Origin: a virus
DNA: 64,000 nt
IMG/VR virus record: IMGVR_UViG_3300027985_001833
Span: 1 to 64,000 of that record
Reading direction: 5' to 3' (one strand)
Positions 1 to 64,000 of the stretch are shown here, one piece after another. The translations under genes were made by a program, and so were the position numbers. Numbering within the stretch: position 1 is the stretch's first letter; each line of letters opens with the position of its first letter. The notes beneath the pieces are model-generated. The model was not told where the DNA came from. It worked only from the letters and a program-made list of their open reading frames with translations, and did no database searches.

Positions 1-59
1 GTATCTTCGTCTTCATCTTCAGTATCTTCGTCTTCATCTTCAGTATCTTCGTCTTCATC
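1..59 (-). repeat. 21-bp tandem repeat encoding the acidic SSB tail
   Basis: At least two full and one partial 21-bp units sit at the left edge of the window, each encoding Glu-Asp-Glu-Asp-Glu-Asp-Thr on the minus strand. The array continues out of the window, so the copy number is unknown. Such arrays change length easily by slippage; here that would alter only the length of the acidic tail. Confidence 0.85.
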
Positions 60-800
60 CAATGCAACGCCAACCAACAAAGCACTGACATCATCGTATG
101 ATTTTACCATATTAGCAACAACAGAAAACAAATCGCATCCTTCATTGAGCGCTTTTTCAAGAATGGTTTTCATCTTAGAATCAAAACGAACAGGTTTTTT
201 AATAGTAACAGAATCCCCAATCACCTTGTATCGAGTATTCATTTTTTCACCAGTTCGTGTAATTTTTATAAAAATTGCGGCATCTGGGTCAGCTATATCA
301 CCATTATCGAAAAATGCTTCCATGATGCCGTCAAATAATGATTTACCAAACATAGCCACCGTTGGTTTAAATGGCTTTTTGCTCCATTCGTCAGACGCCG
401 ATGCGCGATGTTTACGCGGCGTCACTCCCCACAAAAATCGTGTGGAGGCAACCAACTCATCGGCGTCGTCATCGTCCAATTTACCACTTGCTATAGCTTC
501 GCAAACTGGACAACGGCCATTCAGCTTAATTTTGCGTTTTTTCAACAAACGTTGAACAAATGGATGCGCCACAATAGGATTGTTTTTCTTGTCGAGACAA
601 ACAATCATTTTTCCTTCCTTACCAACCTTATAGTGCACCGCCACAGAAAGAAAATTTCTGCCGGCAGTGTCTTCGTTGGGATCATCCTCTCTGCACGGCG
701 GATGAATATAAACAACACTATCGCCCTGCGGCACAGCCCAAAAATCACCACTGCGTTGTTGATCGCTGTACGATTTGCGCATTTTTTTCATATCAACCAT
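1..800 (-). CDS. Single-stranded DNA-binding protein, gp32-like (C-terminus cut by window edge)
   Basis: The reading frame opens at an ATG at 800 behind a strong AAAGGAG ribosome site and runs off the left edge, so only the C-terminal end is missing. The N-terminal half (VYIHPPCR, a CPVC pair near residue 90) resembles the zinc-containing phage SSB group around T4 gp32. The visible C-terminus is extremely acidic (EDEDEDT repeats), as expected for an SSB tail that recruits replication and recombination partners. The next genes upstream (UvsY-like, zinc/HTH, HU-like, polymerase) fit a replication-recombination role. A dedicated promoter lies immediately upstream. The family call rests on motif and context, not on a search. 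Confidence 0.72.
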   Translation of the reverse strand, partial: MVDMKKMRKSYSDQQRSGDFWAVPQGDSVVYIHPPCREDDPNEDTAGRNFLSVAVHYKVGKEGKMIVCLDKKNNPIVAHPFVQRLLKKRKIKLNGRCPVCEAIASGKLDDDDADELVASTRFLWGVTPRKHRASASDEWSKKPFKPTVAMFGKSLFDGIMEAFFDNGDIADPDAAIFIKITRTGEKMNTRYKVIGDSVTIKKPVRFDSKMKTILEKALNEGCDLFSVVANMVKSYDDVSALLVGVALDEDEDTEDEDEDTEDEDED

Positions 801-822
801 GTATTTTCTCCTTTTTTGTTTC

Positions 823-851
823 ATTATGCATTTAACGTATCACAATTTCAA
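823..851 (-). promoter_or_regulatory. Sigma70-type promoter for the SSB gene
   Basis: On the minus strand the -35 box is TTGAAA (846-851), followed by a 17-bp spacer and a -10 box CATAAT (823-828). Both boxes match five of six consensus bases. It lies about 25 bp upstream of the SSB start, partly over the end of the preceding gene, and would allow SSB to be expressed above its operon. Confidence 0.65.
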
Positions 852-1357
852 ACAATTCGATTTTTTTTATTTTTGTTAAGTTCAACCATCCTAGATTCAT
901 GTATTTTGCCTTTGCTTCTTTTCGGTGTTTCAATCGATAATTTAGTATTCATAGATGTTGAATCCAATTCAAAACGCATCATAGCACCTTTTGATTGTAA
1001 CATATGCGCCTTTTCCAACAACGAGCCATATATATAACGAGTAGTGGAATAATTTTTTATTGATTGTGCAATAACCATTTTCATTTTTTCAAAATCTGTA
1101 TTGCTCTCAATTTTTGCTTTTATTTTCCATTCAGCAAGCTTCGGTTCAACCTCCGTGATTTCTTGAGTCAAATTGGCACGCCACTTCCTGTAATGCATAT
1201 CAACTATAATTTTTTCAGCTTCAGCTTCGGCACAAAGCGCGCCCCAACGGCCCATCAACGCAGCAATTTTATTCATATCACTACTGATATCCACTATTTC
1301 TAACAATTCTTCAAGATCAACCTCTATTTTTTCATCGTTAATTCTGAGTCTGATCAT
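848..1357 (-). CDS. UvsY-like recombination mediator (tentative)
   Basis: This 169-aa charged, mostly helical protein has no membrane segment. Its middle (residues about 35-130) shows a W/Y-rich helix, a lysine/glutamate helix with a KIES motif, and a C-terminal helix ending LLEKAHMLQSKG. The length and pattern resemble phage recombination mediators of the T4 UvsY type, which load the recombinase onto SSB-coated DNA. The neighbour directly downstream is the SSB, as is common for such genes. The ATG at 1357 has a GAGG ribosome site that overlaps the previous gene's end. No recombinase gene is in the window. The assignment is inference from context and pattern. Confidence 0.45.
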   Translation of the reverse strand: MIRLRINDEKIEVDLEELLEIVDISSDMNKIAALMGRWGALCAEAEAEKIIVDMHYRKWRANLTQEITEVEPKLAEWKIKAKIESNTDFEKMKMVIAQSIKNYSTTRYIYGSLLEKAHMLQSKGAMMRFELDSTSMNTKLSIETPKRSKGKIHESRMVELNKNKKNRIV

Positions 1358-1798
1358 TTAATCCTCGCTTTGGATTTTCAATGAAATAGATTTGACATAC
1401 TTTCTGCTGCACTTATTTCGTCTAGCTATTTCTGCGTGCGAATATTCATTGGACAATAAATCAGCTATGACTGATTTTTTACGCGCTTTTTTTTCTTCTT
1501 TGGTGAGAGGTTTCTTGATATCACTTTTATTCACTTCAGACACATCTTCAGACACAGACACATCTTCAGACACAGACACATCTTCAGACACAGACACATC
1601 TTCGCTTTGATCTCTACCAAAAAGACAACATTTTTTATTTCGACAAAATGCCCACGGATCGTTTTTTTTCACAGCCTTGCCGACAACCATCGTTTTATAC
1701 ATTGCTTTGCCGCATTCTGGACAAAGCGGATGTTTGGGGTGCGCGCCGCCTTTACGCCTTTTAAATGTTTCGTTTTTTTCCAATCTCCTTTTTGGCAT
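1358..1798 (-). CDS. Zinc-finger plus HTH protein with SEDVSV repeats
   Basis: This 146-aa basic protein has three parts. Residues about 20-62 hold four cysteines in a ribbon pattern (CPEC then CRNKKCC). The middle is a low-complexity linker with four copies of SEDVS. Residues about 112-140 form a helix-turn-helix-like segment (HAEIARRNKCSRKYV). The ends suggest DNA binding, with a flexible acidic linker between them. It sits in the polymerase-HU-SSB group. Its exact role (regulator, recombination accessory or packaging factor) is not visible from sequence. Confidence 0.6.
   Translation of the reverse strand: MPKRRLEKNETFKRRKGGAHPKHPLCPECGKAMYKTMVVGKAVKKNDPWAFCRNKKCCLFGRDQSEDVSVSEDVSVSEDVSVSEDVSEVNKSDIKKPLTKEEKKARKKSVIADLLSNEYSHAEIARRNKCSRKYVKSISLKIQSED
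1539..1604 (-). repeat. 18-bp tandem repeat encoding SEDVSV
   Basis: Three full and one partial copies of an 18-bp unit (GACACATCTTCAGACACA on the plus strand) are nearly identical and in frame, encoding the SEDVSV linker of the zinc/HTH protein. Near-identical DNA copies point to recent slippage expansion. There are no spacers, so this is not a CRISPR array. Confidence 0.9.
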
Positions 1799-1804
1799 AA
1801 TTTA

Positions 1805-2137
1805 TCAACCTTTCTTTATTTTTGCTTTACATTTCGGTGTTTGGTGAAATCTCAACACCCTGGCGTCTTTGAATGATGCCTCACCACCTTCAATTATTGG
1901 AGTAATCAACTTCCTGCCTTTCAACACAGTGGAATGAAAAGTACCAAAACCAGTAATTCTAACGTCCAAACCTTGGGAGCAACACTCAATTATCAAATCA
2001 AACAATCTTTTGACAACGTCCAAACCATCACTAGTTTTACCGCAAGATTCGCATTTAATTCTCGTCAAGCCAGCCATTTTAGCCAATTTTGACAATGGAA
2101 TAGATTCTTTGTGTTTTGCCTTTTTAGTTTTATCCAT
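1805..2137 (-). CDS. HU/IHF-like DNA-binding protein
   Basis: This 110-aa protein has the C-terminal half of the HU/IHF fold: a helix with two cysteines, then ITGFGTFHS, a beta-arm region beginning LKGRK, and a final VLRFHQTPKCKAKIK strand-helix. HU-family proteins bend DNA and shape nucleoid or virion DNA. The N-terminus has a CESC pair, unusual for HU, which may bind a metal. I place the start at the ATG at 2137 behind AAGGAG rather than the GTG six bases upstream. It has its own promoter at 2205-2233, so it can be expressed separately from the polymerase gene. Confidence 0.68.
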   Translation of the reverse strand: MDKTKKAKHKESIPLSKLAKMAGLTRIKCESCGKTSDGLDVVKRLFDLIIECCSQGLDVRITGFGTFHSTVLKGRKLITPIIEGGEASFKDARVLRFHQTPKCKAKIKKG

Positions 2138-2204
2138 ATTCACTCCTTATTGAATCAACGTAGCAATGTGCTCCATGTTAATTACTATTAACATCAAACA
2201 CACA

Positions 2205-2233
2205 ATCATATGAATTAAATTATCGCGGTTCAA
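2205..2233 (-). promoter_or_regulatory. Sigma70-type promoter for the HU-like gene
   Basis: On the minus strand a -35 box TTGAAC (2228-2233) and a -10 box TATGAT (2205-2210) are separated by exactly 17 bp. The -35 overlaps the last codons of the polymerase gene. The -10 box is about 65 bp upstream of the HU-like ATG. Confidence 0.6.
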
Positions 2234-5200
2234 TTACTTTTGCCCCGCCACCATTATAGATATACGTAATCGCTTGCCAACGGCGTTGTTTTTCCAACGC
2301 CACTACGATCAAATCTCCAACGTTAAAATTACCTTTCAATTTCCTCCATTCAGAACCGAAACAGATAAAATCCAAATCCAAATCAACACCAGACATCGCC
2401 ACAAACGCCATCTCGTTTCCGCGTTTATCAATTTTTGTTTTAATGCTACAAACAACACCGCAATATGTCCCGCCCACACTACTTTTTTTGAATTTCGAAT
2501 TAGTAATACGTAATTCCCTCACCGTTTCAGTCTTCCAAACATGCGATAATGCCGGATGACGACCTGTGACCAAACGCTCCCATATACTCAAGTCTTTATT
2601 AGCAACCAACTTTTTTCTCAAAATTTCCAAATCAACTGCATATCTGGCCCTAATGTTAGAATACCTAGCGTTAACGACACAACTAACAACCACAGGCGTT
2701 CCAATTCCAGAATCTATGATTGGGCGCATTTCGTCAAAAATCTCAATATCAAATTTCACTCTATTCTGCTTGCCGCTGACATCCTCGATATTGACGTTGG
2801 CGTATCTGGCGCCCCAATTCATCGCCTCGCGTTCCTCTTCAGGCGGCAACTCTCCAGTGTGAAAATCGCCTATTTGATTGTATTTCACCTCAACCATCAT
2901 CCCTGCTATATAAACGACCTTGTTATCATTCGATTTGAAAAAATCTTCCTCGCCCATTGATTCAATACGTATTTTCAAATTTTCTTTAATAAAATCACCA
3001 TAGGCGTCAATCGGATGTTTACCAAACGCCAACGGGTTAACAGCAGAGGCAATCAACTGTCTTTCCTCTGATGCGTAATCAGGTTTATCCTTCGACTTCA
3101 ACAACATCTTCTTGACCTTCTTGTATCCGTTTTCCTTGCTCAACAAAGGCCAAATAACGTCTATTTCGTCGACGAACCACTTAACGTTAGGCAGCATATT
3201 TTCCAACGCCCCTGCCTTGGCCAATGCCACAATAACCCTTTTGTTACATTTACGGCGATCTATTCTGCCCAAAAAATCGAAAAAGCTCTCATATGGTTGG
3301 TTAGCAATAATGGTATCGGCAGCAGCCTCGCCGACGTTTTTGATATCGACTAGGCTGCCTCTAATTGCATTTTCTTGCCTGTCTATTGAGAATTGGACCT
3401 TAGATGTGTTCACAGACGGGGGCAACAGTTCTATGCCTGCCCTCTTTGCCTCCTTGGCTATTTGTTGAATGCGTTGTCTGGAAGGTTCGTTCTTGAGCAA
3501 CGCCCAATAGAATTCCAATGGATGCTTAATTTTCAGATACATCGAGAAATAAGCAATCATCCCATAAGCTGTAGCGTGGGAATTATGGCTAACAACTGGA
3601 TCATATTTATCTGGATCGCTGGTCGCTACGTAATTGTGTCCCTCTGTTGCCATCTCCAAATCGTAACAACGCTTTTTGCCCATAGAGATGATTTCAATTA
3701 TTTTATCCGCATACGTCGGTCTGCCTTTTTTCCACCTTTTTGTTCGCTCCCTTTTCTCGTAATCTTTTTTCTTGTGACACGAATTACAAAGCAATTGTAA
3801 ATTAGACTCGTGGTGATAAACGATATGATTATAATCACACTCCTCTGGTGTTCTATTGTGCGCAACTTCGTGCCCACCCCTACCCTTGCACCCTTTTTCT
3901 CCGCACAACTCGCATGCGCCTTTTGCCCGCTCCCAGATTTTTTCGCACGTACACTTGTATTCTTCGTTGTTTCTGAACGATTGCGAAAATCTGGTGTCTT
4001 TATTCATCCACCAAACGCAATAATCCTTACTGGTGTTTTCGCCCATAAATAACAATTCGTCTCCAACCGATAATCCGGTATTCAACGATTTATATCCACC
4101 AGAAGTCATCAAACGATGGGCGGCGCTTATCAACGGCGTACGATTGCCATTCTCGGTGATCAACTCAAAAACTTCAATTTCACCGTGATCGTGTATATCA
4201 ACCAAACGCCCCGGTCTACAACGACCATCGGAATCCATTTGAATTATATCAATACCGCGATAACGCATTTTTTGTGCTATTGGCGTCAATGCTCCCTTGG
4301 ACCACTTTTTCAAATGAGGATGCCAAACTGGTTCCGTTCTAGAATCACGAGCAGCAACTAAATCCTTAATCGTCACCCAAGGCGTTCCTTGTTTTTGATG
4401 AGTTCCCGCTCTCAAAACATACGAATTTTCCCATAAAGTTTTGTTAAATCCGTAACTCCCAAAAAAGGTGATTGTGTCCATTATCTTATTGGCTTGGGCC
4501 TCAGTCATGTCTGGCGTGTTCTTCATCGCTCCCTTCACAAAATTCTCACGCTCTTTGCCAATCGTTTCATCGCCCTTCTTTTTAGCAATCGCCTTCCTCA
4601 ATGAATCGCTCGTGCCCGGAGCAAATCCCGCTATTTCATTAAAAATCCTGATCACGTGCTCCTGATACACCATGATTCCAAGCGTATCGGATGTAATTTC
4701 AGTCACTTTCGGATGAATTGACGCTTTCCCAATCAACTTAGGATTTTTTTTCCTTTTCACAAACTCAGTGGCCAAACCGCTCCTGGCCGTTCCGGGACGG
4801 TTCAACGCCGTCATGGCAGCCACGTCGCTAAAATCCGTAAATGGAACACCCTCGCATATCTTATCAGCACCAGGGGTATCGTATTGAAAAATGCCAGAAT
4901 AATTGTGATCTGTGAACCCTTGTAACACTTCATGTATGTTGAGGTCTAATTTCTCCAAATCTATCCATTCTCCAGTGTGTTTTTCAATCGCTTCAACGCA
5001 TTCTCTCAACACGGTCAAAGTTCTCAACCCCAAAACGTCTAATTTCACCAAGCCCATCGCTCCAACGCCATACATATCTATCGCGGTCACCAACACATCC
5101 TCGCCATTACTTTTCCTGATCTCCAACGGCACATACTCGGTCAAAGGCTCTGGCGAAACGACAACGCCTGCAGCATGGACACCCAAATTTTTAGCCATAT

Positions 5201-6881
5201 TTTCCAATCGCTTAGCGTGTTTCAATACAAACGGATATTTTTTATCAAACTCTCTACAAACTTTGAAATCCTTGAATGAATCCTCAATGGTTTGGCTGGC
5301 TCTTTCATCTCCGCTGGAGCGCTCAATGATTGAGTTAGTAATAACGTTAACCTCCAAATATGGAACCTCGTAAACCCTGGAAATGTCTTTGACACACTGT
5401 TTCCCGGATAAACGACCTATGGTGGCAATTTGAGCAACTCTGTCTGTGCCATATTTGTCTCTAAGATAACCCATGATTTCTTTTCTTCTAATGTCTTCAA
5501 AATCCATATCAATGTCAGGCATATCCACACGCTCTGGATTCAAAAATCTCTCGAAAATCAAATCATGTTCAATCGGATCAACAGAAGTCAAGCCCATCAG
5601 GTAAGCAACCAAACATCCTGCCACGGAACCACGTCCAGGCCCGCACATTATTCTATTCGTTCTTGCCCAATTATAAATGTCGTAAACCATCAAAAAATAT
5701 GGAACAAATTTTTGAACCCTGATAGAACTAAGTTCGTGAACCAAGCGCTCTTTATAAACCTGCTTCATATGAGCAGTTGACACACCTCTTTTCTGAGCCA
5801 AGATGGCAGCCCGCCTTGAAATTTCTCTCCACGTCCAACCTTGAAAACACAAATCTTTCAAATAATCCCATTCCGTTTTGAACTTGCCGGGCAACTGCAT
5901 TTTTGGGAGAAGAGCGGCGTGCCAATCGATATTCAGCCTGGCCGTTATCGTTTCGTTAAATTCCATTGTCCCATTCAACGCTGCTATGATATTCTGCTCG
6001 CCCATATATCCGTGTCTTTTAACAAAGGCTTGATACATTTGTTTGCGGCTCTTGAGAAAAAAATCGTTTCCATCAAATCTGAATCTCTCTGGATTGGATA
6101 TATGATCGTTAGTGCCGATGCAAAGAAGCACTTCGTGATGAATGTGATCCCCTTCCCAAACATAATGTGCATCCTGGGTAGCTATGAATTTGGCGTCCCC
6201 CCACCTTTCTTTCAACTCCATGGCAAATCTATTCGCCGTGATTTGATCATCTATGGCATGCGGCTGAACCTCAATCCACAAATCTTCGCCAAATTTATCA
6301 CGCAATCTATCAGCGATTTCCAAGGCTTGACGCTTTTTACCGGCGCACACCCTGTCGTAGATGACAGACGACATACATCCGGTTCCCACAACCAACCCAT
6401 CGCCGTGCTCAATTAAAGCATCCAAGTCTATTCTAGGTTTGTAGTAAAAACCATCAACGTAAGCAGCCGTGGACAACCTAAACAGATTCTTCAACCCCTC
6501 ATTATTCTTAGCCCAAACGGTCAAGTGCCAACGGTCGCGAATTCCGTGTTCACTCTCATACTTCTTAATTGCGGCCTTTCTCTCATTAGGTTTCAACCCT
6601 TTGGTGATTTCGGCCTTTTCATCCTCCGTGAGCCCTTTTCGGTGCATATCGTTGCTCACATAGAACTCAATGCCGTGAATGGCCTTTATGCCAGCATCCT
6701 CACACGCCATGTGAGACGCATAATAACCCCTCATTGACCCGTGTTCTGTGAACGCTATGGCAGGTTGCCCCAACTCCGCTGCTCTCTGTGCGTAATCGGG
6801 AATTTTCCCGCAACCGTCAAGTTGACTCATGTCAGAATGAGTGTGAAGGTGAACAAAATCGTCTTTTTCTTTTTTTGCCAT
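2220..6881 (-). CDS. dnaE: DNA polymerase III alpha subunit (DnaE) with intein
   Basis: This 1553-aa precursor is the replicative C-family DNA polymerase. The N-terminal PHP domain begins HLHTHSDMSQLDG (residues 11-23). The polymerase core carries the catalytic aspartates in PDIDMDFED (about residue 450) and the finger motif SYGFNK...SHATAY, which the intein splits. Without the 286-aa intein (residues 815-1100) the mature enzyme is about 1267 aa, slightly longer than the usual 1150-1200. The C-terminal part, ending in an OB-like segment, replaces tau/beta-binding regions less clearly. The ATG at 6881 follows the kinase stop by one base, so both are in one operon with ThyX. The phage therefore copies its DNA with a bacterial-type enzyme rather than a family A or B polymerase. 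Confidence 0.93.
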   Translation of the reverse strand: MAKKEKDDFVHLHTHSDMSQLDGCGKIPDYAQRAAELGQPAIAFTEHGSMRGYYASHMACEDAGIKAIHGIEFYVSNDMHRKGLTEDEKAEITKGLKPNERKAAIKKYESEHGIRDRWHLTVWAKNNEGLKNLFRLSTAAYVDGFYYKPRIDLDALIEHGDGLVVGTGCMSSVIYDRVCAGKKRQALEIADRLRDKFGEDLWIEVQPHAIDDQITANRFAMELKERWGDAKFIATQDAHYVWEGDHIHHEVLLCIGTNDHISNPERFRFDGNDFFLKSRKQMYQAFVKRHGYMGEQNIIAALNGTMEFNETITARLNIDWHAALLPKMQLPGKFKTEWDYLKDLCFQGWTWREISRRAAILAQKRGVSTAHMKQVYKERLVHELSSIRVQKFVPYFLMVYDIYNWARTNRIMCGPGRGSVAGCLVAYLMGLTSVDPIEHDLIFERFLNPERVDMPDIDMDFEDIRRKEIMGYLRDKYGTDRVAQIATIGRLSGKQCVKDISRVYEVPYLEVNVITNSIIERSSGDERASQTIEDSFKDFKVCREFDKKYPFVLKHAKRLENMAKNLGVHAAGVVVSPEPLTEYVPLEIRKSNGEDVLVTAIDMYGVGAMGLVKLDVLGLRTLTVLRECVEAIEKHTGEWIDLEKLDLNIHEVLQGFTDHNYSGIFQYDTPGADKICEGVPFTDFSDVAAMTALNRPGTARSGLATEFVKRKKNPKLIGKASIHPKVTEITSDTLGIMVYQEHVIRIFNEIAGFAPGTSDSLRKAIAKKKGDETIGKERENFVKGAMKNTPDMTEAQANKIMDTITFFGSYGFNKTLWENSYVLRAGTHQKQGTPWVTIKDLVAARDSRTEPVWHPHLKKWSKGALTPIAQKMRYRGIDIIQMDSDGRCRPGRLVDIHDHGEIEVFELITENGNRTPLISAAHRLMTSGGYKSLNTGLSVGDELLFMGENTSKDYCVWWMNKDTRFSQSFRNNEEYKCTCEKIWERAKGACELCGEKGCKGRGGHEVAHNRTPEECDYNHIVYHHESNLQLLCNSCHKKKDYEKRERTKRWKKGRPTYADKIIEIISMGKKRCYDLEMATEGHNYVATSDPDKYDPVVSHNSHATAYGMIAYFSMYLKIKHPLEFYWALLKNEPSRQRIQQIAKEAKRAGIELLPPSVNTSKVQFSIDRQENAIRGSLVDIKNVGEAAADTIIANQPYESFFDFLGRIDRRKCNKRVIVALAKAGALENMLPNVKWFVDEIDVIWPLLSKENGYKKVKKMLLKSKDKPDYASEERQLIASAVNPLAFGKHPIDAYGDFIKENLKIRIESMGEEDFFKSNDNKVVYIAGMMVEVKYNQIGDFHTGELPPEEEREAMNWGARYANVNIEDVSGKQNRVKFDIEIFDEMRPIIDSGIGTPVVVSCVVNARYSNIRARYAVDLEILRKKLVANKDLSIWERLVTGRHPALSHVWKTETVRELRITNSKFKKSSVGGTYCGVVCSIKTKIDKRGNEMAFVAMSGVDLDLDFICFGSEWRKLKGNFNVGDLIVVALEKQRRWQAITYIYNGGGAKVIEPR
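3582..4439 (-). other. Intein with HNH endonuclease inserted in DnaE (Thr1, HN/Ser+1)
   Basis: The 286-aa in-frame insertion separates GFNK from SHATAY in the polymerase active-site motif. Block A starts at Thr (TLWENSYVL). Block B has PLISAAHRL around intein residues 102-110, block F is CYDLEM...GHNYVA (258-272), and the end is VVSHN followed by extein Ser. Between blocks B and F lies an HNH nuclease with paired cysteines (C163/C165, C176/C179, C218/C221) and GGHEVAH...HHESN...CHKKK, so the element looks mobile. The first residue is Thr where Cys or Ser is normal. The position-4 residue of block F is Asp, which argues against a class 3 intein. Splicing itself is not shown by sequence. Confidence 0.9.
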
Positions 6882-6882
6882 C

Positions 6883-7446
6883 TTAGACGCCTAACATGCG
6901 CAATATCCTATCAACGGTGTGCCTCGGGTCGCCTTGTTTCGTATCGATTTTGATTTTTGGAATAGTGATCATCTTCCAAACTTTATCGAATCTCTTTTGA
7001 ATGGCGGTGTAATCCTTTTTATTCGGACACCATCTGACATCCCCGACGCAACGGCTCTTGGCAACCTCATAAGCAACATCCAATTGAACGTAAACAAGCT
7101 TTCCTCTGGAACCTTGCTTGATTCTTTCTTCCCACCACTTGATCATGCTTTTGTAATTCGAGCTATCACCGGCGCAATCGTAAGCAATCGCAGATGGAAG
7201 AGAACGGTCAAGGATTATTCCAGGACTAGTCTTAGACACAAGGTCTGCCACAACCAAATCTTCCCAAAACGTATTAACCGAAACGCCCCATCTTTGTAAA
7301 TCACCGTAATCTCTTTCACCAGTAACCTTGTTGGGCCGTTTCACATCTTCAAACGGCTTGTACAGAACAAGAGTCGTCAGACCTTTCAACAAATTGGCAA
7401 CCGTCGTTTTCCCCGTCCCGTTAATCCCTTCCAACACAACAATCAT
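6883..7446 (-). CDS. Thymidylate-kinase-like dNMP kinase
   Basis: This 187-aa P-loop protein has a Walker A EGINGTGKTT (residues 6-15) and the dNMP-kinase DRS motif followed by AIAYD (80-89), both typical of thymidylate kinases. The length is a little below the bacterial Tmk norm of 200-213 aa. Family members phosphorylate dTMP or, in some phages, a modified dUMP derivative such as hydroxymethyl-dUMP. The start codon overlaps the ThyX stop (TAATG), so the two are translationally coupled. That supports the kinase acting on the ThyX-like product. Whether the substrate is dTMP or a modified nucleotide cannot be read here; a DNA-base kinase is less likely given the DRS motif. Confidence 0.78.
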   Translation of the reverse strand: MIVVLEGINGTGKTTVANLLKGLTTLVLYKPFEDVKRPNKVTGERDYGDLQRWGVSVNTFWEDLVVADLVSKTSPGIILDRSLPSAIAYDCAGDSSNYKSMIKWWEERIKQGSRGKLVYVQLDVAYEVAKSRCVGDVRWCPNKKDYTAIQKRFDKVWKMITIPKIKIDTKQGDPRHTVDRILRMLGV

Positions 7447-8438
7447 TATATCTTCTCACCAGTCGCAGGATTTCTTCTCCAAAATTTTCGATATTGAACC
7501 GCTCTATCAATCATCTCTTTCCACATATTGATATTATCAGCCGTGGCCAAACCGCCTAAATCAACCATACTATCGACGTAATCGCCTTGGCCATCAAAAT
7601 AATGGTGCTTGGCAAGATGAAGCGGGCAAGGCGGCAACTCGTCATCACCGTCCAAACGCCTTTGACACTCTTCCATATAGATACACTCTTTGAATTTATC
7701 GTCATCCCCGATGCAAGGCGGTTTGACCAAATCGGCGAAAATCGGATTCACCTTGTTCACCAATTCTTCAATCATCCCCATGATGACCGGTCCCCAAATC
7801 CCGAGTTGAAGAATAAAACAAGACCTTTTGCCTACTATATGCTGAAGCGAACCGATATTAAGCTTCCAACTGATGCGGTGATGAGCGCCCAACGGCAGCA
7901 ACTCTCTTGCGTCTTCCATAGGGATTCCCAATTCAATCAACTTACTATAAGCCCTTTGGATAGCATAGATAGTATCTTGATAAATATCGCTAGCCATCTC
8001 TCCAGCGTCAACGATTGTTTTAGGCAAACGATATTCGCCATTAACCGCAAATTTGTCGACCTTTCGAATACGATGGGATTGGCTCCACCAACTAGATGAA
8101 GCAAGATCTGGTATAATATCCAATCCCATCCTTTCTGGAGAAATCAACGTTCCTATGCGATGTCTGACCGCTTGTTCACGCCAGCTGATGGAAACGTTTT
8201 CAATTAAAAATACAAAATCTATATGTTCACCAATCGGTATACGCTGGGCGATTACGGCTTTGAACAATTTCTCCACCTCTTCAGCAGGAACTTTTTCTCT
8301 CACTTCTTCTGGCAACATCAGGGGCTCATCATCTTTCGACGCCATCCAAACAGAGTAAACAGTTTCCAAAGGGAATTGCGTCCAAGACAATAGTGTTATT
8401 CTCGGTTCATTATTCATCATCATCAAATTCCTCATCAT
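7446..8438 (-). CDS. Divergent ThyX-like flavin-dependent pyrimidine-nucleotide enzyme
   Basis: ThyX enzymes methylate dUMP using FAD, NADPH and methylene-THF. This 330-aa protein keeps the ThyX framework: an EHIDFVFLIENVSISWREQAVRHR core (residues about 98-121) and a C-terminal WKLNIGSLQHIV...R...Q pattern. However, RHR is followed by IGTLISPERMG instead of the signature with Ser ten residues on, and a Cys-rich tail (CIGDDDKFKEC...EEC...PPCPLH) is added after residue about 240. It is longer than the usual 220-260 aa. Several in-frame Met codons lie near the start and I keep the longest. The altered signature leaves open an ordinary thymidylate synthase or a variant adding another group, such as hydroxymethyl. 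Confidence 0.72.
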   Translation of the reverse strand: MMRNLMMMNNEPRITLLSWTQFPLETVYSVWMASKDDEPLMLPEEVREKVPAEEVEKLFKAVIAQRIPIGEHIDFVFLIENVSISWREQAVRHRIGTLISPERMGLDIIPDLASSSWWSQSHRIRKVDKFAVNGEYRLPKTIVDAGEMASDIYQDTIYAIQRAYSKLIELGIPMEDARELLPLGAHHRISWKLNIGSLQHIVGKRSCFILQLGIWGPVIMGMIEELVNKVNPIFADLVKPPCIGDDDKFKECIYMEECQRRLDGDDELPPCPLHLAKHHYFDGQGDYVDSMVDLGGLATADNINMWKEMIDRAVQYRKFWRRNPATGEKI

Positions 8439-8610
8439 CGACGAGCGGATTTCTCGTGTTCCACTCTTCCAATTCTTTTTCGTTGTTTATCCACTGCGAC
8501 TTCCATCTTTCTATAAACAACCAACAATAGTCCTTGTGAACTATTCTCCATTTTCCTTTATACAATTCAATTTCTGCGTCGCAAAACGGACAATCTTTTG
8601 GAACTTTCAT
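8410..8610 (-). CDS. Lar-like small zinc-finger protein
   Basis: This 66-aa protein begins with CPFCDAEIE followed by a HKDYC half-site and an aromatic W...W...W.TRN tail, the pattern of phage Lar-type (restriction-alleviation) zinc proteins, and ends in an acidic patch. Function is inferred from the pattern only. Its ribosome site (AGGTG) falls inside the T-arm of a broken tRNA immediately upstream. Its end overlaps the ThyX start. Confidence 0.55.
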   Translation of the reverse strand: MKVPKDCPFCDAEIELYKGKWRIVHKDYCWLFIERWKSQWINNEKELEEWNTRNPLVDDEEFDDDE

Positions 8611-8668
8611 TTCGCACCTGCAACCAGTGGTTTACAACACCGCCGCTCTACCATTGGGCCACCCGGCC
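8611..8668 (-). pseudogene. Truncated tRNA remnant, tRNA-Thr(UGU)-like
   Basis: On the minus strand the sequence reads as a tRNA from its 5' end: acceptor strand GGCCGGG, a D-arm with AATGGTAGAGC, an anticodon loop GTTGTAA giving anticodon UGU (plus-strand 8634-8636), and the start of a T-arm GCAGG-TGCGAAA. The returning T-stem and 3' acceptor strand are missing and the sequence passes directly into the Lar-like start codon. One D-stem and one anticodon-stem pair are mismatched and position 32 is G. It therefore looks like a decayed tRNA, not a working one. The retained T-arm now supplies the downstream gene's ribosome site. Confidence 0.55.
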
Positions 8669-8680
8669 AACTCTAATCAT

Positions 8681-8788
8681 TCACAAATTATAGATGTCAT
8701 CGGGATTCTTGCCCGCCGCTTTGTACCCCTTCGCGTACATGGCCATATCCAAAAAACGCATTTCACCGCCACAATTCAAGCATTTCAT
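8681..8788 (-). CDS. Possible 35-aa CxxC micro-protein
   Basis: The short frame encodes MKCLNCGGEM followed by a hydrophilic tail and ends just before the tRNA remnant. It overlaps the last codons of the aminotransferase in another frame. The single CxxC could bind zinc as a dimer. There is no clear ribosome site, so it may depend on translational coupling. This call is weak. Confidence 0.35.
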   Translation of the reverse strand: MKCLNCGGEMRFLDMAMYAKGYKAAGKNPDDIYNL

Positions 8789-9926
8789 TATACACATCGC
8801 AAAGGATGATCAAGCCTTCATTCAAATCTTCAATTGAGATATTCAAAGGCGGCGTAATTTTAATCGGTCCTGGACCCTTCCTAAAAGCTCCTATTATCAA
8901 ACCGCGCTTCAAACATCTATCGGCCAATTCCAAACAATCCACTTGGCTATCGTAGGCAAGCAACATTCCTGCCCCTCTGGCATCAACATCCAAATTGATT
9001 TTCAAAGTATTTCTGATTATATCGCCCTTTTCTTGGATATCTTCCAAATTGCCTTCATCCTCCAACCAATCCAACATAGTATCAACATATGAACAAGATG
9101 CAGGATTGCCCCCAAAAGTTGAAAAATGTGAACCTGGCGTAAAAGCCTGGGCAATGTCATTTCGTGCTAACATTGCTCCAACCGGAAATCCCATTCCAAT
9201 CCCTTTAGCCAAGGTGACAATATCAGGCTGAATTTTAGCCAATTGCCCATATGTTATGCCACCACACCGACCCATACCGGTTTGAACCTCATCAAAAATC
9301 AACAATATGCCGTTCAGTTCAGCATATCGTTTCAAATTTTCCAACCAACTCCAATCTGGAACGCGCACATCATTATTGCCGAATATTGGTGAAAGTATAA
9401 TTGCGGCAGCAGTGGGCGGAATCTCATAAATATCCGTGAAATGATGGAAATCGCCAGGCAAATTTCCAAATCCATCATAATGATAACTCGGTCCATCACC
9501 GGCTGCCAACGCACCATATGTACGCCCATGGAATCCGTCTTTTTGAGACCATATTTGGAAAGTGCGAGCTTCATCCTCAGCAAATCTATCATATTGATAT
9601 TTCCTTGCCAACTTGATAGCAGCCTCCACGGATTCCGTGCCGCTATTGCACCAAAATACCCTATCCATCCCGGTCGCTTTGCACAAACGCTTTGAAACCT
9701 GATTTCTCAAAGAATATTGAAACAAATTCGGAGAGTGCAAAACGATTCCTTGGGCCAACGCTTGAGCAGCCAGCACATGCTGCTCGCAACCATACCCAAG
9801 GCTGGCCGTCCCCACGTCTGTGAAAAAATCCAAATATTCATTCCCACCATAGGTAACGAGCCGTGAACCATTGCCGCCCACAAACACCAAATCCTTGAAT
9901 TTCAACGTATTCATGATGCTATGCAT
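8763..9926 (-). CDS. Class III PLP-dependent aminotransferase
   Basis: This 387-aa enzyme carries the hallmarks of the class III (acetylornithine / glutamate-1-semialdehyde) aminotransferase fold. These are NSGTESVEAAIKLAR (PLP phosphate-binding, about 94-108), GFHGRTYG (131-138), IFDEVQTGMGR (210-220) and the catalytic lysine in TLAKGIGMGFPVGA (K241). It moves an amino group between an amine or amino acid and an aldehyde or ketone, and appears catalytically intact. Its start overlaps the end of the pyrophosphatase/HAD gene. In a phage nucleotide operon it may aminate an oxidised base or a sugar nucleotide. A role in amino-acid metabolism is also possible, as the substrate cannot be read from sequence. 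Confidence 0.85.
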   Translation of the reverse strand: MHSIMNTLKFKDLVFVGGNGSRLVTYGGNEYLDFFTDVGTASLGYGCEQHVLAAQALAQGIVLHSPNLFQYSLRNQVSKRLCKATGMDRVFWCNSGTESVEAAIKLARKYQYDRFAEDEARTFQIWSQKDGFHGRTYGALAAGDGPSYHYDGFGNLPGDFHHFTDIYEIPPTAAAIILSPIFGNNDVRVPDWSWLENLKRYAELNGILLIFDEVQTGMGRCGGITYGQLAKIQPDIVTLAKGIGMGFPVGAMLARNDIAQAFTPGSHFSTFGGNPASCSYVDTMLDWLEDEGNLEDIQEKGDIIRNTLKINLDVDARGAGMLLAYDSQVDCLELADRCLKRGLIIGAFRKGPGPIKITPPLNISIEDLNEGLIILCDVYNEMLELWR

Positions 9927-10860
9927 CTATTTTCTCCTTGTGAATGTTGTGAACAATTTCCTGCCAACTATTCACCGTTTTCACCAACGGCGCATCAACT
10001 TCCTTCTCTCCTTTTAAATCCAAAAGAAACACTGTAATGCCTAACGCTGAAACCTCCAGCGCGTGTTTCTCTCTGTCCTCAACAAACCATTGCGGAAACG
10101 CAGGTTTAAGATGATCACAGATAATTTCCGCTTTATCCCTACCAAATAACAACAAATCATACGGAACGCCGTATCTATCCAACCACCGTATTGTATCAGA
10201 GTACAATCTTTTGTGTTTTTTGTATGGGCGAGCTGTTATTATGGCTACTTTATAACCGATTTCTTTGAATAATTTAATACATTCAATTGAGTTGTCAATT
10301 GGAGACAAGTCAAGAAATTTCCCTTTTTCTCTCCATTCAAATTTTAACGCTTCTTGTTTGGCCAGAATCTGACTTGGCGATTCACAAGAGTTGGCTATTT
10401 CAGCCAACTCATCATCCAACGGTCCCAAATCAACAACACAACCATCTAAATCCAAACCAATCAACCGAGAATCGCTTGTCAATTTGGCTTGCGCTACTTT
10501 TACTCGATGTCGAATCACTTCTGTTTTGCGAATGAACCTATTATAAAATTCTTCGTGCGTAATTCCATATAAATGCATCAATGATATTAAGTATTTGATT
10601 ACATCAACCGCTTCCTCAAGTATGGCGCTTTCACTTATCCTCAAATCCCCCAAAATGTGCTCTTTGTAATTAGTGGACGCCGATGCCAACTCCGTCACTT
10701 CTTCGTTCAACCCAATGATAAAATCCTTGGCTAATGCTAATTTATCCACTTCCGGCATATCGCCAGAGCCAAACCCAAATTCCTGTTGCTGGAAAGCTTG
10801 TGCGCTCCAAATTTTTTCCAATTTACAACATTTAATGTTTGAATTTTGATCAAACGGCAT
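9919..10860 (-). CDS. NTP pyrophosphatase-like domain fused to HAD phosphatase domain
   Basis: The 313-aa protein has two domains. The N-terminal about 120 residues are all-alpha with NEEVTELA and EEAVDVIKY helices, the EExxE...ExxD metal pattern of MazG/dUTPase-type NTP pyrophosphatases. The C-terminal half is a HAD hydrolase with DLDGCVV (nucleophile and acid), IITARP and a late FVEDREKHA aspartate motif, as in 5'-nucleotidase-like HADs. Together they could take a dNTP to dNMP and then to the nucleoside, removing an unwanted nucleotide. I choose the ATG at 10860 (site GAGGGA) over an upstream frame extension. Its downstream end overlaps the aminotransferase. Confidence 0.7.
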   Translation of the reverse strand: MPFDQNSNIKCCKLEKIWSAQAFQQQEFGFGSGDMPEVDKLALAKDFIIGLNEEVTELASASTNYKEHILGDLRISESAILEEAVDVIKYLISLMHLYGITHEEFYNRFIRKTEVIRHRVKVAQAKLTSDSRLIGLDLDGCVVDLGPLDDELAEIANSCESPSQILAKQEALKFEWREKGKFLDLSPIDNSIECIKLFKEIGYKVAIITARPYKKHKRLYSDTIRWLDRYGVPYDLLLFGRDKAEIICDHLKPAFPQWFVEDREKHALEVSALGITVFLLDLKGEKEVDAPLVKTVNSWQEIVHNIHKEKIDA

Positions 10861-10904
10861 AGATTCCCTCGCGATTAAAACCTTGACGCACGAGACGCGC
10901 CATA

Positions 10905-11891
10905 TTACAACCATTTCTCGGCTAATTCAATTGCGTTTTCCAAAATTTTATCAACGGTTCCACGCGAATTCCATTCAGCAAAACGACCCAATGGCGCCAT
11001 ATTTTCCGGCCACTGTATTTTTTCGCCCATTGGGTGCAAGTGCCCTTTCAAACCTCTTGTTATTTTTTTTATAACATAACCAGCACCGAATATAAAATTT
11101 AAATCAGAAACGACATCTACCATTCGTGGTGCCAATTCACCATTCACTTCACAAACGTAACACACACCATCAACAGAAAAACGATGAATAGCATCACCAG
11201 GCGTATATGGCGTATAGACATAGTCCCAACCAGCATATCTATCATTTTTTGGCACAACGTCAATCAAATTCAAATTCATCGCCATAGCATCAGGAATATA
11301 AAAATCAACCAATCTCTTGATAATCCACAACGGCACGGTGAAAATCAAATAGTCAAAAGCATACCGCCTTCCCTTATCAGTCATCAGAGAATTTTCGCCC
11401 AACACTTTGATCACTTTTTCCCTCACTATCTCGCCACCATCCCTTTTCAACCTTGCGGCCAACCTATTCACCATATCCACAAAATCCAACCTGATAGCGC
11501 CCTTGGAAATACTATTGGCTGGGTCATTCATGGCGGTCTTGTAATGGCTGCCTGGCTCCATCATCCTGGTTTTACGAAAATGGTCCATTTGAATTTGTGC
11601 GACCTTGTACTTGTCCATCCGTTGAAACAATTCCGGATAGCGTTCAACCACCCCTCTGTTAAGAATTCCGCCTTTCACGGAGTAGTTGGAAAAAACCAAC
11701 CCCAAATCGATGAACAAGCCCGTCATGTTATCAGTTCGGTGTATGTACTTCAAACCGCCAGCAAGAAATTCCCCGCCCAACTTACCACACTCAAACATCT
11801 TAACATGCGCCCCAAAACTGGAAAAAATGCATGAACTCACCAATCCAGCCACACCGCCACCGACAACCAAAACGTCTTTCGGTTTACTCAT
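10905..11891 (-). CDS. FAD-dependent oxidoreductase (amine-oxidase / protoporphyrinogen-oxidase-like)
   Basis: This 328-aa protein starts with a Rossmann dinucleotide motif DVLVVGGGVAGLVSS and a following acidic strand end (FE), typical of FAD-binding amine oxidases, desaturases and UDP-galactopyranose-mutase relatives. It is shorter than most family members (420-500 aa) and the substrate domain is poorly recognisable. It is the first gene of the candidate nucleotide operon, behind a promoter and a long inverted repeat at 11906-12008. I place the start at the ATG 11891 with GAGG five bases ahead; the longer frame would run through the inverted repeat. Paired with the aminotransferase, it could oxidise an alcohol or amine group, but this is inference. 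Confidence 0.75.
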   Translation of the reverse strand: MSKPKDVLVVGGGVAGLVSSCIFSSFGAHVKMFECGKLGGEFLAGGLKYIHRTDNMTGLFIDLGLVFSNYSVKGGILNRGVVERYPELFQRMDKYKVAQIQMDHFRKTRMMEPGSHYKTAMNDPANSISKGAIRLDFVDMVNRLAARLKRDGGEIVREKVIKVLGENSLMTDKGRRYAFDYLIFTVPLWIIKRLVDFYIPDAMAMNLNLIDVVPKNDRYAGWDYVYTPYTPGDAIHRFSVDGVCYVCEVNGELAPRMVDVVSDLNFIFGAGYVIKKITRGLKGHLHPMGEKIQWPENMAPLGRFAEWNSRGTVDKILENAIELAEKWL

Positions 11892-11905
11892 AAACGCCTC
11901 GCAAC

Positions 11906-11984
11906 ATAATAGGAAAACGCGCTGTCGAATGTGGAAACCGGCCAAAGTTTTGCCAGCAGATCGAGCAGCGCGTTTTCCTATTAT
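11906..11984 (-). ncRNA. Long inverted repeat: candidate structured leader/attenuator
   Basis: Two perfect 19-bp arms (11906-11924 and 11966-11984) flank 41 bp. On the minus strand the RNA would form a stem with a GC-rich core (CGCGCTG paired with CAGCGCG) ending in UUUUCC, like an intrinsic terminator with an enlarged loop. Inside the loop, CUGGC can pair with GCCGG over a 9-nt loop, and a UCGA/UCGA pair extends the stem past a bulge. It lies between a promoter and the FAD-oxidoreductase start, as an attenuator or riboswitch would. It matches no riboswitch class that I recognise. A protein operator with inverted half-sites is the main alternative. Confidence 0.5.
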
Positions 11985-12008
11985 ACCGTACAGCAATGTT
12001 CATAGCAA
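11980..12008 (-). promoter_or_regulatory. Sigma70-type promoter of the FAD-oxidoreductase operon
   Basis: The -35 box TTGCTA (12003-12008), a 17-bp spacer and a perfect -10 box TATAAT (11980-11985) lie on the minus strand. Five of the six -10 bases belong to the right arm of the inverted repeat, so transcription would start inside that arm. A repressor that bound the arms would also block this promoter. Confidence 0.65.
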
Positions 12009-12024
12009 TACTCTGTTCTGCAAT

Positions 12025-12795
12025 TTATTCAGGCAAACCCAACACGCCAGCCGATACCAATTGACCAATACTTTCTGCCATTATGGATAATTTTCTTTTA
12101 TCCAACCCTTTAATTAATATATTGAAATTTTTATTTTTTCTCGATACCGGCTTCAATATTTCCAAATTGGCCTTAGATAGATTAAGCGTCATATCATCTA
12201 ATGCACAGGTCAATTCCGCATCAAATGTATCGGACGCAGGCCGCAGCTTCAGAAGAATCAATAAAGCATCCCTGCCGTAATTTGCACGAACATACACAGC
12301 CACATAACCGCTGGTTTTTGATCTATCCGCGACAAACAACTTTCCCGGAGTCGGGACTGTGCCTGCAATAGCAAATTCATATCCGGGCATGCTCTTCAAC
12401 AATCGTTGGACAAAAAAATCAAACTTTTTCAACAACTTTTCTCTTTTAATTTTAGCATTAGTCCTTTTGGCCTTCTTGGATGCCAAAATGGCAACACGAG
12501 ATGGCCCGTTGCGCCTAGCATCTTGTCTGCTTCGTTTTTTCCGCGCATTGGACAATTTATCGCAAAAACGCAAAAACGCCCCGTCATCACCGTTTGATTC
12601 AAATCCATCATCGGTCTCGGTCAAAAAAACACCCAAACTAAGTTTTTGATCTTTCAAATGATTTCTGAACGCTCTACAAATTCTTTTTAAATCACAAGGC
12701 TGCCGCTCATCCGAATCCGTTGAAGCGACATTGCCATCACAAGCACAATTGAATTTTTTATATCTCGAAAAACATTGCGGTAATTTATCGCCCAT
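12025..12795 (-). CDS. Unknown cysteine-containing protein
   Basis: I do not recognise this 256-aa protein. The N-terminus has a Cys cluster (C9, C17, C19, then QPCDLKRIC at about 33-41), possibly a metal site. The middle (residues 80-125) is very basic with many KK/RR pairs. The C-terminal half is mixed alpha/beta with a FAIAGTVPTPGKLF hairpin and ends in a helix SIGQLVSAGVLGL. It overlaps the end of the sigma-like gene by 11 bp, so the two are co-translated. Nucleic-acid binding is plausible from charge alone. Confidence 0.6.
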   Translation of the reverse strand: MGDKLPQCFSRYKKFNCACDGNVASTDSDERQPCDLKRICRAFRNHLKDQKLSLGVFLTETDDGFESNGDDGAFLRFCDKLSNARKKRSRQDARRNGPSRVAILASKKAKRTNAKIKREKLLKKFDFFVQRLLKSMPGYEFAIAGTVPTPGKLFVADRSKTSGYVAVYVRANYGRDALLILLKLRPASDTFDAELTCALDDMTLNLSKANLEILKPVSRKNKNFNILIKGLDKRKLSIMAESIGQLVSAGVLGLPE

Positions 12796-13888
12796 TCTTC
12801 GCCTTCCTCAATTCAGCAACCAAACATCCATACCAATCGACCGGGATTTTCTCTATGGTTCCTATATCTCCAAACAACAAACCTTGTATGACATCGAAGT
12901 GACCGACCAAAACCAAGGTACAACACTCTTTGCCTCGCTTTATAAGCATAACAACGCCCCAGTTATAAAAATCAATATCTCTAGTATAAATACCGTTTTC
13001 TTCACAAATCCTGTTTATCACAACGTCATCCAGAGACATTTTGGATATAATTTTTGAAATCAGTTTTTCATCTCTCTTATCCATTCTGCTGATGTGAATT
13101 ATCGGCCATCTTTTACTATTTACCATGTCACCGTACAGACTTATGAATTCATCTTTCTTGGCCAGCTTGGTAAAACGCCTCTTAATAGCGTGTATGGCCC
13201 ACGAAACTTGATTCATAGTCAAATCCAATTCTTGGGCAACATCATAAATTGTCTTTTTGCTTCCAAACAATATTTTGGTTAATCTATTTTGGGCCGACGA
13301 ATCGTCTATATCAAACAAACTAAAATAGACATCCCTTTCCCTGTCAGTCATCTCTTCCATTAATTTTTTTTCAAATTTCACCAACAAGTTGTAATTCTGC
13401 AGCTTGATTAATTGTTCACACGGATTTCCATCGATGCCAAAATTATGAATGATCTTGTGAAGCACATCTTCATCTATATTATTCAACTTCATAGCATTCA
13501 CACGAACACCATATTGATCGCAACTGTTATTCGCACATGCCCAAGCGCCCTTATTTTTCAACATAATTTTACCACATGCCCAACAAACGTATCTTCTTGG
13601 CGCGTTATTGACATAAGCTCCACAAGCTTGATATTGGTTTACCATCTTGGATAGCATCGGTATAAACATAGTGTCCAACACCTTACCCGCAAACGCTGCC
13701 AACGTTCCTCTTCTCGTATCATCATAATGACCCAAGGCATCCAGCAAAAACATCTTGGCCTCTTGCTTATAATCATCTATGGTGAAACTAGGATCCACAT
13801 TGGCTAGATAATCATATTTACGTGCCTTCATGTTTATCAACGAATCCAAACTTTTCAAAACTTCTACTGCTGATTTTTGGTGTACCAT
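12785..13888 (-). CDS. Sigma-factor-like protein with embedded zinc ribbon
   Basis: The 367-aa protein shows a region-2-like helix set near residues 35-75 (DDYKQEAKMFLLDALGHYD, then TLAAFAGKVL). It also has a region-4-like HTH near residues 185-235, with MTDRERDVY followed by KTIYDVAQELDLTMNQV and IHAIKRRF. Between them lies a four-cysteine zinc ribbon (C102, C105, C118, C123) not usual in sigma factors. A C-terminal domain of about 110 residues is unrecognised. It probably directs host RNA polymerase to phage promoters, for instance late ones. A second, purely structural DNA-binding role is possible. The gene has its own TATAAT-containing leader. Confidence 0.62.
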   Translation of the reverse strand: MVHQKSAVEVLKSLDSLINMKARKYDYLANVDPSFTIDDYKQEAKMFLLDALGHYDDTRRGTLAAFAGKVLDTMFIPMLSKMVNQYQACGAYVNNAPRRYVCWACGKIMLKNKGAWACANNSCDQYGVRVNAMKLNNIDEDVLHKIIHNFGIDGNPCEQLIKLQNYNLLVKFEKKLMEEMTDRERDVYFSLFDIDDSSAQNRLTKILFGSKKTIYDVAQELDLTMNQVSWAIHAIKRRFTKLAKKDEFISLYGDMVNSKRWPIIHISRMDKRDEKLISKIISKMSLDDVVINRICEENGIYTRDIDFYNWGVVMLIKRGKECCTLVLVGHFDVIQGLLFGDIGTIEKIPVDWYGCLVAELRKAKNGR

Positions 13889-13937
13889 GGCCGGTCTCCT
13901 TTTTTTTCATCGCCTAACCTCAAGGCAATTAACTAAC

Positions 13938-13943
13938 ATTATA
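13938..13943 (-). promoter_or_regulatory. TATAAT -10 box upstream of the sigma-like gene
   Basis: A perfect TATAAT lies on the minus strand about 50 bp ahead of the sigma-like ATG, in a 124-bp intergenic gap that also holds A/T runs after the primase gene. The best -35 at a 17-bp spacing (TAGATT) is poor, so the promoter may be weak or activator-dependent. Confidence 0.45.
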
Positions 13944-14012
13944 GCCCTTTTCCAACCAAAAATCTAGTGTTTTACTGATATTTTTTTATTTTTTTACGAA
14001 AACGCAAAAATA

Positions 14013-15023
14013 TCAAGACTTTAAAAGCTTATCTTTAGACGCAACCAATTTAGTATTCAACAATAAAGCCCTATGTTTCGCAAAGGATTCTGATTTACCG
14101 ATGGCGTTGGCAGCCTGCTCTTTCGTGGAGTCGCCAGGGTCAACACCAAATGGCAATTTTGCTATATAAATACCACCATATCTACAACCCAATTGCTTAG
14201 CGACATTGAATGGTGCATCAATCTCTTCTGGATCCAACATAATCACAAATGATGTACTAGGCGGGAAATGAGACGTGATCATCCTCAATTGTGATTTATG
14301 CAAATTTTTCCCCAACAACGATAAAGCATTGAATCCATGTTGCCACATTTTTATGGCGTCAAACGGCCCCTCAACCAGAATCACATCCGCCTTGGGATCA
14401 ACATAATCCCAACCCAATATCAACCGAGAATGAGAGACACCTGGCGGATTCTTGTATTTTGGTTGCGCTCTGCCAGTTAAATCTCTAGCCGTGAACGAAT
14501 AACCATTTGGACAACTAATAGGTATTATCAACCTATGTGCAAAATCACCTGTTTCACAATATCCTAAATTCCACACTTTTGCCGTCTCACGTTCAATTTT
14601 TCTGTCTGCGAGATATTTTGGGAATCTCCAATTTTTACCATCCCAAATTTTTTTCATTTTCTTTGGCAAATCGCACTCAACTCGGCATTTATTTTCAAAC
14701 TCTTGTTCTTTTCCGCCAATTTTTTTTATTACATCCAAAAGTGTTAAGGGCGTTTTACGCCTACGAAATTTCACAATTTTAGTCAGAAGAAATGAACGCG
14801 CCTCTTGCCAAGTAATTTGCTCAATTTCTGCTATCAATCCTATTGCACGCCTGCCTCGAAAATTACATTTGAAACAAATATAATTTCCTGTTTTCATGTC
14901 GACATAAAAAGCGCCCCAACGATCACAAACAGGACAAACCGCTGTGATTTGCTTAGAGCCAGTCACTGATGCTCCATTCAAATTATTTTTACAATACGAT
15001 ACGATATCAAAATCACCCAGCAC
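14013..15023 (-). CDS. DnaG-type DNA primase (CHC2 zinc finger + TOPRIM)
   Basis: This 336-aa protein begins with a zinc-binding domain (C30, C33, C50, C53, then RGRRAIGLIAEIE) like the CHC2 finger of DnaG. Its central TOPRIM domain carries VEGPFDAI (metal-binding Glu) and IMLDPEE (Asp pair). It makes RNA primers for lagging-strand synthesis and is shorter than cellular DnaG, having no helicase-interaction domain after TOPRIM. It starts at a GTG (15023) that overlaps the end of a small zinc protein. With the DnaB-like helicase, loader and DnaE it completes the phage replisome. Confidence 0.88.
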   Translation of the reverse strand: MLGDFDIVSYCKNNLNGASVTGSKQITAVCPVCDRWGAFYVDMKTGNYICFKCNFRGRRAIGLIAEIEQITWQEARSFLLTKIVKFRRRKTPLTLLDVIKKIGGKEQEFENKCRVECDLPKKMKKIWDGKNWRFPKYLADRKIERETAKVWNLGYCETGDFAHRLIIPISCPNGYSFTARDLTGRAQPKYKNPPGVSHSRLILGWDYVDPKADVILVEGPFDAIKMWQHGFNALSLLGKNLHKSQLRMITSHFPPSTSFVIMLDPEEIDAPFNVAKQLGCRYGGIYIAKLPFGVDPGDSTKEQAANAIGKSESFAKHRALLLNTKLVASKDKLLKS

Positions 15024-15195
15024 TATTCCACCCGATTGATTGGCTACACCAATGTTTCACATCAGCATAACAATCATAACATAATTTAACGCCGCATCTA
15101 TCGCATACATACAACGCAATATTTGATTCCAAATTACCACAACAATTACATTCAAATACATCGTCATTATTTTTAATCATATTGCAATCACACAT
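15013..15195 (-). CDS. Small cysteine-rich zinc-binding protein
   Basis: This 60-aa protein has at least eight cysteines arranged as CxC, CNCC, CDRCG and CYDCYADVKHWC, consistent with one treble-clef or RING-like zinc unit. It lies between the HNH endonuclease and primase genes and overlaps the primase start by 11 bp, so the pair is probably co-translated. No function is assigned; a protein-interaction module for the primase is one option. Confidence 0.6.
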   Translation of the reverse strand: MCDCNMIKNNDDVFECNCCGNLESNIALYVCDRCGVKLCYDCYADVKHWCSQSIGWNSAG

Positions 15196-15201
15196 ACTTT
15201 G

Positions 15202-15549
15202 TCATTCCTCCAACTTAGCGCCTTTTTTCAAATTACAAACCGAACAAGTTAATTGTAAATTATCCATATCATATAGATTCCCGCCTTTTGATATGGGGCA
15301 TATATGATCAACATGATAGCCATTACGGGCTCTCTCGTTTAATTCACATCCACAAATCTTACAAACTCCTCCATCACGCTTGAAAACACGCTTACGTATC
15401 TTGCCCCAATCTGTTTTATCCAAAAAAATTTTAACACATACATCCGAACAAAATGTGCGCCTTCTTTTAGGCAGGTCACCTTTGCAAAATCTACATTTGC
15501 CTTTAATATATGGATAAACAATTTTACTATCAAACCTATTACACGCCAT
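15202..15549 (-). CDS. Free-standing HNH endonuclease
   Basis: This 115-aa protein has an N-terminal zinc motif (CRFCKGDL and CSDVC) and a C-terminal HNH core: CKICGCEL, YHVDHICPISKGG, NLQLTCSVCNLKKG. The HH/N/H catalytic set looks complete. The start has a very strong GAGGAGG site. Its position between helicase and primase is typical of a homing endonuclease inserted among replication genes. A packaging-type HNH seems less likely because the terminase lies 40 kb away. Confidence 0.85.
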   Translation of the reverse strand: MACNRFDSKIVYPYIKGKCRFCKGDLPKRRRTFCSDVCVKIFLDKTDWGKIRKRVFKRDGGVCKICGCELNERARNGYHVDHICPISKGGNLYDMDNLQLTCSVCNLKKGAKLEE

Positions 15550-15603
15550 CCAACTCCTCCTCTCGGCCCAAACCGATTAAAGAAATAAATTCACATGATT
15601 ACC

Positions 15604-15631
15604 ATTATTTAGTTCATATTTTTATCATCAA
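15604..15631 (-). promoter_or_regulatory. Candidate promoter ahead of HNH/primase genes
   Basis: The minus strand has TTGATG (15626-15631) and AATAAT (15604-15609) spaced by 16 bp in the gap after the DnaB-like gene. It would serve the HNH, zinc-protein and primase genes. The rest of this 119-bp gap holds no reading frame. Confidence 0.4.
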
Positions 15632-15668
15632 TTAAGCACTTTATTCTATCTGTGAATTCCGCAACTCA

Positions 15669-17036
15669 TTATTGCAGTTCACGTATAAGCATTTTTGAAA
15701 AATCTGCATCCATGGGAACAACGACACGGGCTTCTCCGTCGCGGTATTTCGCCAAAAAAAGCTCACGATACTTGCTAGTTGACGAAATGACGCCCAACAT
15801 TTTGTCATTTTCATCTTCTTCATCATCGTCCAATTCCACCTTGGTGCTTCTTGTATTTTTTTTAGGATCATTGATTGAAATAACCGTGTCGGCCAAACGT
15901 GATTTATCGTACGACTCAGATGCAGATTCCGCCGTAGCAACAAGCTCTGCCCATTCTCTGCCTGCATGCGTGCTACTCCACACTACGTATCCATCTGATT
16001 CAGCAAGCGCCTTTAAATCACGATATACAGCTGCTTGAGACAAACGATACGATTCATACTTCCCCACGGCGCTCATGTGATCGCCTGAATCCATCATTAT
16101 GGCCGTTGGTCGAAACTTGTGATTGTGCCAAAGATCATCCAAAATTCCTTTCAAGATATTAATATTACAAGCCCCAACCGGCATGGAAACAATTTTAAAC
16201 AAATTTTTCCACATCTTCTGTGCCTTTTTCCGTCTATTCTCAATTTCTCTTAATTCACTTGGCGAAAAATCAAATGATTTGAATTTTCGATATTCCATCT
16301 CAAGCCAACGAGAATCTTGTCTCATAGCAATCTGTCGAGCAGGCATTTCAAGCGCCACATACAACGTTGGAAATCTGTTTCTAACCGAGTTGAACGCAAA
16401 GTTACTAAGTAGAGCAGATTTGCCCATCCCGGTAGTCCCGATGATCAAACCCAACTCGCCCACCTCAGCACCGCCAGACATGATGGAATCAAATCGCTTC
16501 ACCCCGGTCGGAATCTTGATGAACTCATCGGGATTCCGTCTCTTATGCTCCCTTTCCCGTTGCCGTTCCTCAAAATCCTCAATCCAATGAATAAGTGAAT
16601 AATCACTAGCCCGGCTATCAGCTTTCACCAACCGGTTCAATGCAGCATATGTTTTCTCAACATCCCCAGACTCCAACGCTTCAGCCGCTGCCTCCATCGC
16701 CAGTTGCGCGTTGACCGCCCTGACAAATTTTTCAAGTTCGTCCAAAGTGGCTCGTGCCGCTGTTGGTTTCTTCCTGAACAACCTTTGGGCCAACTCCAAG
16801 GGTGCAATTTGATCCTCTGTATCGATGTATTCGCTCTTGATTTTCGCTGCCATCAAAACAGGAGTCACTTGTTCTCTGTATTTATCCCATACCCCTTTAA
16901 TTGTTTTCCACACAAAAGAATGTTGCGGCGTACTAAAATGATGCGCATCGAGAATCCTGGACGCTTGTTGTAAATAAGACGCGTCCTGCAGCGTTTTCGC
17001 AAGCACTTCATCTTCAAAACGTTGATCAAATGCCAT
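15669..17036 (-). CDS. DnaB-like replicative helicase
   Basis: This 455-aa RecA-fold helicase has an N-terminal helical domain (about 1-130), a linker, and a C-terminal ATPase with Walker A GTTGMGKSAL (201-210). Further motifs include an FPTLYVALEMP strand, a Walker B-like segment near AIMMDSGDHM, and a SSTHAGREWAE loop. It unwinds the fork as a hexamer. I use the ATG overlapping the loader's stop codon (TGATG), which indicates translational coupling of loader and helicase. It is the expected length for a phage DnaB-family helicase. No intein is present in this gene. Confidence 0.88.
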   Translation of the reverse strand: MAFDQRFEDEVLAKTLQDASYLQQASRILDAHHFSTPQHSFVWKTIKGVWDKYREQVTPVLMAAKIKSEYIDTEDQIAPLELAQRLFRKKPTAARATLDELEKFVRAVNAQLAMEAAAEALESGDVEKTYAALNRLVKADSRASDYSLIHWIEDFEERQREREHKRRNPDEFIKIPTGVKRFDSIMSGGAEVGELGLIIGTTGMGKSALLSNFAFNSVRNRFPTLYVALEMPARQIAMRQDSRWLEMEYRKFKSFDFSPSELREIENRRKKAQKMWKNLFKIVSMPVGACNINILKGILDDLWHNHKFRPTAIMMDSGDHMSAVGKYESYRLSQAAVYRDLKALAESDGYVVWSSTHAGREWAELVATAESASESYDKSRLADTVISINDPKKNTRSTKVELDDDEEDENDKMLGVISSTSKYRELFLAKYRDGEARVVVPMDADFSKMLIRELQ

Positions 17037-17749
17037 CAATACCCCATCTCTTTTGACATCCTAGTTCCCAATTCCAGCCTAAAATCACCAGGAGATAATT
17101 GCACGATTTTCGATTTGCCCGCCATCATAGAGCCTACGGTTGAACCATAAGCACTTTTCAACCCATCTATCGATAAATTCGTGGCAATCAATACCGGTCC
17201 ATTTTCATCATATCTTTTTCTAAGTATTCGCTCAATCTGCGTATCAGTATACGTTCGTTCTCTGCTTTTTCTTTTTTCCTTGCCCAGTTCGTCTACGAAT
17301 AAAAAATCGCTCGTAAGCATCCATTCCAACTGCTTCTTGATTTCAACATCATCGAATCCAGCTTTTATATTATATTCCAAATCCAGCACATTCGTGTAAT
17401 ATGCCGTCCTTCCACATTGAATTGCGACATTCAAGATGTATGAACCAAAAAACGATTTACCACACCCGTTATCGCCTGTAAGCACCAATCCATATCCACG
17501 TTTCAAGGCCAAGTTTATTGAATTTGCATATTTTACGATGATTTTTTTAAACACGCCCCTATTGTATTTCACCATTTCGCCCCGTGTGATTACAAAATCA
17601 CGTGGCAAACAAGCCGTGTATTGTTGGACGGCAATATTAAATTTAATATTGCAATCGCACCTTGAATTCGCGCCGCCGCATTGACAACTCAACAGATACT
17701 TTTCTCTTGCTGCCCTCTCAAACGTAGCGATATCATTAATTGTTCGCAT
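17036..17749 (-). CDS. DnaC-like helicase loader (AAA+ ATPase)
   Basis: This 237-aa protein has a cysteine-containing N-terminus (CQCGGANSRCDC, possible zinc site) and an AAA+ core. The core has Walker A TGDNGCGKSF, Walker B FLFVDELGKE and a sensor-type ATNLS segment, as in DnaC and phage loaders. It places the DnaB-like hexamer on DNA, and the helicase gene follows with an overlapping start. The region upstream holds a TATACT box and a palindrome at 17776-17814 that may control this pair. Confidence 0.85.
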   Translation of the reverse strand: MRTINDIATFERAAREKYLLSCQCGGANSRCDCNIKFNIAVQQYTACLPRDFVITRGEMVKYNRGVFKKIIVKYANSINLALKRGYGLVLTGDNGCGKSFFGSYILNVAIQCGRTAYYTNVLDLEYNIKAGFDDVEIKKQLEWMLTSDFLFVDELGKEKRKSRERTYTDTQIERILRKRYDENGPVLIATNLSIDGLKSAYGSTVGSMMAGKSKIVQLSPGDFRLELGTRMSKEMGY

Positions 17750-17775
17750 CTCTAACCTTTGTTATTCCATCAATC

Positions 17776-17814
17776 AGTATACGCCAATATTACGCCTTGA
17801 TCATTTTCGATCAA
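17776..17814 (-). promoter_or_regulatory. Promoter-like box with overlapping palindromic operator
   Basis: A -10 box TATACT (17776-17781) precedes the loader gene. At the -35 position lies a perfect palindrome, TTGATC-6 bp-GATCAA (17797-17814). The -35 hexamer itself is poor. A site of this kind could bind a dimeric activator or repressor; the small winged-helix protein at 18938 is one candidate. Confidence 0.42.
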
Positions 17815-17896
17815 AATCACATTTTGCATCTGCTTCTGTTAACTCTATTTCCATATCAACACTTAGAGATATGAAATAATCAATCGCTAATATCAT
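17801..17896 (-). CDS. Possible 31-aa peptide coupled by TAATG
   Basis: The ATG overlaps the stop codon of the preceding gene (TAATG), with AAGGA 13 bases upstream. It encodes a 31-residue, acidic, partly hydrophobic peptide beginning MILAIDYFISL. The frame ends inside the palindrome near the loader promoter. Without homologues this remains a candidate. Confidence 0.35.
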   Translation of the reverse strand: MILAIDYFISLSVDMEIELTEADAKCDFDRK

Positions 17897-18708
17897 TAAT
17901 TACACAAATCCTTATATAGAGTTTTGGCTAGATACTTAGCCGCTTCAATAATTTTGTCATCGATAAAAACATCGCACCCCGATGCCAAAGCCCTGGCTGC
18001 TATTTGAACTGATAACAACTCTCTGTCATTGAATCCGAAATCGCCGTGCCTTGATTTCGAAAGTCTTGGTCTAATTCTGGGGTCCAATTTATTCAATTGA
18101 GAATAATCACTTCCAAATATGTTTTCAATCACATCTTCAGCCGGTCGCTCAATTTCATTATCATCAGCTTCAGCCGCAGTGATGATAGCGTATTCACTAG
18201 TCAAGAAAGATAGTGGTGGAATTTTCATCCTTGCTCCATCATATAAATTAAAGACCCTATTGTGCCAATATTGAAACAACTCAATAGGCAATAATTTTCG
18301 CTCTAAACAGGTTATAACAGCAGACACGATACGTTTTTTGTCACCTTCCCTAACGGTGAATTTACGCACTCTTTCGCTTGATTCGCCATTGGCCCTCATA
18401 ATTGCCTTCCTGTATCGCGTGTATAAACGAATAAATTCTGAACGAAATTTTTTTGTGATTTTTTCTTCGCAATCTTTATCTAATTTGATTATTAGCAATA
18501 TTTTTTCGCGTTGATTATCATCCAATTCAAACGAAATAACCGGGTTGCCGCGCTTGTCTAAATCTTGCCAAGGCAACGCAGGATTACAACTAATTTTACT
18601 CCCGCCTCTTTTTTTGCGTTCGGCCCAACCCTTTTTCAACGCCTCACTTTTACATTTTTTGTTATCATTTCGCGTTTGCAACATTGCCTGTAAATTGATC
18701 TTGGCCAT
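17896..18708 (-). CDS. Unknown protein, possible replication initiator or accessory
   Basis: I do not recognise this 270-aa protein. The N-terminus is very basic (residues 14-38, many Lys/Arg), the middle is helical with RLYTRYRKAIMRANGES, and the C-terminus ends in a helical segment with DDKIIEAAKYLAK. There are no cysteine clusters and no membrane segment. It is transcribed directly out of the hairpin-rich gap at 18709-18937 and lies just before the helicase loader. That is where phage initiator proteins often sit, but this is only positional inference. Confidence 0.6.
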   Translation of the reverse strand: MAKINLQAMLQTRNDNKKCKSEALKKGWAERKKRGGSKISCNPALPWQDLDKRGNPVISFELDDNQREKILLIIKLDKDCEEKITKKFRSEFIRLYTRYRKAIMRANGESSERVRKFTVREGDKKRIVSAVITCLERKLLPIELFQYWHNRVFNLYDGARMKIPPLSFLTSEYAIITAAEADDNEIERPAEDVIENIFGSDYSQLNKLDPRIRPRLSKSRHGDFGFNDRELLSVQIAARALASGCDVFIDDKIIEAAKYLAKTLYKDLCN

Positions 18709-18734
18709 TTTACACTAAACTTTCTTTTTATCAA

Positions 18735-18758
18735 GGGGGGGATTATGGGGGGGATTAA
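18735..18758. repeat. Two direct repeats GGGGGGGATTA
   Basis: Two copies of a seven-G run followed by ATTA lie 12 bp apart on the plus strand, in an otherwise A/T-dominated gap. They could be protein-binding iterons of an origin. Two G-runs alone are not enough for an intramolecular four-strand G-quadruplex. Confidence 0.7.
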
Positions 18759-18806
18759 TTTTTCTTTTATACCCTTAACTCTAAAGCTTATATTTTTAAT
18801 TACAGA

Positions 18807-18888
18807 CCTTCTTTTGCACATACTATTTCCCCTTACGGGGAAAATAGTATATACAAAAGAAGGAAAAATTGAGAAATCACAATTTTTC
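18807..18888. repeat. Long hairpin (57 bp) adjoining a second hairpin
   Basis: The first element (18807-18863) pairs CCTTCTTTTG with CAAAAGAAGG and, inside that, ATACTATTTCCCC with GGGGAAAATAGTAT (one extra base) around a TTAC loop, giving about 23 bp of stem. The second (18863-18888) pairs GAAAAATTG with CAATTTTTC over 8 bp. Both lie in the 229-bp gene-free stretch between the winged-helix gene and the next gene. They may form an origin structure or a transcription terminator. Confidence 0.8.
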
Positions 18889-18937
18889 TTGTATTTTTTT
18901 TCACATATTTTTTTCTGGATGAAAATCAATTTATTTT

Positions 18938-19219
18938 TTACAACCTTACAAATCTATTGAAACCAATTATAGCTGCTCTTTTAATCAAAACAACAGTTGT
19001 TTTTTTGCCCAATCCATTGTTTTTACATTCAACGTAATTCAACAACTCCAATTCGCGAAGCATTTTATTACAAGTTGATAACGGAATTCCAATTGCGGCA
19101 GCTACATTGGCGCGACCAATCAATTGATGATCTCTTAACATCATCAATCTAATCCAAACCGCAAAAACGTTTCCACCCAATTCTTCAAATGCATCTTCAA
19201 TTTTGATGTAATTCGTCAT
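18938..19219 (-). CDS. Small winged-helix DNA-binding protein
   Basis: This 93-aa protein has a helix-turn-helix near residues 33-58 (LIGRANVAAAIGIPLSTCNKMLRELE) and a following wing-like strand pair (YVECK...KKTTVVLI), the pattern of MarR/replication-type winged helices. It is coupled to the upstream helicase by an ATGA overlap. It borders the candidate origin region, so it may be a regulator or initiator accessory. Confidence 0.6.
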   Translation of the reverse strand: MTNYIKIEDAFEELGGNVFAVWIRLMMLRDHQLIGRANVAAAIGIPLSTCNKMLRELELLNYVECKNNGLGKKTTVVLIKRAAIIGFNRFVRL

Positions 19220-20652
19220 ATTGTTTTCACCTTCAAAATAAATGATGCCTCGGATTTGTAAATGTTCAACCTTCCTTTGGAGTGCTGGGCAAAATAGTGG
19301 TTGGTCATGTCCATAAAATCTATGAAAATGGCTTGTCGTTTGTTCTCGTGCGTCGTAAGATTTCTCATTCGTTGTTTTGTTGCCTTGACATCTGCGCCGC
19401 CTTCAGCGTTGATAACGCACACAATCTCAGGTATGTCAACGCCTTCGCCAAAAACTGTTCCAACTATTACATTGACTTCGCCATCCTTGAAGCTTTGAAT
19501 CTTTTCCCTTCTCTCGACCACGGTATTTTTTCCAGTTATCTTCCAATGGTCTATATTCATTTTACCAAGCAACTCTGATATTTTTTGAACTTGATTCAAT
19601 CGATTGGTGACGATAAGAACATTATCACCGGCGTCCAGTCTTTCCATTGTGATCTTGGCAATCATCAAATTCCTCACGGGATTTTGATATATACATTCAT
19701 TTGCCAATTCACCACTCCACGAATAACCAAACATATCTGGGGATTCTACTTTGTACAATTGAACGATTGGTTGTTGTAAATAGCCTTGATCAATCAACGT
19801 TGAAGGCGAGATTTTATACAATATGTCGCCGCATACCGCCCTTAGCCAGATGACTCCCAATTCGTTTTGTTTATCATCCTCGAATTCGACTGTTGCGGAT
19901 AGGCCAATGATGTGTGGCGCATCCATGTCGAACGCTAAATCTTGCCATGAGTCTGCTACTAGGTGATGTGTTTCATCGAATATCAATAGCGGATACTGCT
20001 TTTTCATCGTTTTGTATCTAGGATCATTTTTCTTTTTCGCTCTTGCCAATGATTGAACTGTCGCGACCGTGATGTTATGTTCGTACCAATGCGAATCTCC
20101 AATCATCCCAACATCAGTCATCAAAACATTTTCAAGGGATTCTTTCGTTTGATGCAAAAGCAATTGGCTGGGAACCACGAAAAGGGCTTTTGACCTTAAC
20201 TTTCGAATGATGCCAGCCGCAGTTATGGTCTTTCCACTACGGATGGGCATTACCAATATGCCCCTGGCCTTTGGTTTTGTTCTTTTTTTAGATGTTGTTG
20301 CGGCGTTGATTGCTTCTACCTGATATGGTCTAAGCTTTATTTTATCATTCCAACCATAGGATTTTTTTTGTAATTTTTTCGGTTTGGTTTTGAGATTTTT
20401 TATCTTATATTCCACTTCATCTTTTTCAAATAGACGAATGATGTCTTGTAACAAACCGGATGGACATCTGTATCCGTGCTTGTTACTGAATTTCAAAAGT
20501 CGTTTTCTGCCATCCCAAAAGCCCTTTTTAAAAGATTTGGTGAATTGACAGCCGGCAACTTTGTAGCTAGTAACGGAATTGATGTTTCTAATGAGACTTC
20601 TGGATGCGCCCTTAATTGTTACAAAATTATTTTTTAAAATTAGCGTTACCAT
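19216..20652 (-). CDS. UvsW-like DEAD/DEAH-box DNA helicase
   Basis: This 478-aa superfamily-2 helicase has an N-terminal domain of about 115 residues and then LRPYQVEAI, Walker A PIRSGKTITAAG, DETH box (LLIFDETHHL), an LSATVEF motif III and a helicase-C domain with VGTVFGEGVDIPE and ATKQRMRNL. Size and order resemble T4 UvsW, which unwinds branched intermediates and R-loops and helps shift replication mode. The N-terminal GFWDGRKRLL segment is also UvsW-like. The ATG at 20652 lies in a leader with two TATAAT boxes. Confidence 0.85.
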   Translation of the reverse strand: MVTLILKNNFVTIKGASRSLIRNINSVTSYKVAGCQFTKSFKKGFWDGRKRLLKFSNKHGYRCPSGLLQDIIRLFEKDEVEYKIKNLKTKPKKLQKKSYGWNDKIKLRPYQVEAINAATTSKKRTKPKARGILVMPIRSGKTITAAGIIRKLRSKALFVVPSQLLLHQTKESLENVLMTDVGMIGDSHWYEHNITVATVQSLARAKKKNDPRYKTMKKQYPLLIFDETHHLVADSWQDLAFDMDAPHIIGLSATVEFEDDKQNELGVIWLRAVCGDILYKISPSTLIDQGYLQQPIVQLYKVESPDMFGYSWSGELANECIYQNPVRNLMIAKITMERLDAGDNVLIVTNRLNQVQKISELLGKMNIDHWKITGKNTVVERREKIQSFKDGEVNVIVGTVFGEGVDIPEIVCVINAEGGADVKATKQRMRNLTTHENKRQAIFIDFMDMTNHYFAQHSKGRLNIYKSEASFILKVKTI

Positions 20653-20657
20653 AACGT

Positions 20658-20679
20658 ATTATACGTGTTGTAAATTATA
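20658..20679 (-). promoter_or_regulatory. Two TATAAT boxes ahead of the helicase gene
   Basis: Perfect TATAAT hexamers lie at 20658-20663 and 20674-20679 on the minus strand, in the 50-bp gap between the lysis genes and the helicase. The first is almost on the start codon, so the second is the more useful. No good -35 box is visible for either, so they may need an activator or phage sigma-like factor. Confidence 0.35.
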
Positions 20680-20702
20680 GTATATGAATTTTTTTAAAAT
20701 TA

Positions 20703-21182
20703 TTAGTGAATTATTATGAATATGGATAAAATGATTGCCTCTATTCCCGCCAAGGTCCAAGGGACCCATTTATATTTATTTTTCTTTTCCATTTTTAAAA
20801 TTTGGTCATTCCTTTTGTTATAAAGTTCTGAATAAAAATCACTTTTTGATTTGTTGTTTAAAGCCATAGTTTTCCATGAATTTGCGTTTTTTTCTGAAAG
20901 AATTAATTCTTTTTTCAAACTTTTAATTTCTTGCTCCAAACTCAAGGAATATGACCATAGTAGGTGATAATCGATAATAATGTGGGACAATTGAACGGCA
21001 CCATCTTTATCAAATCCCATGAATTTTTCACCAGAACATGTTGTGATCAAAAGTGCTTCAGGTTCTGTGAGGCGATTGCTAGGTCTTTTTGCTTCTGTTT
21101 TTGTTGAAAACGTTGACAACATCGTTAATATCGTTAGCGTTATCAATATTGATGTGTTTTTCTTGATTTTTTTCAAATTCAT
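20703..21182 (-). CDS. Spanin-like membrane protein with signal and C-terminal TM
   Basis: This 159-aa protein has an N-terminal signal-like hydrophobic stretch (ILITLTILTMLSTF, about 12-25), a central coiled coil (residues about 80-110), and a C-terminal membrane segment (WTLAGIEAIILSIFIIIH). It starts inside the previous gene, an Rz/Rz1-like overlap. A classical outer-membrane spanin would have a lipobox cysteine near residue 20-25, and there is none. The two-ended membrane layout resembles a unimolecular spanin. The role in final host lysis is inferred from position next to the holin. Confidence 0.5.
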   Translation of the reverse strand: MNLKKIKKNTSILITLTILTMLSTFSTKTEAKRPSNRLTEPEALLITTCSGEKFMGFDKDGAVQLSHIIIDYHLLWSYSLSLEQEIKSLKKELILSEKNANSWKTMALNNKSKSDFYSELYNKRNDQILKMEKKNKYKWVPWTLAGIEAIILSIFIIIH

Positions 21183-21483
21183 GTTTTCTTTCCTTTTCGA
21201 GTTTATTTCTTTTTTGCTGTTCTATTTTTTTTAATTTTTCATTTTCTTTTATTTTTTTTGTCAATTCGTTTTCTTTTGTTTTATATTCGTTTTCGATGAA
21301 GGAAATAGCATCTCTTGTGGTTTCGTCATCGTGCATAGTAGAGACCATGGTAAAGGTTTTATTCAGCAGCAGCCATGCTCCTGACACGGCTATCAGTATT
21401 ATAAGTGCAATCCACGCTATAGCCTTTTGCCATGATGATAATTTTTTATACCACATTAAAATTGATGATGGAGTGAATTCCAT
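21079..21483 (-). CDS. i-spanin-like protein (N-terminal TM, coiled coil)
   Basis: This 134-aa protein has one N-terminal membrane segment (AIAWIALIILIAVSGAWLLL, about 23-42) and then a long Lys/Glu-rich coiled coil (65-112), the layout of inner-membrane spanin subunits such as lambda Rz. It lies directly after the holin gene. Its C-terminal 104 bp overlap the next gene in another frame, as in many Rz/Rz1 pairs. The two would link inner and outer membranes during lysis. Confidence 0.6.
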   Translation of the reverse strand: MEFTPSSILMWYKKLSSWQKAIAWIALIILIAVSGAWLLLNKTFTMVSTMHDDETTRDAISFIENEYKTKENELTKKIKENEKLKKIEQQKRNKLEKERKHEFEKNQEKHINIDNANDINDVVNVFNKNRSKKT

Positions 21484-21498
21484 TTTAACACCACTTTA

Positions 21499-21828
21499 TT
21501 ATTCTGGAGTTGTGGATTGTTTTTTGCCTTCAAGTTTGGAAAGAAAAATTGGACCAAGTATTTTTCTGGATACATGTGCTGCTAAAGCAGATAATAATCC
21601 AAAAACAATTACAATCCCGATTTCACCATCTGGCCTAATCCCTGGCACAAAGGCGCCGCCCATGCATAAAGCTAATGATAAAAATAGACCAAAATTTTTC
21701 CAAAATTTAGTCTTATTGAGACTGCTATCTTTGTATGGTAGTTTACCTGCAATTAACATAATGGTAATTACGCAACCGGCCAATTGGGCCATTTCCGTGG
21801 TTACTAGTGTGGATAATAAGCCTTCCAT
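21499..21828 (-). CDS. Holin (three predicted membrane segments)
   Basis: This 109-aa protein has hydrophobic segments at about residues 12-27, 45-62 and 70-86 and a short charged C-terminus. Size and layout fit a phage holin that forms the timed membrane lesion. It heads the lysis cassette with two spanin-like genes following. No endolysin gene with a recognisable motif sits beside it. Confidence 0.7.
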   Translation of the reverse strand: MEGLLSTLVTTEMAQLAGCVITIMLIAGKLPYKDSSLNKTKFWKNFGLFLSLALCMGGAFVPGIRPDGEIGIVIVFGLLSALAAHVSRKILGPIFLSKLEGKKQSTTPE

Positions 21829-21832
21829 TTGT

Positions 21833-22129
21833 TTACCTTTTCTCTTTTTCTGGATTTAATTCCATGTTTTTATTTGTCACCAATAAATTAATGATTGTAT
21901 TTATGCCGCCATCAAGAGATATTAATTTTGTTTCTTTTTCTAAAATTAATGCCTTTAATTGTTTTAATTCTGTTTTTGTTTTTTCAAACAATTGAACGTT
22001 AACTAGCAACGATGGAACAACACTTTTTTCAAAATTACTCGATGGTTGTTTTTTGCCTGAAATGATTTCATCGATATATTTTTTGATTTCTTTTTCATCC
22101 ATTGTTACAAATTTTGCGGCGTCTTTCAT
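21833..22129 (-). CDS. Small coiled-coil protein of unknown function
   Basis: This 98-aa hydrophilic protein has a helical middle (KTELKQLKALILEKE) and no cysteine or membrane segment. The start at 22129 overlaps the upstream stop (ATGA). It lies between two small paralogues and the holin. It may be virion- or lysis-associated, but no family is recognised. Confidence 0.5.
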   Translation of the reverse strand: MKDAAKFVTMDEKEIKKYIDEIISGKKQPSSNFEKSVVPSLLVNVQLFEKTKTELKQLKALILEKETKLISLDGGINTIINLLVTNKNMELNPEKEKR

Positions 22130-22332
22130 ATTTTTTCGTGCTCTTTTATGAGGGAAACGGCTTCCATCCAAATGGTGTTTACGGATTTGTTCTCGTCCAA
22201 TTCATCAAATTCTAATTTACAGGGATTTTCAAACATATTACCATCTACAACACGATATTCGGCCCAAGCATTGTGTATGCCGCGAGAATCTCCTGTTACA
22301 ACTATTCTGAATTTTTTTTGTAATTCTCTCAT
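22126..22332 (-). CDS. Small protein, paralogue of the next gene
   Basis: This 68-aa protein shares its plan with the gene at 22342-22557: a strand region RIVVTGDSRG, then A.YRVVDGN, an acidic D-D segment and a C-terminal W.....I K-rich helix. Two adjacent copies suggest an old tandem duplication. Its position beside the fibre and glycosyltransferase genes suggests a tail-fibre accessory, which is not demonstrated. Confidence 0.5.
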   Translation of the reverse strand: MRELQKKFRIVVTGDSRGIHNAWAEYRVVDGNMFENPCKLEFDELDENKSVNTIWMEAVSLIKEHEKI

Positions 22333-22341
22333 GGTGCACCT

Positions 22342-22557
22342 TTATTCAATCCCTTCGTTTGATTTTATTTGATTGTGAATATTTTTCCAAAATTCGTTTA
22401 AAGATGTTGATGTATCCGGATCGTCAATAACCACATTCAACACTTTGCTAACTGCATTGCCTGAAACTATACGGTATGTGGCGTACACCCTAGGCGGGTA
22501 TGATTTTTTTGGATCGCCGCTCAAAAACAAAGTGACATCTTTTAGTTTTTTACTCAT
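22342..22557 (-). CDS. Small protein, paralogue of the previous gene
   Basis: This 71-aa protein has the motifs VTLFLSGDPKK, YATYRIVSGN, VVIDDPDTS and NEFWKNIHNQIKS, which align with its neighbour at 22126-22332 despite low identity. Both are compact beta-alpha proteins with no cysteine. Function is unknown. Confidence 0.5.
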   Translation of the reverse strand: MSKKLKDVTLFLSGDPKKSYPPRVYATYRIVSGNAVSKVLNVVIDDPDTSTSLNEFWKNIHNQIKSNEGIE

Positions 22558-22562
22558 TTCAA

Positions 22563-23123
22563 TTACTCCTGTTGTCGATAGGCCGACATTGGTATGTTTT
22601 TTGATTCTTCCAATATATTTGGCACAATATCAAAGTGACACCAAATTTGATAACCATTTAATCTTGCTTTTTTAATCCACATTCTGTCTGGAGTCAACCA
22701 ATCCCCTGTATATTGCAGCGGTACATTTCGAAATACAACTGTTTTTATCAATGAACATCCCCAGCCGATACTAGCAGATTCTCTTGTGTCGGGCAATTTT
22801 TGTAATCCTTCACCATGACCTCTGCCTGTTAATAATATATCTTTATCGGACAATATCATTTTTATGAATTCGTTTGATTTTAAAATTACATCGGCATCCA
22901 ATATCAATACGTGTGTGAAATTATTTGCTAATGCCCAATCTATGCATTGGCTTATGGCTAAAAAATTGCTACCAAATTTGGAATCATGAAATTTCGTGGT
23001 GATAAAAAATTCCGTTTCGCATGGAGCCTTTAATAATTCACATATACCTTGTGAATATTCTTGGAAATATTTGGTTTTTTTAGGCCACCAAGCAGTTGCT
23101 ATCAATATTTTATTTTCTTTCAT
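22563..23123 (-). CDS. GT-A-type glycosyltransferase-like protein
   Basis: This 186-aa protein is compact for a glycosyltransferase. It shows an N-terminal strand, a THVLILDADVIL segment (the DxD metal/nucleotide-sugar motif of GT-A enzymes, about 70-81) and a later GWGCSLIKTVVFR acceptor-side segment. It overlaps the fibre gene end by 14 bp. Placement next to a fibre suggests it glycosylates a virion or host-surface molecule. The lack of a long C-terminal domain makes activity uncertain. Confidence 0.6.
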   Translation of the reverse strand: MKENKILIATAWWPKKTKYFQEYSQGICELLKAPCETEFFITTKFHDSKFGSNFLAISQCIDWALANNFTHVLILDADVILKSNEFIKMILSDKDILLTGRGHGEGLQKLPDTRESASIGWGCSLIKTVVFRNVPLQYTGDWLTPDRMWIKKARLNGYQIWCHFDIVPNILEESKNIPMSAYRQQE

Positions 23124-25272
23124 TGTTTACACTTGATTGATTGATGTTTTTGATTTGTTCTCTTAGCTCTTGAGTTTCTTTTTTGTGCAGCTGATAGAGT
23201 TGTTTAATCGCGCCCAACAAAAACATAGTTGAATCGCTCAAATCTAAAAAGTGATCGCCTTCATCTGGATCTAATGCGCCTTTCATTGGCCAAGGTATCG
23301 TGGATTCATCACCTTTATTCACGTCATATGTTTTTCCGCCTTTTTCAATTTTCACAACTTCATTTGTTGGTTGATAATTTTCAATTAATGCTAAATCATC
23401 ATAAGTATCAAACGTAGTCAATGAATTTTTATACATCAAGTTGTTCGCATATACATAATCCCAATAATTCGTAGCGCTGCCTAGATTGCGTGCTGCTGCT
23501 GCATATGGTATGAAATCCGAAATAGTGGTCCCTTGTAAATTAAAACCATCTGTATAAATAGTGCCATCTATGTACAGATCATCCCATTCATAAGATGCCC
23601 CGCCTAGATTGTATATTCCATCCGTTGTTGGAACAAAATTGGCTGCGCACCCTTCGCCTGCATCTATGGATAAATTCAACGTGTCCACGTTTGCCACACC
23701 GTCTATGTATAAATTTTTCCATTGTGCCGTTGCGGCTCCAAGATCATAAATGTCATCGCCATCTGGTGTCAGGTTAGAAACCACACCGCCACCAGCTCCG
23801 CTGGCGCAATTCAATCTATCTATGTATGCTGTACCATCTATATATAAATCTTGCCATTCATAAGATAAACCACCAAGATCATATAGTCCATCCGTAGTTG
23901 GAACAAAATCGCCTGCACACCCTTCGCCTGACGCATATGACAAATCCAAAGTGTCAATATGCGCTGTCGCATTTATCCATATTTCATGCCATTGATATGT
24001 TGTGTTGCCTAGATCATAAATATCATCTGTAATCGGAACAAAATGACTGCCAACGCCTTCGCCGCCAACATCCGATAACACTAAACCATCTATGGTTGCA
24101 GAACCATTCAAATATAAATTTCTCCATTGATATGTTGTGTTGCCTAGATCATAAGCATTGTCAAATTTGGGAACAAAATGGCTGCCAACGCCTTCGCCAG
24201 ATGTTGTAGAAATGGTTAGCGAATCAGTTGTAAGATTGCCATCAAAATATCCATCTTGCCATTGAAAAATGCTGGAGCCTAGATCATATGCATCATCGAC
24301 ATTGGGCACCAAAGCAGTTTCCACGTTGCCACTGACGATTAAATTTTGTACACCAACTGTTCCTGAAAAATGGCCATCTTTCCACCTTTTGGTGATTGTT
24401 CCTATATCATAGGCATCATCTGTTTTGGGATAAAAATCCTGCCCCAAACCATCAGCAAATATATCAATCCACGATTGGCTAAAAATGATTTGTCCACTTG
24501 TATCAAATACGGTGGGCGGGTTCCCTGCGCCAGCACCAGTAACTGTGCCAACATAAGCATGCTCAGCAATCGTTGCACCAGAATATCTTTGTATACGCGG
24601 ACCCAATAATGCCACTTTATATTCCGAAGCTGTGGTGCTTGCCGTGGATTGGCCCAATATACCGGTCGTTGTGATTTGGTTTACGCCGCCGCTCCATTGG
24701 ACAGTGCATTCCTCGATTGCAATGGATTTATTGATTGCACCTGTTGCCGGATTGTTCATCCACACTAAACACTTTCTGCCTGCATTCGATACGCTATTTT
24801 CTGTTACATTTGTAACATTAAACGTTAGTGTTCCACCATTATCAACAACGCTATTTGGTTGAGATGATACCCCAATTTGATCCTGCCAAGATACATATTC
24901 AGGCTGACCATAAACCGGATTGATTTGAACATCAGTAGGTATGGCGGCGTATTTTATGTGGACATGATATATTACACCGCTAGCGTTTTCAAAATATAAA
25001 TTGGTATTTTCAACATAGGACGGATTTACGTCTAAAAAATGACCAACTCCGTCACATGCCAAACTCAAAGGATCGATCTTAGTCACTTGAATTTTGTCCG
25101 CACCATCAGCCGCAATGGTGGCCCCGAATCCTAACCACCCTGAAGAACTGTAATTTTTAGAATTCATTTCATATATTTGATCATTTAAATAATTAAAAAA
25201 TCGCGTACTAAAATCAGTAGTGCCTATGATTCGCTTGGTGGTAATTGCCAAATATTCTTTTCCAGTTGTCAT
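23110..25272 (-). CDS. Tail fibre/spike protein with eight tandem repeats
   Basis: The N-terminal about 270 residues of this 720-aa protein form a particle-binding head. Then eight repeats of about 45 residues follow, each with a (Y/N)DLG....YQW..LY.DG core, a beta-rich fold common in host-binding fibres. The C-terminus (FLLGAIKQLYQLHKKETQELREQIK) is a trimerising coiled coil like that after intramolecular-chaperone segments, but no S74 chaperone is seen. It is the last structural gene of the tail run and overlaps the glycosyltransferase. It most likely binds the host receptor. Confidence 0.78.
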   Translation of the reverse strand: MTTGKEYLAITTKRIIGTTDFSTRFFNYLNDQIYEMNSKNYSSSGWLGFGATIAADGADKIQVTKIDPLSLACDGVGHFLDVNPSYVENTNLYFENASGVIYHVHIKYAAIPTDVQINPVYGQPEYVSWQDQIGVSSQPNSVVDNGGTLTFNVTNVTENSVSNAGRKCLVWMNNPATGAINKSIAIEECTVQWSGGVNQITTTGILGQSTASTTASEYKVALLGPRIQRYSGATIAEHAYVGTVTGAGAGNPPTVFDTSGQIIFSQSWIDIFADGLGQDFYPKTDDAYDIGTITKRWKDGHFSGTVGVQNLIVSGNVETALVPNVDDAYDLGSSIFQWQDGYFDGNLTTDSLTISTTSGEGVGSHFVPKFDNAYDLGNTTYQWRNLYLNGSATIDGLVLSDVGGEGVGSHFVPITDDIYDLGNTTYQWHEIWINATAHIDTLDLSYASGEGCAGDFVPTTDGLYDLGGLSYEWQDLYIDGTAYIDRLNCASGAGGGVVSNLTPDGDDIYDLGAATAQWKNLYIDGVANVDTLNLSIDAGEGCAANFVPTTDGIYNLGGASYEWDDLYIDGTIYTDGFNLQGTTISDFIPYAAAARNLGSATNYWDYVYANNLMYKNSLTTFDTYDDLALIENYQPTNEVVKIEKGGKTYDVNKGDESTIPWPMKGALDPDEGDHFLDLSDSTMFLLGAIKQLYQLHKKETQELREQIKNINQSSVNNERK
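23418..24440 (-). repeat. Eight ~135-bp coding repeats in the fibre gene
   Basis: The repeats encode successive DLG-YQW-LYIDG modules. Bases diverge between copies, especially in the last two, but aligned positions keep the DLG and W residues. Boundaries are approximate. Such arrays can shorten or lengthen by recombination and change fibre length. Confidence 0.7.
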
Positions 25273-25280
25273 ATTTTCTC

Positions 25281-27158
25281 CTATGGGTTTATGTCAATCA
25301 ATTTTATATCGCCTGGAATGTTAAACGCTTCTACCTCATCTATCTGCACAGTGCTTCCAGGCGAGTGTATGAAACCGATTGAACCTTGCAAAAATGTTGA
25401 ATCATTTACCTGCGCTATTAAATTATTGTCCACGTATACGCTTAATTGCGTTGTTCCATTGTAATTATAAGCATGCATTCTTAATCCATACCACACATTT
25501 TCTTGCAAAATTCCCCACGGCGAATAAGAAACTGTTTGCAAAGATATCACACTAGAACCAGATTTTTTGGCCAACTTGATTTGATTACGATTGACGTTGA
25601 TCAACGCAAGAAATCCATCGTATGTATGGCTTAAAAACGGAGATACGTGTGTGACATATACTCCCATGCCAAACTCGACACCATCCCCTTTGATTCTTGA
25701 ATATGCTACATAATCTTGCCATTGATACGAAGTTGGCCAATTTAATCTGATTATTCCGAAATAAGTGCTGTTTTCCATTTTGCCAATCCCGTCTTCATAT
25801 ATCAACTCATCGTCTATGATTCCAGGATCATACAAATCAATCCAATTTTCGGCATCGTAGGTGAATCTTTCTAAAATTTTCAGATAATGTACGGTTATTC
25901 TTTCACCAACAGGCCTTGTTAATTTCATAATACTTTCCACTAATTGTCTATTTAGGTAACCATCATCTGTTATTCTCAAATTTGAGTGATATTCTGAATC
26001 CCCCACGCCAGGTATATCAATGATATGCGGGTCTCTTCCCTGATGTTCTTCGCCAAGCTGCGTAACATCAATTATCCATCTGAAATCAAACCAATTCCAA
26101 ATTCGACAAGGCGCTTGAGTTAACAATTCCAATATGCTAATTGTTGTGCTTTCCACGCCTCTATCTTTCCAAAAGGCTATGGAAATTGATATTAATTTTC
26201 TGAGTGTATCGTAATCTAGTTGATCAGTAATATCAGATAAATCATCCGTCCAACCAACAATATTTTTCATGTGCTGTAATAATCTATCTGGTATAGCGAG
26301 GATGTTCCAAAGATTTTTTAATGAAAATATAGAAGTGTGCGTGGTTTTCCAAATTTCTTGAAAACCTTGTAAAAATCTTTTTAAAAATAAACCATTTTGT
26401 AAATCTTCTAATCGTATGGAATTGGTAAGAAATCTATACATTTCTAAATCAAGAATTTCAACTTCAATAACCGTTTCATATCCCAAAAATTGCGAAGTTG
26501 AGCCCGTTATAAGTTGATTAAATGCCAAATCTTGGAATTTATCGCTTCCTGGTTGAGTAATTGTCACCGTGTACAATTCACCAGGTGTTTGGTTTGAAGT
26601 GATTATTGTAACGATTTCACTATCAACGTTTAAAACATCAACGGCAATTAATCCTTTGTCAAATGAATAATTATTAGCTTCTCTGATGGCCCGTTCATCC
26701 AACATTGGTTCGCTGAAATTGATTTTAATTAAATTTGAACTTATTGATTCGACCGTACTGATGGTTGGAATTTCGCCAATGCCTGTGTAAATTTGCGGTG
26801 TTGATCCCAAATCTATTGGCATCAATTCGGGATCGGTGGGCCCATTAACAGTAGCAATTGCCAATTGATACAAACTACCAATGGTATGTTCGGTGCAATT
26901 TATTTCAATCCAAGTCGGTTCTATGACATTTTCTGTTATGATGCTATTTATTATTGGCTGAACGTCATCAGTTGTAGGACGTATAATTGTGTAATTCGAA
27001 ATTTTAGTTAATGCGTCGTTCTTCAACATACCTCTGTCAAAAACAACACGAATTTTTTTTTCGTATGGTGTGACAGAAAGTATACCAACTTTCCCAGCAA
27101 GATGCGCAAAACCATTCAATTCAATGTTTGCTAAACCCCAACCAAAAATATCAGCCAT
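25281..27158 (-). CDS. Baseplate/tail protein gpI-like with Ig-like and LamG-like ends
   Basis: This 625-aa protein has two N-terminal repeated beta domains with SbsA/Ig-like patterns (NFSEPMLDERA, IRVVFDRGML). The gpI-like core (about 230-460) has helices LKRFLQGFQEIWK and LLQHMKNIVGWTDDL and an ISIAFWKDRGVESTTISILELL stretch. The C-terminal LamG-like beta domain begins YFGIIRLNWP. gpI proteins attach fibres to the baseplate edge in P2-like phages. Its place between gpJ-like and the fibre gene agrees. The extra terminal domains are unusual and may bind host glycan. Confidence 0.7.
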   Translation of the reverse strand: MADIFGWGLANIELNGFAHLAGKVGILSVTPYEKKIRVVFDRGMLKNDALTKISNYTIIRPTTDDVQPIINSIITENVIEPTWIEINCTEHTIGSLYQLAIATVNGPTDPELMPIDLGSTPQIYTGIGEIPTISTVESISSNLIKINFSEPMLDERAIREANNYSFDKGLIAVDVLNVDSEIVTIITSNQTPGELYTVTITQPGSDKFQDLAFNQLITGSTSQFLGYETVIEVEILDLEMYRFLTNSIRLEDLQNGLFLKRFLQGFQEIWKTTHTSIFSLKNLWNILAIPDRLLQHMKNIVGWTDDLSDITDQLDYDTLRKLISISIAFWKDRGVESTTISILELLTQAPCRIWNWFDFRWIIDVTQLGEEHQGRDPHIIDIPGVGDSEYHSNLRITDDGYLNRQLVESIMKLTRPVGERITVHYLKILERFTYDAENWIDLYDPGIIDDELIYEDGIGKMENSTYFGIIRLNWPTSYQWQDYVAYSRIKGDGVEFGMGVYVTHVSPFLSHTYDGFLALINVNRNQIKLAKKSGSSVISLQTVSYSPWGILQENVWYGLRMHAYNYNGTTQLSVYVDNNLIAQVNDSTFLQGSIGFIHSPGSTVQIDEVEAFNIPGDIKLIDINP

Positions 27159-27559
27159 TATTGAATCCTCAATCTAGTGGCCAAAATTCTGTAAGTGTCA
27201 CCGTCAGGAATATTAACGGTTTGCGGTGTTCCAGAGCCATTGTCCAATATCCCAAATAATTTGGGGATTCCCGAATCCCAAATAACCCAATGTGTTAATC
27301 CATTCCAATTAGCGCCGCTTGGTGTCCAATTGTATTCAATTCCATTTGATTTTATGCCGCCTGATGCTGGTGGCCAGTTGGTGCTATTATTTGTTATTGA
27401 TAATCTAGCATAACCGCCACCGGTGGGCTCTGTAATATTGCTACCATCCGGATTAGGCGTGGTTGAAGAAAGCCCTAATTCAATAGTCACGCCTAATTTT
27501 GTGGCCGATGATCCTAACATATCGTCTAATATTGTATTTTTAAAAACAGTGAAATACAT
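27158..27559 (-). CDS. Small phage tail-associated beta protein
   Basis: This 133-aa protein has the pattern LGLSSTTPNPDGSNITEP...GGYARLS and IKSNGIEYNWTP...THWVIWD, seen in a widespread family of small phage tail/fibre proteins. It overlaps its downstream neighbour by one base (end-to-start), in the baseplate-fibre part of the operon. It probably decorates or joins the fibre network. Confidence 0.7.
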   Translation of the reverse strand: MYFTVFKNTILDDMLGSSATKLGVTIELGLSSTTPNPDGSNITEPTGGGYARLSITNNSTNWPPASGGIKSNGIEYNWTPSGANWNGLTHWVIWDSGIPKLFGILDNGSGTPQTVNIPDGDTYRILATRLRIQ

Positions 27560-27567
27560 CGCTACCT

Positions 27568-29733
27568 CTATGATGGTGTTATTACGGTTATGTTCAGCGT
27601 TCCAAGTATTGGCAACTCTCTTGGTTGTAATTGCACCCCGCTACTACCGGGGACGGAAATTTCAACTTTGGTTATGTTGTCTTCATCTACAGCAAAAATC
27701 TCATGATTTAGTCTAGATACTTCAATTAATTCACCAAAATCCCACTCGTATGCGACCCCATCATCTTTCAAAGCATTAGGTTGTAATATTTGTGTTAATT
27801 TTGTTTCAATAGTGCTTTTTTCTATGTTGCCATATACGATTGCTGTTATATCGATGCTTCTTTGGTTGTAATTCACTGCTACAACTTGTTGATTGGCCAC
27901 GATTCTTTGCGGCAAAGGTGGATTGGCATATTTATCGCCGTTGAAATATTCTTCAATTGCTAACAATTGAGCCGATGATGCCAATCCGCCGCCCTTGGCC
28001 ATAACAACTAATTCAACGGTTTTTGGTCCATACCCCTCTTCGATTGCAAATGCCCTTTCAAATGGATTAGAACCATCGGTTCCTTCATAATCCTTGGCCA
28101 TGGCAATAACGTCATCTGGCCCAATAGCAACATTTTTTGTTCTGATGGATGCCGGTCCTTCGATTTTAACTCTAGCCAATGAGGTTTCGCTTGCCCCGTC
28201 TGCCTCTGCCCAACCAGTTGCTTGTCTTGGATTTTTGGCATTATCGATAAAAGTTAATCCGGTTTTATCAATTGTAATTGTATTTGCTCCAACATTTCCA
28301 TCTGCACCACCTCCATATCTAAACGATATGATTATGTTGCCAATTCCAATTGGGGGTACGGCACCCTTTTCGTTTCCGCCGAATATTATAGTGGCAACAT
28401 CATTTTCACCTAAAATTATCATGTAATGTTTGTCTGTGGGCGATGAATCTAAAAAATTATTTACTCTTGCCCATATATCACCACCAACTGTTACAATTTC
28501 GCTTCCCCACAAAAAATTCTCCTCACTTAATTTAAATTGTTGATCGGACAAACCGGTTGAATTAAACGGTGAATCTGTTTTTGTTCTGCCTTGTGTAACT
28601 AATTTTTTCACATATTGCTTCCCAGCGTCCATTTTTGTGTATTGAAAAATTGGCGCTGTAGGCGTAGTGACAGTTGTGATTCTATATCTTAGCCAAAAAG
28701 CATTTTTATTATCGATTTCAGTTGAGATCCAATCTTTAGTTAAAGTTTGCGGTAACGTAAATGTTACATTGCCATTTTGTGTTAAATTTTGAGTATTATC
28801 TATGACTTCTAATATAGTCCAATCAGAACCAATAGTGTAATCAGTTGGATTTATAGATGGCGATATTTGACCCAATAATGCACTTGTAGTTGCGATATTT
28901 GCTGTGCCGCTCCATGCACTAAACACATCTTCAAATGCTGCCGATGAATTGAGTTGTATTCTGATTTTAGTTCCTTGTCGATTGCTGGAACCAAGTAATG
29001 ATGTTAAATCAAATTGAAGCGTAGTGCCAAGATCTGTAACTGATGTTGGCGAAGTTTTGCTCCAGTCTCCATCGTAAAATTCCCACACTCCAATTATATT
29101 CGCTGCTGCTGTGGTTAAAACCACGCTTAAAACATCCCACAATACTTGTTTGTGGCCAAAGTAAATAGCGTCTTTCGAATCAGGCGTTGCCCATGGCGTA
29201 AAATCATCAGCAGGTGTTATTGTTGAATTTGCTTTTGCGGTATAATCTGTGAATACTCCGTTTTCATCTGCCAATACGTAACTATGTTGATCAGTTCTGT
29301 CGATAGTAAGTGAGGTCAATGCTTCATAATAAATTGGATCAGAACTATCGGTTTTGGTTGTTGCTATTTGAGCGCGTTCTGGAATGATTTCAAAAGAAGT
29401 CGTGAAAACTTTTGATAATTGATAAATAATATCGGCTTGGGCTGGTGATGCTGGTCTCATTTCATAATCGATCAATCTAAGCATGTTTCTGACTGTTTCA
29501 GTTAATTGTGCTGTTGGCAATGTGTTTTCGTTGGCTACCATATCAATTAAACAATTATTCAAGTGTGAAACTAATGCCATCATTTTCATAAATTGAATTG
29601 AAGGCTCAACATCTGATTCATCAGTTAATTCTGGTACATATTCTCTTTTGTATTTGATCAATGCTTCCAATATGTTCGGATAGTAAAATGCTGTGAAATC
29701 GAAACTAGGTATTGTTACTATTGCACTGGTCAT
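27568..29733 (-). CDS. Baseplate J-like protein
   Basis: This 721-aa protein resembles the gpJ family that forms the wedge of contractile baseplates. The C-terminal half has the (R)TKNVAIGPDDVIAMAKDYEGT region and a late AVNYNQRSIDITAIVYGN segment typical of gpJ. The N-terminal half adds beta domains. It follows gpW- and gpV-like genes in the usual order. It is longer than P2 gpJ (302 aa), as in many large phages. Confidence 0.8.
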   Translation of the reverse strand: MTSAIVTIPSFDFTAFYYPNILEALIKYKREYVPELTDESDVEPSIQFMKMMALVSHLNNCLIDMVANENTLPTAQLTETVRNMLRLIDYEMRPASPAQADIIYQLSKVFTTSFEIIPERAQIATTKTDSSDPIYYEALTSLTIDRTDQHSYVLADENGVFTDYTAKANSTITPADDFTPWATPDSKDAIYFGHKQVLWDVLSVVLTTAAANIIGVWEFYDGDWSKTSPTSVTDLGTTLQFDLTSLLGSSNRQGTKIRIQLNSSAAFEDVFSAWSGTANIATTSALLGQISPSINPTDYTIGSDWTILEVIDNTQNLTQNGNVTFTLPQTLTKDWISTEIDNKNAFWLRYRITTVTTPTAPIFQYTKMDAGKQYVKKLVTQGRTKTDSPFNSTGLSDQQFKLSEENFLWGSEIVTVGGDIWARVNNFLDSSPTDKHYMIILGENDVATIIFGGNEKGAVPPIGIGNIIISFRYGGGADGNVGANTITIDKTGLTFIDNAKNPRQATGWAEADGASETSLARVKIEGPASIRTKNVAIGPDDVIAMAKDYEGTDGSNPFERAFAIEEGYGPKTVELVVMAKGGGLASSAQLLAIEEYFNGDKYANPPLPQRIVANQQVVAVNYNQRSIDITAIVYGNIEKSTIETKLTQILQPNALKDDGVAYEWDFGELIEVSRLNHEIFAVDEDNITKVEISVPGSSGVQLQPRELPILGTLNITVITPS

Positions 29734-29744
29734 CTATTTTGCCT

Positions 29745-30125
29745 TTATGCCTTACTACCATAGTTTTTTTCAAATTCATTTATTTTATCGCTTTCGATGT
29801 TCAAATAACGAAAACTAAGTGTTATGGTTCCATCGCTATCATCGTAATTCCATTTCATAGTATCTCCTAATAATTTGAAACGATTTTGAGCTTGGAAATT
29901 TTTAAAAATACGTTTAATTCTATTGGTAATTTGCGCCCTAATTGAATCATCTGCAATATCAAATATCATATTTTGCCCAAGTGTTATATTTTGCATATAA
30001 GCGTTTTCATTGTCTCCATCGCCTAAGGCCAACGCGATTATTTTTTTATCTTGTTCGTCGCCATGGACCAATGCCAATCCGCCATTTGGTCCAACGCTTA
30101 TGGGAACTTTTAATCCTGTTGGCAT
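29745..30125 (-). CDS. gpW/gp25-like baseplate wedge protein
   Basis: This 126-aa protein of the gp25/gpW lysozyme-like baseplate family has NITLGQNMIFDIADDSIRAQITNRIKRIF and a C-terminal GTITLSFRYLNIES strand, and lies directly ahead of gpJ. In contractile tails this protein helps build the wedge hub. It is the usual length. Confidence 0.75.
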   Translation of the reverse strand: MPTGLKVPISVGPNGGLALVHGDEQDKKIIALALGDGDNENAYMQNITLGQNMIFDIADDSIRAQITNRIKRIFKNFQAQNRFKLLGDTMKWNYDDSDGTITLSFRYLNIESDKINEFEKNYGSKA

Positions 30126-30134
30126 ATTGATCTC

Positions 30135-30629
30135 CTATAGAATTGGCGCATACACGCCGCTAGGTGGCGGAGTCATAGTCGCGATACCACCTAATTGCAA
30201 CGAGTGCAAAGCCTCAGCCACGGCAGCAGTGGCTGATTCAATATCTAAGTTGTTAGATATATTTGCTGCAAAAATCGGTTCTAGTGTTGTTGCTATAGTT
30301 GTTAAATTTGGTGGAGGCATAGCGATCATGATCAATGGAGTGGTGACCCATATGGTTGGCGCCGATGCAATGACCGTATTCCAGAATGCAACAATTCCGG
30401 CTTGAAGTATTGCACAACCATTTGGCGCTGAATTTATCCCAACCATTGCTGCTTTCATAGACGTTATGGCACCAACCAGAGAATTTGGAGTCACAGAAAT
30501 GCCTAAAACTGTAGATTCATTGAAATAATTTTCCCAAGCTGTTGACCAATTGGCAATGCCTTCTGTTTCTGTTGCCACTGGAACCATTATTTTTAATTCA
30601 TTTGCTAATGTTGTATGTGTTAATGGCAT
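30135..30629 (-). CDS. Unknown baseplate-region protein (helical, Ala-rich)
   Basis: This 164-aa hydrophobic, alanine-rich protein starts at the ATG 30629, two bases after the gpV-like stop. It has segments LVGAITSMKAAMVGINSAP and MIAMPPPNLTTIATTLEP, with no cysteine motif except one in NGCAILQ. It is not recognised as a known baseplate subunit. Position between gpV and gpW suggests a structural role. Confidence 0.6.
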   Translation of the reverse strand: MPLTHTTLANELKIMVPVATETEGIANWSTAWENYFNESTVLGISVTPNSLVGAITSMKAAMVGINSAPNGCAILQAGIVAFWNTVIASAPTIWVTTPLIMIAMPPPNLTTIATTLEPIFAANISNNLDIESATAAVAEALHSLQLGGIATMTPPPSGVYAPIL

Positions 30630-30630
30630 A

Positions 30631-31362
30631 TTATTTAACCTTTGTAGTGGTGCTAATATTGTTAATAGGCAACAAAACAATTGGCGCCCCTGTTGGCCCG
30701 AATGGTCCTGGATGCGTATGGACATCGTAAGTAATTTTGAAATCATCTCCTCTTATCAAATAATTATCTGCTCCATTCCCTAGATTGACGTCATCTGAAT
30801 TTGCTGAAATTTTATTGCTTTCCATGCTAATGGCTTGATCTGTTGCATTTAATTCAACGAATGAGCCATTAGCGTCGGTCAGTAAAATCGAACCATCTTC
30901 GTTGAATGTTAAAAATGCTGTTTTTTCATTTTGTCGCCAAGATATGTGAATTTTTTGCTCACCATTTGTATCATCGAAATAAATAATGTGTCCTGATGGC
31001 GTGGCGAATCCTCTTCGTTTTCCATAATTGTCGATAAAATCTGCCGGAATGGGTCTTGATTCGTTTTCACCATACGTCTCTTCATCGGTCCAATGCCTTT
31101 TTCCGGTCCAATATATATCTAATCCATCAATCGTGGATTGTCCAAATATTTCATCCGTATCTGAATCGCTTGCAACTTCAATTTCTACAATTTCACCAAC
31201 ATCGGGAATATGAAACCAACCCCAATCAAATTTAGGTAATACCCAATCGGGCAATTCGGCATTTTCATCTCCCAAAAGGCCAGCGCAGGCGACTTTGATT
31301 CTGCCTCTGTATTCTTCGTCTGAATTTGAAGTCACTATTGCGTCGTATTTTTCTAATTTCAT
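30631..31362 (-). CDS. Baseplate spike/assembly protein gpV-like
   Basis: This 243-aa protein begins with an OB-type domain (EYRGRIKVACAGLLG, then DVGEIVEIEVA) and ends with repeated short beta strands (TFNEDGSILLTDANGS, NLGNGADNYLIRGDD). This is the layout of gpV/gp5-like needles at the tail tip. It probably pierces the outer membrane during contraction. It follows the gpD-like gene, as expected. Confidence 0.78.
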   Translation of the reverse strand: MKLEKYDAIVTSNSDEEYRGRIKVACAGLLGDENAELPDWVLPKFDWGWFHIPDVGEIVEIEVASDSDTDEIFGQSTIDGLDIYWTGKRHWTDEETYGENESRPIPADFIDNYGKRRGFATPSGHIIYFDDTNGEQKIHISWRQNEKTAFLTFNEDGSILLTDANGSFVELNATDQAISMESNKISANSDDVNLGNGADNYLIRGDDFKITYDVHTHPGPFGPTGAPIVLLPINNISTTTKVK

Positions 31363-32486
31363 TATGGTACCACTTTCCTGCCGTTAAATTCGCAAATATA
31401 CCCATCAGAATTGCTTAATGTGTGTCTAACCTTGGAGAAATAGTATCTGCCATTATACGCAGCAGAAATGCCGTCTATGCTATGTATTTGTCTTGCCATC
31501 AACGTTTCCAGCCCTATCGTCCTCCCCTCGGATAGGATGAAATTCTCTCTTTGTCTTCTGAACCATTGCGCAACCCACGTCTCAACATCGGCTTCGGTTC
31601 TGAATCGCTTATCGCTGATTACTTCAAATGAATAATTTCCAAAAAATAATTGTATGGCAGATGCCGTAGTGTATTCACCCAAAACCGGTTCCAACGGATC
31701 GATTGCAGCATCCATCTCTGGTGTTTTATTGTTTTTTTCTTCGATGTCAACTTTAATCACTCTGCCAGTTTTGACATCTTTTACCACAGCGCTGATTTTT
31801 GTTTTCGCACCTTTGATTAATAATTCTGGTCTGAATTGGAGTAAAGATGATAGATCCCCTTGGTTGTAAATGAAATTATATTCCTTTTCTTGTACTAATC
31901 CTTTAGGGCTTTTAAAATGCAAGGTCCAAACTCCATTTTCATCGCCATCCACCCAAAAAATATATCCAGTTATGTTGGCTAACCCTTGAATAAACGCATA
32001 ATCAGTTATGCCGGATTTTTGAATAAATCTTTTTGGTTTTTCTGTTGTATCATCGATATCAGATTTGAATCCGTATTCGCCTGCCACTATTTTTACTGCA
32101 TCGCTGTATTTGCTGTCCTTGTAAACTCGTTTTTTTGATTCTTGTGGCTCATTATCCATGTTGGCATCTTTGGTGTAGCCTGACACCGTTAAGGTTGGTA
32201 TCCCCTCTTGTGGATAAGATGGAACTTGTTTGAACAAAACAACCCTCCCTACGTGACGCAATGGCTCTTTATATCCGAAATACAAACTCATTTCATTCCC
32301 TGGCTGAAATAGTTTTGCATCGGATAATATGTTATCTGGATTGATACACACTAATCGAGCAACATCTGCCATGCCATCAGCGCTTTCATACTCTACCCGT
32401 TGAATAAATTTATTAACATTTTCTGTTAAATCTTTATTTTCAATTGTTAACGCATATTTGGGTGCAAATGTAAAATCATCCATCAT
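31362..32486 (-). CDS. Baseplate hub protein gpD-like
   Basis: This 374-aa protein has the plan of P2 gpD / gp27-like hubs: FAPKYALTIENKDLTENV at the start, VYKDSKYSDAVKIVAGEYGF in the middle, and a TDYAFIQGLANITGYIFWV domain. It links tail tube to spike. Upstream and downstream genes (LysM-like tube protein, gpV) support this order. Confidence 0.75.
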   Translation of the reverse strand: MMDDFTFAPKYALTIENKDLTENVNKFIQRVEYESADGMADVARLVCINPDNILSDAKLFQPGNEMSLYFGYKEPLRHVGRVVLFKQVPSYPQEGIPTLTVSGYTKDANMDNEPQESKKRVYKDSKYSDAVKIVAGEYGFKSDIDDTTEKPKRFIQKSGITDYAFIQGLANITGYIFWVDGDENGVWTLHFKSPKGLVQEKEYNFIYNQGDLSSLLQFRPELLIKGAKTKISAVVKDVKTGRVIKVDIEEKNNKTPEMDAAIDPLEPVLGEYTTASAIQLFFGNYSFEVISDKRFRTEADVETWVAQWFRRQRENFILSEGRTIGLETLMARQIHSIDGISAAYNGRYYFSKVRHTLSNSDGYICEFNGRKVVP

Positions 32487-33295
32487 TATTCACCATTGGA
32501 AATTATATGCGAAACATAATTTCTATTTCTTCTATCCAAAACCATCAACATCAATTCACGTTGAGGTGTGCTTTTTTTATTAGTTATGTTTTGAAAAATT
32601 ATTGAGCCAGGAGCAATTATTTCTCTTCTTAATGTGGCTTTTGATGGTAATTTGATAATATCTGCCGGTTGAATGTTTAATTTTGTTGGATGTCTTTTTC
32701 TGATTATATCGCCCATTTCAGCAGAACCGTATTCACGATAGGTTAACATTTCGTAATAATCACGTAATGCTGCCCTATGATATCTAGTTTCGCCAGATGT
32801 ACTTGCCGCCAATGAAAAAGGTTCATATCTTGTTAAATTAATAGTGAGTTTTGCTCTTCTAAATTTGCCTAATTTGGTTGGTTTATCATACGCAATATTG
32901 CCTAAACTGGTTATAATACACGAAGCCATACCCACCATTCCATCGCCAACGGAAAATGATAATATTGGTGGTCTGCCTAAATTTTCATCTCTCTGTTTCC
33001 ATGATTTAAGCGTATCTAGATCATCTTTAACATCACCAACGAAATCAAAAACAGTTTTACCTGTAAAACCGCTATGATTAAACATAGTGGCCACAAATGA
33101 TATCGTATCGGCTTCGCCGCTTAAAAATTGAATTATGGGATTTTGTCTATTTAACGATGTTTGGATAGAATATTTATTGCTAGTTTCTTCTTTTAATTCC
33201 TCTGGCGGAAATTGACCTTGGATGATAGACGGCGGCGTAACGTCCTCGTTACTAAGATACCATACATTTTTACTTAATAAATCTAACAATCCCAT
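32486..33295 (-). CDS. Tail tube-baseplate connector (LysM/gp53-like)
   Basis: This 269-aa protein starts with PSIIQGQFPPEELKEE and later TISFVATMFNHSG, and carries a C-terminal short segment (IQPADIIKLPSKA...PGSIIFQNI) that reads like a LysM or gpX domain. Such proteins join the tail tube to the baseplate hub in contractile systems. It follows the tape measure gene. The assignment is by position and pattern. Confidence 0.6.
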   Translation of the reverse strand: MGLLDLLSKNVWYLSNEDVTPPSIIQGQFPPEELKEETSNKYSIQTSLNRQNPIIQFLSGEADTISFVATMFNHSGFTGKTVFDFVGDVKDDLDTLKSWKQRDENLGRPPILSFSVGDGMVGMASCIITSLGNIAYDKPTKLGKFRRAKLTINLTRYEPFSLAASTSGETRYHRAALRDYYEMLTYREYGSAEMGDIIRKRHPTKLNIQPADIIKLPSKATLRREIIAPGSIIFQNITNKKSTPQRELMLMVLDRRNRNYVSHIISNGE

Positions 33296-33296
33296 A

Positions 33297-35909
33297 TCAT
33301 CCTGCTTTTAGCATTGCACCATGTTCTAACATCACTCTTCTTTGATACGGTGTTGTTTTGAATCCAGCTCTATCGCTGATTTCTTGACGATGCTTACCTG
33401 ATGCTATGTTTAAATCTTCACCGCTTACAGATAATTTGTTTTCAATATTCAACGTCTTTTTATCCTCCACAGTCACATTTGCAACAACTTCTGGAGATGC
33501 TTGTTTGGCTTTTGTCGTTGTTAGTTTTTCAGATGTTTTCCCTAATTGCTCTACGGCTTGTAAATTCTTAGCTTTTTTGATTTTTGGTGGTTGTTCTGCT
33601 GGTCCGCGACCAACTGCCCCAAATACTAATCCTGTCACACCTTCTTCGGCAAATGTTTGAAGTCCTTTGGGTAATTCAATTCCAATCACTTTTGCCAATT
33701 CAATTGCGCCTTTGATGATTGAACGAATTGGAAACAATACCATATCCAATAGAGCTGTGCCTAGACGAGCTAATCCACTCAATATATTTCCACCAAACAT
33801 ATCCTCGATTGCCATAACCACATTTGATACCGCAATAGCAATGCTTTCAATCATCCAAGTAACAGAATCCCATATCCTGCCAATAACAGTTCCTATCGTT
33901 ATCGCAATTGAAGCAATTATTGGTATGGCATATTCTACAAATTTTCCAATTGCTGTGGCAATTGCACCTATTATGGCCCCGACGACTCGCCCAACCTCTT
34001 TCCAGCTAATTTCTGTTTCGCTCAGTCCTCCGAATATAAAATTGAATAAATCACCTAATACTAATTTGATATTGGTGACTATGTTATTCCATATTTCTCC
34101 CAAGGCCTCAATAGCAGGCGCAAAACCCTCTTTGATTCCTTGCCACAATGGTTTTATAGCATTTTCCCAAACATCCAAAATCCAAGTTTTTATATTCCCC
34201 CAAACTCTTGTTGCTGTATCTATGAGAGATTCATTTTCATTTTTTAAAAGCTGATATGCCAGGAAAATCGCGCCAATTGCTATCAAAACAGGCCAAAATA
34301 TTGTTGATAAAATAGTAGCCACTCCAGATATAACAGATACAATTCCGCCAATTACAAATTTAACAGCACCTAGGCCTAAAATTAATGGTACAATAGCAGC
34401 AGCAGCTACGGCAAATAAAGTGGCAAATTTAACTATTTTCTCTAATCCATCGTCGCCAAACGTATCTTTCAACCATTTTCCTGCTTGTTTGATACTATTA
34501 GTGACCCAACGCCAAGCTTCTTTGATGGTTGTGCTTGCAGCCATAAAACCTTTAGCTATTGATAGCGCTGTATCTCTGCTTGATTCACTAATAGCATTTT
34601 CGCCTTCGATCAAACCATCCCACACTTTTTTAAACGATTCCTCATCATAATTATTCAATTCATCAAATAAAAAAAGTATTGAATTCAAACCCTTAGACAT
34701 TTCTTGGAACGTCCCCTTAACTGGAGACAATAAACCTTTAAATAAACTAATGGATAAACCTTCAAGAGATGACATCAATAATTTTGAAGCACCCCAAACA
34801 TTATCTAATCTACGCCTTGCCATTTCGCCAGCAGCACCTAGACCGCCAAACGCTTCAGATGAATTTTTGAGTTCTTGTTCCAACGTATCGAGCGATTGTT
34901 TGCCGGCTGTCATTAATGCGCCCATGGCCCTTCCGCCTCGAACCCCAAACATTTCTTGTAATATGGCAGCCTTTTGAGTAACAGAACTTATTCCGGATAA
35001 TTTTTCAGATAATTGAGCAACAATATCGCTCACTTTGTTTAGAGAACCATCACTTTTTTCCAATTCGATATTCCATTTATCTAAAATGGCTTGAGATTTT
35101 CCTGATCTTTTTGCTATTTTTAACATCATGTTTGAAAATGATGTACCGGCCATTGATCCTTTCAATCCTGCATCTGACAATTTGGCAAATATGGCTGTGG
35201 TTTCTTCAACAGACATATTCATTTGTTTGGCTTGAGTAACGCCGTACGTGAATGATTCACCCAGCGCTCTGATGTCTGTTTTTGCGCTGGCCGAGGCGAG
35301 TGCCAAAACATCGGCAACGTGGGTCGCCTCGCCAAATGATTGCCCCATCCCCTTGACAACCGTTGTAACAATATCGGTGGCAGACGCCAAATCTAAGTCA
35401 TCAGCAGCAGCAGCATTGACCACGCCTTGTAAGGATGATAAAATTTGTTCTGTGTTGGCACCGGCTCGACCTAAAAATTCTTGTGCTTGGGCATTTTCTG
35501 TTGCGCTGAAAACTGATACGATGCCCATACGTTTGGCTTCTTTTTCAAGCTTGCGCATATCTTCAGATGATGCAAGCGTTACGGCACCAACCGTTGACAT
35601 TTGTTTTTCAAACTGAACGGCTTGATTCACACCGCCAGCCAAGGCCAATGTTAACGGAGCCGCACCCATTGTGACATCGCGCAACCCCATGCCTATTTTT
35701 TGAGTACCTGATGCTAAATTAGCGCTCATTGTCTTGAGTTTGGCATTGAGCGATGTGATGTGGACACCAATGCGACCAAGCGATGGCGGAACTTGATCTG
35801 TTTGCGCTACGAATCTACCAAATTCATCTTTAGCGCGTTGAACAGGTTGGACCGCTTTAGATGTATCAACGGTTATAATCCCGCCCAAACCTATTTTTTC
35901 AAACGCCAC
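33297..35909 (-). CDS. Tail tape measure protein
   Basis: This 870-aa protein is helical with TP901-type segments: EFLGRAGANTEQILSSL, MSVEETTAIFAKLSDAGLKG and AAILQEMFGVRGGRAMGAL (about 115-340). Hydrophobic segments lie around residues 530-680. It sets tail length, about 130 nm at 0.15 nm per residue. It starts at GTG directly after the stop of the frameshifted chaperone, the classical order. No lytic domain is evident. Confidence 0.88.
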   Translation of the reverse strand: MAFEKIGLGGIITVDTSKAVQPVQRAKDEFGRFVAQTDQVPPSLGRIGVHITSLNAKLKTMSANLASGTQKIGMGLRDVTMGAAPLTLALAGGVNQAVQFEKQMSTVGAVTLASSEDMRKLEKEAKRMGIVSVFSATENAQAQEFLGRAGANTEQILSSLQGVVNAAAADDLDLASATDIVTTVVKGMGQSFGEATHVADVLALASASAKTDIRALGESFTYGVTQAKQMNMSVEETTAIFAKLSDAGLKGSMAGTSFSNMMLKIAKRSGKSQAILDKWNIELEKSDGSLNKVSDIVAQLSEKLSGISSVTQKAAILQEMFGVRGGRAMGALMTAGKQSLDTLEQELKNSSEAFGGLGAAGEMARRRLDNVWGASKLLMSSLEGLSISLFKGLLSPVKGTFQEMSKGLNSILFLFDELNNYDEESFKKVWDGLIEGENAISESSRDTALSIAKGFMAASTTIKEAWRWVTNSIKQAGKWLKDTFGDDGLEKIVKFATLFAVAAAAIVPLILGLGAVKFVIGGIVSVISGVATILSTIFWPVLIAIGAIFLAYQLLKNENESLIDTATRVWGNIKTWILDVWENAIKPLWQGIKEGFAPAIEALGEIWNNIVTNIKLVLGDLFNFIFGGLSETEISWKEVGRVVGAIIGAIATAIGKFVEYAIPIIASIAITIGTVIGRIWDSVTWMIESIAIAVSNVVMAIEDMFGGNILSGLARLGTALLDMVLFPIRSIIKGAIELAKVIGIELPKGLQTFAEEGVTGLVFGAVGRGPAEQPPKIKKAKNLQAVEQLGKTSEKLTTTKAKQASPEVVANVTVEDKKTLNIENKLSVSGEDLNIASGKHRQEISDRAGFKTTPYQRRVMLEHGAMLKAG

Positions 35910-36101
35910 TTAGCTTTTCACTTTCTTTTTCATCTGTTTCAATTCGTTTTCTAACTGCCTGCCTAATCTATTCAGGTACCATATTCTTTCATCTGATGGC
36001 ATCAAATTAATATCGTTATAAGTAATACCTTTCATACCATAAGTGAGCAAAAATGTCTGTTCATACAAATCTTCAATCTTCCCTAGCGGGAAGAATCGCC
36101 G
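35910..36101 (-). CDS. -1 frame extension of the tail assembly chaperone
   Basis: This 63-codon frame (RRFFPLGKIEDLYEQ and on, ending MKKKVKS) is open from the slip site to 35910 and has no usable start of its own; an in-frame TAG (36108-36110) lies just before the slip site. It would be made only as the tail of a chaperone of about 324 aa after -1 frameshifting at 36101-36107. It stops one base before the tape-measure GTG. The layout equals the G/GT pairs of tailed phages. Confidence 0.8.
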   Translation of the reverse strand, partial: RRFFPLGKIEDLYEQTFLLTYGMKGITYNDINLMPSDERIWYLNRLGRQLENELKQMKKKVKS

Positions 36102-36883
36102 AAAAAACTATCATGTCTCCAATCTATTGTTTTAACAATATCGGCTTTACATTTTTGACATTTGGCTTCAATCATCATAATTGGGCCAAGAACGTTATCA
36201 TCTATTTTTCTAATTAGCGTTTCTATGTCAAATTTCGATAATTCATCCAATTCATTTGATGTAAGCAGCGTTATTTTATCATCGCCCTTGATGCTACGAA
36301 TTGAACCTCTGATTGCCTCATCTTTGGCGGATGCATTTCCTGTTCCTTGGTCTGTTGCCCCTTCGATGACGCTCCACATAGGCAATCCCATCTTGAAACC
36401 AGTTATTTTCTTATTCCTGATATGGATTGGATATTTTAAATCATACTCCCAGGCCATATCGTCTGGATGTTCTGCGGTGGTGACCTCTAGTGTTTCCAAA
36501 TCACCATTAAAATCAAATTGATTTCCGCATCTAGGGCAAGTGATAATCATCCCCAAAATATTGCCCATGTTTTGCATTCGTAATGCACAATAAGCGGCAA
36601 AAACATCCCCCATGAACATTTGTGAAATTAAAATAATTTTTTCTTCTAATTTCATCACAGAGAAATCATAAGGGCCAAGCTTGTCGCACATTGTTGCTAA
36701 AACCATAGATACATAACGACCAATGTTTGCACCTTGATTCTCGCTTCTGATGCGCCCCAACTCTTTTTCCTCTTTCATCCTCCAAGGTCGAAATGAGAAA
36801 TTTTTATGATATTTCTTGTCTGAACCGAGAATGCCCATTGGAAGATTGTTGCCTAATTCTTTCAGATTTGTTTTCTTAATCAC
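36083..36883 (-). CDS. Tail assembly chaperone, zero-frame product, with zinc motifs
   Basis: This 266-aa protein precedes the tape measure and ends DWRHDSFFGDSSR. It has two CxxC pairs, CPRCGNQF near residue 117 and CQKCK near residue 248, which together could hold one zinc. The GTG start (36883) has GGAGG at good spacing. Tail chaperones coat the tape measure before the tube polymerises and are made in two lengths by frameshifting, which fits the slip site near its end. Confidence 0.75.
   Translation of the reverse strand: MIKKTNLKELGNNLPMGILGSDKKYHKNFSFRPWRMKEEKELGRIRSENQGANIGRYVSMVLATMCDKLGPYDFSVMKLEEKIILISQMFMGDVFAAYCALRMQNMGNILGMIITCPRCGNQFDFNGDLETLEVTTAEHPDDMAWEYDLKYPIHIRNKKITGFKMGLPMWSVIEGATDQGTGNASAKDEAIRGSIRSIKGDDKITLLTSNELDELSKFDIETLIRKIDDNVLGPIMMIEAKCQKCKADIVKTIDWRHDSFFGDSSR
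36101..36107 (-). promoter_or_regulatory. Slippery heptamer T TTT TTC for -1 frameshift
   Basis: On the minus strand the zero frame reads AGT TTT TTC GGC, so the heptamer is in the X XXY YYZ phase. Slipping back one base continues into the 63-codon extension at 35910-36101. The zero frame stops 16 bases further on. No strong downstream pseudoknot was worked out. Confidence 0.8.
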
Positions 36884-36930
36884 GGTCAACCTCCATTTAC
36901 CTAAGCTATGTTAGGACTAACCGGTAGTAA

Positions 36931-36959
36931 TGTATATTATACAGCTACAATAGTGTCAA
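36931..36959 (-). promoter_or_regulatory. Promoter-like sequence for chaperone and tape measure
   Basis: A perfect -35 TTGACA (36954-36959), a 17-bp spacer and a -10 TATACA (36931-36936) lie at the end of the tube gene, about 50 bp ahead of the chaperone. It may add transcription for the long tape-measure and baseplate stretch. Confidence 0.5.
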
Positions 36960-37374
36960 TACTAAGTGTATATTCAAGTGTGGCCATTTCGCCTTCGTTG
37001 CCCATTTCACCATCAGGAGTCACTCTTTTTGAAACAAACACACCGTCTACGGTATAGGTGGCAAGGGTGTTACCAGTTCCGGATGTCCAAATCAACACAC
37101 CAGTTTTTTTGTATGTTGGCGAAACCGGATCCTTGCCCTCCTGGAACCAACCCTCCATGGCCATACGCTCAACCGTATGGTGCATAGGGATAGTGACAAC
37201 TAATTCAGATGGCGCACTTTCGCCACCACTAGCCTTTGTTCTATCTGGCAGTTCAATTGTGTTTAATTCCTCTTCCATCCCGCTAGCAGCTACAGCGGTC
37301 AACGGCGGTAAACCAATAATACTCAATGAATATTTACTAAGTGGGATGTGATCCGGTTTAATTGCGCCTTTCAT
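36937..37374 (-). CDS. Tail tube protein
   Basis: This 145-aa protein starts at the ATG 37374 behind GGAGG. It has MHHTVERMAMEGWFQEGKDPVSP and an ending with strands DGVFVSKRVTPDG and ATLEYTLSID, the pattern of contractile tail tubes. It lies between a small protein after the sheath and the frameshifted chaperone, the expected position. It would polymerise inside the sheath. Confidence 0.75.
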   Translation of the reverse strand: MKGAIKPDHIPLSKYSLSIIGLPPLTAVAASGMEEELNTIELPDRTKASGGESAPSELVVTIPMHHTVERMAMEGWFQEGKDPVSPTYKKTGVLIWTSGTGNTLATYTVDGVFVSKRVTPDGEMGNEGEMATLEYTLSIDTIVAV

Positions 37375-37395
37375 TTTTACCTCCAAATTGATTAT

Positions 37396-37842
37396 TTAAG
37401 CTTCTATGCTCACTGATTGCAATTTCACGCTCGCTATCAAATCAACGCCGCCTGTCGGAGCAGCAGAAACTACCAATTCTAGCAAATCTCCCGCCGCCAG
37501 CTCTGTGCCTAACGCCGTTGTGGACTTTTTCGTTCCATCAGCTTCAGTATTGGCTGTGGTCAACTCGCCTTTTGAAACTCCATTAATGTGAACCTGGACG
37601 GTGGTTGAATCTGCTGTTCCAGTGGTGCCAATGCTAGTTCTTAATCTGCCCAATTTACACGGCGCATCCACAACCATAGCGCTAATTGTTGCGGCAGCGA
37701 TAGTGGCCTGATACGCATTGAGAGACTCAGAATGATTTTCAACCAATGCTTTTAAGACACCATATAGTCTATCGCTGCCATGAGACTCATCCATTCCAGC
37801 GCCAGCATCACCAATCAATTTTTTCAAAATCTTGAGTGTCAT
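37396..37842 (-). CDS. Small tail-region virion protein
   Basis: This 148-aa protein with a helical first half (GVLKALVENHSESLNAYQAT) and beta-rich second half (VQVHINGVSKGEL, LLELVVSAAPTGG) lies between sheath and tube. It has no cysteine cluster. It could be a tube-associated or decorating protein; the family is not known to me. Confidence 0.55.
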   Translation of the reverse strand: MTLKILKKLIGDAGAGMDESHGSDRLYGVLKALVENHSESLNAYQATIAAATISAMVVDAPCKLGRLRTSIGTTGTADSTTVQVHINGVSKGELTTANTEADGTKKSTTALGTELAAGDLLELVVSAAPTGGVDLIASVKLQSVSIEA

Positions 37843-37893
37843 TTCAAAATACTCCTTTTGTTTAAAATCTCATCACAAGAGACCATGTAATTA

Positions 37894-40176
37894 TTAACCA
37901 GCACTATCAAAGATGCCTTGTTTCCCTATGGTTATCACAAAGCGTTCAACCGTGTCGGCCAGCCTTAAACTGATTTGGGCATGCATATCGCCCGCTGTCA
38001 TCGTTATATCAGTGTTATTTTCATTATCAATTTTGATTATTACAGCATCAGTAAATTGATCGCCTCTGAGCGCTCTTTTTCGCCGCCATTCTGGCAGAAA
38101 GAATGATGTTAAAGCAACTTTTGCCAATTCTCTGGTTACAGCGTCATTGATAGCAAACACAATCCAATCGAAATTTTCTTGAAGTACGTGCTCATAATAA
38201 GACATCTGCTCGCGTTGATGTTTCCACATCCAAGTTGGATCAACGTGTAACATCCTATCGCCCCATATGACAAAGTTGCCATCTACTTTCTTGATTGTGG
38301 CTATGCCAACAGGATTCAGCAACTCTTCATTGAGAATGGTTTCGCCTGTGGTCAACTCCAAAATTGCCGGTAGGGTGGCCGATGTTCCGGCTTGCGCCTT
38401 GTGATAACCGTCCCAATCAGCAGCCATTCTGGCCTCACGACCATGAATCATACCAGTAAGTGACACCAATTTGCGCTTGCCTTCTGTTCCGCCAATTGGA
38501 TCAGCAACATAGCCATACGAGGGCATGGCCATGACGGCAAAATCATTTCTGCCAAGCGTGTCATTTACCAATGTGATTGCGCCATTTTCAGTCAAAGTGG
38601 CACTGGGCAACTCATATCTATATTGATAATTTTTTGCTTCGGCATATGCCACTGCTGCCTTTTGTACTGCCGTTGCCGTAACTCCTGGGGTAGCCATTTT
38701 GACTAAGCCCATGTTGCGTCCAAAAATTCGATTGAATGGCGAATTACCAACATCCCAAGCTTGATTTAAATAATCAGAATCTGTAATATCTGCAACTCCA
38801 TCAATTCCACCAGCCAAAGATTTTTCTGCTTCGACCATAAAATAATCATCGGTTGCGCCACTGGCAGTCAAATCCGAACCCGCCGCAACCGTAATAGTTT
38901 TGTGATCATTATCAACAATACGGTATTTTTCCAATTTGCTGTTTGGTTTGTCAGGATACAGATAGCCGCCAATAAGTTGATCGACGATAAACGGTTTGTA
39001 ATTGATCACCAATGTATCCGTCGCCACAAGTGGCGTGGCGCCTGCGGCCACGGTGAATGGCGGACTAAAAAGCTCATTATTCGGCGTGAACAAGCTGTCA
39101 AGCGTAACGGCACCTAAAGCACCATACTTATCTGATACAGCATCACCGGCTGTGGGAGAAGTCATGGTGATTGTAATTTTTTGTGGCTTGTGATAGTCCG
39201 TGGTAGTTCCTAAAGTGAATGTTGGATTGCCGCCACTTGGGGAATTGATAGTGAAGTCGTGAATAACCGATGTAAGCACGGTTGTGGTAACCGTTGCAAT
39301 TTTTCCATAATGGCTGGCCGGGCGGACATCGGCGGTGTGAAAACCCGTCCACAAATCTTCAACAAAAATTTCATAATTGCTATCATCATTATTGATAACA
39401 TTCACCCAATATCGTTTATCGGTTGGATTGGTGGATAGATTAGGATATTTTTTAATAAAATTACCATTTACAAACACAGATAAACCAAATTCAACATCAG
39501 GTTTTTCTTCCCCATCGTGAATCATATAGCTGACATATTTGGTCTCGTTTTCCAATATTAAATAATACCGCAAGCTACCAGCGCCGCCACCGTGATCGGT
39601 TAGCATTGTTTGATCACTAGCAACCATAATGATGCCTGCAGCGGTATTGCCCACGATGGGATATTGAACGTTTGGAACTTGTTGAAGGACAACAACACCA
39701 TCTTTCCATTGATCGGTGGCAAACGTGGATAATCCTGTATCTAGAGTCGTTTCAGCAAGATCACCAATATCAGCCAAATCTGCTGTGTAAATTGCCTCTT
39801 TGCCACCCCAACGGCCACCATTGTGCGCCCGAATTGTCCCCATAGGTGTGAGCAAATCACCATATCTGGCGTACAAAGTTGCTGACGCTTGAACTTCGTT
39901 GCCATCTGTCACACGAATCAAAAAAAGTCCTCCTGCTCCGTTGGCTATGTCAAAATAATGACGCGCACAATCCGGTAGCAAAGATTCGCTGACATAATCT
40001 CCACATTTTTTAATCAAATCAGTTTTGCTAGTAACGGTTATCAATTCGCCAATTGGGCCTTTTTCCAAAATACCGGCATAACCGGCCCAACCCAATGCTG
40101 CCGGAGATATGCTTTTTTGACCTTCTTGCTCCAAGATAACCGTTCCAGCCCCACGCGTTGGACCAAATCTTCTCAT
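37894..40176 (-). CDS. Tail sheath protein
   Basis: This 760-aa protein begins with GAGTVILEQEGQKS...GYAGILEKGPIGEL, the sheath N-terminal pattern, and ends with a domain that includes IRLADTVERFVITIGKQ-type strands. It forms the contractile outer tail tube. It is longer than the usual 390-660 aa, with a large insertion around residues 250-430. The gene is in the sheath-tube-chaperone order. Confidence 0.88.
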   Translation of the reverse strand: MRRFGPTRGAGTVILEQEGQKSISPAALGWAGYAGILEKGPIGELITVTSKTDLIKKCGDYVSESLLPDCARHYFDIANGAGGLFLIRVTDGNEVQASATLYARYGDLLTPMGTIRAHNGGRWGGKEAIYTADLADIGDLAETTLDTGLSTFATDQWKDGVVVLQQVPNVQYPIVGNTAAGIIMVASDQTMLTDHGGGAGSLRYYLILENETKYVSYMIHDGEEKPDVEFGLSVFVNGNFIKKYPNLSTNPTDKRYWVNVINNDDSNYEIFVEDLWTGFHTADVRPASHYGKIATVTTTVLTSVIHDFTINSPSGGNPTFTLGTTTDYHKPQKITITMTSPTAGDAVSDKYGALGAVTLDSLFTPNNELFSPPFTVAAGATPLVATDTLVINYKPFIVDQLIGGYLYPDKPNSKLEKYRIVDNDHKTITVAAGSDLTASGATDDYFMVEAEKSLAGGIDGVADITDSDYLNQAWDVGNSPFNRIFGRNMGLVKMATPGVTATAVQKAAVAYAEAKNYQYRYELPSATLTENGAITLVNDTLGRNDFAVMAMPSYGYVADPIGGTEGKRKLVSLTGMIHGREARMAADWDGYHKAQAGTSATLPAILELTTGETILNEELLNPVGIATIKKVDGNFVIWGDRMLHVDPTWMWKHQREQMSYYEHVLQENFDWIVFAINDAVTRELAKVALTSFFLPEWRRKRALRGDQFTDAVIIKIDNENNTDITMTAGDMHAQISLRLADTVERFVITIGKQGIFDSAG

Positions 40177-41429
40177 GTTATCCTCCTTATTTCCACGTTA
40201 ACATCGCCTGTGATTTTAAACTCATTCACGATGTATATATTTCTATCATCTCTTTGGTATCTTAACGTATTTTTGATGCTTATGTTAAGTAATCCTGTTT
40301 TCAAATTATCTTCCGATGTTTGTGTTGATCTAGGTTCGTAATTTTTTGTAATCACTACATCGTATTTTTCATCCAAGGCTACAGACGTCAATTGTTTATT
40401 ATTGGCGAAAAATCTCTCGATTTCATTTCCTAATCGTAATTGATCTTTCATCAAAGCCGTGATTCCAACCAAAGATATATCTATGGTTGTTTGATTTGGA
40501 CGTATAATTTGTATAGCGGTTTTAGCATCTTTGTTTCTTACAGCGGTATTTTGACTTAATTCAACTGTATTTTTTTTTACAGCAATTATGTGAATAGCTG
40601 GAACTTTGTCTATTTCGATATAATTGACATCCGTGGATAATGCCACCATCGGTTTGTAAACAAATTTGATCCAAATCAATTTACCAGCATCAACAGATGA
40701 ATTCAATGTAATTATTTTTGTAGTAGGGTTATATGATTGAAATAAATCAATAAATTGATTTGGATCGTCTGTTTTGTTATAAACACTATCTATTTCGACA
40801 ATGTCATATGGAGTTTCTAACGGATAATCATTTTCCAAATCTATGACGGCAGTGATAGAATTCAATTCAACAATGAAATCACTAATTGGCCTAATACCAT
40901 TTTTCAACGCTGGTATCAATGATCTAACGATTAAATCCTCTTCAAACTCCACATTTGAATTGTAAGCCACTAATATTTCAAACACGTGAGGTGTTACACT
41001 TTTATTTGTAGTGACCAAATTGATTATTATTTGTATTTTTCGCTCTGTTGCTGAAAATAACGATATGTTGGCAGCCACTTCTGTTTCTGTATTCCAATTG
41101 CTGGTATTTATTTCCCAAAACGTACCATTCCACCAATATTCATTAGCGCCATCTGATAATCGAAATCCTAAGCTGGATAATGGTGTAATTCCGTCTTCAT
41201 CTTTTTGATGATACGCAATTACATCAAAGCCAATCCATTGTTTCACAGACAAAGGGTTGGCTATCCAGGTTTTTACATATAAATCAGATATTATTGGGTA
41301 TTCACCATCTATGGTTGATAATTCTAAACGATTTTTATTTGGATTTAAACGAGTGTTTGCGCCAAGCGTTATTTTAGTCCTATTGGATTCTTCAAAAATA
41401 AATCGTTTGAAAATTGTTTTTAATCTCAT
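40173..41429 (-). CDS. Large neck/tail-region virion protein
   Basis: This 418-aa protein is beta-rich (IKFVYKPMVALSTDVNYIEID, FRLSDGANEYWWNGTFW) with a long middle and an ending IVNEFKITGDVNVEIRRIT. It lies between the tail-completion and sheath genes and overlaps the sheath start by ATGA. Its precise role (terminator, neck or tail-sheath stabiliser) is not read from sequence. Confidence 0.55.
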   Translation of the reverse strand: MRLKTIFKRFIFEESNRTKITLGANTRLNPNKNRLELSTIDGEYPIISDLYVKTWIANPLSVKQWIGFDVIAYHQKDEDGITPLSSLGFRLSDGANEYWWNGTFWEINTSNWNTETEVAANISLFSATERKIQIIINLVTTNKSVTPHVFEILVAYNSNVEFEEDLIVRSLIPALKNGIRPISDFIVELNSITAVIDLENDYPLETPYDIVEIDSVYNKTDDPNQFIDLFQSYNPTTKIITLNSSVDAGKLIWIKFVYKPMVALSTDVNYIEIDKVPAIHIIAVKKNTVELSQNTAVRNKDAKTAIQIIRPNQTTIDISLVGITALMKDQLRLGNEIERFFANNKQLTSVALDEKYDVVITKNYEPRSTQTSEDNLKTGLLNISIKNTLRYQRDDRNIYIVNEFKITGDVNVEIRRIT

Positions 41430-42058
41430 ACTGTCCTTATTATCTTGATAAATGCATTTCCAAACGATTTATTCATTTGTTGTTTCACCAATCTCATCAC
41501 TTCAGGTTTGTCAAACGTATCATATATAAATGGCCTAGCTGGTATAACGATGGCCTTTGTAGATTTTTTTAATGGCAGCCATTTGTTGGGCATTTGATCA
41601 TACAATTCTCTGACTGCTCCTGTCAATTCGTTTGGATCCATTTTGCCTTGAGAAACTTGCCAAAGTGCCAAAAACATACCTCTCATTTTGTCTGTTACTT
41701 TGATTTCTGTTCCTTGGTGTATTGTAATAGCAATACCGTATTCGGCATCATTTTTCATAACTCCAACAAAACCTTCCAATTTAGAAACATAATGAGTAAC
41801 AGAGCCAAATAGTTGAGCACCTGCTCTATAACCAATCAACGGCTTTGAATCACCTTTGATTAGTGCTGTCAATGGAGCGTTAGTTGCGAAATTGCCCTCT
41901 TTGATCGTTTCCCTGATCTTTGCCACTACTATCAAGCAACTTAATTTAATAGCGATGTGCATTTGCTGATCGGCTATTGCTTGAAAGTGTTTTGGATTCA
42001 ACGCCATTTCAAATTTCTTCCAATTTTTGTCTTTTTTAAATGTGAAATTAGACATCAT
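41426..42058 (-). CDS. Tail completion protein (gpS/gpG-like)
   Basis: This 210-aa protein has GNFATNAPLTALIKGDSKPLI, then AQLFGSVTHYVSK and a late VIPARPFIYDTF, which are signatures of the gpS/Mu-gpG/HK97-gp10-like virion morphogenesis group. It completes the tail end that joins the head. An ATGA overlap couples it to the gene before it. Confidence 0.7.
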   Translation of the reverse strand: MMSNFTFKKDKNWKKFEMALNPKHFQAIADQQMHIAIKLSCLIVVAKIRETIKEGNFATNAPLTALIKGDSKPLIGYRAGAQLFGSVTHYVSKLEGFVGVMKNDAEYGIAITIHQGTEIKVTDKMRGMFLALWQVSQGKMDPNELTGAVRELYDQMPNKWLPLKKSTKAIVIPARPFIYDTFDKPEVMRLVKQQMNKSFGNAFIKIIRTV

Positions 42059-42468
42059 ATATCTAAACGTTGACGAGATGGTTGGTTGTCTTCAAAATAT
42101 GCTTTTACCATTGTTTTGCCAAAACCTGGATAATGGCCACACGGCGTTAATTTCACGATATATGCATCGGTGTTTTCGCCATCAATCGAAATCAATCTGT
42201 CGTTTAATTTCAATGTTATTGGTGATGGTGCTGCTGCTAAATCAACGTATCTAAACAATACATACCCATCGGCTTTTTTTTGGATGCCGCCGATGGTCAT
42301 TTTCATCTCTTCGCTATTTGCCCATTTCACTTGACCCTTAACTGTTTGAATAATATTTTTTACTGTTTGTTGTACAGGTTCTCTTAGATCGTCATCATAT
42401 TGCGTCGAACTAATATTGTGCGTTTGTATGGACACAGGGACAGGATGTAATAAATTAGGCATTGGCAT
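42055..42468 (-). CDS. Head-closure or adaptor-type small protein
   Basis: This 137-aa protein starts at the ATG 42468 (AAGGTGAT site). It has KADGYVLFRYVDLAAAPSPITLKLND and GHYPGFGKTMVKAYFEDNQP. It is located between connector and tail-completion genes, where head-closure proteins occur. The family is not recognised. Confidence 0.5.
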   Translation of the reverse strand: MPMPNLLHPVPVSIQTHNISSTQYDDDLREPVQQTVKNIIQTVKGQVKWANSEEMKMTIGGIQKKADGYVLFRYVDLAAAPSPITLKLNDRLISIDGENTDAYIVKLTPCGHYPGFGKTMVKAYFEDNQPSRQRLDI

Positions 42469-42473
42469 GGCGA

Positions 42474-43562
42474 TCACCTTATGCTTGAATTAATAGGATA
42501 TGCCATCGCAAGCGGCCCCTTGAACAATTTAATAATGCCTAAAACTTCAGCGTCGTTTGTGATGCCTGATAAACCTGATTGCTTTGATTTTGTCTCTCCG
42601 CCAATTTGAGCATATTTCACCTTATGCCCATCAGTCCATTCTTCCAACAAAGCCCCAACTAATGGTGGTAATGATGAATCAGAATCTCCGTAAACAGGAT
42701 TAGTCAATTTTTCTATCACCAATTTTAACAAAGCTCTTTGGATAAGTTTTGGTGTATTTCCTGCTTCATCAAGATATCCGAATGTACCCTTGACTTCCTG
42801 ATTTTTCGTTCCTTGCCTAAATATCAATTGTCCTTGACATTGAGCAAATATATCAGATGTATATGTATTAATCAATTTTATTCTTGGATTTTTTCTATCA
42901 TCGGGATACGAAATTGAATTATATACCTTGTAATAGTCCGTGCTTAATTCATTGCTTGAATCATTTAATTTTACATGATCTATGGAAATAATTGGCACAC
43001 CAAGTGGCAAAATCACAGAATCTGTTCCGTCCAATTTCATGGTAATGGCGACCGGACGAAACCATTGTCTACAAGCTCTATCCAAAAAAGTCTGCCATAT
43101 TTCAATGGTGGAAAGGATCAAAGAGTCTGGATATTTAATAACATCTGTCAAGCCCGCATTTCTTACATCGTAAATTGTAATATAAGTATCACTGGTCGAG
43201 CCTCCTGATTGAACCAGAACTTCAAAATCTTCTTGTCCTGATTGATATGGCGCGCCGGAACTTATTTTCCATCTCCATTCTATGCGGTGAGTCCCAATTG
43301 ACGCCGTTAATTCCGGCGTGAACCCTCTTGCGTTGGAATTATCATATGCATAATATGCACCAGTCGAAAATTTTCCTGGCGCGTTGGTCACATCTTCATA
43401 CGTCCCTGGAGTAATAGGGAATATTTGCACACCTGGCAATCCTCCAGTGATATCAAAAATACGATATTCAACGGCATAAGCATCGGTGCTTATGCCATTA
43501 ACGGTGATAAACCAATTGATTATCGATGTTGTGTTCTCCTGGCCTCTTGCTAATGCTGGCAT
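42474..43562 (-). CDS. Head-tail connector-like protein with beta N-terminal domain
   Basis: This 362-aa protein has an N-terminal about 130 residues that are beta-rich (WFITVNGISTDAYAVEYRIF). The following part has a helical segment (DSLILSTIEIWQTFLDRACRQWF) and IKLINTYTSDIF, as in gp6-like connector proteins that bind the portal. It would plug the portal exit. It is larger than the usual 100-200 aa, because of the extra domain. Confidence 0.6.
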   Translation of the reverse strand: MPALARGQENTTSIINWFITVNGISTDAYAVEYRIFDITGGLPGVQIFPITPGTYEDVTNAPGKFSTGAYYAYDNSNARGFTPELTASIGTHRIEWRWKISSGAPYQSGQEDFEVLVQSGGSTSDTYITIYDVRNAGLTDVIKYPDSLILSTIEIWQTFLDRACRQWFRPVAITMKLDGTDSVILPLGVPIISIDHVKLNDSSNELSTDYYKVYNSISYPDDRKNPRIKLINTYTSDIFAQCQGQLIFRQGTKNQEVKGTFGYLDEAGNTPKLIQRALLKLVIEKLTNPVYGDSDSSLPPLVGALLEEWTDGHKVKYAQIGGETKSKQSGLSGITNDAEVLGIIKLFKGPLAMAYPINSSIR

Positions 43563-43570
43563 ATCAACTC

Positions 43571-43855
43571 CTAATCAAACAAGACTCCTGCCCAAAAGCT
43601 TTTTTTAATTTTAATTGCGGCTTCAATTGTAGTTTTAAAACCGTGTTCTTTCAACCATGTGCGAGCTTCATACACGGTCCATTTTGATGATTCAAATCTT
43701 ATTGACTGCATCTCTACAATTCTCTTCCCGGCATCAATTTTAATCCCCCAAATAACATCAACGCCATCTGGAAATCCTTTGGGTCTATTTCTGCGAAATT
43801 CTTTATAATTATTTGGAGATTTTTGACGCGCAGCGTGTTCATTTGGAAATGGCAT
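43571..43855 (-). CDS. Small phage protein with MPFPNEHAAR motif
   Basis: This 94-aa protein begins MPFPNEHAARQ and holds VEMQSIRFESSKWTVYEARTWLKEHGF, a module repeatedly seen in tailed-phage proteins, often near head-assembly proteases. Its role is not known. It lies just before the connector gene within the head-neck region. Confidence 0.65.
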   Translation of the reverse strand: MPFPNEHAARQKSPNNYKEFRRNRPKGFPDGVDVIWGIKIDAGKRIVEMQSIRFESSKWTVYEARTWLKEHGFKTTIEAAIKIKKSFWAGVLFD

Positions 43856-43892
43856 TCAATCACCTTAATATCTTTTCTGTGCATTTTAGATT

Positions 43893-44198
43893 TCATGGTA
43901 AAATTCCATTAGGATCAAATGGAGACCCTGTGACGCTATCTAATCCAAGATGCTGTGAATCTTTATCTTGATAAAATGCTTGTAAAATATCGCCAACCAG
44001 CGGGGCTTCTATAAATTCAATAGTGCCATCGTCTATTTCCGTCCAACCCGCTCTATCATCTGTATTTTCGTACACTTGGCCATTCCATACGATTTTAATG
44101 GTCCCAGATACGTATTTAGATGCTGTCTGAAAAATTCGATTGACACCATCAATAACCCCAATTAAATCTTCAATTATTGAATTATAATAATCAACCAT
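43893..44198 (-). CDS. Small beta-rich virion-type protein
   Basis: This 101-aa protein has FQTASKYVSGTIKIVWNGQVYE and GTIEFIEAPLVGDILQAFYQ, a beta layout like a short decoration or fibre-attachment domain. It has no cysteine or membrane segment. It lies in the accessory module between capsid and connector. Unknown family. Confidence 0.5.
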   Translation of the reverse strand: MVDYYNSIIEDLIGVIDGVNRIFQTASKYVSGTIKIVWNGQVYENTDDRAGWTEIDDGTIEFIEAPLVGDILQAFYQDKDSQHLGLDSVTGSPFDPNGILP

Positions 44199-44199
44199 T

Positions 44200-44523
44200 T
44201 TATTTTTTCAATTCAATTGTCTTCAATGATGATTGAATATTATTTAATTTTTCATCGATATTTCCGGAAGCGACTTGATCTTGGATTTTGGCCACCTTTG
44301 ATTGCAATTGTGTAAACTGATACACCGCCGTAATGGCCGATGCTAAGAGCAACGCTAATAATGATACAAATATTGTTTTAAAAAATTTCCAAGAACCTAA
44401 CTCGCCAATAATTGATTGAATGTTTTCTTGTAATTTCATAATAGTCATTTCGATTCTATTGAAATCAATTTGTCTGATGCACCTATGTTTTATTGCATCC
44501 ATCTCTGCCCTCTGACCACCCAT
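44200..44523 (-). CDS. Small membrane protein with coiled-coil flanks
   Basis: This 107-aa protein has one membrane segment (TIFVSLLALLLASAITAVY, about 51-69) flanked by helices, resembling XhlA-type or holin-accessory proteins. It lies next to the hydrolase-like gene, away from the lysis cassette. It may act as a second holin or in membrane anchoring; this is not certain. Confidence 0.5.
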   Translation of the reverse strand: MGGQRAEMDAIKHRCIRQIDFNRIEMTIMKLQENIQSIIGELGSWKFFKTIFVSLLALLLASAITAVYQFTQLQSKVAKIQDQVASGNIDEKLNNIQSSLKTIELKK

Positions 44524-44537
44524 CACAGACCCTTTCT

Positions 44538-45419
44538 TTACGACATATCCTTGTATGATTCATAACAGTGAATTGCCATTCCTGCATATGAATCGCCCTT
44601 GGGATCATTAAATTCAACAGAAATTTTTGTAAACTCAATTTCCATTTGCGATTTAGTCTTACCAAAATAAGTTATCCAAGATGGTGTAATATTTTTTGTT
44701 TCTGCGCACACCCAAACGAATTTCCTACATTGATAAAATTCGTTTGCTTTTTCTATAAATGATTTCGCTTGGTCAATTTGGCCAATTTGGCCTCCAATGG
44801 TTTCTGCAACATTGCTGTAAGAGCCAATAAATGCCTCATCGACTGTTTTGAGCAAATGTTCGCCGTGATAACCTAAGAGTCCATCATATTCAATTTTTTC
44901 ATCAAATGGTGAATCTTGACCATCAGACATCGACCACCAAGGTATCCAACAACCAACAGGAATTTGTAATTGCATTTTAGTGGTTTCAATTAATTTACAA
45001 AACGATGGAATGTATTCATGCAAATCTGGAAGTGGAGAAAGGGTGAAATATTCCACATCGTACAAAAATCCATCAAAAGCTTCTTCAGGATGGATTTTGT
45101 TAAACATTTGAATAGGCGTTATGATATTTTTTTTCACCCATTTTTGATTAATTCCCCAATCAGAATTTCCAGCCATTGCATACACTTTAATTCCTTCATT
45201 TTTTAGCTCTCTAATAAGCAATTGCAAATTATCAACATTGGACGTATCCCAATTTGTAAATCCCAACCAATTATACATATTCAACAAAATACAATTGATG
45301 TCTTCATTTTTACAAAAAGCAACCAAAGAATCCATTTCTGCGGATTCATCGACTAAATTTTTGTTCCATACGAACATAGCCCTATTCAAATCATAATTAT
45401 GCGGTGTAATTCTAGACAT
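44538..45419 (-). CDS. TIM-barrel glycoside-hydrolase-like protein
   Basis: This 293-aa protein has alternating strands and helices in TIM-barrel style: MFVWNKN, CILLNMYNWLGF, GIKVYAMAGNSDWG, FDGFLYDVEYF (a likely DxE-type catalytic strand, about residue 125), VGCWIPWW, YDGLLGYHG and KFVWVCAETK. Signs of a sugar-binding groove are many Trp residues. The start at 45419 follows GGGAG. It may be a capsule- or peptidoglycan-degrading virion enzyme, or an endolysin; none is recognised elsewhere. No cell-wall-binding domain or signal is present. Confidence 0.55.
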   Translation of the reverse strand: MSRITPHNYDLNRAMFVWNKNLVDESAEMDSLVAFCKNEDINCILLNMYNWLGFTNWDTSNVDNLQLLIRELKNEGIKVYAMAGNSDWGINQKWVKKNIITPIQMFNKIHPEEAFDGFLYDVEYFTLSPLPDLHEYIPSFCKLIETTKMQLQIPVGCWIPWWSMSDGQDSPFDEKIEYDGLLGYHGEHLLKTVDEAFIGSYSNVAETIGGQIGQIDQAKSFIEKANEFYQCRKFVWVCAETKNITPSWITYFGKTKSQMEIEFTKISVEFNDPKGDSYAGMAIHCYESYKDMS

Positions 45420-45521
45420 TTCATCTCCCTTTTGCACTACAATGCATCGTCAGATTCCTAATTCCCTTATGCCTGTCTTGATTTGTCATTATTTTCTCTC
45501 AATCCATCTCGCTTGTTATTA

Positions 45522-46568
45522 TCAATATGATCTCCCTCCAATTATATCCACGTAATCAATTTTACAATCTCTAACCGCCGTGCCTGCTGATCTGGCAATT
45601 TGGGCTCTAAAATACATTGAGCTGGTGGGTATGTTGGTTGTGTGTTCCACAATTTGGTCTTCATCAATAAAAAATTTAATACTCGATGCGGATATTTGTA
45701 TGCCAAAATGGTGCCATGCCGTATCAAGCGCTTTAGAACTCGTGTATGATGTGGACACGCCGCCTGACGAATTCCTACACACCCAGTAACCGGCAGCGGT
45801 GTCGGCGACGAATTCTATTTTATTGTTGGAATCATCATAGAAGCCAATATAAGCCATGTGATCAACAGTGTGATCTAATTTAAAACCAGTTTTTAACGTG
45901 ATATTGTAAGATGCCTTAAAGTTTTTTAAGGCATCTGTTAACGTTGCGTAATCACCAGAAGTTTCACCACTTCTAATTCTAATTTGTCCATGTTCGCCAG
46001 AAATGGCAGATACTTCAGAATTGGTACCATAGTTATCACTTGTCCATATATACCAATTCAAATCAACGCCAATAAAATCATCAAATATTTTGAAATAATC
46101 TGATGGTTCAATGTATTTGATGGTTTTCCATCTAACACCATCGGATTCAGATGAATCAACAACCAACATCTGCCCGTCAATTGTCCCGATAGCCCTCCTG
46201 GCAATCGTATCATTGGCAGTGCCCACGAACAAATCGCCCTTGGCGTTTGCTATTGATTTCATAAGAGCGCCAGCAGAATACACATTGCTGGCATCCGTAA
46301 CGTCTGCACCTGTTTCTATTCCGTCCAATTTCGCGATTTGTTCAGCGGTGGCCAGGCCTTTTTGCGATGAAGATGCGTTTTGAATATCGTCTGTACCATT
46401 AACGTGCGTGGATGCATGATTTCCCGGCGTGGCGCCTGCGCCTATTTCGGTTTCTGTGCCGGCATCGTCCTTTGAATACCATTTTTTATCCGTTTTAGGA
46501 TACAATTTAGTGTATCCAATTGATGGAGTGTCTGCAGACGATACGTTGCTAGTGTTGATTTCGCCCAT
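45522..46568 (-). CDS. Fibre-like virion protein with LamG-like domain
   Basis: This 348-aa protein has an N-terminal segment (YPKTDKKWYSKDDAGTETEIG, NHASTHVNGTDDI, GIETGADVTDASNV) typical of phage fibre stems. It has a C-terminal concanavalin/LamG-like domain (IYEPSD onward, IEFVADTAAGYWVCRNS, WHHFGIQISASSIKFFID) that may bind glycan. It lies among decoration genes near the capsid, so it could be a head fibre. Confidence 0.65.
   Translation of the reverse strand: MGEINTSNVSSADTPSIGYTKLYPKTDKKWYSKDDAGTETEIGAGATPGNHASTHVNGTDDIQNASSSQKGLATAEQIAKLDGIETGADVTDASNVYSAGALMKSIANAKGDLFVGTANDTIARRAIGTIDGQMLVVDSSESDGVRWKTIKYIEPSDYFKIFDDFIGVDLNWYIWTSDNYGTNSEVSAISGEHGQIRIRSGETSGDYATLTDALKNFKASYNITLKTGFKLDHTVDHMAYIGFYDDSNNKIEFVADTAAGYWVCRNSSGGVSTSYTSSKALDTAWHHFGIQISASSIKFFIDEDQIVEHTTNIPTSSMYFRAQIARSAGTAVRDCKIDYVDIIGGRSY
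45909..45936. repeat. Perfect 12-bp hairpin inside the fibre gene
   Basis: AGATGCCTTAAA and TTTAAGGCATCT flank four bases within the fibre coding sequence. This is unusually perfect for a coding region. It could be a recombination or processing hairpin, or chance. Confidence 0.8.
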
Positions 46569-46945
46569 TATATCACCACCAATTTACCGTTTAGTTGCAA
46601 TGTTCCTTCGATTGTTGCTTTGTTATAAATTACGTATTGATAACCATCCGGAACAAGATAAATTATGCCACCGGGAACCTTTTCAGGAGAGAAAAACAAT
46701 GTAGACAAATTGACTCTGTTTGGATGGATTTGATCAAAAAATTGTAAATTACCATTATCGCGACAGTAGCCTACGGTTTCATCTCGCTCGCCGCTCTCTT
46801 GCACATATCCACCAGCGCTTTCAATAGCATCCACTTCAGGATCAATTGGGGTTGGCGAACCATAAACACCAGTGTGTGAATCCTGTCCGCCCAACTCTGT
46901 GCATTCTGTTTTGATTACTTGAACTCTGTCTACGCCGATAGCCAT
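46568..46945 (-). CDS. Small virion-type protein
   Basis: This 125-aa protein has a cysteine pair (TECTEL, GYCRDNG), a middle with SGERDETVGYCRDN and a C-terminal beta segment KATIEGTLQLNGKLVVI. The latter resembles short fibre-tip strands. It overlaps the fibre gene by one base. Unknown family. Confidence 0.5.
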   Translation of the reverse strand: MAIGVDRVQVIKTECTELGGQDSHTGVYGSPTPIDPEVDAIESAGGYVQESGERDETVGYCRDNGNLQFFDQIHPNRVNLSTLFFSPEKVPGGIIYLVPDGYQYVIYNKATIEGTLQLNGKLVVI

Positions 46946-46948
46946 TGA

Positions 46949-48217
46949 TTATGCAGCCTTGCGTCCAACGTAATATGGATGCACTTCAAGATCAGTAGCG
47001 TTTTTCGCTGTTCCAACAAAAATCACATGGTTTCCAGCCGAGATAGAACCATAGGCAACTAACCCACCAGTGTCACCAACGAAATATCGATCACCAACGG
47101 TTGCACCGCTGATCACCCCGACCGCTACGCCACGACGAATACAGGTCCCGGTTGAACTAGCTGAAATACCACCAGATTCTTCAACTACCGCCATACAATC
47201 AACTTTGCTATTAACGCTTGCTTGACATTTTTGAACTTCATCGTTTGCACCTCCCCATTCAACCGGATCACCTTGTGCTAAAGATTCATATGCAGTCAAT
47301 TCGTCTTCAAGTCTATTTGCTGCTGTTGCTGAGTGCGTGTGAAGCGAATCTGCGTTTGATGATGAACCTGCAGTTAACGTATTTAGATTAGCAGCGGTCA
47401 CATTTGCACTAACCGCGACACTATTAATCTCAAACAACGATGGCAAACCCTGAACGCTCAATCCGCTTGCTCCCTTTGCCAAGGTTGTGCCGTCGAGTTG
47501 GACTGAAAGCTTATTACTATCGAAATATAAAGCTGGATTGGTTGTCGCTAAATCAACCGATATAACACCAGATGAAATATCAATGCCATTTCCACCTGTA
47601 TAAGTTCCTGGACCTTGTGTTTGAGTAAAATCAATGGCCGTTGTATCTACGGTTATTGGATCATTGGTAACAACGGTCCAAGTCGTGTTATCAAGCGTTG
47701 TACCCTCGGAAACCCATGTGTGTGCACCCGCTGTCACTTCGCTATCGTTGTCGAAATCCACGGCTCTAGTCAATATCCATGGAGTTCCTGCATCGCCAAC
47801 TTGTGTCAACGTATAAATTCCATGATCCACATGGGCCCCGCCTGAATTCTCATCTTTGACCAAAAATCTATCATTGAGCGATAATGACACGCCATCAGAA
47901 TTGGATGAACTCCAAGCCCCATTGGCATCAGCAGTAAGAGTTTTCCCTACGCCTGAACCTGAAGCCGTGTACGATGGCAGTGCGCTTGTGGTTGCTGCTC
48001 GAACCGAAGCTTTCGGCGTGGCACCGGCCGCAACGGCATCTACGTATTCTTTTGATGCTGCTGCCGTGGCAGAGGGAACTGATGGAAGCCCTGTGATTTC
48101 ATTTGAATTCATCGTGATGTTCCCAGAGACATCAATCCCGCCAAATTGCACCGTATCATTGGCGGCCATCTCTTCGCCACCCCATTCAGTCAAAAACATG
48201 GGTTTACGTAATGCCAT
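46949..48217 (-). CDS. Fibre/head-decoration protein
   Basis: This 422-aa beta-rich protein starts MALRKPMFLTEWGG with a perfect GGAGG site. Repeating fibre-type pieces include SGNITMNSNEITGLP, GGNGIDISSGVISVDL and ANLNTLTAGSSSNADSLHTH. The C-terminal 110 residues (QGDPVEWGGANDEVQKC onward) look like a separate domain also seen in decoration proteins. It may form a head fibre or tail fibre stem. Confidence 0.65.
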   Translation of the reverse strand: MALRKPMFLTEWGGEEMAANDTVQFGGIDVSGNITMNSNEITGLPSVPSATAAASKEYVDAVAAGATPKASVRAATTSALPSYTASGSGVGKTLTADANGAWSSSNSDGVSLSLNDRFLVKDENSGGAHVDHGIYTLTQVGDAGTPWILTRAVDFDNDSEVTAGAHTWVSEGTTLDNTTWTVVTNDPITVDTTAIDFTQTQGPGTYTGGNGIDISSGVISVDLATTNPALYFDSNKLSVQLDGTTLAKGASGLSVQGLPSLFEINSVAVSANVTAANLNTLTAGSSSNADSLHTHSATAANRLEDELTAYESLAQGDPVEWGGANDEVQKCQASVNSKVDCMAVVEESGGISASSTGTCIRRGVAVGVISGATVGDRYFVGDTGGLVAYGSISAGNHVIFVGTAKNATDLEVHPYYVGRKAA

Positions 48218-48261
48218 ATTGTTTCCTCCAATTTTCGATCAATATCAAGTTAGTTTCTTTT

Positions 48262-48645
48262 TCATACATCGTCAACTATGGTAATTATACCAGTTTCGTC
48301 GTCATACGTCGATTTTTTAAAATCAATATCGTATTTTTTACCTAATTCGATAAATAATTGAATTTGTTGTTGCTTATATTCCTCAGCTCTTTTTTCTGCT
48401 GCCAAGGCTTCTTGACGTTGCGCTCTACAAGCCAATGTTGCATTAATTTCTATTTTCTCTGCTTCTAAGTGGCATTTTTGAGCATATCTGATCCTTTCTT
48501 CCGCTTTAATCCTTAAAAATTCAATTTCAAGTAGATCTTGTCTTGATAAAATTTTTAAATGTTGCGCCATTGGTACTTCATCTAAATTTTTCACCTTTTC
48601 AACCGTTAAAATTTGTTTTTTATTACCTTTTGATTTTGGCATCAT
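48262..48645 (-). CDS. Small coiled-coil protein
   Basis: This 127-aa helical protein is rich in Ala, Glu and Lys (LRIKAEERIRYAQKCHLEAEK, RQEALAAEKRAEEYKQQQ), which suggests a long coiled coil. It precedes the fibre gene and may be a scaffold or fibre-assembly protein. Family not recognised. Confidence 0.55.
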   Translation of the reverse strand: MMPKSKGNKKQILTVEKVKNLDEVPMAQHLKILSRQDLLEIEFLRIKAEERIRYAQKCHLEAEKIEINATLACRAQRQEALAAEKRAEEYKQQQIQLFIELGKKYDIDFKKSTYDDETGIITIVDDV

Positions 48646-49253
48646 AAACTCCGTTTCACCATTTTTGTTTCATTAGTTAACCATAATACATCGCTGGCTA
48701 CAGGTTTGCCTATTCTTTGAACCATAACATATCCGTCAACTCCAATTGGTGGCAATCCCGATTGAATACCTGTTGTCCACAGATGATACGACGGTTTTGT
48801 GTAATCCAAATCTGTAAATATGGTACATGGTCCAAGCATTTGTATTACGCCCACTGTTGGTGTGGATTTCGAAACCAATACTCCGATTGCGGGCATTTTT
48901 GTTTCATCCATAGGATTGGCTTTTTCAATCCTCCATTTTCCATTTATACGATCACCACGAACGCAAACAAAATCCCCTATGGAATCACTACTCAAACAAG
49001 CAACTGGGTGATAAGCCACTCCAAATAATGCAAACAACGATGCATCGCCGCCATGGATAGATGCTGGATCATCGTGCCAATTTCCTATTCCATTGCCATG
49101 AATTATGCGTTTTAATTGACTTAAAAGTGCATGATTAAAATCTTTGAAATCAGTTGAAGTGGATTCAATATTTGCTATCTCGGATGCAGTTTTCTGATCA
49201 TCAAACTCATCTGGTTTGGCAATTTGTTTGAGTCTTTGTAATGATGGAGACAT
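48642..49253 (-). CDS. Virion-associated protein (unknown)
   Basis: This 203-aa protein overlaps the next gene by four bases. Its first 60 residues are helical (SLQRLKQIAKPDEF, HALLSQLKRIIHG) and the rest is beta-rich (VACLSSDSIGDFVCVRGD, GVIQMLGPCTIF, VDGYVMVQRIG). It resembles fibre or decoration proteins by composition only. Confidence 0.5.
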   Translation of the reverse strand: MSPSLQRLKQIAKPDEFDDQKTASEIANIESTSTDFKDFNHALLSQLKRIIHGNGIGNWHDDPASIHGGDASLFALFGVAYHPVACLSSDSIGDFVCVRGDRINGKWRIEKANPMDETKMPAIGVLVSKSTPTVGVIQMLGPCTIFTDLDYTKPSYHLWTTGIQSGLPPIGVDGYVMVQRIGKPVASDVLWLTNETKMVKRSL

Positions 49254-49256
49254 ATT

Positions 49257-49733
49257 TCACTCCACAGGATTATATCGTTGTTTGCCTATTTTATTCAAAG
49301 ATATTCGGATAGCAGGTTGATTAGCGTGCGCCATAACCACCATTTGCATATCGCCAAATGAGCAGACAATTTTCTCTCCACCGCGTAATCCTATGGACTC
49401 ATTAGCTGCTAAAATTTGTAATTTATATTCAACATTACCGAATACAGATGGTTTAGACAACGAATATTGGACACCGGCCTTGCATCCAATATCTTCGTTT
49501 GTACATCCGCAATTAGCGCAATGCACCTCTGCAACCTTGCCACAATGATCACATTTGGCTTTCACATTACATCTTTGGATAATTGTTATCCCGGTTATTG
49601 TGGATTGAAATTTTGGATCTGATAATTTTGGAAACCATTGTTTGGCGGTTTTTTCATCATTTAAATCTATTCTAACAGTTTGACCGTCTGATGTATGTAT
49701 TTTGAACACATTGCACCTCGTTGGGTCTACCAA
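49257..49733 (-). CDS. Zinc-ribbon protein
   Basis: This 158-aa protein has CNVKAKCDHCGKVAEVHCANCGC, then a later C, which would make one or two zinc sites (about 54-78). The flanks are beta-rich. It lies near the capsid gene. Such ribbons in phage virions can stabilise structure. Unknown family. Confidence 0.55.
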   Translation of the reverse strand: MVDPTRCNVFKIHTSDGQTVRIDLNDEKTAKQWFPKLSDPKFQSTITGITIIQRCNVKAKCDHCGKVAEVHCANCGCTNEDIGCKAGVQYSLSKPSVFGNVEYKLQILAANESIGLRGGEKIVCSFGDMQMVVMAHANQPAIRISLNKIGKQRYNPVE

Positions 49734-49757
49734 ATAAGGCGTGCAACTGAATTTGAT

Positions 49758-50075
49758 TTATTTGCTATCTTTTTTTTCTAAGGATTTTGGTTTGTCGTTT
49801 TGTTTATTCGATTTGTTTTCAACAATCAACCCTTTTTCTTGTGGTGATTTTTTGATTACAATTTTTTCAATAACCAAAACTTTAAACAAGCCAGAAACGT
49901 TATTTTTCAAAAACTCCAATTCTTTTGCTCCGATAAATTTAACCATTCCTGGAGCAAAATGCAACGCGCCCTTTCTTGTGGTTATTTTTGTTGGAAATTC
50001 CACTTGGATGGGTGGTTGGCCTGGTTGATATTGAATTGGTATTTTAAATTCCTTGTCTCTTCTGTCTTCATTCAT
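49758..50075 (-). CDS. Small basic protein, C-terminus lysine-rich
   Basis: This 105-aa protein has QPPIQVEFPTKITTRKG, LHFAPGMVKFIGAKELEFLK and a Lys/Asn-rich tail. Its end-to-start overlap with the next gene suggests co-translation. No family recognised. Confidence 0.5.
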   Translation of the reverse strand: MNEDRRDKEFKIPIQYQPGQPPIQVEFPTKITTRKGALHFAPGMVKFIGAKELEFLKNNVSGLFKVLVIEKIVIKKSPQEKGLIVENKSNKQNDKPKSLEKKDSK

Positions 50076-50439
50076 TTTGCGCCTCCATGATATCAGAAAT
50101 CATATCATTTTTCAGCTCCGCGCCATCAAAAAAAAGGCCATATTTTGCACCCAATTTAATCAAATCTGCTTTTTTCATAGACTTTAATCTATCTGCTGAT
50201 AAAAAATCATCCTTGTGTTGGCTTTTTTCGTCAGCAGATTTTTCTTTGTTGTTTTCTATTGGCACAAAAATGGTTTTTTCTGGCTTTGACACGTGCCTAG
50301 TGACACTAAAATCACTCCTGCCCTCAAAATATTGTATGTCTTGTTCGTTTGTAATAATTCGTAATTGATTTAAAACAAATTTGTATTCAGCGTAATGATA
50401 TGAACAACCTTGAATTAATTTCACGCTAGCAGATGCCAT
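50068..50439 (-). CDS. Capsid-adjacent protein with HeH/SAP-like end
   Basis: This 123-aa protein has a first half of short strands and a last about 45 residues (LSADRLKSMKKADLIKLGAKYG) that read as a HeH/Rho-N or SAP-like helix-extension-helix, which often binds nucleic acids. It lies directly after the major capsid gene. It may be a head-interior or adaptor protein. Confidence 0.55.
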   Translation of the reverse strand: MASASVKLIQGCSYHYAEYKFVLNQLRIITNEQDIQYFEGRSDFSVTRHVSKPEKTIFVPIENNKEKSADEKSQHKDDFLSADRLKSMKKADLIKLGAKYGLFFDGAELKNDMISDIMEAQNE

Positions 50440-50486
50440 CTTTGGACCTCCAATTAATGGCTAATATTTTTGAATAAAATAACAGA

Positions 50487-51686
50487 TTAAACGCCAGTTC
50501 CAATGTTTTTTACATTCACAATAGCGGATGCCTCTTCGAAATTAGCATCTGCTTTTACTGTGATTGCGTATTGATTGACACCTTTGAAAATATCCCTTCC
50601 GCGTTCAATTCTTACATCGCGCCCAATTGCCACGATGAAATTACTCTCATGCGTGAGTATCATTTTAGGACTAGCGCTATAGGTCACTTTTACAGTATCG
50701 CCATCACCAATACTGCCACCAGCATCGCGAGCAATTGTCCCGGCGCTTGCGTCTAAAACATAATCCGTACCACTAACATACGGAGTTTGCGGCGGATATT
50801 TTGCCAAGGTGCTTGGCAAAACTACTACATCAGAGACATTAGCGTTTTTAAGTGTAACAGCAGTGGTTCCATTCAGTTGAACGTGCTCAACGTATGTAGG
50901 TTGAAGATTCCAAACAGGAACCTCGATGATTGGAATACCAAACGGCTTAACAAGCATGCCTTCTGCAGCAGCATCGCCAAGATTTGATGCCCTAGTGGCC
51001 ATCTTTTCATAGTATAACTGTGCTAGATCGGGAGACATAAAAAAACGCAAATTTTTCTTATTACGTCTGAATTTGGTTGGCATGGCGCGAATGGCCTTAC
51101 CAAAAATACCAAGGCCGATATTCGCTCCTGCGGCGTCAACTTGATTGCCTGATTCAGCAAGATATTGCCATCCATTCAAAAGGGCCAAATAGGTGTCCTT
51201 GATATATTGCGTAGTGCTTCCTCCATCAACAATATCACCTTCAATTGCCGCAGGACCCAAGGTGTTGCCGAGAATATACAATTCTTCAAGGTCATTTGCC
51301 AATTGTTTAGCAAACATTTTGATGATATGGTCTTCTACGTCATTCCCTTCCACATTGTGCTCAACAAAAGTGTCTCCAATTTCAACAGGGACCATAACCT
51401 CTTTGGGTTGCAGGGTAACTCTGGAAGTGGTAATGCCACGTCGCAAACCAGGATCAACTGCCTCTTCTTTTGGCATTGCTGCTCGTTGGCCAATACCAAT
51501 TTTTTCTACGTAAAGTTTTTCATTGCGAAATCGAACAGTTCTTGCACTTTTGGAGAGTACGGTCTCTTCAAAAACATAATCAAGAAATTTTTCGGCTTGC
51601 GCTGGATTCAATTTCCCTGCTGTTGCTAAAGATTCAGCAGTAATAACGGCTTTTTGAATCAATTCTTCGTTGCTAATTTTGTTCAT
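50487..51686 (-). CDS. Major capsid protein (HK97 fold)
   Basis: This 399-aa protein has capsid-type features: RRGITTSRVTLQPKEVMVPVEIGDTF, FRRNKKNLRFFMSPDLAQLYY and a C-terminal P-domain/A-domain stretch MILTHESNFIVAIGRDVRIERGRDIF. It follows a protease/scaffold gene and precedes small decoration genes. It would assemble into the icosahedral head. The N-terminal about 35 residues may be the delta domain removed on maturation. Confidence 0.85.
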   Translation of the reverse strand: MNKISNEELIQKAVITAESLATAGKLNPAQAEKFLDYVFEETVLSKSARTVRFRNEKLYVEKIGIGQRAAMPKEEAVDPGLRRGITTSRVTLQPKEVMVPVEIGDTFVEHNVEGNDVEDHIIKMFAKQLANDLEELYILGNTLGPAAIEGDIVDGGSTTQYIKDTYLALLNGWQYLAESGNQVDAAGANIGLGIFGKAIRAMPTKFRRNKKNLRFFMSPDLAQLYYEKMATRASNLGDAAAEGMLVKPFGIPIIEVPVWNLQPTYVEHVQLNGTTAVTLKNANVSDVVVLPSTLAKYPPQTPYVSGTDYVLDASAGTIARDAGGSIGDGDTVKVTYSASPKMILTHESNFIVAIGRDVRIERGRDIFKGVNQYAITVKADANFEEASAIVNVKNIGTGV

Positions 51687-51722
51687 TTTGTTTTGCTCCT
51701 TACGATTGCAAATTTATAATCA

Positions 51723-52889
51723 TTAATTAAAAAGCACTCCGCTCCATAGTGATTTTGTTATTTTCTTATCTTCACTGTCAGTTTCATTATCTCCAATTGA
51801 TCTGGGAGCAGCTTTAGTCATCATTTCCTCCACACGTTTATCAATCTTTTCTACACGTTTGGTTAGATTCTCAACCAATTCATCCAACTTGGTCGCCGTT
51901 GGGTTGCTATTTTCATTTTTTTCTGTTTTTTCAATTTTATCTATTTTGGCCACAGTTGCTGACTCGGTTGTTTTTTGAGTAAGCGTCGAAAGCATTCCTT
52001 GAATTGATTCAACTGCTTTGGTTAGATTCTCAACTCTGTCCGGGGACAATGCTTTAGCACGGGTAATAGCGTTTTCAAGTTCGTCCAAGGTGGAAAGTTT
52101 ATTGCATTGGACTTCAACCTCATTTTCAATAACTTTTTTTTCATCCCCAATCGTTGCGGTAGATTCATCCTTTTTATCAGCGTCTAACGATTTAGCAATT
52201 TCCGAAACGCTGTTTGCAACTTTTTCCATAGCTTTTAAAACGTCTTCATTACTTGTTGCTTCAATAGTTTCATCACCTTTGTTTTCATTTTTTTCAATAA
52301 CAGTAGCAACATCTTTCACTTCATCAGATTGTTTTGTTTTGTCCATTGGCTTTTCCTCCATTGTTTTGCTCTTAATTACATCAAATAACATAAGATTTGC
52401 CGGCATATCCACTACGGATATTTCCTCTACGAAAATTTCCGTCAATTCTCTTTTGGGTTGTATATCTGTACTTTTTTCCAACATTTTGGCTCTTGCTCTA
52501 CCGCCGATGGAAAATCCTGTAATTGCGCCATCCTTAATCTTTTTCCAAATATCATCATCCAACACTTTGACTTGTATAATCCAACTGCCTTTTTTGATCT
52601 TTTTAGTGCCTATCGCAATATCTGATTTCGTAATATATGATTGCCTTAGTTGAAAAGACTTATCGAATAATGAATGTTGAACTCCTAATTTAGTTAATTC
52701 ATTGTATTTAGTTAAAAAATTTGCTCCCGCTTCTTCGATCACCCCTTCCTTGATTATTATATCACCATGTGCATCCACTATATGCGGAGCTAACACAACT
52801 CCTTCAATAATTCTTGCGTCTTTAGATTTTTCAATTGGTATATTCCAAGCAACATTTTCATCATGCTGATCATAAATATTTAATGACAT
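51723..52889 (-). CDS. XkdF-like prohead protease fused to scaffold
   Basis: This 388-aa protein has an N-terminal about 160 residues like the XkdF/S78-type head proteases: VDAHGDIIIKEGVIEE, GVQHSLFDKSF (His) and ITGFSIGGRA (Ser). From about residue 180 on it is coiled-coil and charged (KPMDKTKQSDEVKDVATV...), the usual scaffold. It would be cut on maturation together with capsid N-termini. Location just before the capsid gene fits. Confidence 0.8.
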   Translation of the reverse strand: MSLNIYDQHDENVAWNIPIEKSKDARIIEGVVLAPHIVDAHGDIIIKEGVIEEAGANFLTKYNELTKLGVQHSLFDKSFQLRQSYITKSDIAIGTKKIKKGSWIIQVKVLDDDIWKKIKDGAITGFSIGGRARAKMLEKSTDIQPKRELTEIFVEEISVVDMPANLMLFDVIKSKTMEEKPMDKTKQSDEVKDVATVIEKNENKGDETIEATSNEDVLKAMEKVANSVSEIAKSLDADKKDESTATIGDEKKVIENEVEVQCNKLSTLDELENAITRAKALSPDRVENLTKAVESIQGMLSTLTQKTTESATVAKIDKIEKTEKNENSNPTATKLDELVENLTKRVEKIDKRVEEMMTKAAPRSIGDNETDSEDKKITKSLWSGVLFN

Positions 52890-52992
52890 CCTAATCTCCC
52901 GAAGAATAAATGTCTGTTGTTTAGATTACCTTATGTTTGTTAATCAAGGAAGATTTTCAGAATACGCTGGATGATCATCAATTACCATAGAA

Positions 52993-54033
52993 CTACTTGC
53001 CCAAACTAGTTACATCAACATCTATGGTGCATCTGCATTTATAATGATACGGTGGCAAAGCCAAACCAGCTTTGACTAAAGCAGCTGAATCCTTGATACC
53101 AATTTTCCCAGCAATATATCCTGGCGTAGAAGAAATTGCCATTATCTGCGCAGCCGTCATCCAGGGTTGAATTTGTTTAACATCTTCAGGTTTTTTAGCG
53201 GCAATTATTGCGTCCATTTGATATAAACCATCTTGAACAGAGAACGTCTTACCCTCTAAATGACCACAACGCGGACAAGTTCTGTTATCTCCAGGATTTA
53301 CAATTGTATATTGCGTGACTCCAACTTCTTGAAAGCTACGCAATTGGGAAAACACCCTGGATGTGGTGGTCACATTTGCTGCAAATCCTTCAAAATATTG
53401 CTTAGCTGTACCGTTGAAACCGCCTGGAACGCTAATGTTCTGTGATACCTCTTTGAGTCTCTCTTGCAACAGCTTGCCCGCAAGGGCGGTATTTTTACCC
53501 GCTTCCAAAACGGTCTCTTTGACAGTCGTAACAACCGTGGCCAATACGTTTTCGTCATAATGTGAGCCAATCCAATACAATTGATGTTCTTTAATTGCTT
53601 CAATAGCTCCATAATCAATCAAATCATAAACCGGCAAGATGCTCGCCTTGGCTTTGGCAACCGGTTCAAATTTAGGTGTTCCGTATCTCAAAGAACTATT
53701 GATTGTTCTGGTTGCTTTTTTGTATCCAACATCCCTGCCTAATCGATAAACATTCTTTAATTCTTGAGTAACAACTTTGGAAACAGGCGCGGCCCAAGAG
53801 TTGTATATCTTGTTTAATTCTTCTATTATAGCATTAGATTTTTTGCCATTTTTTACCATCGAAGAAGCTTTGTTGATGGCTCGTGCGGAAACTTCGTTCC
53901 ATTTGTTATTCATATATGAACGCATTCGCTTTTCTTTTCTTGCCATAGATGATAACTCAGAAATTTTGAGCGCTTTAGCGATCATATCGTCAAATAAATA
54001 CGAAGCAATATAATTTTGCTCCAAATTATTCAT
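52993..54033 (-). CDS. Mu gpF-like minor head protein
   Basis: This 346-aa protein ends with the phage-head morphogenesis domain: TTTSRVFSQLRSFQEVG, NPGDNRTCPRCGHLEGKTFSV and LALPPYHYKCRCTIDVDV, in which the cysteines and histidine match a conserved metal site. The helical N-terminus is typical. It is required for proper DNA ejection or portal function in related phages. Start at 54033 overlaps the portal end by 8 bp. Confidence 0.82.
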   Translation of the reverse strand: MNNLEQNYIASYLFDDMIAKALKISELSSMARKEKRMRSYMNNKWNEVSARAINKASSMVKNGKKSNAIIEELNKIYNSWAAPVSKVVTQELKNVYRLGRDVGYKKATRTINSSLRYGTPKFEPVAKAKASILPVYDLIDYGAIEAIKEHQLYWIGSHYDENVLATVVTTVKETVLEAGKNTALAGKLLQERLKEVSQNISVPGGFNGTAKQYFEGFAANVTTTSRVFSQLRSFQEVGVTQYTIVNPGDNRTCPRCGHLEGKTFSVQDGLYQMDAIIAAKKPEDVKQIQPWMTAAQIMAISSTPGYIAGKIGIKDSAALVKAGLALPPYHYKCRCTIDVDVTSLGK

Positions 54034-55687
54034 GATCGTGTGTTTCGTCCATATCGCTAGACCACTTTTCTTCCACAAAAGTTCTGGCTTTCAACAAGAA
54101 ATCGATAAAAGCATTATCATCGTTATCATTGTTATACAATGACTTTAAAGCTGTTATTTGTTGGCCTGGCTCCGAAGGTTCTGCTAAATTTTTCACAGCT
54201 TTTGCCATAGTCATCGAAAACGGAACATCAGGGTTAAAATCATCAGGAAATGGGGGCAATTCCATTCCAAGTATATCTTGTAGCAAAATCCTTGCTATTT
54301 TAGGAGTCATACCACCGGTCTTTTCTGCTCCAGCAAGAATTTTAACCAAATTTTGATTATCTGTTGTATTTGGCGTATTTGTTCTAAAAGTGTGATAAAT
54401 TATACCCATATGCGGAAACATAATTCTATTTATGAATTCATCTTCAGAATTTCTTTCTGGTGAAAAAATTTGTTCGTCGGCCAAAATCCTGCTGCTATCC
54501 GCCGTGGCTCTAGTATAATCGTCTGCGTTTCCAACAAAAATTGGTGGCAAACGAAAAGATCTTCTGATGTTTTCCTTGGCATTTTTACTATAATTTTGAA
54601 AAAGTGCATCTTTGTGTTGATTATTTGTCAACGGTTTGATATCTATTTTCATTTGTCCACCGTCTTCGCCTTCAACCAAACCTTCCGCCTCTAATAACAA
54701 AAATTTACTATAATCGTTTGAACCTTTTATTGATTCAGCATATTCTTGAATCCTTTGTATCGAGGCTTCATTCAATTGACCGTTTGAGACTGCAATAATC
54801 ATCGATGGAACGTTGTTGTTCTTGAATGTTATAAAATTAATTTCTTCTGCTGCTCTCAAACCGTATATGGATAACAATTGCCCTATGATTCTAGGCAATC
54901 CATATGGTGTTCGTGGTGAATAAATTTTTCTATGGACTATTTCAGTGGCTCTTTTCTCCATTGGCGTATTATCATCATATTCACCGGTATCACAATTCAT
55001 GATTCTAGGATCACCAAATTCTTTGAACCATACAGTTTTATAACTTGTGCTGGTTGTGATATTACTTGTAGTCCTAAAATTTCTTGATTGAACATATTTT
55101 CTGAATTTTCGAGCTTGCTTAATAGTTTTTAATTTCACAGAGCCATCTGTTTGAAGTTCAAGGATTGGACGATCATATGTGTAAGGTGTTTCTTCTAATT
55201 TCCCCAACAAAACTTGATAACTGGGTATGTGAGCAAATGATTGAACGTTATTTATACCATCTCTTATCACCTCATAGTATGAATTGCCTGTAGACTCCAA
55301 GTCCTTTCGCAATTTCCTCCTGAAATCGGTATAAGATTCATCAGTACAATATCCAAAAAAATTATCCAAAAAAACTTTCTCTTCTGATGCTAATTTGGCA
55401 AGTTTTTTACCATTTTCCGGGACAATTCTGGAAACAAATCTGTATCCGAATCCAACGATATTCACCTCCATGGCATCGAGGCAAGGCGTCAATTCGGTGT
55501 TTTGTTCTTGAAGCGTGGCCAAAGTCAGCATATCAAATGGCGGCGGAATCACCTTCCCTTCGCTAATTAATGTGGCAAAGGGCTCATCTTCAATTTTTTT
55601 GCTTTTTCCAGGCGAGGGAATGGGTTCACTAGCCTTATTGATATCTACAATTGTGGTTTTTATACCACGCAACAATTTTTTGTCCAT
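54026..55687 (-). CDS. Portal protein
   Basis: This 553-aa protein starts at the ATG 55687 behind GGAGGGTGAT. Portal features are FGYRFVSRIVPENG, RKDLESTGNSYYEVIRDG, EIVHRKIYSPRTPYGLPRIIGQ and KENIRRSFRLPPIFVGN (the PBSX/SPP1-type portal core). It forms the dodecamer through which DNA enters. Neighbours are terminase and gpF-like protein, in standard order. Confidence 0.87.
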   Translation of the reverse strand: MDKKLLRGIKTTIVDINKASEPIPSPGKSKKIEDEPFATLISEGKVIPPPFDMLTLATLQEQNTELTPCLDAMEVNIVGFGYRFVSRIVPENGKKLAKLASEEKVFLDNFFGYCTDESYTDFRRKLRKDLESTGNSYYEVIRDGINNVQSFAHIPSYQVLLGKLEETPYTYDRPILELQTDGSVKLKTIKQARKFRKYVQSRNFRTTSNITTSTSYKTVWFKEFGDPRIMNCDTGEYDDNTPMEKRATEIVHRKIYSPRTPYGLPRIIGQLLSIYGLRAAEEINFITFKNNNVPSMIIAVSNGQLNEASIQRIQEYAESIKGSNDYSKFLLLEAEGLVEGEDGGQMKIDIKPLTNNQHKDALFQNYSKNAKENIRRSFRLPPIFVGNADDYTRATADSSRILADEQIFSPERNSEDEFINRIMFPHMGIIYHTFRTNTPNTTDNQNLVKILAGAEKTGGMTPKIARILLQDILGMELPPFPDDFNPDVPFSMTMAKAVKNLAEPSEPGQQITALKSLYNNDNDDNAFIDFLLKARTFVEEKWSSDMDETHDHE

Positions 55688-55688
55688 A

Positions 55689-57203
55689 TCACCCTCCAAT
55701 TAATCCTGGTTCTATTGTTCTTTTTTTACGTTTTTTTCTCAATGATGCCGTTATTGCAATATTGTATGCATCAAATAAATCTTTTGGGCCATTGGGGAAA
55801 AGAACAAATCTTTCAATTGCAATATGCACTCTTGGCGTTTTTACAAAAAACACTTTTTTGTCTTCAAAATCAGACGATAATTTCCAAGCACTTGTAATTT
55901 TGTCTTTTAAAGTTGTAATCGGCATAACTGGTACTCTGATTTTGTTTTCTATTGCCGTATTTTCTGCATTATGGTATTCTTCTTCATATTTCAGATTTTG
56001 TATTTGTGCTTCTTGATATGCATTGGATTCAATGCCTATTCTGATCGGATTGAATCTTTCATTGAAATCTAATATTTTCTTGGTTTGCGTATTGAATCTA
56101 TAATGCCCCTCTAAATAATCTAAAAAATAACGATTAAGTTGTTGATCAATTCCAACTGCTACAATTGCAAACAAATTAGCAGTTTCTGATTGTTTAATTG
56201 CTAAATCAACGCCAACATAAATTCTTAGATCTTTTGGGACATCAGAAAATTCTATTAACTGACAATCATCATATTGAAATATTTCGCCCTTCATGGCTTC
56301 GGTATCGCACATGTATTGTGTATTAAATATGATTAATCCAGATTTTTTTCTTTTTTCATGAAACCATTCAGGCGGATATTTTTCGTGCCAAGGCGATTGC
56401 CCTTTTTCATTCAAAGCTTTGATCACTTGGTGGTGATTTTCCAATTCACCTTTAATAAGATGTCCATACAAATCTTCGTAGTGATATCTAGTACCCAATC
56501 TGTGAAATTCGCCTCTGTGTTCTACTTCTGGATCAGGTGGTTCCAAAGTTGGTTCTAAAGTTTTGTAATACCAAGTTTGCGTCTTTTTACGCATGTGCTC
56601 GGTTCTTGAATTTTCTTCATCGATCAAGTCATCACCAATTATAACGTCATAGTGCTTGCTGACAATAGTTGCGTCCACACCAACGCAAGTAACTGATGCT
56701 TCTTTGGCATTATGCGTCCTTGGCAACACCTCAATCTCTTTGTTATCCCACTTGTTAACCTTCCTTGGATCATAATATTCACCAAATATCTCAGTTAATA
56801 ATTCATTGGATTCGAAATGGCCCTTAATTTCTTTCAAAAAACCTTCTGCATTTGGTGCCGTTTTACTAGCAATCAAAATCCTGATATTTGGATTTTTTAA
56901 AAGTAGATGAATAGTTTTAGCTACTGTGCATGTAGTGCTTTTTCCGGCGCCACGAAACGCTAATTGCAAATTATCTGGATGCTGAAATTGATAAATCATC
57001 ATAGATAGGTGATATGGCTTAACGATGTAATTCAAAATCTGTGTAGCCAAAATATCTATTCTGTTGTGTTTTAAAACTTGTTTACGAATCCATTGTTTTT
57101 TTAATTTATCACAATCCTTGATATCTCTGATGATTTCAGAACGCTCTTTGCGACCTGTACGGATGTGGTTTTCTAAATCAGGATCAAATAACACAGTTTG
57201 CAT
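55689..57203 (-). CDS. Large terminase subunit
   Basis: This 504-aa protein has an N-terminal ATPase with LAFRGAGKSTTCT (Walker A, about 78-90) and VIIGDDLIDEEN (Walker B). The C-terminal RNase H-like nuclease has IYVGVDLAIKQSE, IGIESNAYQEAQ and a late FDAYNIAITAS. It drives DNA into the head and cuts it. The ATG overlaps the upstream gene end by one base. Confidence 0.92.
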   Translation of the reverse strand: MQTVLFDPDLENHIRTGRKERSEIIRDIKDCDKLKKQWIRKQVLKHNRIDILATQILNYIVKPYHLSMMIYQFQHPDNLQLAFRGAGKSTTCTVAKTIHLLLKNPNIRILIASKTAPNAEGFLKEIKGHFESNELLTEIFGEYYDPRKVNKWDNKEIEVLPRTHNAKEASVTCVGVDATIVSKHYDVIIGDDLIDEENSRTEHMRKKTQTWYYKTLEPTLEPPDPEVEHRGEFHRLGTRYHYEDLYGHLIKGELENHHQVIKALNEKGQSPWHEKYPPEWFHEKRKKSGLIIFNTQYMCDTEAMKGEIFQYDDCQLIEFSDVPKDLRIYVGVDLAIKQSETANLFAIVAVGIDQQLNRYFLDYLEGHYRFNTQTKKILDFNERFNPIRIGIESNAYQEAQIQNLKYEEEYHNAENTAIENKIRVPVMPITTLKDKITSAWKLSSDFEDKKVFFVKTPRVHIAIERFVLFPNGPKDLFDAYNIAITASLRKKRKKRTIEPGLIGG

Positions 57204-57577
57204 TATGAAGGGTGAATCACATTGAAACCTGAAACATAAATATCAACGGTACTTGTTGCAACCGCAGTAACTGAAACAAACATAATTCTACCACGAGGTT
57301 CAACCGTGAATTCATAGGCAATGCCTGCCCCAACACCCGTTTTGGTTATAGCAGTATGTTCTTGTATGAATTTGCCAGCAGCATCGGACCACCAAAGGAC
57401 AGCAACGTTAGCATTAACACCTGCTTGTGGAATCACCTGAATATGAGCGTACTCGTAATTAGACATATTCATGCCTACTTGTTTATTATTTATCGTTCCA
57501 GAATCCGGTACGCCGATGGCCAACCTGTGCGCAACGTAATCGGGTGCTTTTTGAGGCGATGATGTTGCGTATGTCAT
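57203..57577 (-). CDS. Small beta-sheet virion-type protein
   Basis: This 124-aa beta-rich protein has YEYAHIQVIPQAGVNANVAVLWW, GIAYEFTVEPRGRIMFVSVTAV and STVDIYVSGFNV. It resembles short phage decoration or fibre-tip domains. It lies between the small protein and the terminase, possibly part of a virion-surface set. Confidence 0.55.
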   Translation of the reverse strand: MTYATSSPQKAPDYVAHRLAIGVPDSGTINNKQVGMNMSNYEYAHIQVIPQAGVNANVAVLWWSDAAGKFIQEHTAITKTGVGAGIAYEFTVEPRGRIMFVSVTAVATSTVDIYVSGFNVIHPS

Positions 57578-57607
57578 TTTTGCCCTTTCATCAATTAATT
57601 GACTATT

Positions 57608-57907
57608 TTACTCCTGGGCAAACCAGTGAAATTTTTCACCTGAAACATTTAAATCCGTATCTGCTCCTAATTTAAAGCCATCAGACAATGGCGTGATACC
57701 ACCACTAGTGATGAATGCAGTTGTGCCTGCTGCAATTGTTTTCATACCGCTAGCGTCGGCCATCGAAGCAGTCCAAAATGCCATACAGTCACCTGTTTCA
57801 TTAAAAATTTCAACTTTTTTTGGTCGAAATCCAACAGTTCTGATAGAAATTTCCGCTCCAGTTCCAAAATGTGCGCCTTCTCTTGTCCTATTCACACCTG
57901 CTCCCAT
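57608..57907 (-). CDS. Small conserved virion-type protein
   Basis: This 99-aa protein has EGAHFGTGAEISIRTVGFRPKKVEIF and AAGTTAFITSGGITPLSDGFKLG, a pattern found in many phage small structural proteins close to head genes. The start ATG at 57907 has a GGAGG site. No precise function is known to me. Confidence 0.6.
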   Translation of the reverse strand: MGAGVNRTREGAHFGTGAEISIRTVGFRPKKVEIFNETGDCMAFWTASMADASGMKTIAAGTTAFITSGGITPLSDGFKLGADTDLNVSGEKFHWFAQE

Positions 57908-58064
57908 TGTTCACCTCCATGTTGTGAATGAATCCTTGACGGCTAATATATCTGGGCAAAATGTTAGCCTGTGACATAACGTCACTAGGATTCTGTATCC
58001 TAAATACGTATAAATCATAATCTCTATGCACTAAACAGTCTAGTTTTTTCGATTGCAAAACCAT
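57888..58064 (-). CDS. Possible 58-aa protein after the small terminase
   Basis: An open frame fills the 163-bp gap between the terminase-like gene and the 99-aa gene, overlapping the latter by 20 bp. It encodes 58 residues with a balanced composition (begins MVLQSKKLDCLVHRDYD). The ribosome site is weak. Too short for many gene finders; worth a homology check. Confidence 0.45.
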   Translation of the reverse strand: MVLQSKKLDCLVHRDYDLYVFRIQNPSDVMSQANILPRYISRQGFIHNMEVNNGSRCE

Positions 58065-58070
58065 GAGTCA

Positions 58071-58721
58071 TTAATTGTGTTCAATTTTTCTTACTTTTGT
58101 TCTTTTGTTCTTCTTTTTTTTGATGATTTTGGATTTGTACGTAATTGATTTGTTTTCATTTTTGTCTTTGTTTTCTTTATTCAAATCAAGCGCCGGTCCA
58201 TCATACAGATGATCATTCGGGGATGGCAATGCTGTTATATCAACCACCTCTGTTCCTGAAACTAAACTATTCAATTCTTTTATTTTTTGTTGCATCAATT
58301 CATTTAATTTACTATCTGTCAAATCAGCAATGAGCACACCGAATAATGATTCGGTTTTGGCTGGTGCTTTTTGAATCAAACCTGTGTCTTGCCCCTTGGT
58401 AAAAATCCTATCTATGATTTCCGATCTTGTTCTGATAGCACCAACAGCGGCGTTTGATGATTTTGGATCATCTTTATATATTTTAATCATTTTTGTCAAA
58501 TCATTGATATTTACCATCTGACTAATCATGTATTCCACATATACATGTTCAATTGGCATGCGTCTCAATTCATCGGCTTTAAAATCCAGCATCTCGGATT
58601 TCAATTTATGAATTTCTTCCAAATCCAACCCAAGCTCCGATGCCGCCTCTTCATCGCTATAACCAGCGGTTAATGCATTGAACAATATAGATATGGCATG
58701 AATCAATTCTTTTTTTTTCAT
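58071..58721 (-). CDS. Probable small terminase subunit
   Basis: This 216-aa protein has an N-terminal HTH-like segment (NALTAGYSDEEAASELGLDLEEIHKLK), a central helical oligomerisation region and a lysine/asparagine-rich tail (KSKIIKKKKNKRTK). This layout fits a small terminase that selects DNA and joins the large terminase. It lies about 870 bp ahead of the large terminase, with three small frames between. Confidence 0.6.
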   Translation of the reverse strand: MKKKELIHAISILFNALTAGYSDEEAASELGLDLEEIHKLKSEMLDFKADELRRMPIEHVYVEYMISQMVNINDLTKMIKIYKDDPKSSNAAVGAIRTRSEIIDRIFTKGQDTGLIQKAPAKTESLFGVLIADLTDSKLNELMQQKIKELNSLVSGTEVVDITALPSPNDHLYDGPALDLNKENKDKNENKSITYKSKIIKKKKNKRTKVRKIEHN

Positions 58722-58723
58722 TT

Positions 58724-59203
58724 TTACTTTTCTTTGCTTTTAAATAAATTGATTGTTTTATTCCTAAAACCACGATTTTTCATTCGTTTTTTTGCTCTAA
58801 AAATCGCTAACATTTTTCGTTCTGACATCCTGTTTAACCAATTAGCACATTCCACAGTTTCTAGCCAATCAATTTTTCCAGCAATATCATTAAACCAGTT
58901 TACATAATATTTAGATTTCGTTTTTTTCACAAAATCTTTATACAACATTTTGTGAAATTTTTTATGCTCTTTATTGCCCCATTGAACCATAAATTGTAAA
59001 TTAGCAATGACTTGGTCCAACGTATATCGCTCTATGCAATACGGTTTCAAACAATCAACAAACAAGGTTTCAATGTTATTGCCACATATAAATTTCCAAA
59101 TCCTGCTATTTACACAATAAACAATAACATAATCAGACGGATCTTCGGTGAATATTTTTTTGCCGTTTATCAGTATTTCTCTTTGTTTCATGGCCAATCG
59201 CAT
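58724..59203 (-). CDS. Unknown basic protein
   Basis: This 159-aa protein has a DYVIVYCVNSRIWKFICGNN core with three cysteines, a middle with FVDCLKPYCIERYTLDQVIANL, and a basic C-terminus (ERKMLAIFRAKKRMKNRG). TGATG couples it to the membrane protein upstream. DNA binding is possible from charge; no family known. Confidence 0.55.
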   Translation of the reverse strand: MRLAMKQREILINGKKIFTEDPSDYVIVYCVNSRIWKFICGNNIETLFVDCLKPYCIERYTLDQVIANLQFMVQWGNKEHKKFHKMLYKDFVKKTKSKYYVNWFNDIAGKIDWLETVECANWLNRMSERKMLAIFRAKKRMKNRGFRNKTINLFKSKEK

Positions 59204-59706
59204 CAAAAACGTATTGACTTTTCGTCGATGTTTCCTGCATAGATGTCTTCGCCTCTGATTTTAGCCTGAAAACCTCTAGCAAAATAAATTCCAAATCCAC
59301 CCAACATCCAAATTGGTGCAATAAAATAAACGAAATTCCAAAATGTTGATGTGATCAACGACAACATCGTTATCATTAATGCTATTATCGTTGAAAATAA
59401 TTGATTCCCTTCCCATTGTTCACAATGGATATGCTCATGACGTTCGATATTGGTGTCCAGACCATTTGCTTTGGTAGCGTATTGTTTATAAAGAGCAACA
59501 TGGCCAAGATTTATGCCATCAAACTCATATTTTCCAAATTTAAACAAATAATTTTTGTTTTTACGTTCGCATTGAAGTACCAATCCTTCGATATGAAGAT
59601 TTTTTCCAAAAAATGGTCTAAATACTAATACAACAAACAACCAAAGGACAATATCAATTTGCCACGTCCATAATAAAGTCAAATAATAATAATATGGAAA
59701 TTTCAC
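59203..59706 (-). CDS. Membrane protein with HEXXH motif
   Basis: This 167-aa protein has an N-terminal membrane segment (DIVLWLFVVLVFRPFF, about 18-33), a cytoplasmic/periplasmic middle with ERHEHIHCEQWEGNQ (residues about 88-102) and two more membrane segments near 103-140. HEHIH matches the zinc-metallopeptidase HEXXH. Similar HERVHVRQ-type motifs occur in small bacterial membrane proteins of unknown function. Start is GTG behind GGAG. Activity is not shown; the motif is short. Confidence 0.5.
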   Translation of the reverse strand: MKFPYYYYLTLLWTWQIDIVLWLFVVLVFRPFFGKNLHIEGLVLQCERKNKNYLFKFGKYEFDGINLGHVALYKQYATKANGLDTNIERHEHIHCEQWEGNQLFSTIIALMITMLSLITSTFWNFVYFIAPIWMLGGFGIYFARGFQAKIRGEDIYAGNIDEKSIRF

Positions 59707-59918
59707 ATCTTGCTCCTTTCACAATATCTAATATTTTTTTCACCTTCTAACCCCGCCCCACGCTGTGACACCTTTAAATCCACATAATCATATAAATCAG
59801 AAATATGCTGGGAAAAAAGTAATAAAAGTTTTTCTTCACGTTCATTCAAAACCATATTGCCTTTCGATAAAAGACCTTGCTTGATTTCGCTTTTTATTTG
59901 CTCTGCCTCTTTTTTCAT
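59703..59918 (-). CDS. Small helical protein
   Basis: This 71-aa helical protein has a KKEAEQIKSEIKQGLLSKG start and a LLLLFSQHISDLYDYVDLK middle. It overlaps the membrane-protein start by four bases. No cysteine cluster. Unknown function. Confidence 0.5.
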   Translation of the reverse strand: MKKEAEQIKSEIKQGLLSKGNMVLNEREEKLLLLFSQHISDLYDYVDLKVSQRGAGLEGEKNIRYCERSKM

Positions 59919-60007
59919 CTAATTCCCCTTACAATTCTTTGCGCCGATGGCAGGAACCGCCCCTGCTCATTATCCCAGCTGCACCGTTGCTCGGCTGCCC
60001 TTGGCAT
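59915..60007 (-). CDS. Possible 30-aa peptide in a GC-rich patch
   Basis: The frame (MPRAAEQRC...) ends by overlapping the ATG of the 71-aa gene (ATGA). An alternative frame from 60021 to 59929 would give MPAIKCQG... The patch is GC-rich compared with its surroundings. Neither frame has a good ribosome site; the call is weak. Confidence 0.25.
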   Translation of the reverse strand: MPRAAEQRCSWDNEQGRFLPSAQRIVRGIR

Positions 60008-60049
60008 TTTATGGCTGGCATCGGCTGATTTGTGTCAAATCGAATTCCT

Positions 60050-60400
60050 TTATTGTAGAAAATCTAACCAATCATAAAAATCCTTTAAATCATAAAATAT
60101 TGCTATGTTATGTTTTTTTGCATATTCTATTTCGCCCAAAGTACCTGCCGACATTTCCCAACCTTTCACGACCACCATAGCATCACAGCGACTTAGCATA
60201 TTTAGGGTCGCTTCGATCCAAAAACCCTCACTCAAAGTGCCTGACATATATCTGCTAATTGTATGGGGACATATCGCCACCGCTCCATGCGAATACACTT
60301 GAAAACTAATTTCTTCTGCTGCCCTGATATTTTTTTCGACCATCCAAGCGTTGCCAGCCCTATATGGTCCGGCAATATATATCATTTTCATTTTTTTCAT
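60050..60400 (-). CDS. Nucleoside 2-deoxyribosyltransferase-like protein (DUF4406-type)
   Basis: This 116-aa protein starts with IYIAGPYRAG and has VEKNIRAAEEI, SEGFW and a SAGTLGEIEYAKKHN segment whose Glu matches the nucleophile position of the family. Relatives swap or remove deoxyribose on nucleosides, but phage DUF4406 proteins are mostly uncharacterised. It lies in the accessory group; a role in nucleotide recycling is possible. Confidence 0.65.
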   Translation of the reverse strand: MKKMKMIYIAGPYRAGNAWMVEKNIRAAEEISFQVYSHGAVAICPHTISRYMSGTLSEGFWIEATLNMLSRCDAMVVVKGWEMSAGTLGEIEYAKKHNIAIFYDLKDFYDWLDFLQ

Positions 60401-60618
60401 TTTGTATCTTTTTTCCTTACCATAAATGTATCAGTCATTTTGTTTCTTTTTTCTTTAACGTAGACAAATGAATCAAAAAAATCAGATACGAAACAAAATT
60501 GCTCGTGCCCTCTTGCTCTGCTAATCCTCCCCATCGAAATAACCTTAAGTACTCTTTTGATGACATCATACAACCGCATGCCGTCATCGTAATGTATTAT
60601 TATCTTCTTTTTAGCCAT
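60397..60618 (-). CDS. Small basic protein
   Basis: This 73-aa protein has IIIHYDDGMRLYDVIKRVLKVI and a basic C-terminus. It overlaps the deoxyribosyltransferase-like gene by ATGA. No family recognised. Confidence 0.5.
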   Translation of the reverse strand: MAKKKIIIHYDDGMRLYDVIKRVLKVISMGRISRARGHEQFCFVSDFFDSFVYVKEKRNKMTDTFMVRKKDTK

Positions 60619-60675
60619 GAAATCAATCCTCTGTGTTCACCTACCCATCTTTTCGGCTTGTTCACGCATCATTGC

Positions 60676-61536
60676 CTATGAATAAAATTCTACAAATTCT
60701 GTTTTTATTTGATTTACTAATTCACCAATGGCGATTTCAATAATCCAACCGCCAACATGCGCTGCTAAACCTTTGCGCTTCATGAACGGGGTTTGCTCCT
60801 GAAAACAACCTGCCTGTAACGCTTTGACATTACGATACCTTGGCATGTATTCGGCTTTGTGAAAATGCCCGATGCCAAGTATGTGTGGTTTCTGGCCGCC
60901 CTCCCAAGACTCAATAATTTTTTGAGATTTATACGAAAGTGCGTACGCAGTGCCACCATCAGGATGAACAAGTGCAATGCGCACATCTGTTGTCGGTAAA
61001 TTGACCGCTATTTGACCAAAATCAGCACCGACGAAAAAAAAATTTTTACAACATGCTTCAATCTGCGGACCAACGGCTAATCCTATTTCTCTGGTAAAAC
61101 TGGCATCGTGATTGCCTGTGATGAAATACGTCTTTGCTTTGGACGGAAGTTTTTTGATCAAAGTTGATAATACGTCCATTTGTCTATCAAAACCAACTTC
61201 ACGCAATTCAAACGTTTGCCCTCTATATATGCCATGGCCATCTAAAATATCGCCAGCACAATAAAAATCCCTTATGCCTTGTCTAAAGGCGTATTCGTAA
61301 AACGATACCAATGCGCTCTCGTTGCGATATAGCGAACCAATGTGCCAATCGCTAGTTAATGCTAATTTATATGATTTTCCTTTAGCAGCTATTTGGTATT
61401 TTTTTCCAGGTTCTGTTAATGCAAAGACTTTTTGCTGCTCTATTCGTAGCTGTTCTTGAAGTGCTCTATATTCCCCTTCGGTTATCGGTTTCTTGAATTC
61501 TGTCAGTTTGCGTTTTCTTGTTTTTCTCTCCGCCAT
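60676..61536 (-). CDS. Metallophosphoesterase (calcineurin-like)
   Basis: This 286-aa protein has the metallophosphoesterase motifs TSDWHIGS (D-x-H), AGDILDGHG (GD), ITGNHDASF (GNHD) and IGHFHKAEY (GHFH). The first 50 residues are basic and helical. The fold is seen in phosphatases, nucleases and SbcD-type proteins. The small phage version may act on DNA ends or nucleotides. The ATG at 61536 follows the upstream gene directly. Confidence 0.82.
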   Translation of the reverse strand: MAERKTRKRKLTEFKKPITEGEYRALQEQLRIEQQKVFALTEPGKKYQIAAKGKSYKLALTSDWHIGSLYRNESALVSFYEYAFRQGIRDFYCAGDILDGHGIYRGQTFELREVGFDRQMDVLSTLIKKLPSKAKTYFITGNHDASFTREIGLAVGPQIEACCKNFFFVGADFGQIAVNLPTTDVRIALVHPDGGTAYALSYKSQKIIESWEGGQKPHILGIGHFHKAEYMPRYRNVKALQAGCFQEQTPFMKRKGLAAHVGGWIIEIAIGELVNQIKTEFVEFYS

Positions 61537-61809
61537 TTAACACATCTCTTTTAATTTTTTTGCAACAGATTTAGAACCTGTCCATATGAACCGCCGACCG
61601 CATGCCACACGATAGTCTTCAAATCTACGCGCATATCGTGAAATTGCATAAATACTCAAATCGTAATTCTCCACAAACTCTCTTTGCCACATCCAGCAAT
61701 CACCAAGATCTTCTAACGCGTCCTCAATTTTTTTCATCGCAGGTTTGCTAAAAGTTGGCAATTCATCAACCGTCTTTTTCATAATTTTTGGTTTTCTTGC
61801 TCTTGGCAT
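61537..61809 (-). CDS. HTH-like small protein
   Basis: This 90-aa protein begins MPRARKPK (basic) and contains a WMWQREFVENYDLSIYAISRYARRF segment resembling a helix-turn-helix, followed by a basic RRFIWTGSKSVAKKLKEMC end. The start at 61809 is set by GGAGG. It probably binds DNA and may regulate the accessory operon. Confidence 0.5.
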   Translation of the reverse strand: MPRARKPKIMKKTVDELPTFSKPAMKKIEDALEDLGDCWMWQREFVENYDLSIYAISRYARRFEDYRVACGRRFIWTGSKSVAKKLKEMC

Positions 61810-61861
61810 GCGTAATCCTCCATTCTTCAATACGCATCATGACTAAATTTTCAAATAACAA

Positions 61862-61888
61862 TCATTATCTGTTTGATACAGATAATGA
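61862..61888. repeat. Perfect 10-bp inverted repeat in the leader
   Basis: TCATTATCTG and CAGATAATGA lie 7 bp apart, between the promoter at 61937-61964 and the HTH-like gene. No T-run follows on either strand, so a repressor site or RNA hairpin is likelier than a terminator. Confidence 0.65.
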
Positions 61889-61936
61889 AAAAATCGATGT
61901 TAGAATATTTATGCTTCATAAGCCATATACTATTAT

Positions 61937-61964
61937 ATTATACGGCCACATAAATTATTAACAA
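61937..61964 (-). promoter_or_regulatory. Promoter for the HTH-like/phosphoesterase operon
   Basis: The minus strand has -35 TTGTTA (61959-61964), a 16-bp spacer and a perfect -10 TATAAT (61937-61942), in a 276-bp gene-free stretch. The remaining DNA of this stretch is AT-rich without a reading frame. Confidence 0.55.
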
Positions 61965-62085
61965 ACGATTGCGCATTGCCAATAAACGAAAAAATATTCA
62001 ATATATTCTTTTCACCAATATATAATGATCACTTAGATATCAACGCATATTTATTTGCTAAAATAAATAATTATTTTTTTGATAT

Positions 62086-62469
62086 TTAAACATCAAATCC
62101 GTTTTGTTTTTTTTCTTCGCATGTGCAATTATCACACCCCGTACATTTCTTTGATTCTGATAATTCCTCATTGCAATTGCATATTCTATTTTTCAACACA
62201 ATTGTTTTAAGGAATTTCCATTTCCCATCGCAAATTACATCCATCGCGGCAGTCATTATTTTTGATTGCTCAACGCCGGTCTCAACCTCCAACAATACAT
62301 TATCACTTATTAATTTATAAATTCTACCTGCATTCGTCGCAATTAATGCTTTCAATTCATTCTTTCTATTGGGCATCGCATCCAATTCACTTTGATAAGT
62401 TTTGTTATCATTCAATAAACGAAAACATTCGACCGCGTTTTTCATTATTTGAGTAAATTTATCACTCAT
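62086..62469 (-). CDS. Cysteine-tailed small protein
   Basis: This 127-aa helical protein has a C-terminus rich in cysteine (ICNCNEELSESKKCTGCDNCTC), likely to bind one or two metals. The first 90 residues are helical with a KNELKALIATNAGRIY segment. Unknown family. Confidence 0.55.
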   Translation of the reverse strand: MSDKFTQIMKNAVECFRLLNDNKTYQSELDAMPNRKNELKALIATNAGRIYKLISDNVLLEVETGVEQSKIMTAAMDVICDGKWKFLKTIVLKNRICNCNEELSESKKCTGCDNCTCEEKKQNGFDV

Positions 62470-62503
62470 TTTACACTCCTTGTTAAATTCTTAATGCTGA
62501 AGT

Positions 62504-62713
62504 TCAATGTTTCTCTATCAAAATTTTTTTGGTTGGACGAAGATCAGTAATTTCAAAATCATATTCACTATCAACCACGGAACCAGATAACACTATCAAC
62601 GCTTGATCATCTTTATTTGTCCAACATTTTAGCAACATTGTTTCATGCTCTAACAAAATATCGCCTTCCATCGGGATAGTGATAACATCATTTTCATTTT
62701 TGATAATTGTCAT
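62504..62713 (-). CDS. Small acidic protein
   Basis: This 69-aa protein of strands (NDVITIPMEGDILLEHETMLLKC, YDFEITDL) overlaps the upstream gene by 20 bp with a GGAG site. Unknown function. Confidence 0.5.
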   Translation of the reverse strand: MTIIKNENDVITIPMEGDILLEHETMLLKCWTNKDDQALIVLSGSVVDSEYDFEITDLRPTKKILIEKH

Positions 62714-62924
62714 TATATATCTCCACTGCTTTTATTTTAGCATTCATCAGATTGGAAGCTTGAAATTCATAATTTGTTTTTTCAACGTCATATACAATTA
62801 ACATGAAATTCACTCCATATACACCATGCCTTTTTAAAATAGCCTTTGGTTTTTTTTTCAATATCCAAATTGGTGAATTGCCCCAACCTTTATTAATTCT
62901 CTTCCATGCACCACACTTCTTCAT
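62694..62924 (-). CDS. Small basic protein
   Basis: This 76-aa protein starts at the ATG 62924 (GGAAAG site). The first part is MKKCGAWKRINKGWG and the end has KTNYEFQASNLMNAKIKAVEIY. Strands and a helix suggest a compact fold. Unknown function. Confidence 0.45.
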   Translation of the reverse strand: MKKCGAWKRINKGWGNSPIWILKKKPKAILKRHGVYGVNFMLIVYDVEKTNYEFQASNLMNAKIKAVEIYNDNYQK

Positions 62925-62993
62925 AATTATCTTTCCATTATCAACACAACTATATTTTTTATTAACACCTAACAAAGGAATTTATGAATTCAA

Positions 62994-63299
62994 CTATACC
63001 GGAACGAATCTTTCTTGGTGACTTTTTTTCAATACAAGCATAGTCAACTTAATTGCCACAGGATTGTCTGCATTTTTTCTATATACCTCTAATACAGTTT
63101 TACCACCAAAGACGATTTCTTCCAACATTAACATTGCCTCGTTAAGATTTTTTTGTTTAACGTAAAGTTTACAAATAGCAACTCCTTCATCGCCAGATTG
63201 ACTATCAAACGATTCTTCAAAATTTCTCAATGCAGATATTATTTTTTGAATTTTCAAAAACGTACCAATTCTTTTCATTCTCAATTGAGTTCTTGTCAT
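62994..63299 (-). CDS. Small helical protein
   Basis: This 101-aa helical protein (LKIQKIISALRNFEES, NLNEAMLMLEEIVFGG) starts behind AAGGAG. One cysteine only. Unknown function. Confidence 0.5.
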   Translation of the reverse strand: MTRTQLRMKRIGTFLKIQKIISALRNFEESFDSQSGDEGVAICKLYVKQKNLNEAMLMLEEIVFGGKTVLEVYRKNADNPVAIKLTMLVLKKSHQERFVPV

Positions 63300-63432
63300 T
63301 TCATTCTCCTTGGTTGATTATCTATTTGTTATCCACCTTTTAACAATATAACCTCCAATTGAATGAAAGTAAAGAGATAATTACAAAAAAAGTTGTAAGT
63401 TTTTTTTAAAAACCTCCATCAAAAATAAAATA

Positions 63433-63684
63433 TTATGATTCACCACAATCACAATCAGAGCAACAACGTCTATCACATCTTGATGATTTTGGTTTTAAAA
63501 AAACCGAAATCTCGGGCTCTTTAAAATGTTTGAAAGAGCCCGTAACACAACGAGTATTCACATCTTGTATACTTATATTCCTAACGCCTGATGTACACTT
63601 ACCAAACAAATATTTGTAATAAATACAATTTCCGCACACACACTCTCTCTCTTGCCCTTTTTCATTTTCATTTTCATTCTTCAT
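63433..63684 (-). CDS. Cysteine-rich small protein
   Basis: This 83-aa protein has CVCGNCIYYK, FGKC and a C-terminal CDRRCCSDCDCG cluster, the pattern of small phage metal-binding proteins. The ATG at 63684 has AAGGAG ahead. A 10-bp GC-rich inverted repeat lies within it at 63513-63542. Confidence 0.55.
   Translation of the reverse strand: MKNENENEKGQERECVCGNCIYYKYLFGKCTSGVRNISIQDVNTRCVTGSFKHFKEPEISVFLKPKSSRCDRRCCSDCDCGES
63513..63542 (-). terminator. Terminator-like hairpin inside the Cys-rich gene
   Basis: CGGGCTCTTT and AAAGAGCCCG flank 10 bases; on the minus strand a T7 run follows nine bases after the stem. It lies within coding sequence, so its role as a terminator is doubtful. Confidence 0.3.
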
Positions 63685-63838
63685 TTGATTCAAACTCCTT
63701 AAAAATTACAGTTTTGTTTTTTTTAATAAGCTCTTTAAACACTAATTCCAACGCCGGAGCAGTACTTTTACTATCAAATAAAAATGAATTTAAATCATTT
63801 AATTCTTTTTTTTGACCAATTGTCAACTTTATTTTCAT
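63674..63838 (-). CDS. Small protein, 54 aa
   Basis: This 54-aa hydrophilic protein (MKIKLTIGQKKELNDLNSFL at the start, ending EFESNEE) overlaps the next gene by 11 bp. It carries the ribosome site for the following gene. Unknown function. Confidence 0.45.
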   Translation of the reverse strand: MKIKLTIGQKKELNDLNSFLFDSKSTAPALELVFKELIKKNKTVIFKEFESNEE

Positions 63839-63864
63839 TAATTTTCCTACGAGAATTTAAATCT

Positions 63865-63996
63865 TCAATTGATAATTCGCCTAATCCGCCCTTTTAACCA
63901 TCGCTTAATAGATGCATTTTCACGTTTTCTACGAATTTTATAATCTTCAAAATTTTCATCCAACTGACGTTTTGGTGGACCAATTTCAAGTTCCAT
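63865..63996 (-). CDS. Small conserved-type phage protein, 43 aa or longer
   Basis: The frame encodes PPKRQLDENFEDYKIRRKREN followed by IKRWLKGR and ends RRIIN. A KREN-KGR pattern recurs in small phage proteins. The ATG at 63996 is four bases from the window edge and the frame stays open, so the true start may lie outside the window. Confidence 0.5.
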   Translation of the reverse strand: MELEIGPPKRQLDENFEDYKIRRKRENASIKRWLKGRIRRIIN

Positions 63997-64000
63997 ACTT

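Follow-up and report, generated by a model that had tools for sequence, protein, structure and literature searches.

A compact set of five enzyme genes, placed directly before the gene for DnaE in an uncultivated phage, probably makes a modified thymidine-type deoxynucleotide pre-replicatively, as a precursor of DNA. The operon lies in the first 64,000 bases (called the window here) of a virus record of 78,538 bases, which by our reading of the ORFs appears to come from a phage with contractile-tail genes. The genes, their families, the linkage to DnaE and the clade of the synthase, a divergent group of ThyX-like enzymes named W-type here, are established at the sequence level (Table 1). The logic appears to be that of known pre-replicative systems, and the enzyme combination and the cassette itself appear to be new. 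A literature search, many journals lying outside its coverage, returned no paper on this gene set.

Table 1. Genes of the cassette and its surroundings (positions in the window)
Feature	Position	Strand	Basis or characteristics
Conserved protein directly upstream of FAD gene	12025..12795	-	Present in nearly every relative
FAD-dependent protein, 328 aa	10905..11891	-	UGM/protoporphyrinogen-oxidase-like predicted fold, Rossmann FAD domain
Fusion of all-alpha NTP pyrophosphatase and HAD 5'(3')-deoxyribonucleotidase	9919..10914	-	Family matches and profile matches to PDB relatives
Class III (acetylornithine-type) PLP aminotransferase	8763..9926	-	Aminotran_3; phage-specific clade
Small ORF, 38 aa, CxxC motif, overlaps aminotransferase stop; candidate gene	8681..8797	-	
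Small ORF, 66 aa, CPFC motif, overlaps ThyX-like start; candidate gene	8410..8610	-	
Divergent W-type ThyX-like enzyme	7446..8438	-	RHRX7S insert, WSQSxR, Cys-rich C-terminal extension
Thymidylate-kinase-like dNMP kinase	6883..7446	-	P-loop and DRxxxS retained
DnaE (Pol III alpha), interrupted by an in-frame intein (about 3590-4440)	2220..6881	-	

The genes are transcribed in the order FAD protein, pyrophosphatase/HAD fusion, aminotransferase, ThyX-like enzyme, kinase and DnaE, with intergenic gaps of -10, -8, +324, -1 and +1 bases. An earlier note on this DNA had named five enzymes, and the family searches agree with each of the names. Its description of genes packed with overlaps and followed by DnaE one base later applies to most of the block but fails for the aminotransferase and the ThyX-like gene, which lie 324 bases apart. 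This interval is occupied by the two small CxxC-type ORFs, and because both of them overlap their neighbors the block is nearly continuous. Within DnaE, the insertion at 3590-4440 (minus strand) comprises about 283 residues in frame, with an HNH-like motif and a terminal HN before Ser, as in an intein. The same site looks filled in some related genomes, e.g., L004, L007, L011, and L012, and vacant in others (L006, L008, and L009).

The linkage of the set goes far beyond chance, as it recurs in 14 further non-identical genomes. Profile scans of viral contigs detected the ThyX-like enzyme on 9 contigs, the FAD protein at 24 loci, the pyrophosphatase/HAD fusion at 12 and the aminotransferase at 15. 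Although run separately, these scans led to the same contigs; all of the 12 pyrophosphatase/HAD matches and all of the 15 aminotransferase matches fell inside cassette contigs (one of the former, L085/L020, ends after the second gene). Linkage in relatives had been set beforehand as a point on which the proposal could fail, and it held: the same five genes and DnaE stand together on one strand in 15 genomes, namely the window, L004, L006, L007, L008, L011, L012, L014, L015, L023, L024, L027, L093, L100, and L102, near-identical contig pairs being counted as one genome. The FAD and pyrophosphatase/HAD genes always come first and DnaE last, the positions of the ThyX-like, aminotransferase and kinase genes interchange, and most cassette genes overlap (by 1-10 bases in the window). 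Since the cassette proteins of the relatives are only about 30-60% identical to those of the window, the linkage has been maintained over a long divergence. A Thy1 match was present in every FAD- or cassette-bearing record tested (7/7 and 8/8). A single protein of a distant relative (L033:9575-10858) combines the FAD protein (residues 1-300) with an NTP-pyrophosphatase domain (306-411), an arrangement which mirrors the neighboring genes of the cassette. Neither the FAD nor the ThyX profile picked up a relative in the genome contigs of 84,980 species, and for this reason no host is proposed.

The ThyX-like protein of the window matches the Thy1 family (PF02511) with 72.3 bits against a curated cut-off of 24.8 (E 6e-20). 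Conventional ThyX enzymes carry the signature RHRX7S. This signature is broken in all of the 17 cassette ThyX sequences, in which 22-30 residues lie between RHR and WSQSxR, and WSQSxR stands in for the NExSxR region with its NE pair replaced; a further motif, KRxCWILQxGxWGP, follows downstream in most of them. The equivalents of S88, R90, R147, and R174 of Thermotoga maritima ThyX are retained in the alignment, the reference sequence of which agrees in parts with PDB alignments, and dUMP binding is therefore plausible. The cassette enzyme is classified as something other than an ordinary ThyX: it lacks the conventional signature but belongs to the ThyX fold superfamily PF02511. The phage thus appears to encode a synthase that departs from the conventional enzyme, one of the features expected of pre-replicative thymine hypermodification. 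The AlphaFold model of the window protein is poor (pLDDT 59).

Comparison with named phages placed the enzyme in a subfamily shared with SP-15 and YerA41, in both of which hypermodified thymine of the virion DNA has been demonstrated chemically, and thereby supported the suggestion of the earlier note that it is a synthase variant. The nearest named-phage relative of the cassette ThyX is LIS04_124 (E 2e-32), from a Listeria phage of the SP-15 genus; its motifs WTQTSR and KRLSWIAQATLWSP match WAQTSR and KRIGWIAQSDLWSP of YerA41_081, and a tblastn search with SP15 gp130 recovers YerA41 and others. A phylogeny built from 35 sequences unites the cassette ThyX with LIS04_124, the SP15 gp130 group and YerA41_081/phiXF1_88 in a single clade (support 100/98, and 99/96 after removal of the motif columns; bootstrap 99-100%), separate from conventional ThyX (100/100). 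SP15 and YerA41 are placed there on long branches and in a gappy alignment, and due to the long branches we regard the evidence for the clade as good rather than final. Profile comparison of the cassette ThyX gave 96% with YerA41/phiXF1, 83% with the SP15 group and 78% with conventional ThyX. YerA41_081 itself had no Pfam Thy1 match at E 0.001.

An ordinary supply of dTTP is in our opinion an unlikely purpose of these genes. The ThyX-like enzyme would then make dTMP, the kinase dTDP, and the pyrophosphatase/HAD protein would sanitize dUTP, while the FAD protein and the aminotransferase would meet other needs of the infected cell, e.g., in its nitrogen or polyamine balance. The matches to the ThyX and kinase families agree with this, as do the results for most cassette phages, in which the W-type enzyme was the sole ThyX detected and a full ThyA was not seen (PF00303 had no match in 6 of the 7 records tested, all of them relatives of the window's own). 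However, the broken RHRX7S and the replaced NE pair in 17/17 sequences argue against plain dTMP synthesis, and SP-15 (gp9) and the L007 phage possess a separate, conventional ThyX, the latter with intact RHRX7S spacing. Moreover, the packing of the aminotransferase and FAD genes into the set in 15 genomes and the FAD-pyrophosphatase domain fusion in L033 would be difficult to reconcile with a mere dTTP supply.

The remaining enzymes were assigned by family and profile searches. For the pyrophosphatase/HAD fusion these were NT5C (1.5e-6) and, weakly, PRA-PH, and its profile matched 5'(3')-deoxyribonucleotidases and MazG-like pyrophosphohydrolases in the PDB; the conserved acids of the NTP-pyrophosphatase part were read from the protein alignment. 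The kinase matched Thymidylate_kin (9e-7) and the PHROG thymidylate kinase (4e-11). These families fit the roles first proposed for them, removal of dTTP and activation of the modified dNMP, and the kinase and the pyrophosphatase/nucleotidase for such a pool switch thus seem to be present at the level of families. The aminotransferase matches Aminotran_3 (E 2e-70) with a conserved PLP lysine (K241), and reached 283 bits against the curated NCBIfam cut-off of 410 for ArgD. It is accordingly classified as a member of the same superfamily as ArgD in a separate phage clade. Its matches in named phages share about 35% identity or less and are mostly fragments or carry bacterial-looking annotations.

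The predicted model of the FAD protein (pLDDT 85) looks most like UDP-galactopyranose mutase (UGM), with 4dsh as best structural match (Z 25.0). The nine best structural matches are all UGM (Z 25.0-23.6), followed by protoporphyrinogen oxidase at 23.5; the protein is only about 16% identical to UGM, and likeness to either enzyme is no proof of function. It carries a C-terminal GRFxxW-type motif like that of UGM. The Pfam scan listed Rossmann-type and general FAD matches and no GLF match, and the profile search against the PDB matched the Rossmann part alone. The FAD family was seen only in phage contigs among the viral contigs, named phages and genome contigs searched; the window protein and its relatives from L035 and L032 had no match in 50,697 named phage records.

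The original idea of a FAD oxidase which feeds the aminotransferase in an aldehyde-to-amine step does not hold in general, both because the predicted fold is nearest to UGM and protoporphyrinogen oxidase and because four records (L030, L032, L033, and L035) carry the FAD gene and a ThyX without a class III aminotransferase. The FAD gene therefore tracks ThyX and not the aminotransferase, and a pairing of FAD gene and aminotransferase in every carrier is ruled out. In L030/L026 the FAD gene is the only one of the cassette beside DnaE, with another ThyX elsewhere in the L030 genome, and L030 lacks the pyrophosphatase/HAD gene as well. Three of these records also encode a thymidylate-kinase-like protein that is joined to a short ThyA-like domain or lies in its vicinity, not far from the FAD gene and a gene for a DNA polymerase (L032:16987-18009, L035:12885-13397, L033:12266-12811); Pfam Thymidylat_synt matched only in the L035 record, and L032 and L033 were judged by eye.

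Complete cassettes vary as well. An extra gene like those for SAM-methyltransferases occurs in L006, L007, L008, and L015, and exclusively in cassettes whose aminotransferase belongs to the second of two clades, the exact split of which is weakly supported; the encoded protein is divergent (L006:9204-10007, L007:11145-11897, L008:6430-7200). L027 has two aminotransferases. L014 carries a nucleotide-sugar-type SDR of the Epimerase family between ThyX and the aminotransferase (L014:12816-14030), possibly similar to a sulfoquinovose synthase, and SDRs of the nucleotide-sugar type lie near the FAD gene in L032 and L035, alongside a kinase and a DNA polymerase. The mutase-like flavoenzyme, accompanied in some variants by these SDRs, hints that the substituent may derive from a sugar. 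The exchanged aminotransferase type, the methyltransferase and the SDR suggest diverse modified bases in uncultivated phages.

The same UGM-like fold and the SDRs of L014, L032, and L035 would also suit synthesis of an amino sugar linked to a nucleotide, or of a free nucleoside that acts like an antibiotic or as a signal, in which case the FAD enzyme, the aminotransferase and the SDRs would act on a dTDP- or dUDP-sugar instead of a DNA precursor. We consider this very unlikely, as the genes are constantly adjacent to DnaE and replication genes and include a ThyX-like enzyme and a pyrophosphatase/deoxyribonucleotidase. Furthermore, an ordinary dTDP-sugar needs a sugar-1-phosphate thymidylyltransferase, and none was recognized among the cassette genes read.

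Among the known systems, the SPO1/SP8-type hmdU phages follow the logic proposed for the cassette: a synthase variant, a kinase, removal of the normal dNTP and incorporation by the phage polymerase. Their hmdUMP synthase belongs to the ThyA family (PF00303), whereas that of the cassette is Thy1, and we know of no FAD, aminotransferase or methyltransferase genes alongside it. In phages of the ViI/M6 type, thymine is modified post-replicatively, starting from hmdU in DNA, in a pathway that involves FAD and PLP enzymes. Such a route, with hmdUTP being incorporated and then kinased and decorated within the DNA, is the reading of the cassette to which we give the least credence. It would likewise use a synthase variant, a dNMP kinase and FAD and PLP enzymes, but profiles for one family of aGPT-pyrophosphorylases and for the helical domain of the 5-hmdU DNA kinase had no match in 8 cassette records in a search without positive control, and no class III aminotransferase is known to us from those pathways. 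The products, aminoethoxymethyl-dU and aminoethyl-dU (PMC6449724), resemble the product proposed for the cassette in being amine-bearing thymine derivatives.

The pre-replicative reading finds its closest counterparts in SP-15 and YerA41. In SP-15 over half of the thymine is replaced by 5-(4,5-dihydroxypentyl)uracil (DHPU), which is made before DNA synthesis, and gp130 has already been guessed to be a modifying synthase (PMC5977210); a cited title states that a ribose label enters the modified base. As in the cassette, a W-type ThyX-like gene is located among replication genes, and it is joined to the SDR-like gp129. In contrast to the cassette, no class III aminotransferase is annotated near gp130, and gp130 is only distantly similar to the cassette ThyX. 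YerA41 has a substitution of ca. 1 kDa on thymidine (PMC9023294). It shares with the cassette the W-type YerA41_081, with its WAQTSR and KRxxWIAQxxxWSP motifs, and nearby genes for a MazG-like protein and a 5'(3')-deoxyribonucleotidase, but differs in the oligosaccharide-like nature of its modification. No relative of the FAD family was found in either phage, in a search run without positive control. YerA41_081 (L054:11920-13083), annotated only as hypothetical, is a candidate enzyme for the initial step of the YerA41 modification.

For the cassette we infer the following reactions, including the amine, the order of the steps and the protection of the DNA. The W-type ThyX-like enzyme would attach a substituent other than a plain methyl group at C5 of dUMP, and the UGM-like flavoenzyme would provide or reshape this substituent. 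The class III aminotransferase could then aminate an aldehyde or ketone of the substituent, yielding an amino-bearing dUMP analog; in relatives the methyltransferase or the sugar-type SDR might lead to other end products. The thymidylate-kinase-like protein would phosphorylate the modified dNMP toward the triphosphate, the pyrophosphatase/deoxyribonucleotidase fusion would break down competing dTTP and dUTP, and the adjoining DnaE would incorporate the product, which probably shields the virion DNA from host nucleases. That the product bears an amine in particular is a tentative suggestion, which we hold with less than even confidence. A bolder and rather doubtful version is that the W-type ThyX enzymes of the cassette, SP-15 (gp130) and YerA41 (YerA41_081) join C5 of dUMP by a C-C bond not to a methylene from folate but to a fragment of several carbons that derives from a sugar; in the cassette the UGM-like enzyme would prepare the sugar and the aminotransferase would aminate it. 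Should this version be true, nucleotide hypermodification would gain a branch with a chemistry of its own.

The shared ThyX subfamily provides a named candidate enzyme for the dihydroxypentyl side chain of SP-15 and for the start of the YerA41 modification. The cassette would constitute a new enzymatic route to thymidine triphosphates that bear an amine or a sugar, which could be useful in the synthesis of modified DNA and help to explain the evasion of nucleases by phages. ThyX-like proteins with another altered motif (YQQETSR / YAQQTMR) are encoded by the Pseudomonas PB1-type phage KPP12 (L044:2998-3915) and the Vibrio phage VA-RY-3 (L062:2962-3672), in both cases also a few genes from the phage DNA polymerase gene. 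In the window, the ORF at 22563-23123 (minus strand), near the tail genes, looks like a small GT-A-type glycosyltransferase, without a Pfam match.

Follow-up and report, generated by a model that had tools for sequence, protein, structure and literature searches.

What is the role of a perfect inverted repeat that lies, overlapped by a promoter-like sequence, just ahead of a run of phage metabolic genes? The question was raised by a stretch of 64,000 nucleotides of an uncultured virus record (the window hereafter). The original prediction had proposed either an attenuator or riboswitch guarding a nucleotide operon, or a pair of half-sites for a dimeric regulator.

An inverted repeat between o256 and a metabolic gene run

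The repeat itself was found as described. Its two arms (11906-11924 and 11966-11984) are 19 nt each, 100% complementary, and separated by a 41-nt loop that can fold further. The hexamers TTGCTA and TATAAT, 17 nt apart and overlapping one arm, and the terminator-like CAGCGCG-UUUU end 14 bases before the start region were also present as claimed. The repeat is located in the 133-nt gap between o256 and the FAD-oxidoreductase gene. The features are, in the direction of transcription:

12785-13888, minus strand: phage sigma-70-like factor, 367-codon ORF
12025-12795, minus strand: o256, directly upstream, 256 codons, with a Cys-rich N-terminus and a predicted MotA-like C-terminal domain
12003-12008, minus strand: -35-like hexamer TTGCTA
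11980-11987, minus strand: GGTATAAT, GG followed by a consensus -10 TATAAT (11980-11985)
11966-11988, minus strand: 5′ arm of the hairpin P2, perfect over 19 nt (11966-11984), extended by G-U pairs to 11988
11937-11957, minus strand: inner hairpin GCUGGC-9 nt-GCCGGU, inside the P2 loop
11933-11945, minus strand: loop motif TTGGCCGGTTTCC
11902-11924, minus strand: 3′ arm of P2, perfect over 19 nt (11906-11924), extended to 11902
11914-11917, minus strand: terminator-like UUUU following the stem's GC part
11897-11900, minus strand: Shine-Dalgarno-like GAGG of the FAD gene, from the sequence
10905-11891, minus strand: FAD-dependent oxidoreductase-like gene, first after the leader
2220-10914, minus strand: downstream gene run after the FAD gene
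9919-10914, minus strand: MazG-like/HAD
8763-9926, minus strand: aminotransferase
7446-8438, minus strand: ThyX
6883-7446, minus strand: Tmk
2220-6881, minus strand: DnaE

Read as RNA from the minus strand, as are the surrounding genes, P2 comprises 23 pairs including G-U pairs, with additional helices (UCGA/UCGA and GCUGGC/GCCGGU) inside it. The predicted fold reached -50.1 kcal/mol (z -5.5), a value equalled by none of 200 shuffles. No other perfect inverted repeat in the window is as long; one repeat exceeds it in length but is 88% paired. Further copies of the arms were found neither in the window (up to 3 mismatches) nor in the rest of the 78,538-base record. The leader matched no Rfam family, and the exact hairpin pattern gave 0 matches in the viral and genome collections. 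Overall, the repeat forms an RNA hairpin ahead of a metabolic-enzyme gene and is probably a brake of the attenuator type on the operon, as opposed to a coincidental repeat or a binding site for a protein. The window has a further strong inverted repeat (18807-18863; 26-nt arms, 88% paired, 5-nt loop), located in the gap on the upstream side of the 17896-18708 gene.

On the 3′ side of P2, CAGCGCG is followed by UUUU at positions 11917-11914; this U-run is short (UUUUCC) and contained in the 3′ arm. With a terminator score formula, the site reached -2.5, a value matched by none of 25 segments drawn at random from this sequence. P2 ends 10-14 nt from the ATG of the FAD gene (11891-11889), the larger value being counted from the perfect arm (11906). 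The promoter-like element, whose GGTATAAT lies within the outer arm of P2, agrees with the consensus at 10 of 12 positions. Approximately 12 sites of equal score occur per 20 kb on the minus strand, so that the promoter of the window taken alone is weak evidence; in this AT-rich DNA, approximately 0.08 such sites are expected in the 133-nt gap.

The genes downstream correspond in part to the nucleotide operon that had been proposed. ThyX, Tmk, DnaE and MazG/HAD agree with this designation, whereas the run starts with an FAD oxidoreductase and includes an aminotransferase. ThyX, MazG/HAD, a class III aminotransferase and the FAD oxidoreductase occur in one gene run (7446-11891), which could have a role in thymidine modification instead of plain nucleotide supply. 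In DnaE, FGSYGFNK and SHATAYG are separated by some 280 additional residues, with an apparent Thr start, an HNH-like look and the ending ...VVSHN; this insertion is probably an intein. DnaE matches of similar extra length were seen in the related contigs L011, L014, L018, L019 and L021.

Upstream, the 12785-13888 product belongs, as judged by profile comparison, to the sigma-70-like family: the family profile matches RpoD (E 2e-6), and Pfam recognised region 2 in 5 of 8 members (best 2e-6) and, weakly, region 4 in 2 members (best 0.033), the protein of the window itself being below the Pfam threshold. The alignment of these proteins was too divergent for use in scanning. In o256, the N-terminal cysteines are conserved. 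Its C-terminal domain, for which the structure prediction was confident, resembles the double-wing DNA-binding domain of T4 MotA. With VIA-align, MotA DNA-binding domains took ranks 1-3 (Z 7.7, 7.5 and 7.0) and unrelated folds reached Z 5.8 and below, with the warning that Z values under 8 may reflect merely a common arrangement; Foldseek alone gave non-significant E values of 0.03 and 0.016. L014 has the sigma-like and o256 regions joined in a single ORF (L014:5780-7651).

The leader in related lineages

DNA similarity to phages was not found, and the FAD and sigma proteins gave no matches in cultured phages. The DnaE search against cultured phages gave distant matches only, and relatives of the FAD protein in bacterial genomes were limited to a single fragmentary match. 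Related IMG/VR contigs were recovered by alignments of the DnaE, ThyX and FAD proteins. Because several contigs are duplicated or nearly so (L005/L007, L011/L012, L013/L017, L021/L031), counts refer to lineages, not contigs. The common gene order is primase, sigma-like factor, o256, FAD, MazG/HAD, aminotransferase/ThyX/Tmk and DnaE, with variations, and FAD protein identity is about 35-58% between most lineages. In L005, L006 and L008, DnaE directly follows FAD, and no MazG/HAD, aminotransferase, ThyX or Tmk was found between them.

A strong hairpin is present in the o256-FAD gap of 14 lineages of this uncultured phage group, namely the window and L006, L056, L009, L011, L013, L015, L018, L019, L020, L021, L026, L030 and L054. 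Except in the close pair L006/L056, the stem sequences are unrelated (for example GGCGGCACCCCA, GGGTGCCGTGCTG, TGGTGGCGCCTTGC, GCCGCACGGCGGTAGG and ACCGGCACCGCTC) while the pairing is kept, and the spacing of the arms varies from 10 to 41 nt. Relatives lacking compensatory change in the stem had been named as what would refute the original prediction; the relatives instead conserve the pairing with completely different sequences. An alignment of the hairpins with MAFFT was meaningless, the stems being unrelated. Because the stems cannot be aligned, the argument is one of pairing without sequence rather than of column-wise covariation statistics. Compared with dinucleotide shuffles, the gap folds gave z values from -3.2 to -6.4 in 9 of 11 lineages tested, those of L006 and L026 not being significant.

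When about 370 kb, the record included, was scanned for terminator-like intergenic hairpins, the site was found in most lineages together with a few isolated others, P2 being nearly the sole recurrent one. Clear U-runs of 4-6 follow the stem in L009, L013, L015, L018, L019, L020, L021 and L054; the run is weak in L006, and L011, L026, L030 and L056 have no good one. P2 has the anatomy expected of an intrinsic terminator. Its stem ends 10-30 nt from the start codon, ribosome-binding site included, which leaves little space for a promoter 3′ of P2. A hairpin of P2-like build (18 bp, perfect, 39-nt loop, no U-run) is located just after thyX at L009:9132-9206.

The apical loop contains a short motif, first recognised as approximately GGCCGNTCTCTCC, for which a search-corrected shuffle test on 12 loops gave about 0.01. 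L054, found after the motif had been recognised, carries TTGGCCGATCTCC, with 14 nt identical to L006 and different stems. The motif of the window matches TTGGCCGATCTCC at 11 of 13 positions (p 0.001). Such a TTGGCCGATCTCC-like motif is common to many of the carriers, with no significant match in L015, L020, L026 and L030. A role of the motif as an anti-Shine-Dalgarno sequence was considered and rejected, the signal being weak (permutation p 0.03) and the window having no good match. Searching for a partner of the motif elsewhere on the same strand gave nothing convincing.

In the relatives, the promoter-like element is hidden in the end of o256. The C-terminal codons encode approximately G-[K/I]-I-x-L-P and, in carriers, contain the string GGTAnnAT, which is that of GGTATAAT in the window. 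The hexamers after GG are TATTAT, TATTCT, TAAGAT, TATCAT and TAAAAT, and TAGACT in L021. In the first set, the Gly codon is GGT in all 9 carriers having Gly there, although GGT makes up 10-40% of the Gly codons in those loci; the joint P of 7.7e-8 from codon usage is descriptive because the codon was picked after the pattern had been seen. As a control, nearby Gly codons of the same genes are GGT in 8 of 46 cases, as compared to 8.6 expected. The Leu codon is likewise TTG in 9/9 carriers (P 4e-5). The hairpin-less L008, L010 and L014 have GGC at the Gly position. In the later, small set, the carrier L056 has GGT and the non-carriers L055 and L064 have GGC and GGA, respectively. Carrier L054 has Asp at this place, and its GAT AAA ATA still yields TAAAAT. 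A -35 element, for the cellular or the phage sigma factor, was not recognisable in the relatives, and GGTAnnAT was absent from a list of large intergenic gaps elsewhere in the record; the o256-FAD gap itself fell outside that list, the ORF finder having set a mechanical TTG start for the FAD gene.

Another hairpin, P1, begins about 7 nt past the -10-like element of the relatives, at the predicted +1, and reaches P2 or stops a little ahead of it; in 8 of 11 lineages its fold surpasses that of shuffled sequences (z -1.9 or lower). The window differs in having neither a -10 at the end of o256 nor P1.

Six related lineages have no hairpin (L005, L008, L010, L055, L064 and L014). In the first five, the stop of o256 overlaps the start of FAD or is no more than about 15 nt away from it; L014 has a 464-nt stretch between the two. 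The FAD protein of L055 is as close to that of L006 as is that of L056, yet L055 has no hairpin. Because the genes of the hairpin-less lineages mostly touch or nearly touch, the leader behaves as an all-or-none cassette. Promoter-like element, terminator hairpin and loop motif come and go together, which makes the cassette concrete and testable. Overall, the leader element is real and conserved, kept by its structure and loop motif despite the divergence of the FAD protein; it is attenuator-type by anatomy, with a putative function.

Readings of the leader

We lean, with modest confidence, towards P2 being the stem of an mRNA leader of the attenuator type, which would combine a promoter of its own with an intrinsic-terminator hairpin. 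According to this reading, the promoter at GGTATAAT would start the RNA inside the 5′ arm of P2 in the window. RNA polymerase would then make a hairpin of 13-23 bp, followed by U-rich sequence and the FAD gene's ribosome-binding site. P2 would stop part of the transcripts, both from this promoter and from the sigma/MotA-like genes, and the output of the operon would depend on read-through past P2. A trans-acting factor, likely in contact with the conserved loop motif, would change this read-through. The sequences themselves show the hairpin, its place, pairing kept despite changed stems, the loop motif and, in relatives, the hidden -10-like element; termination, promoter activity and the factor are what we infer. 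With promoter, terminator-type hairpin and ribosome-binding site in succession, operon transcripts must pass P2, and the most economical reading is therefore that termination is conditional or partial. An antiterminator helix mutually exclusive with P2 was not recognised, and the window has little RNA upstream of P2 for one. At the tR2 terminator, termination is suppressed when a ribosome stands at a stop codon close by, and its efficiency rises with distance (PMC4824070). P2 starts a few to about 50 nt past the o256 stop, and translation of o256 could, by analogy, modulate termination at P2.

As a tentative extension, which we hold to be unlikely, the leader may represent a new class of phage leader RNA, a terminator hairpin with a conserved TTGGCCGATCTCC-like apical motif that a protein of the phage recognises, possibly the sigma/MotA-like pair from the genes immediately upstream. 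If true, the transcription switch of the phage would also control elongation into the DNA-precursor operon.

The hairpin may instead protect or process the mRNA, as a 5′ stem blocking decay or, as in T7, as an RNase III site between genes transcribed together, with no termination. A duplex of up to 23 pairs, a U-run within the stem in the window, the four carriers L011, L026, L030 and L056 with no good U-run, and predicted 5′ ends at or just ahead of a hairpin all agree with such a role. However, U-runs directly follow the stem in 8 relatives, and neither function needs a conserved loop motif; we consider this explanation rather improbable.

P2 separates the sigma/o256 genes from the metabolic genes, and this place and its terminator anatomy are also what an unregulated terminator of the upstream replication/sigma operon would show, a fixed share of transcripts leaking into the next genes. 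Terminators can indeed stand just after stop codons, with a translation-dependent strength (PMC4824070). In contrast, the appearance and disappearance of the preceding promoter-like element with the hairpin, the conservation of the loop motif and the scarce space for a promoter between hairpin and FAD gene are not accounted for, making this an improbable reading.

The original prediction was right in describing an RNA hairpin with its own putative promoter and a terminator-like 3′ side before one operon; its metabolite- or nucleotide-sensing riboswitch found no specific support. A riboswitch with P2 as expression platform would suit the leader position, the metabolic operon downstream and the adjoining P1 of the relatives. 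It is very improbable given the lack of an Rfam match, of P1 in the window and of any conserved aptamer-like core besides the short loop motif, the only sequence shared. Finally, despite the perfect DNA symmetry and the promoter overlap in the window, the arms cannot serve a dimeric regulator as conserved operator half-sites, since their sequence and their spacing (10-41 nt) differ among relatives with pairing alone kept, and we give this idea almost no credence.

Relation to known systems

The leader, with no Rfam match, belongs to a phage group found here only in uncultured virus records, without a cultured relative by protein search, and its cassette adjoins the genes of a phage sigma factor and of a protein resembling MotA. 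Should a factor control read-through at P2, the leader would illustrate how the DNA-precursor genes of such phages are timed.

The T4 MotA/sigma appropriation system offers a parallel for o256 only. The predicted fold of its C-terminal domain resembles that of the MotA DNA-binding domain, whereas o256 has a Cys-rich N-terminus and adjoins a phage sigma-70-like factor. T7 RNase III sites and 5′ stabilising hairpins similarly place a long duplex between codirectional phage genes; most relatives here have, in contrast, a U-run and a terminator position. With lambda-type terminators controlled by antitermination, the leader shares a terminator within a phage unit, just past a stop codon and before further genes. 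Here, however, no N/Q or put-like element was identified, and the terminator is placed 10-30 nt ahead of a start codon. Attenuators and leader terminators (trp-type, PyrR-type, riboswitch platforms) have the same succession of promoter, hairpin(s), GC stem with U-run, Shine-Dalgarno sequence and metabolic operon. As compared to these, the leader described here has no leader peptide and no recognisable antiterminator or aptamer; its stem sequence is free while a short loop motif is kept, and the promoter-like element of the relatives is hidden in the preceding gene.
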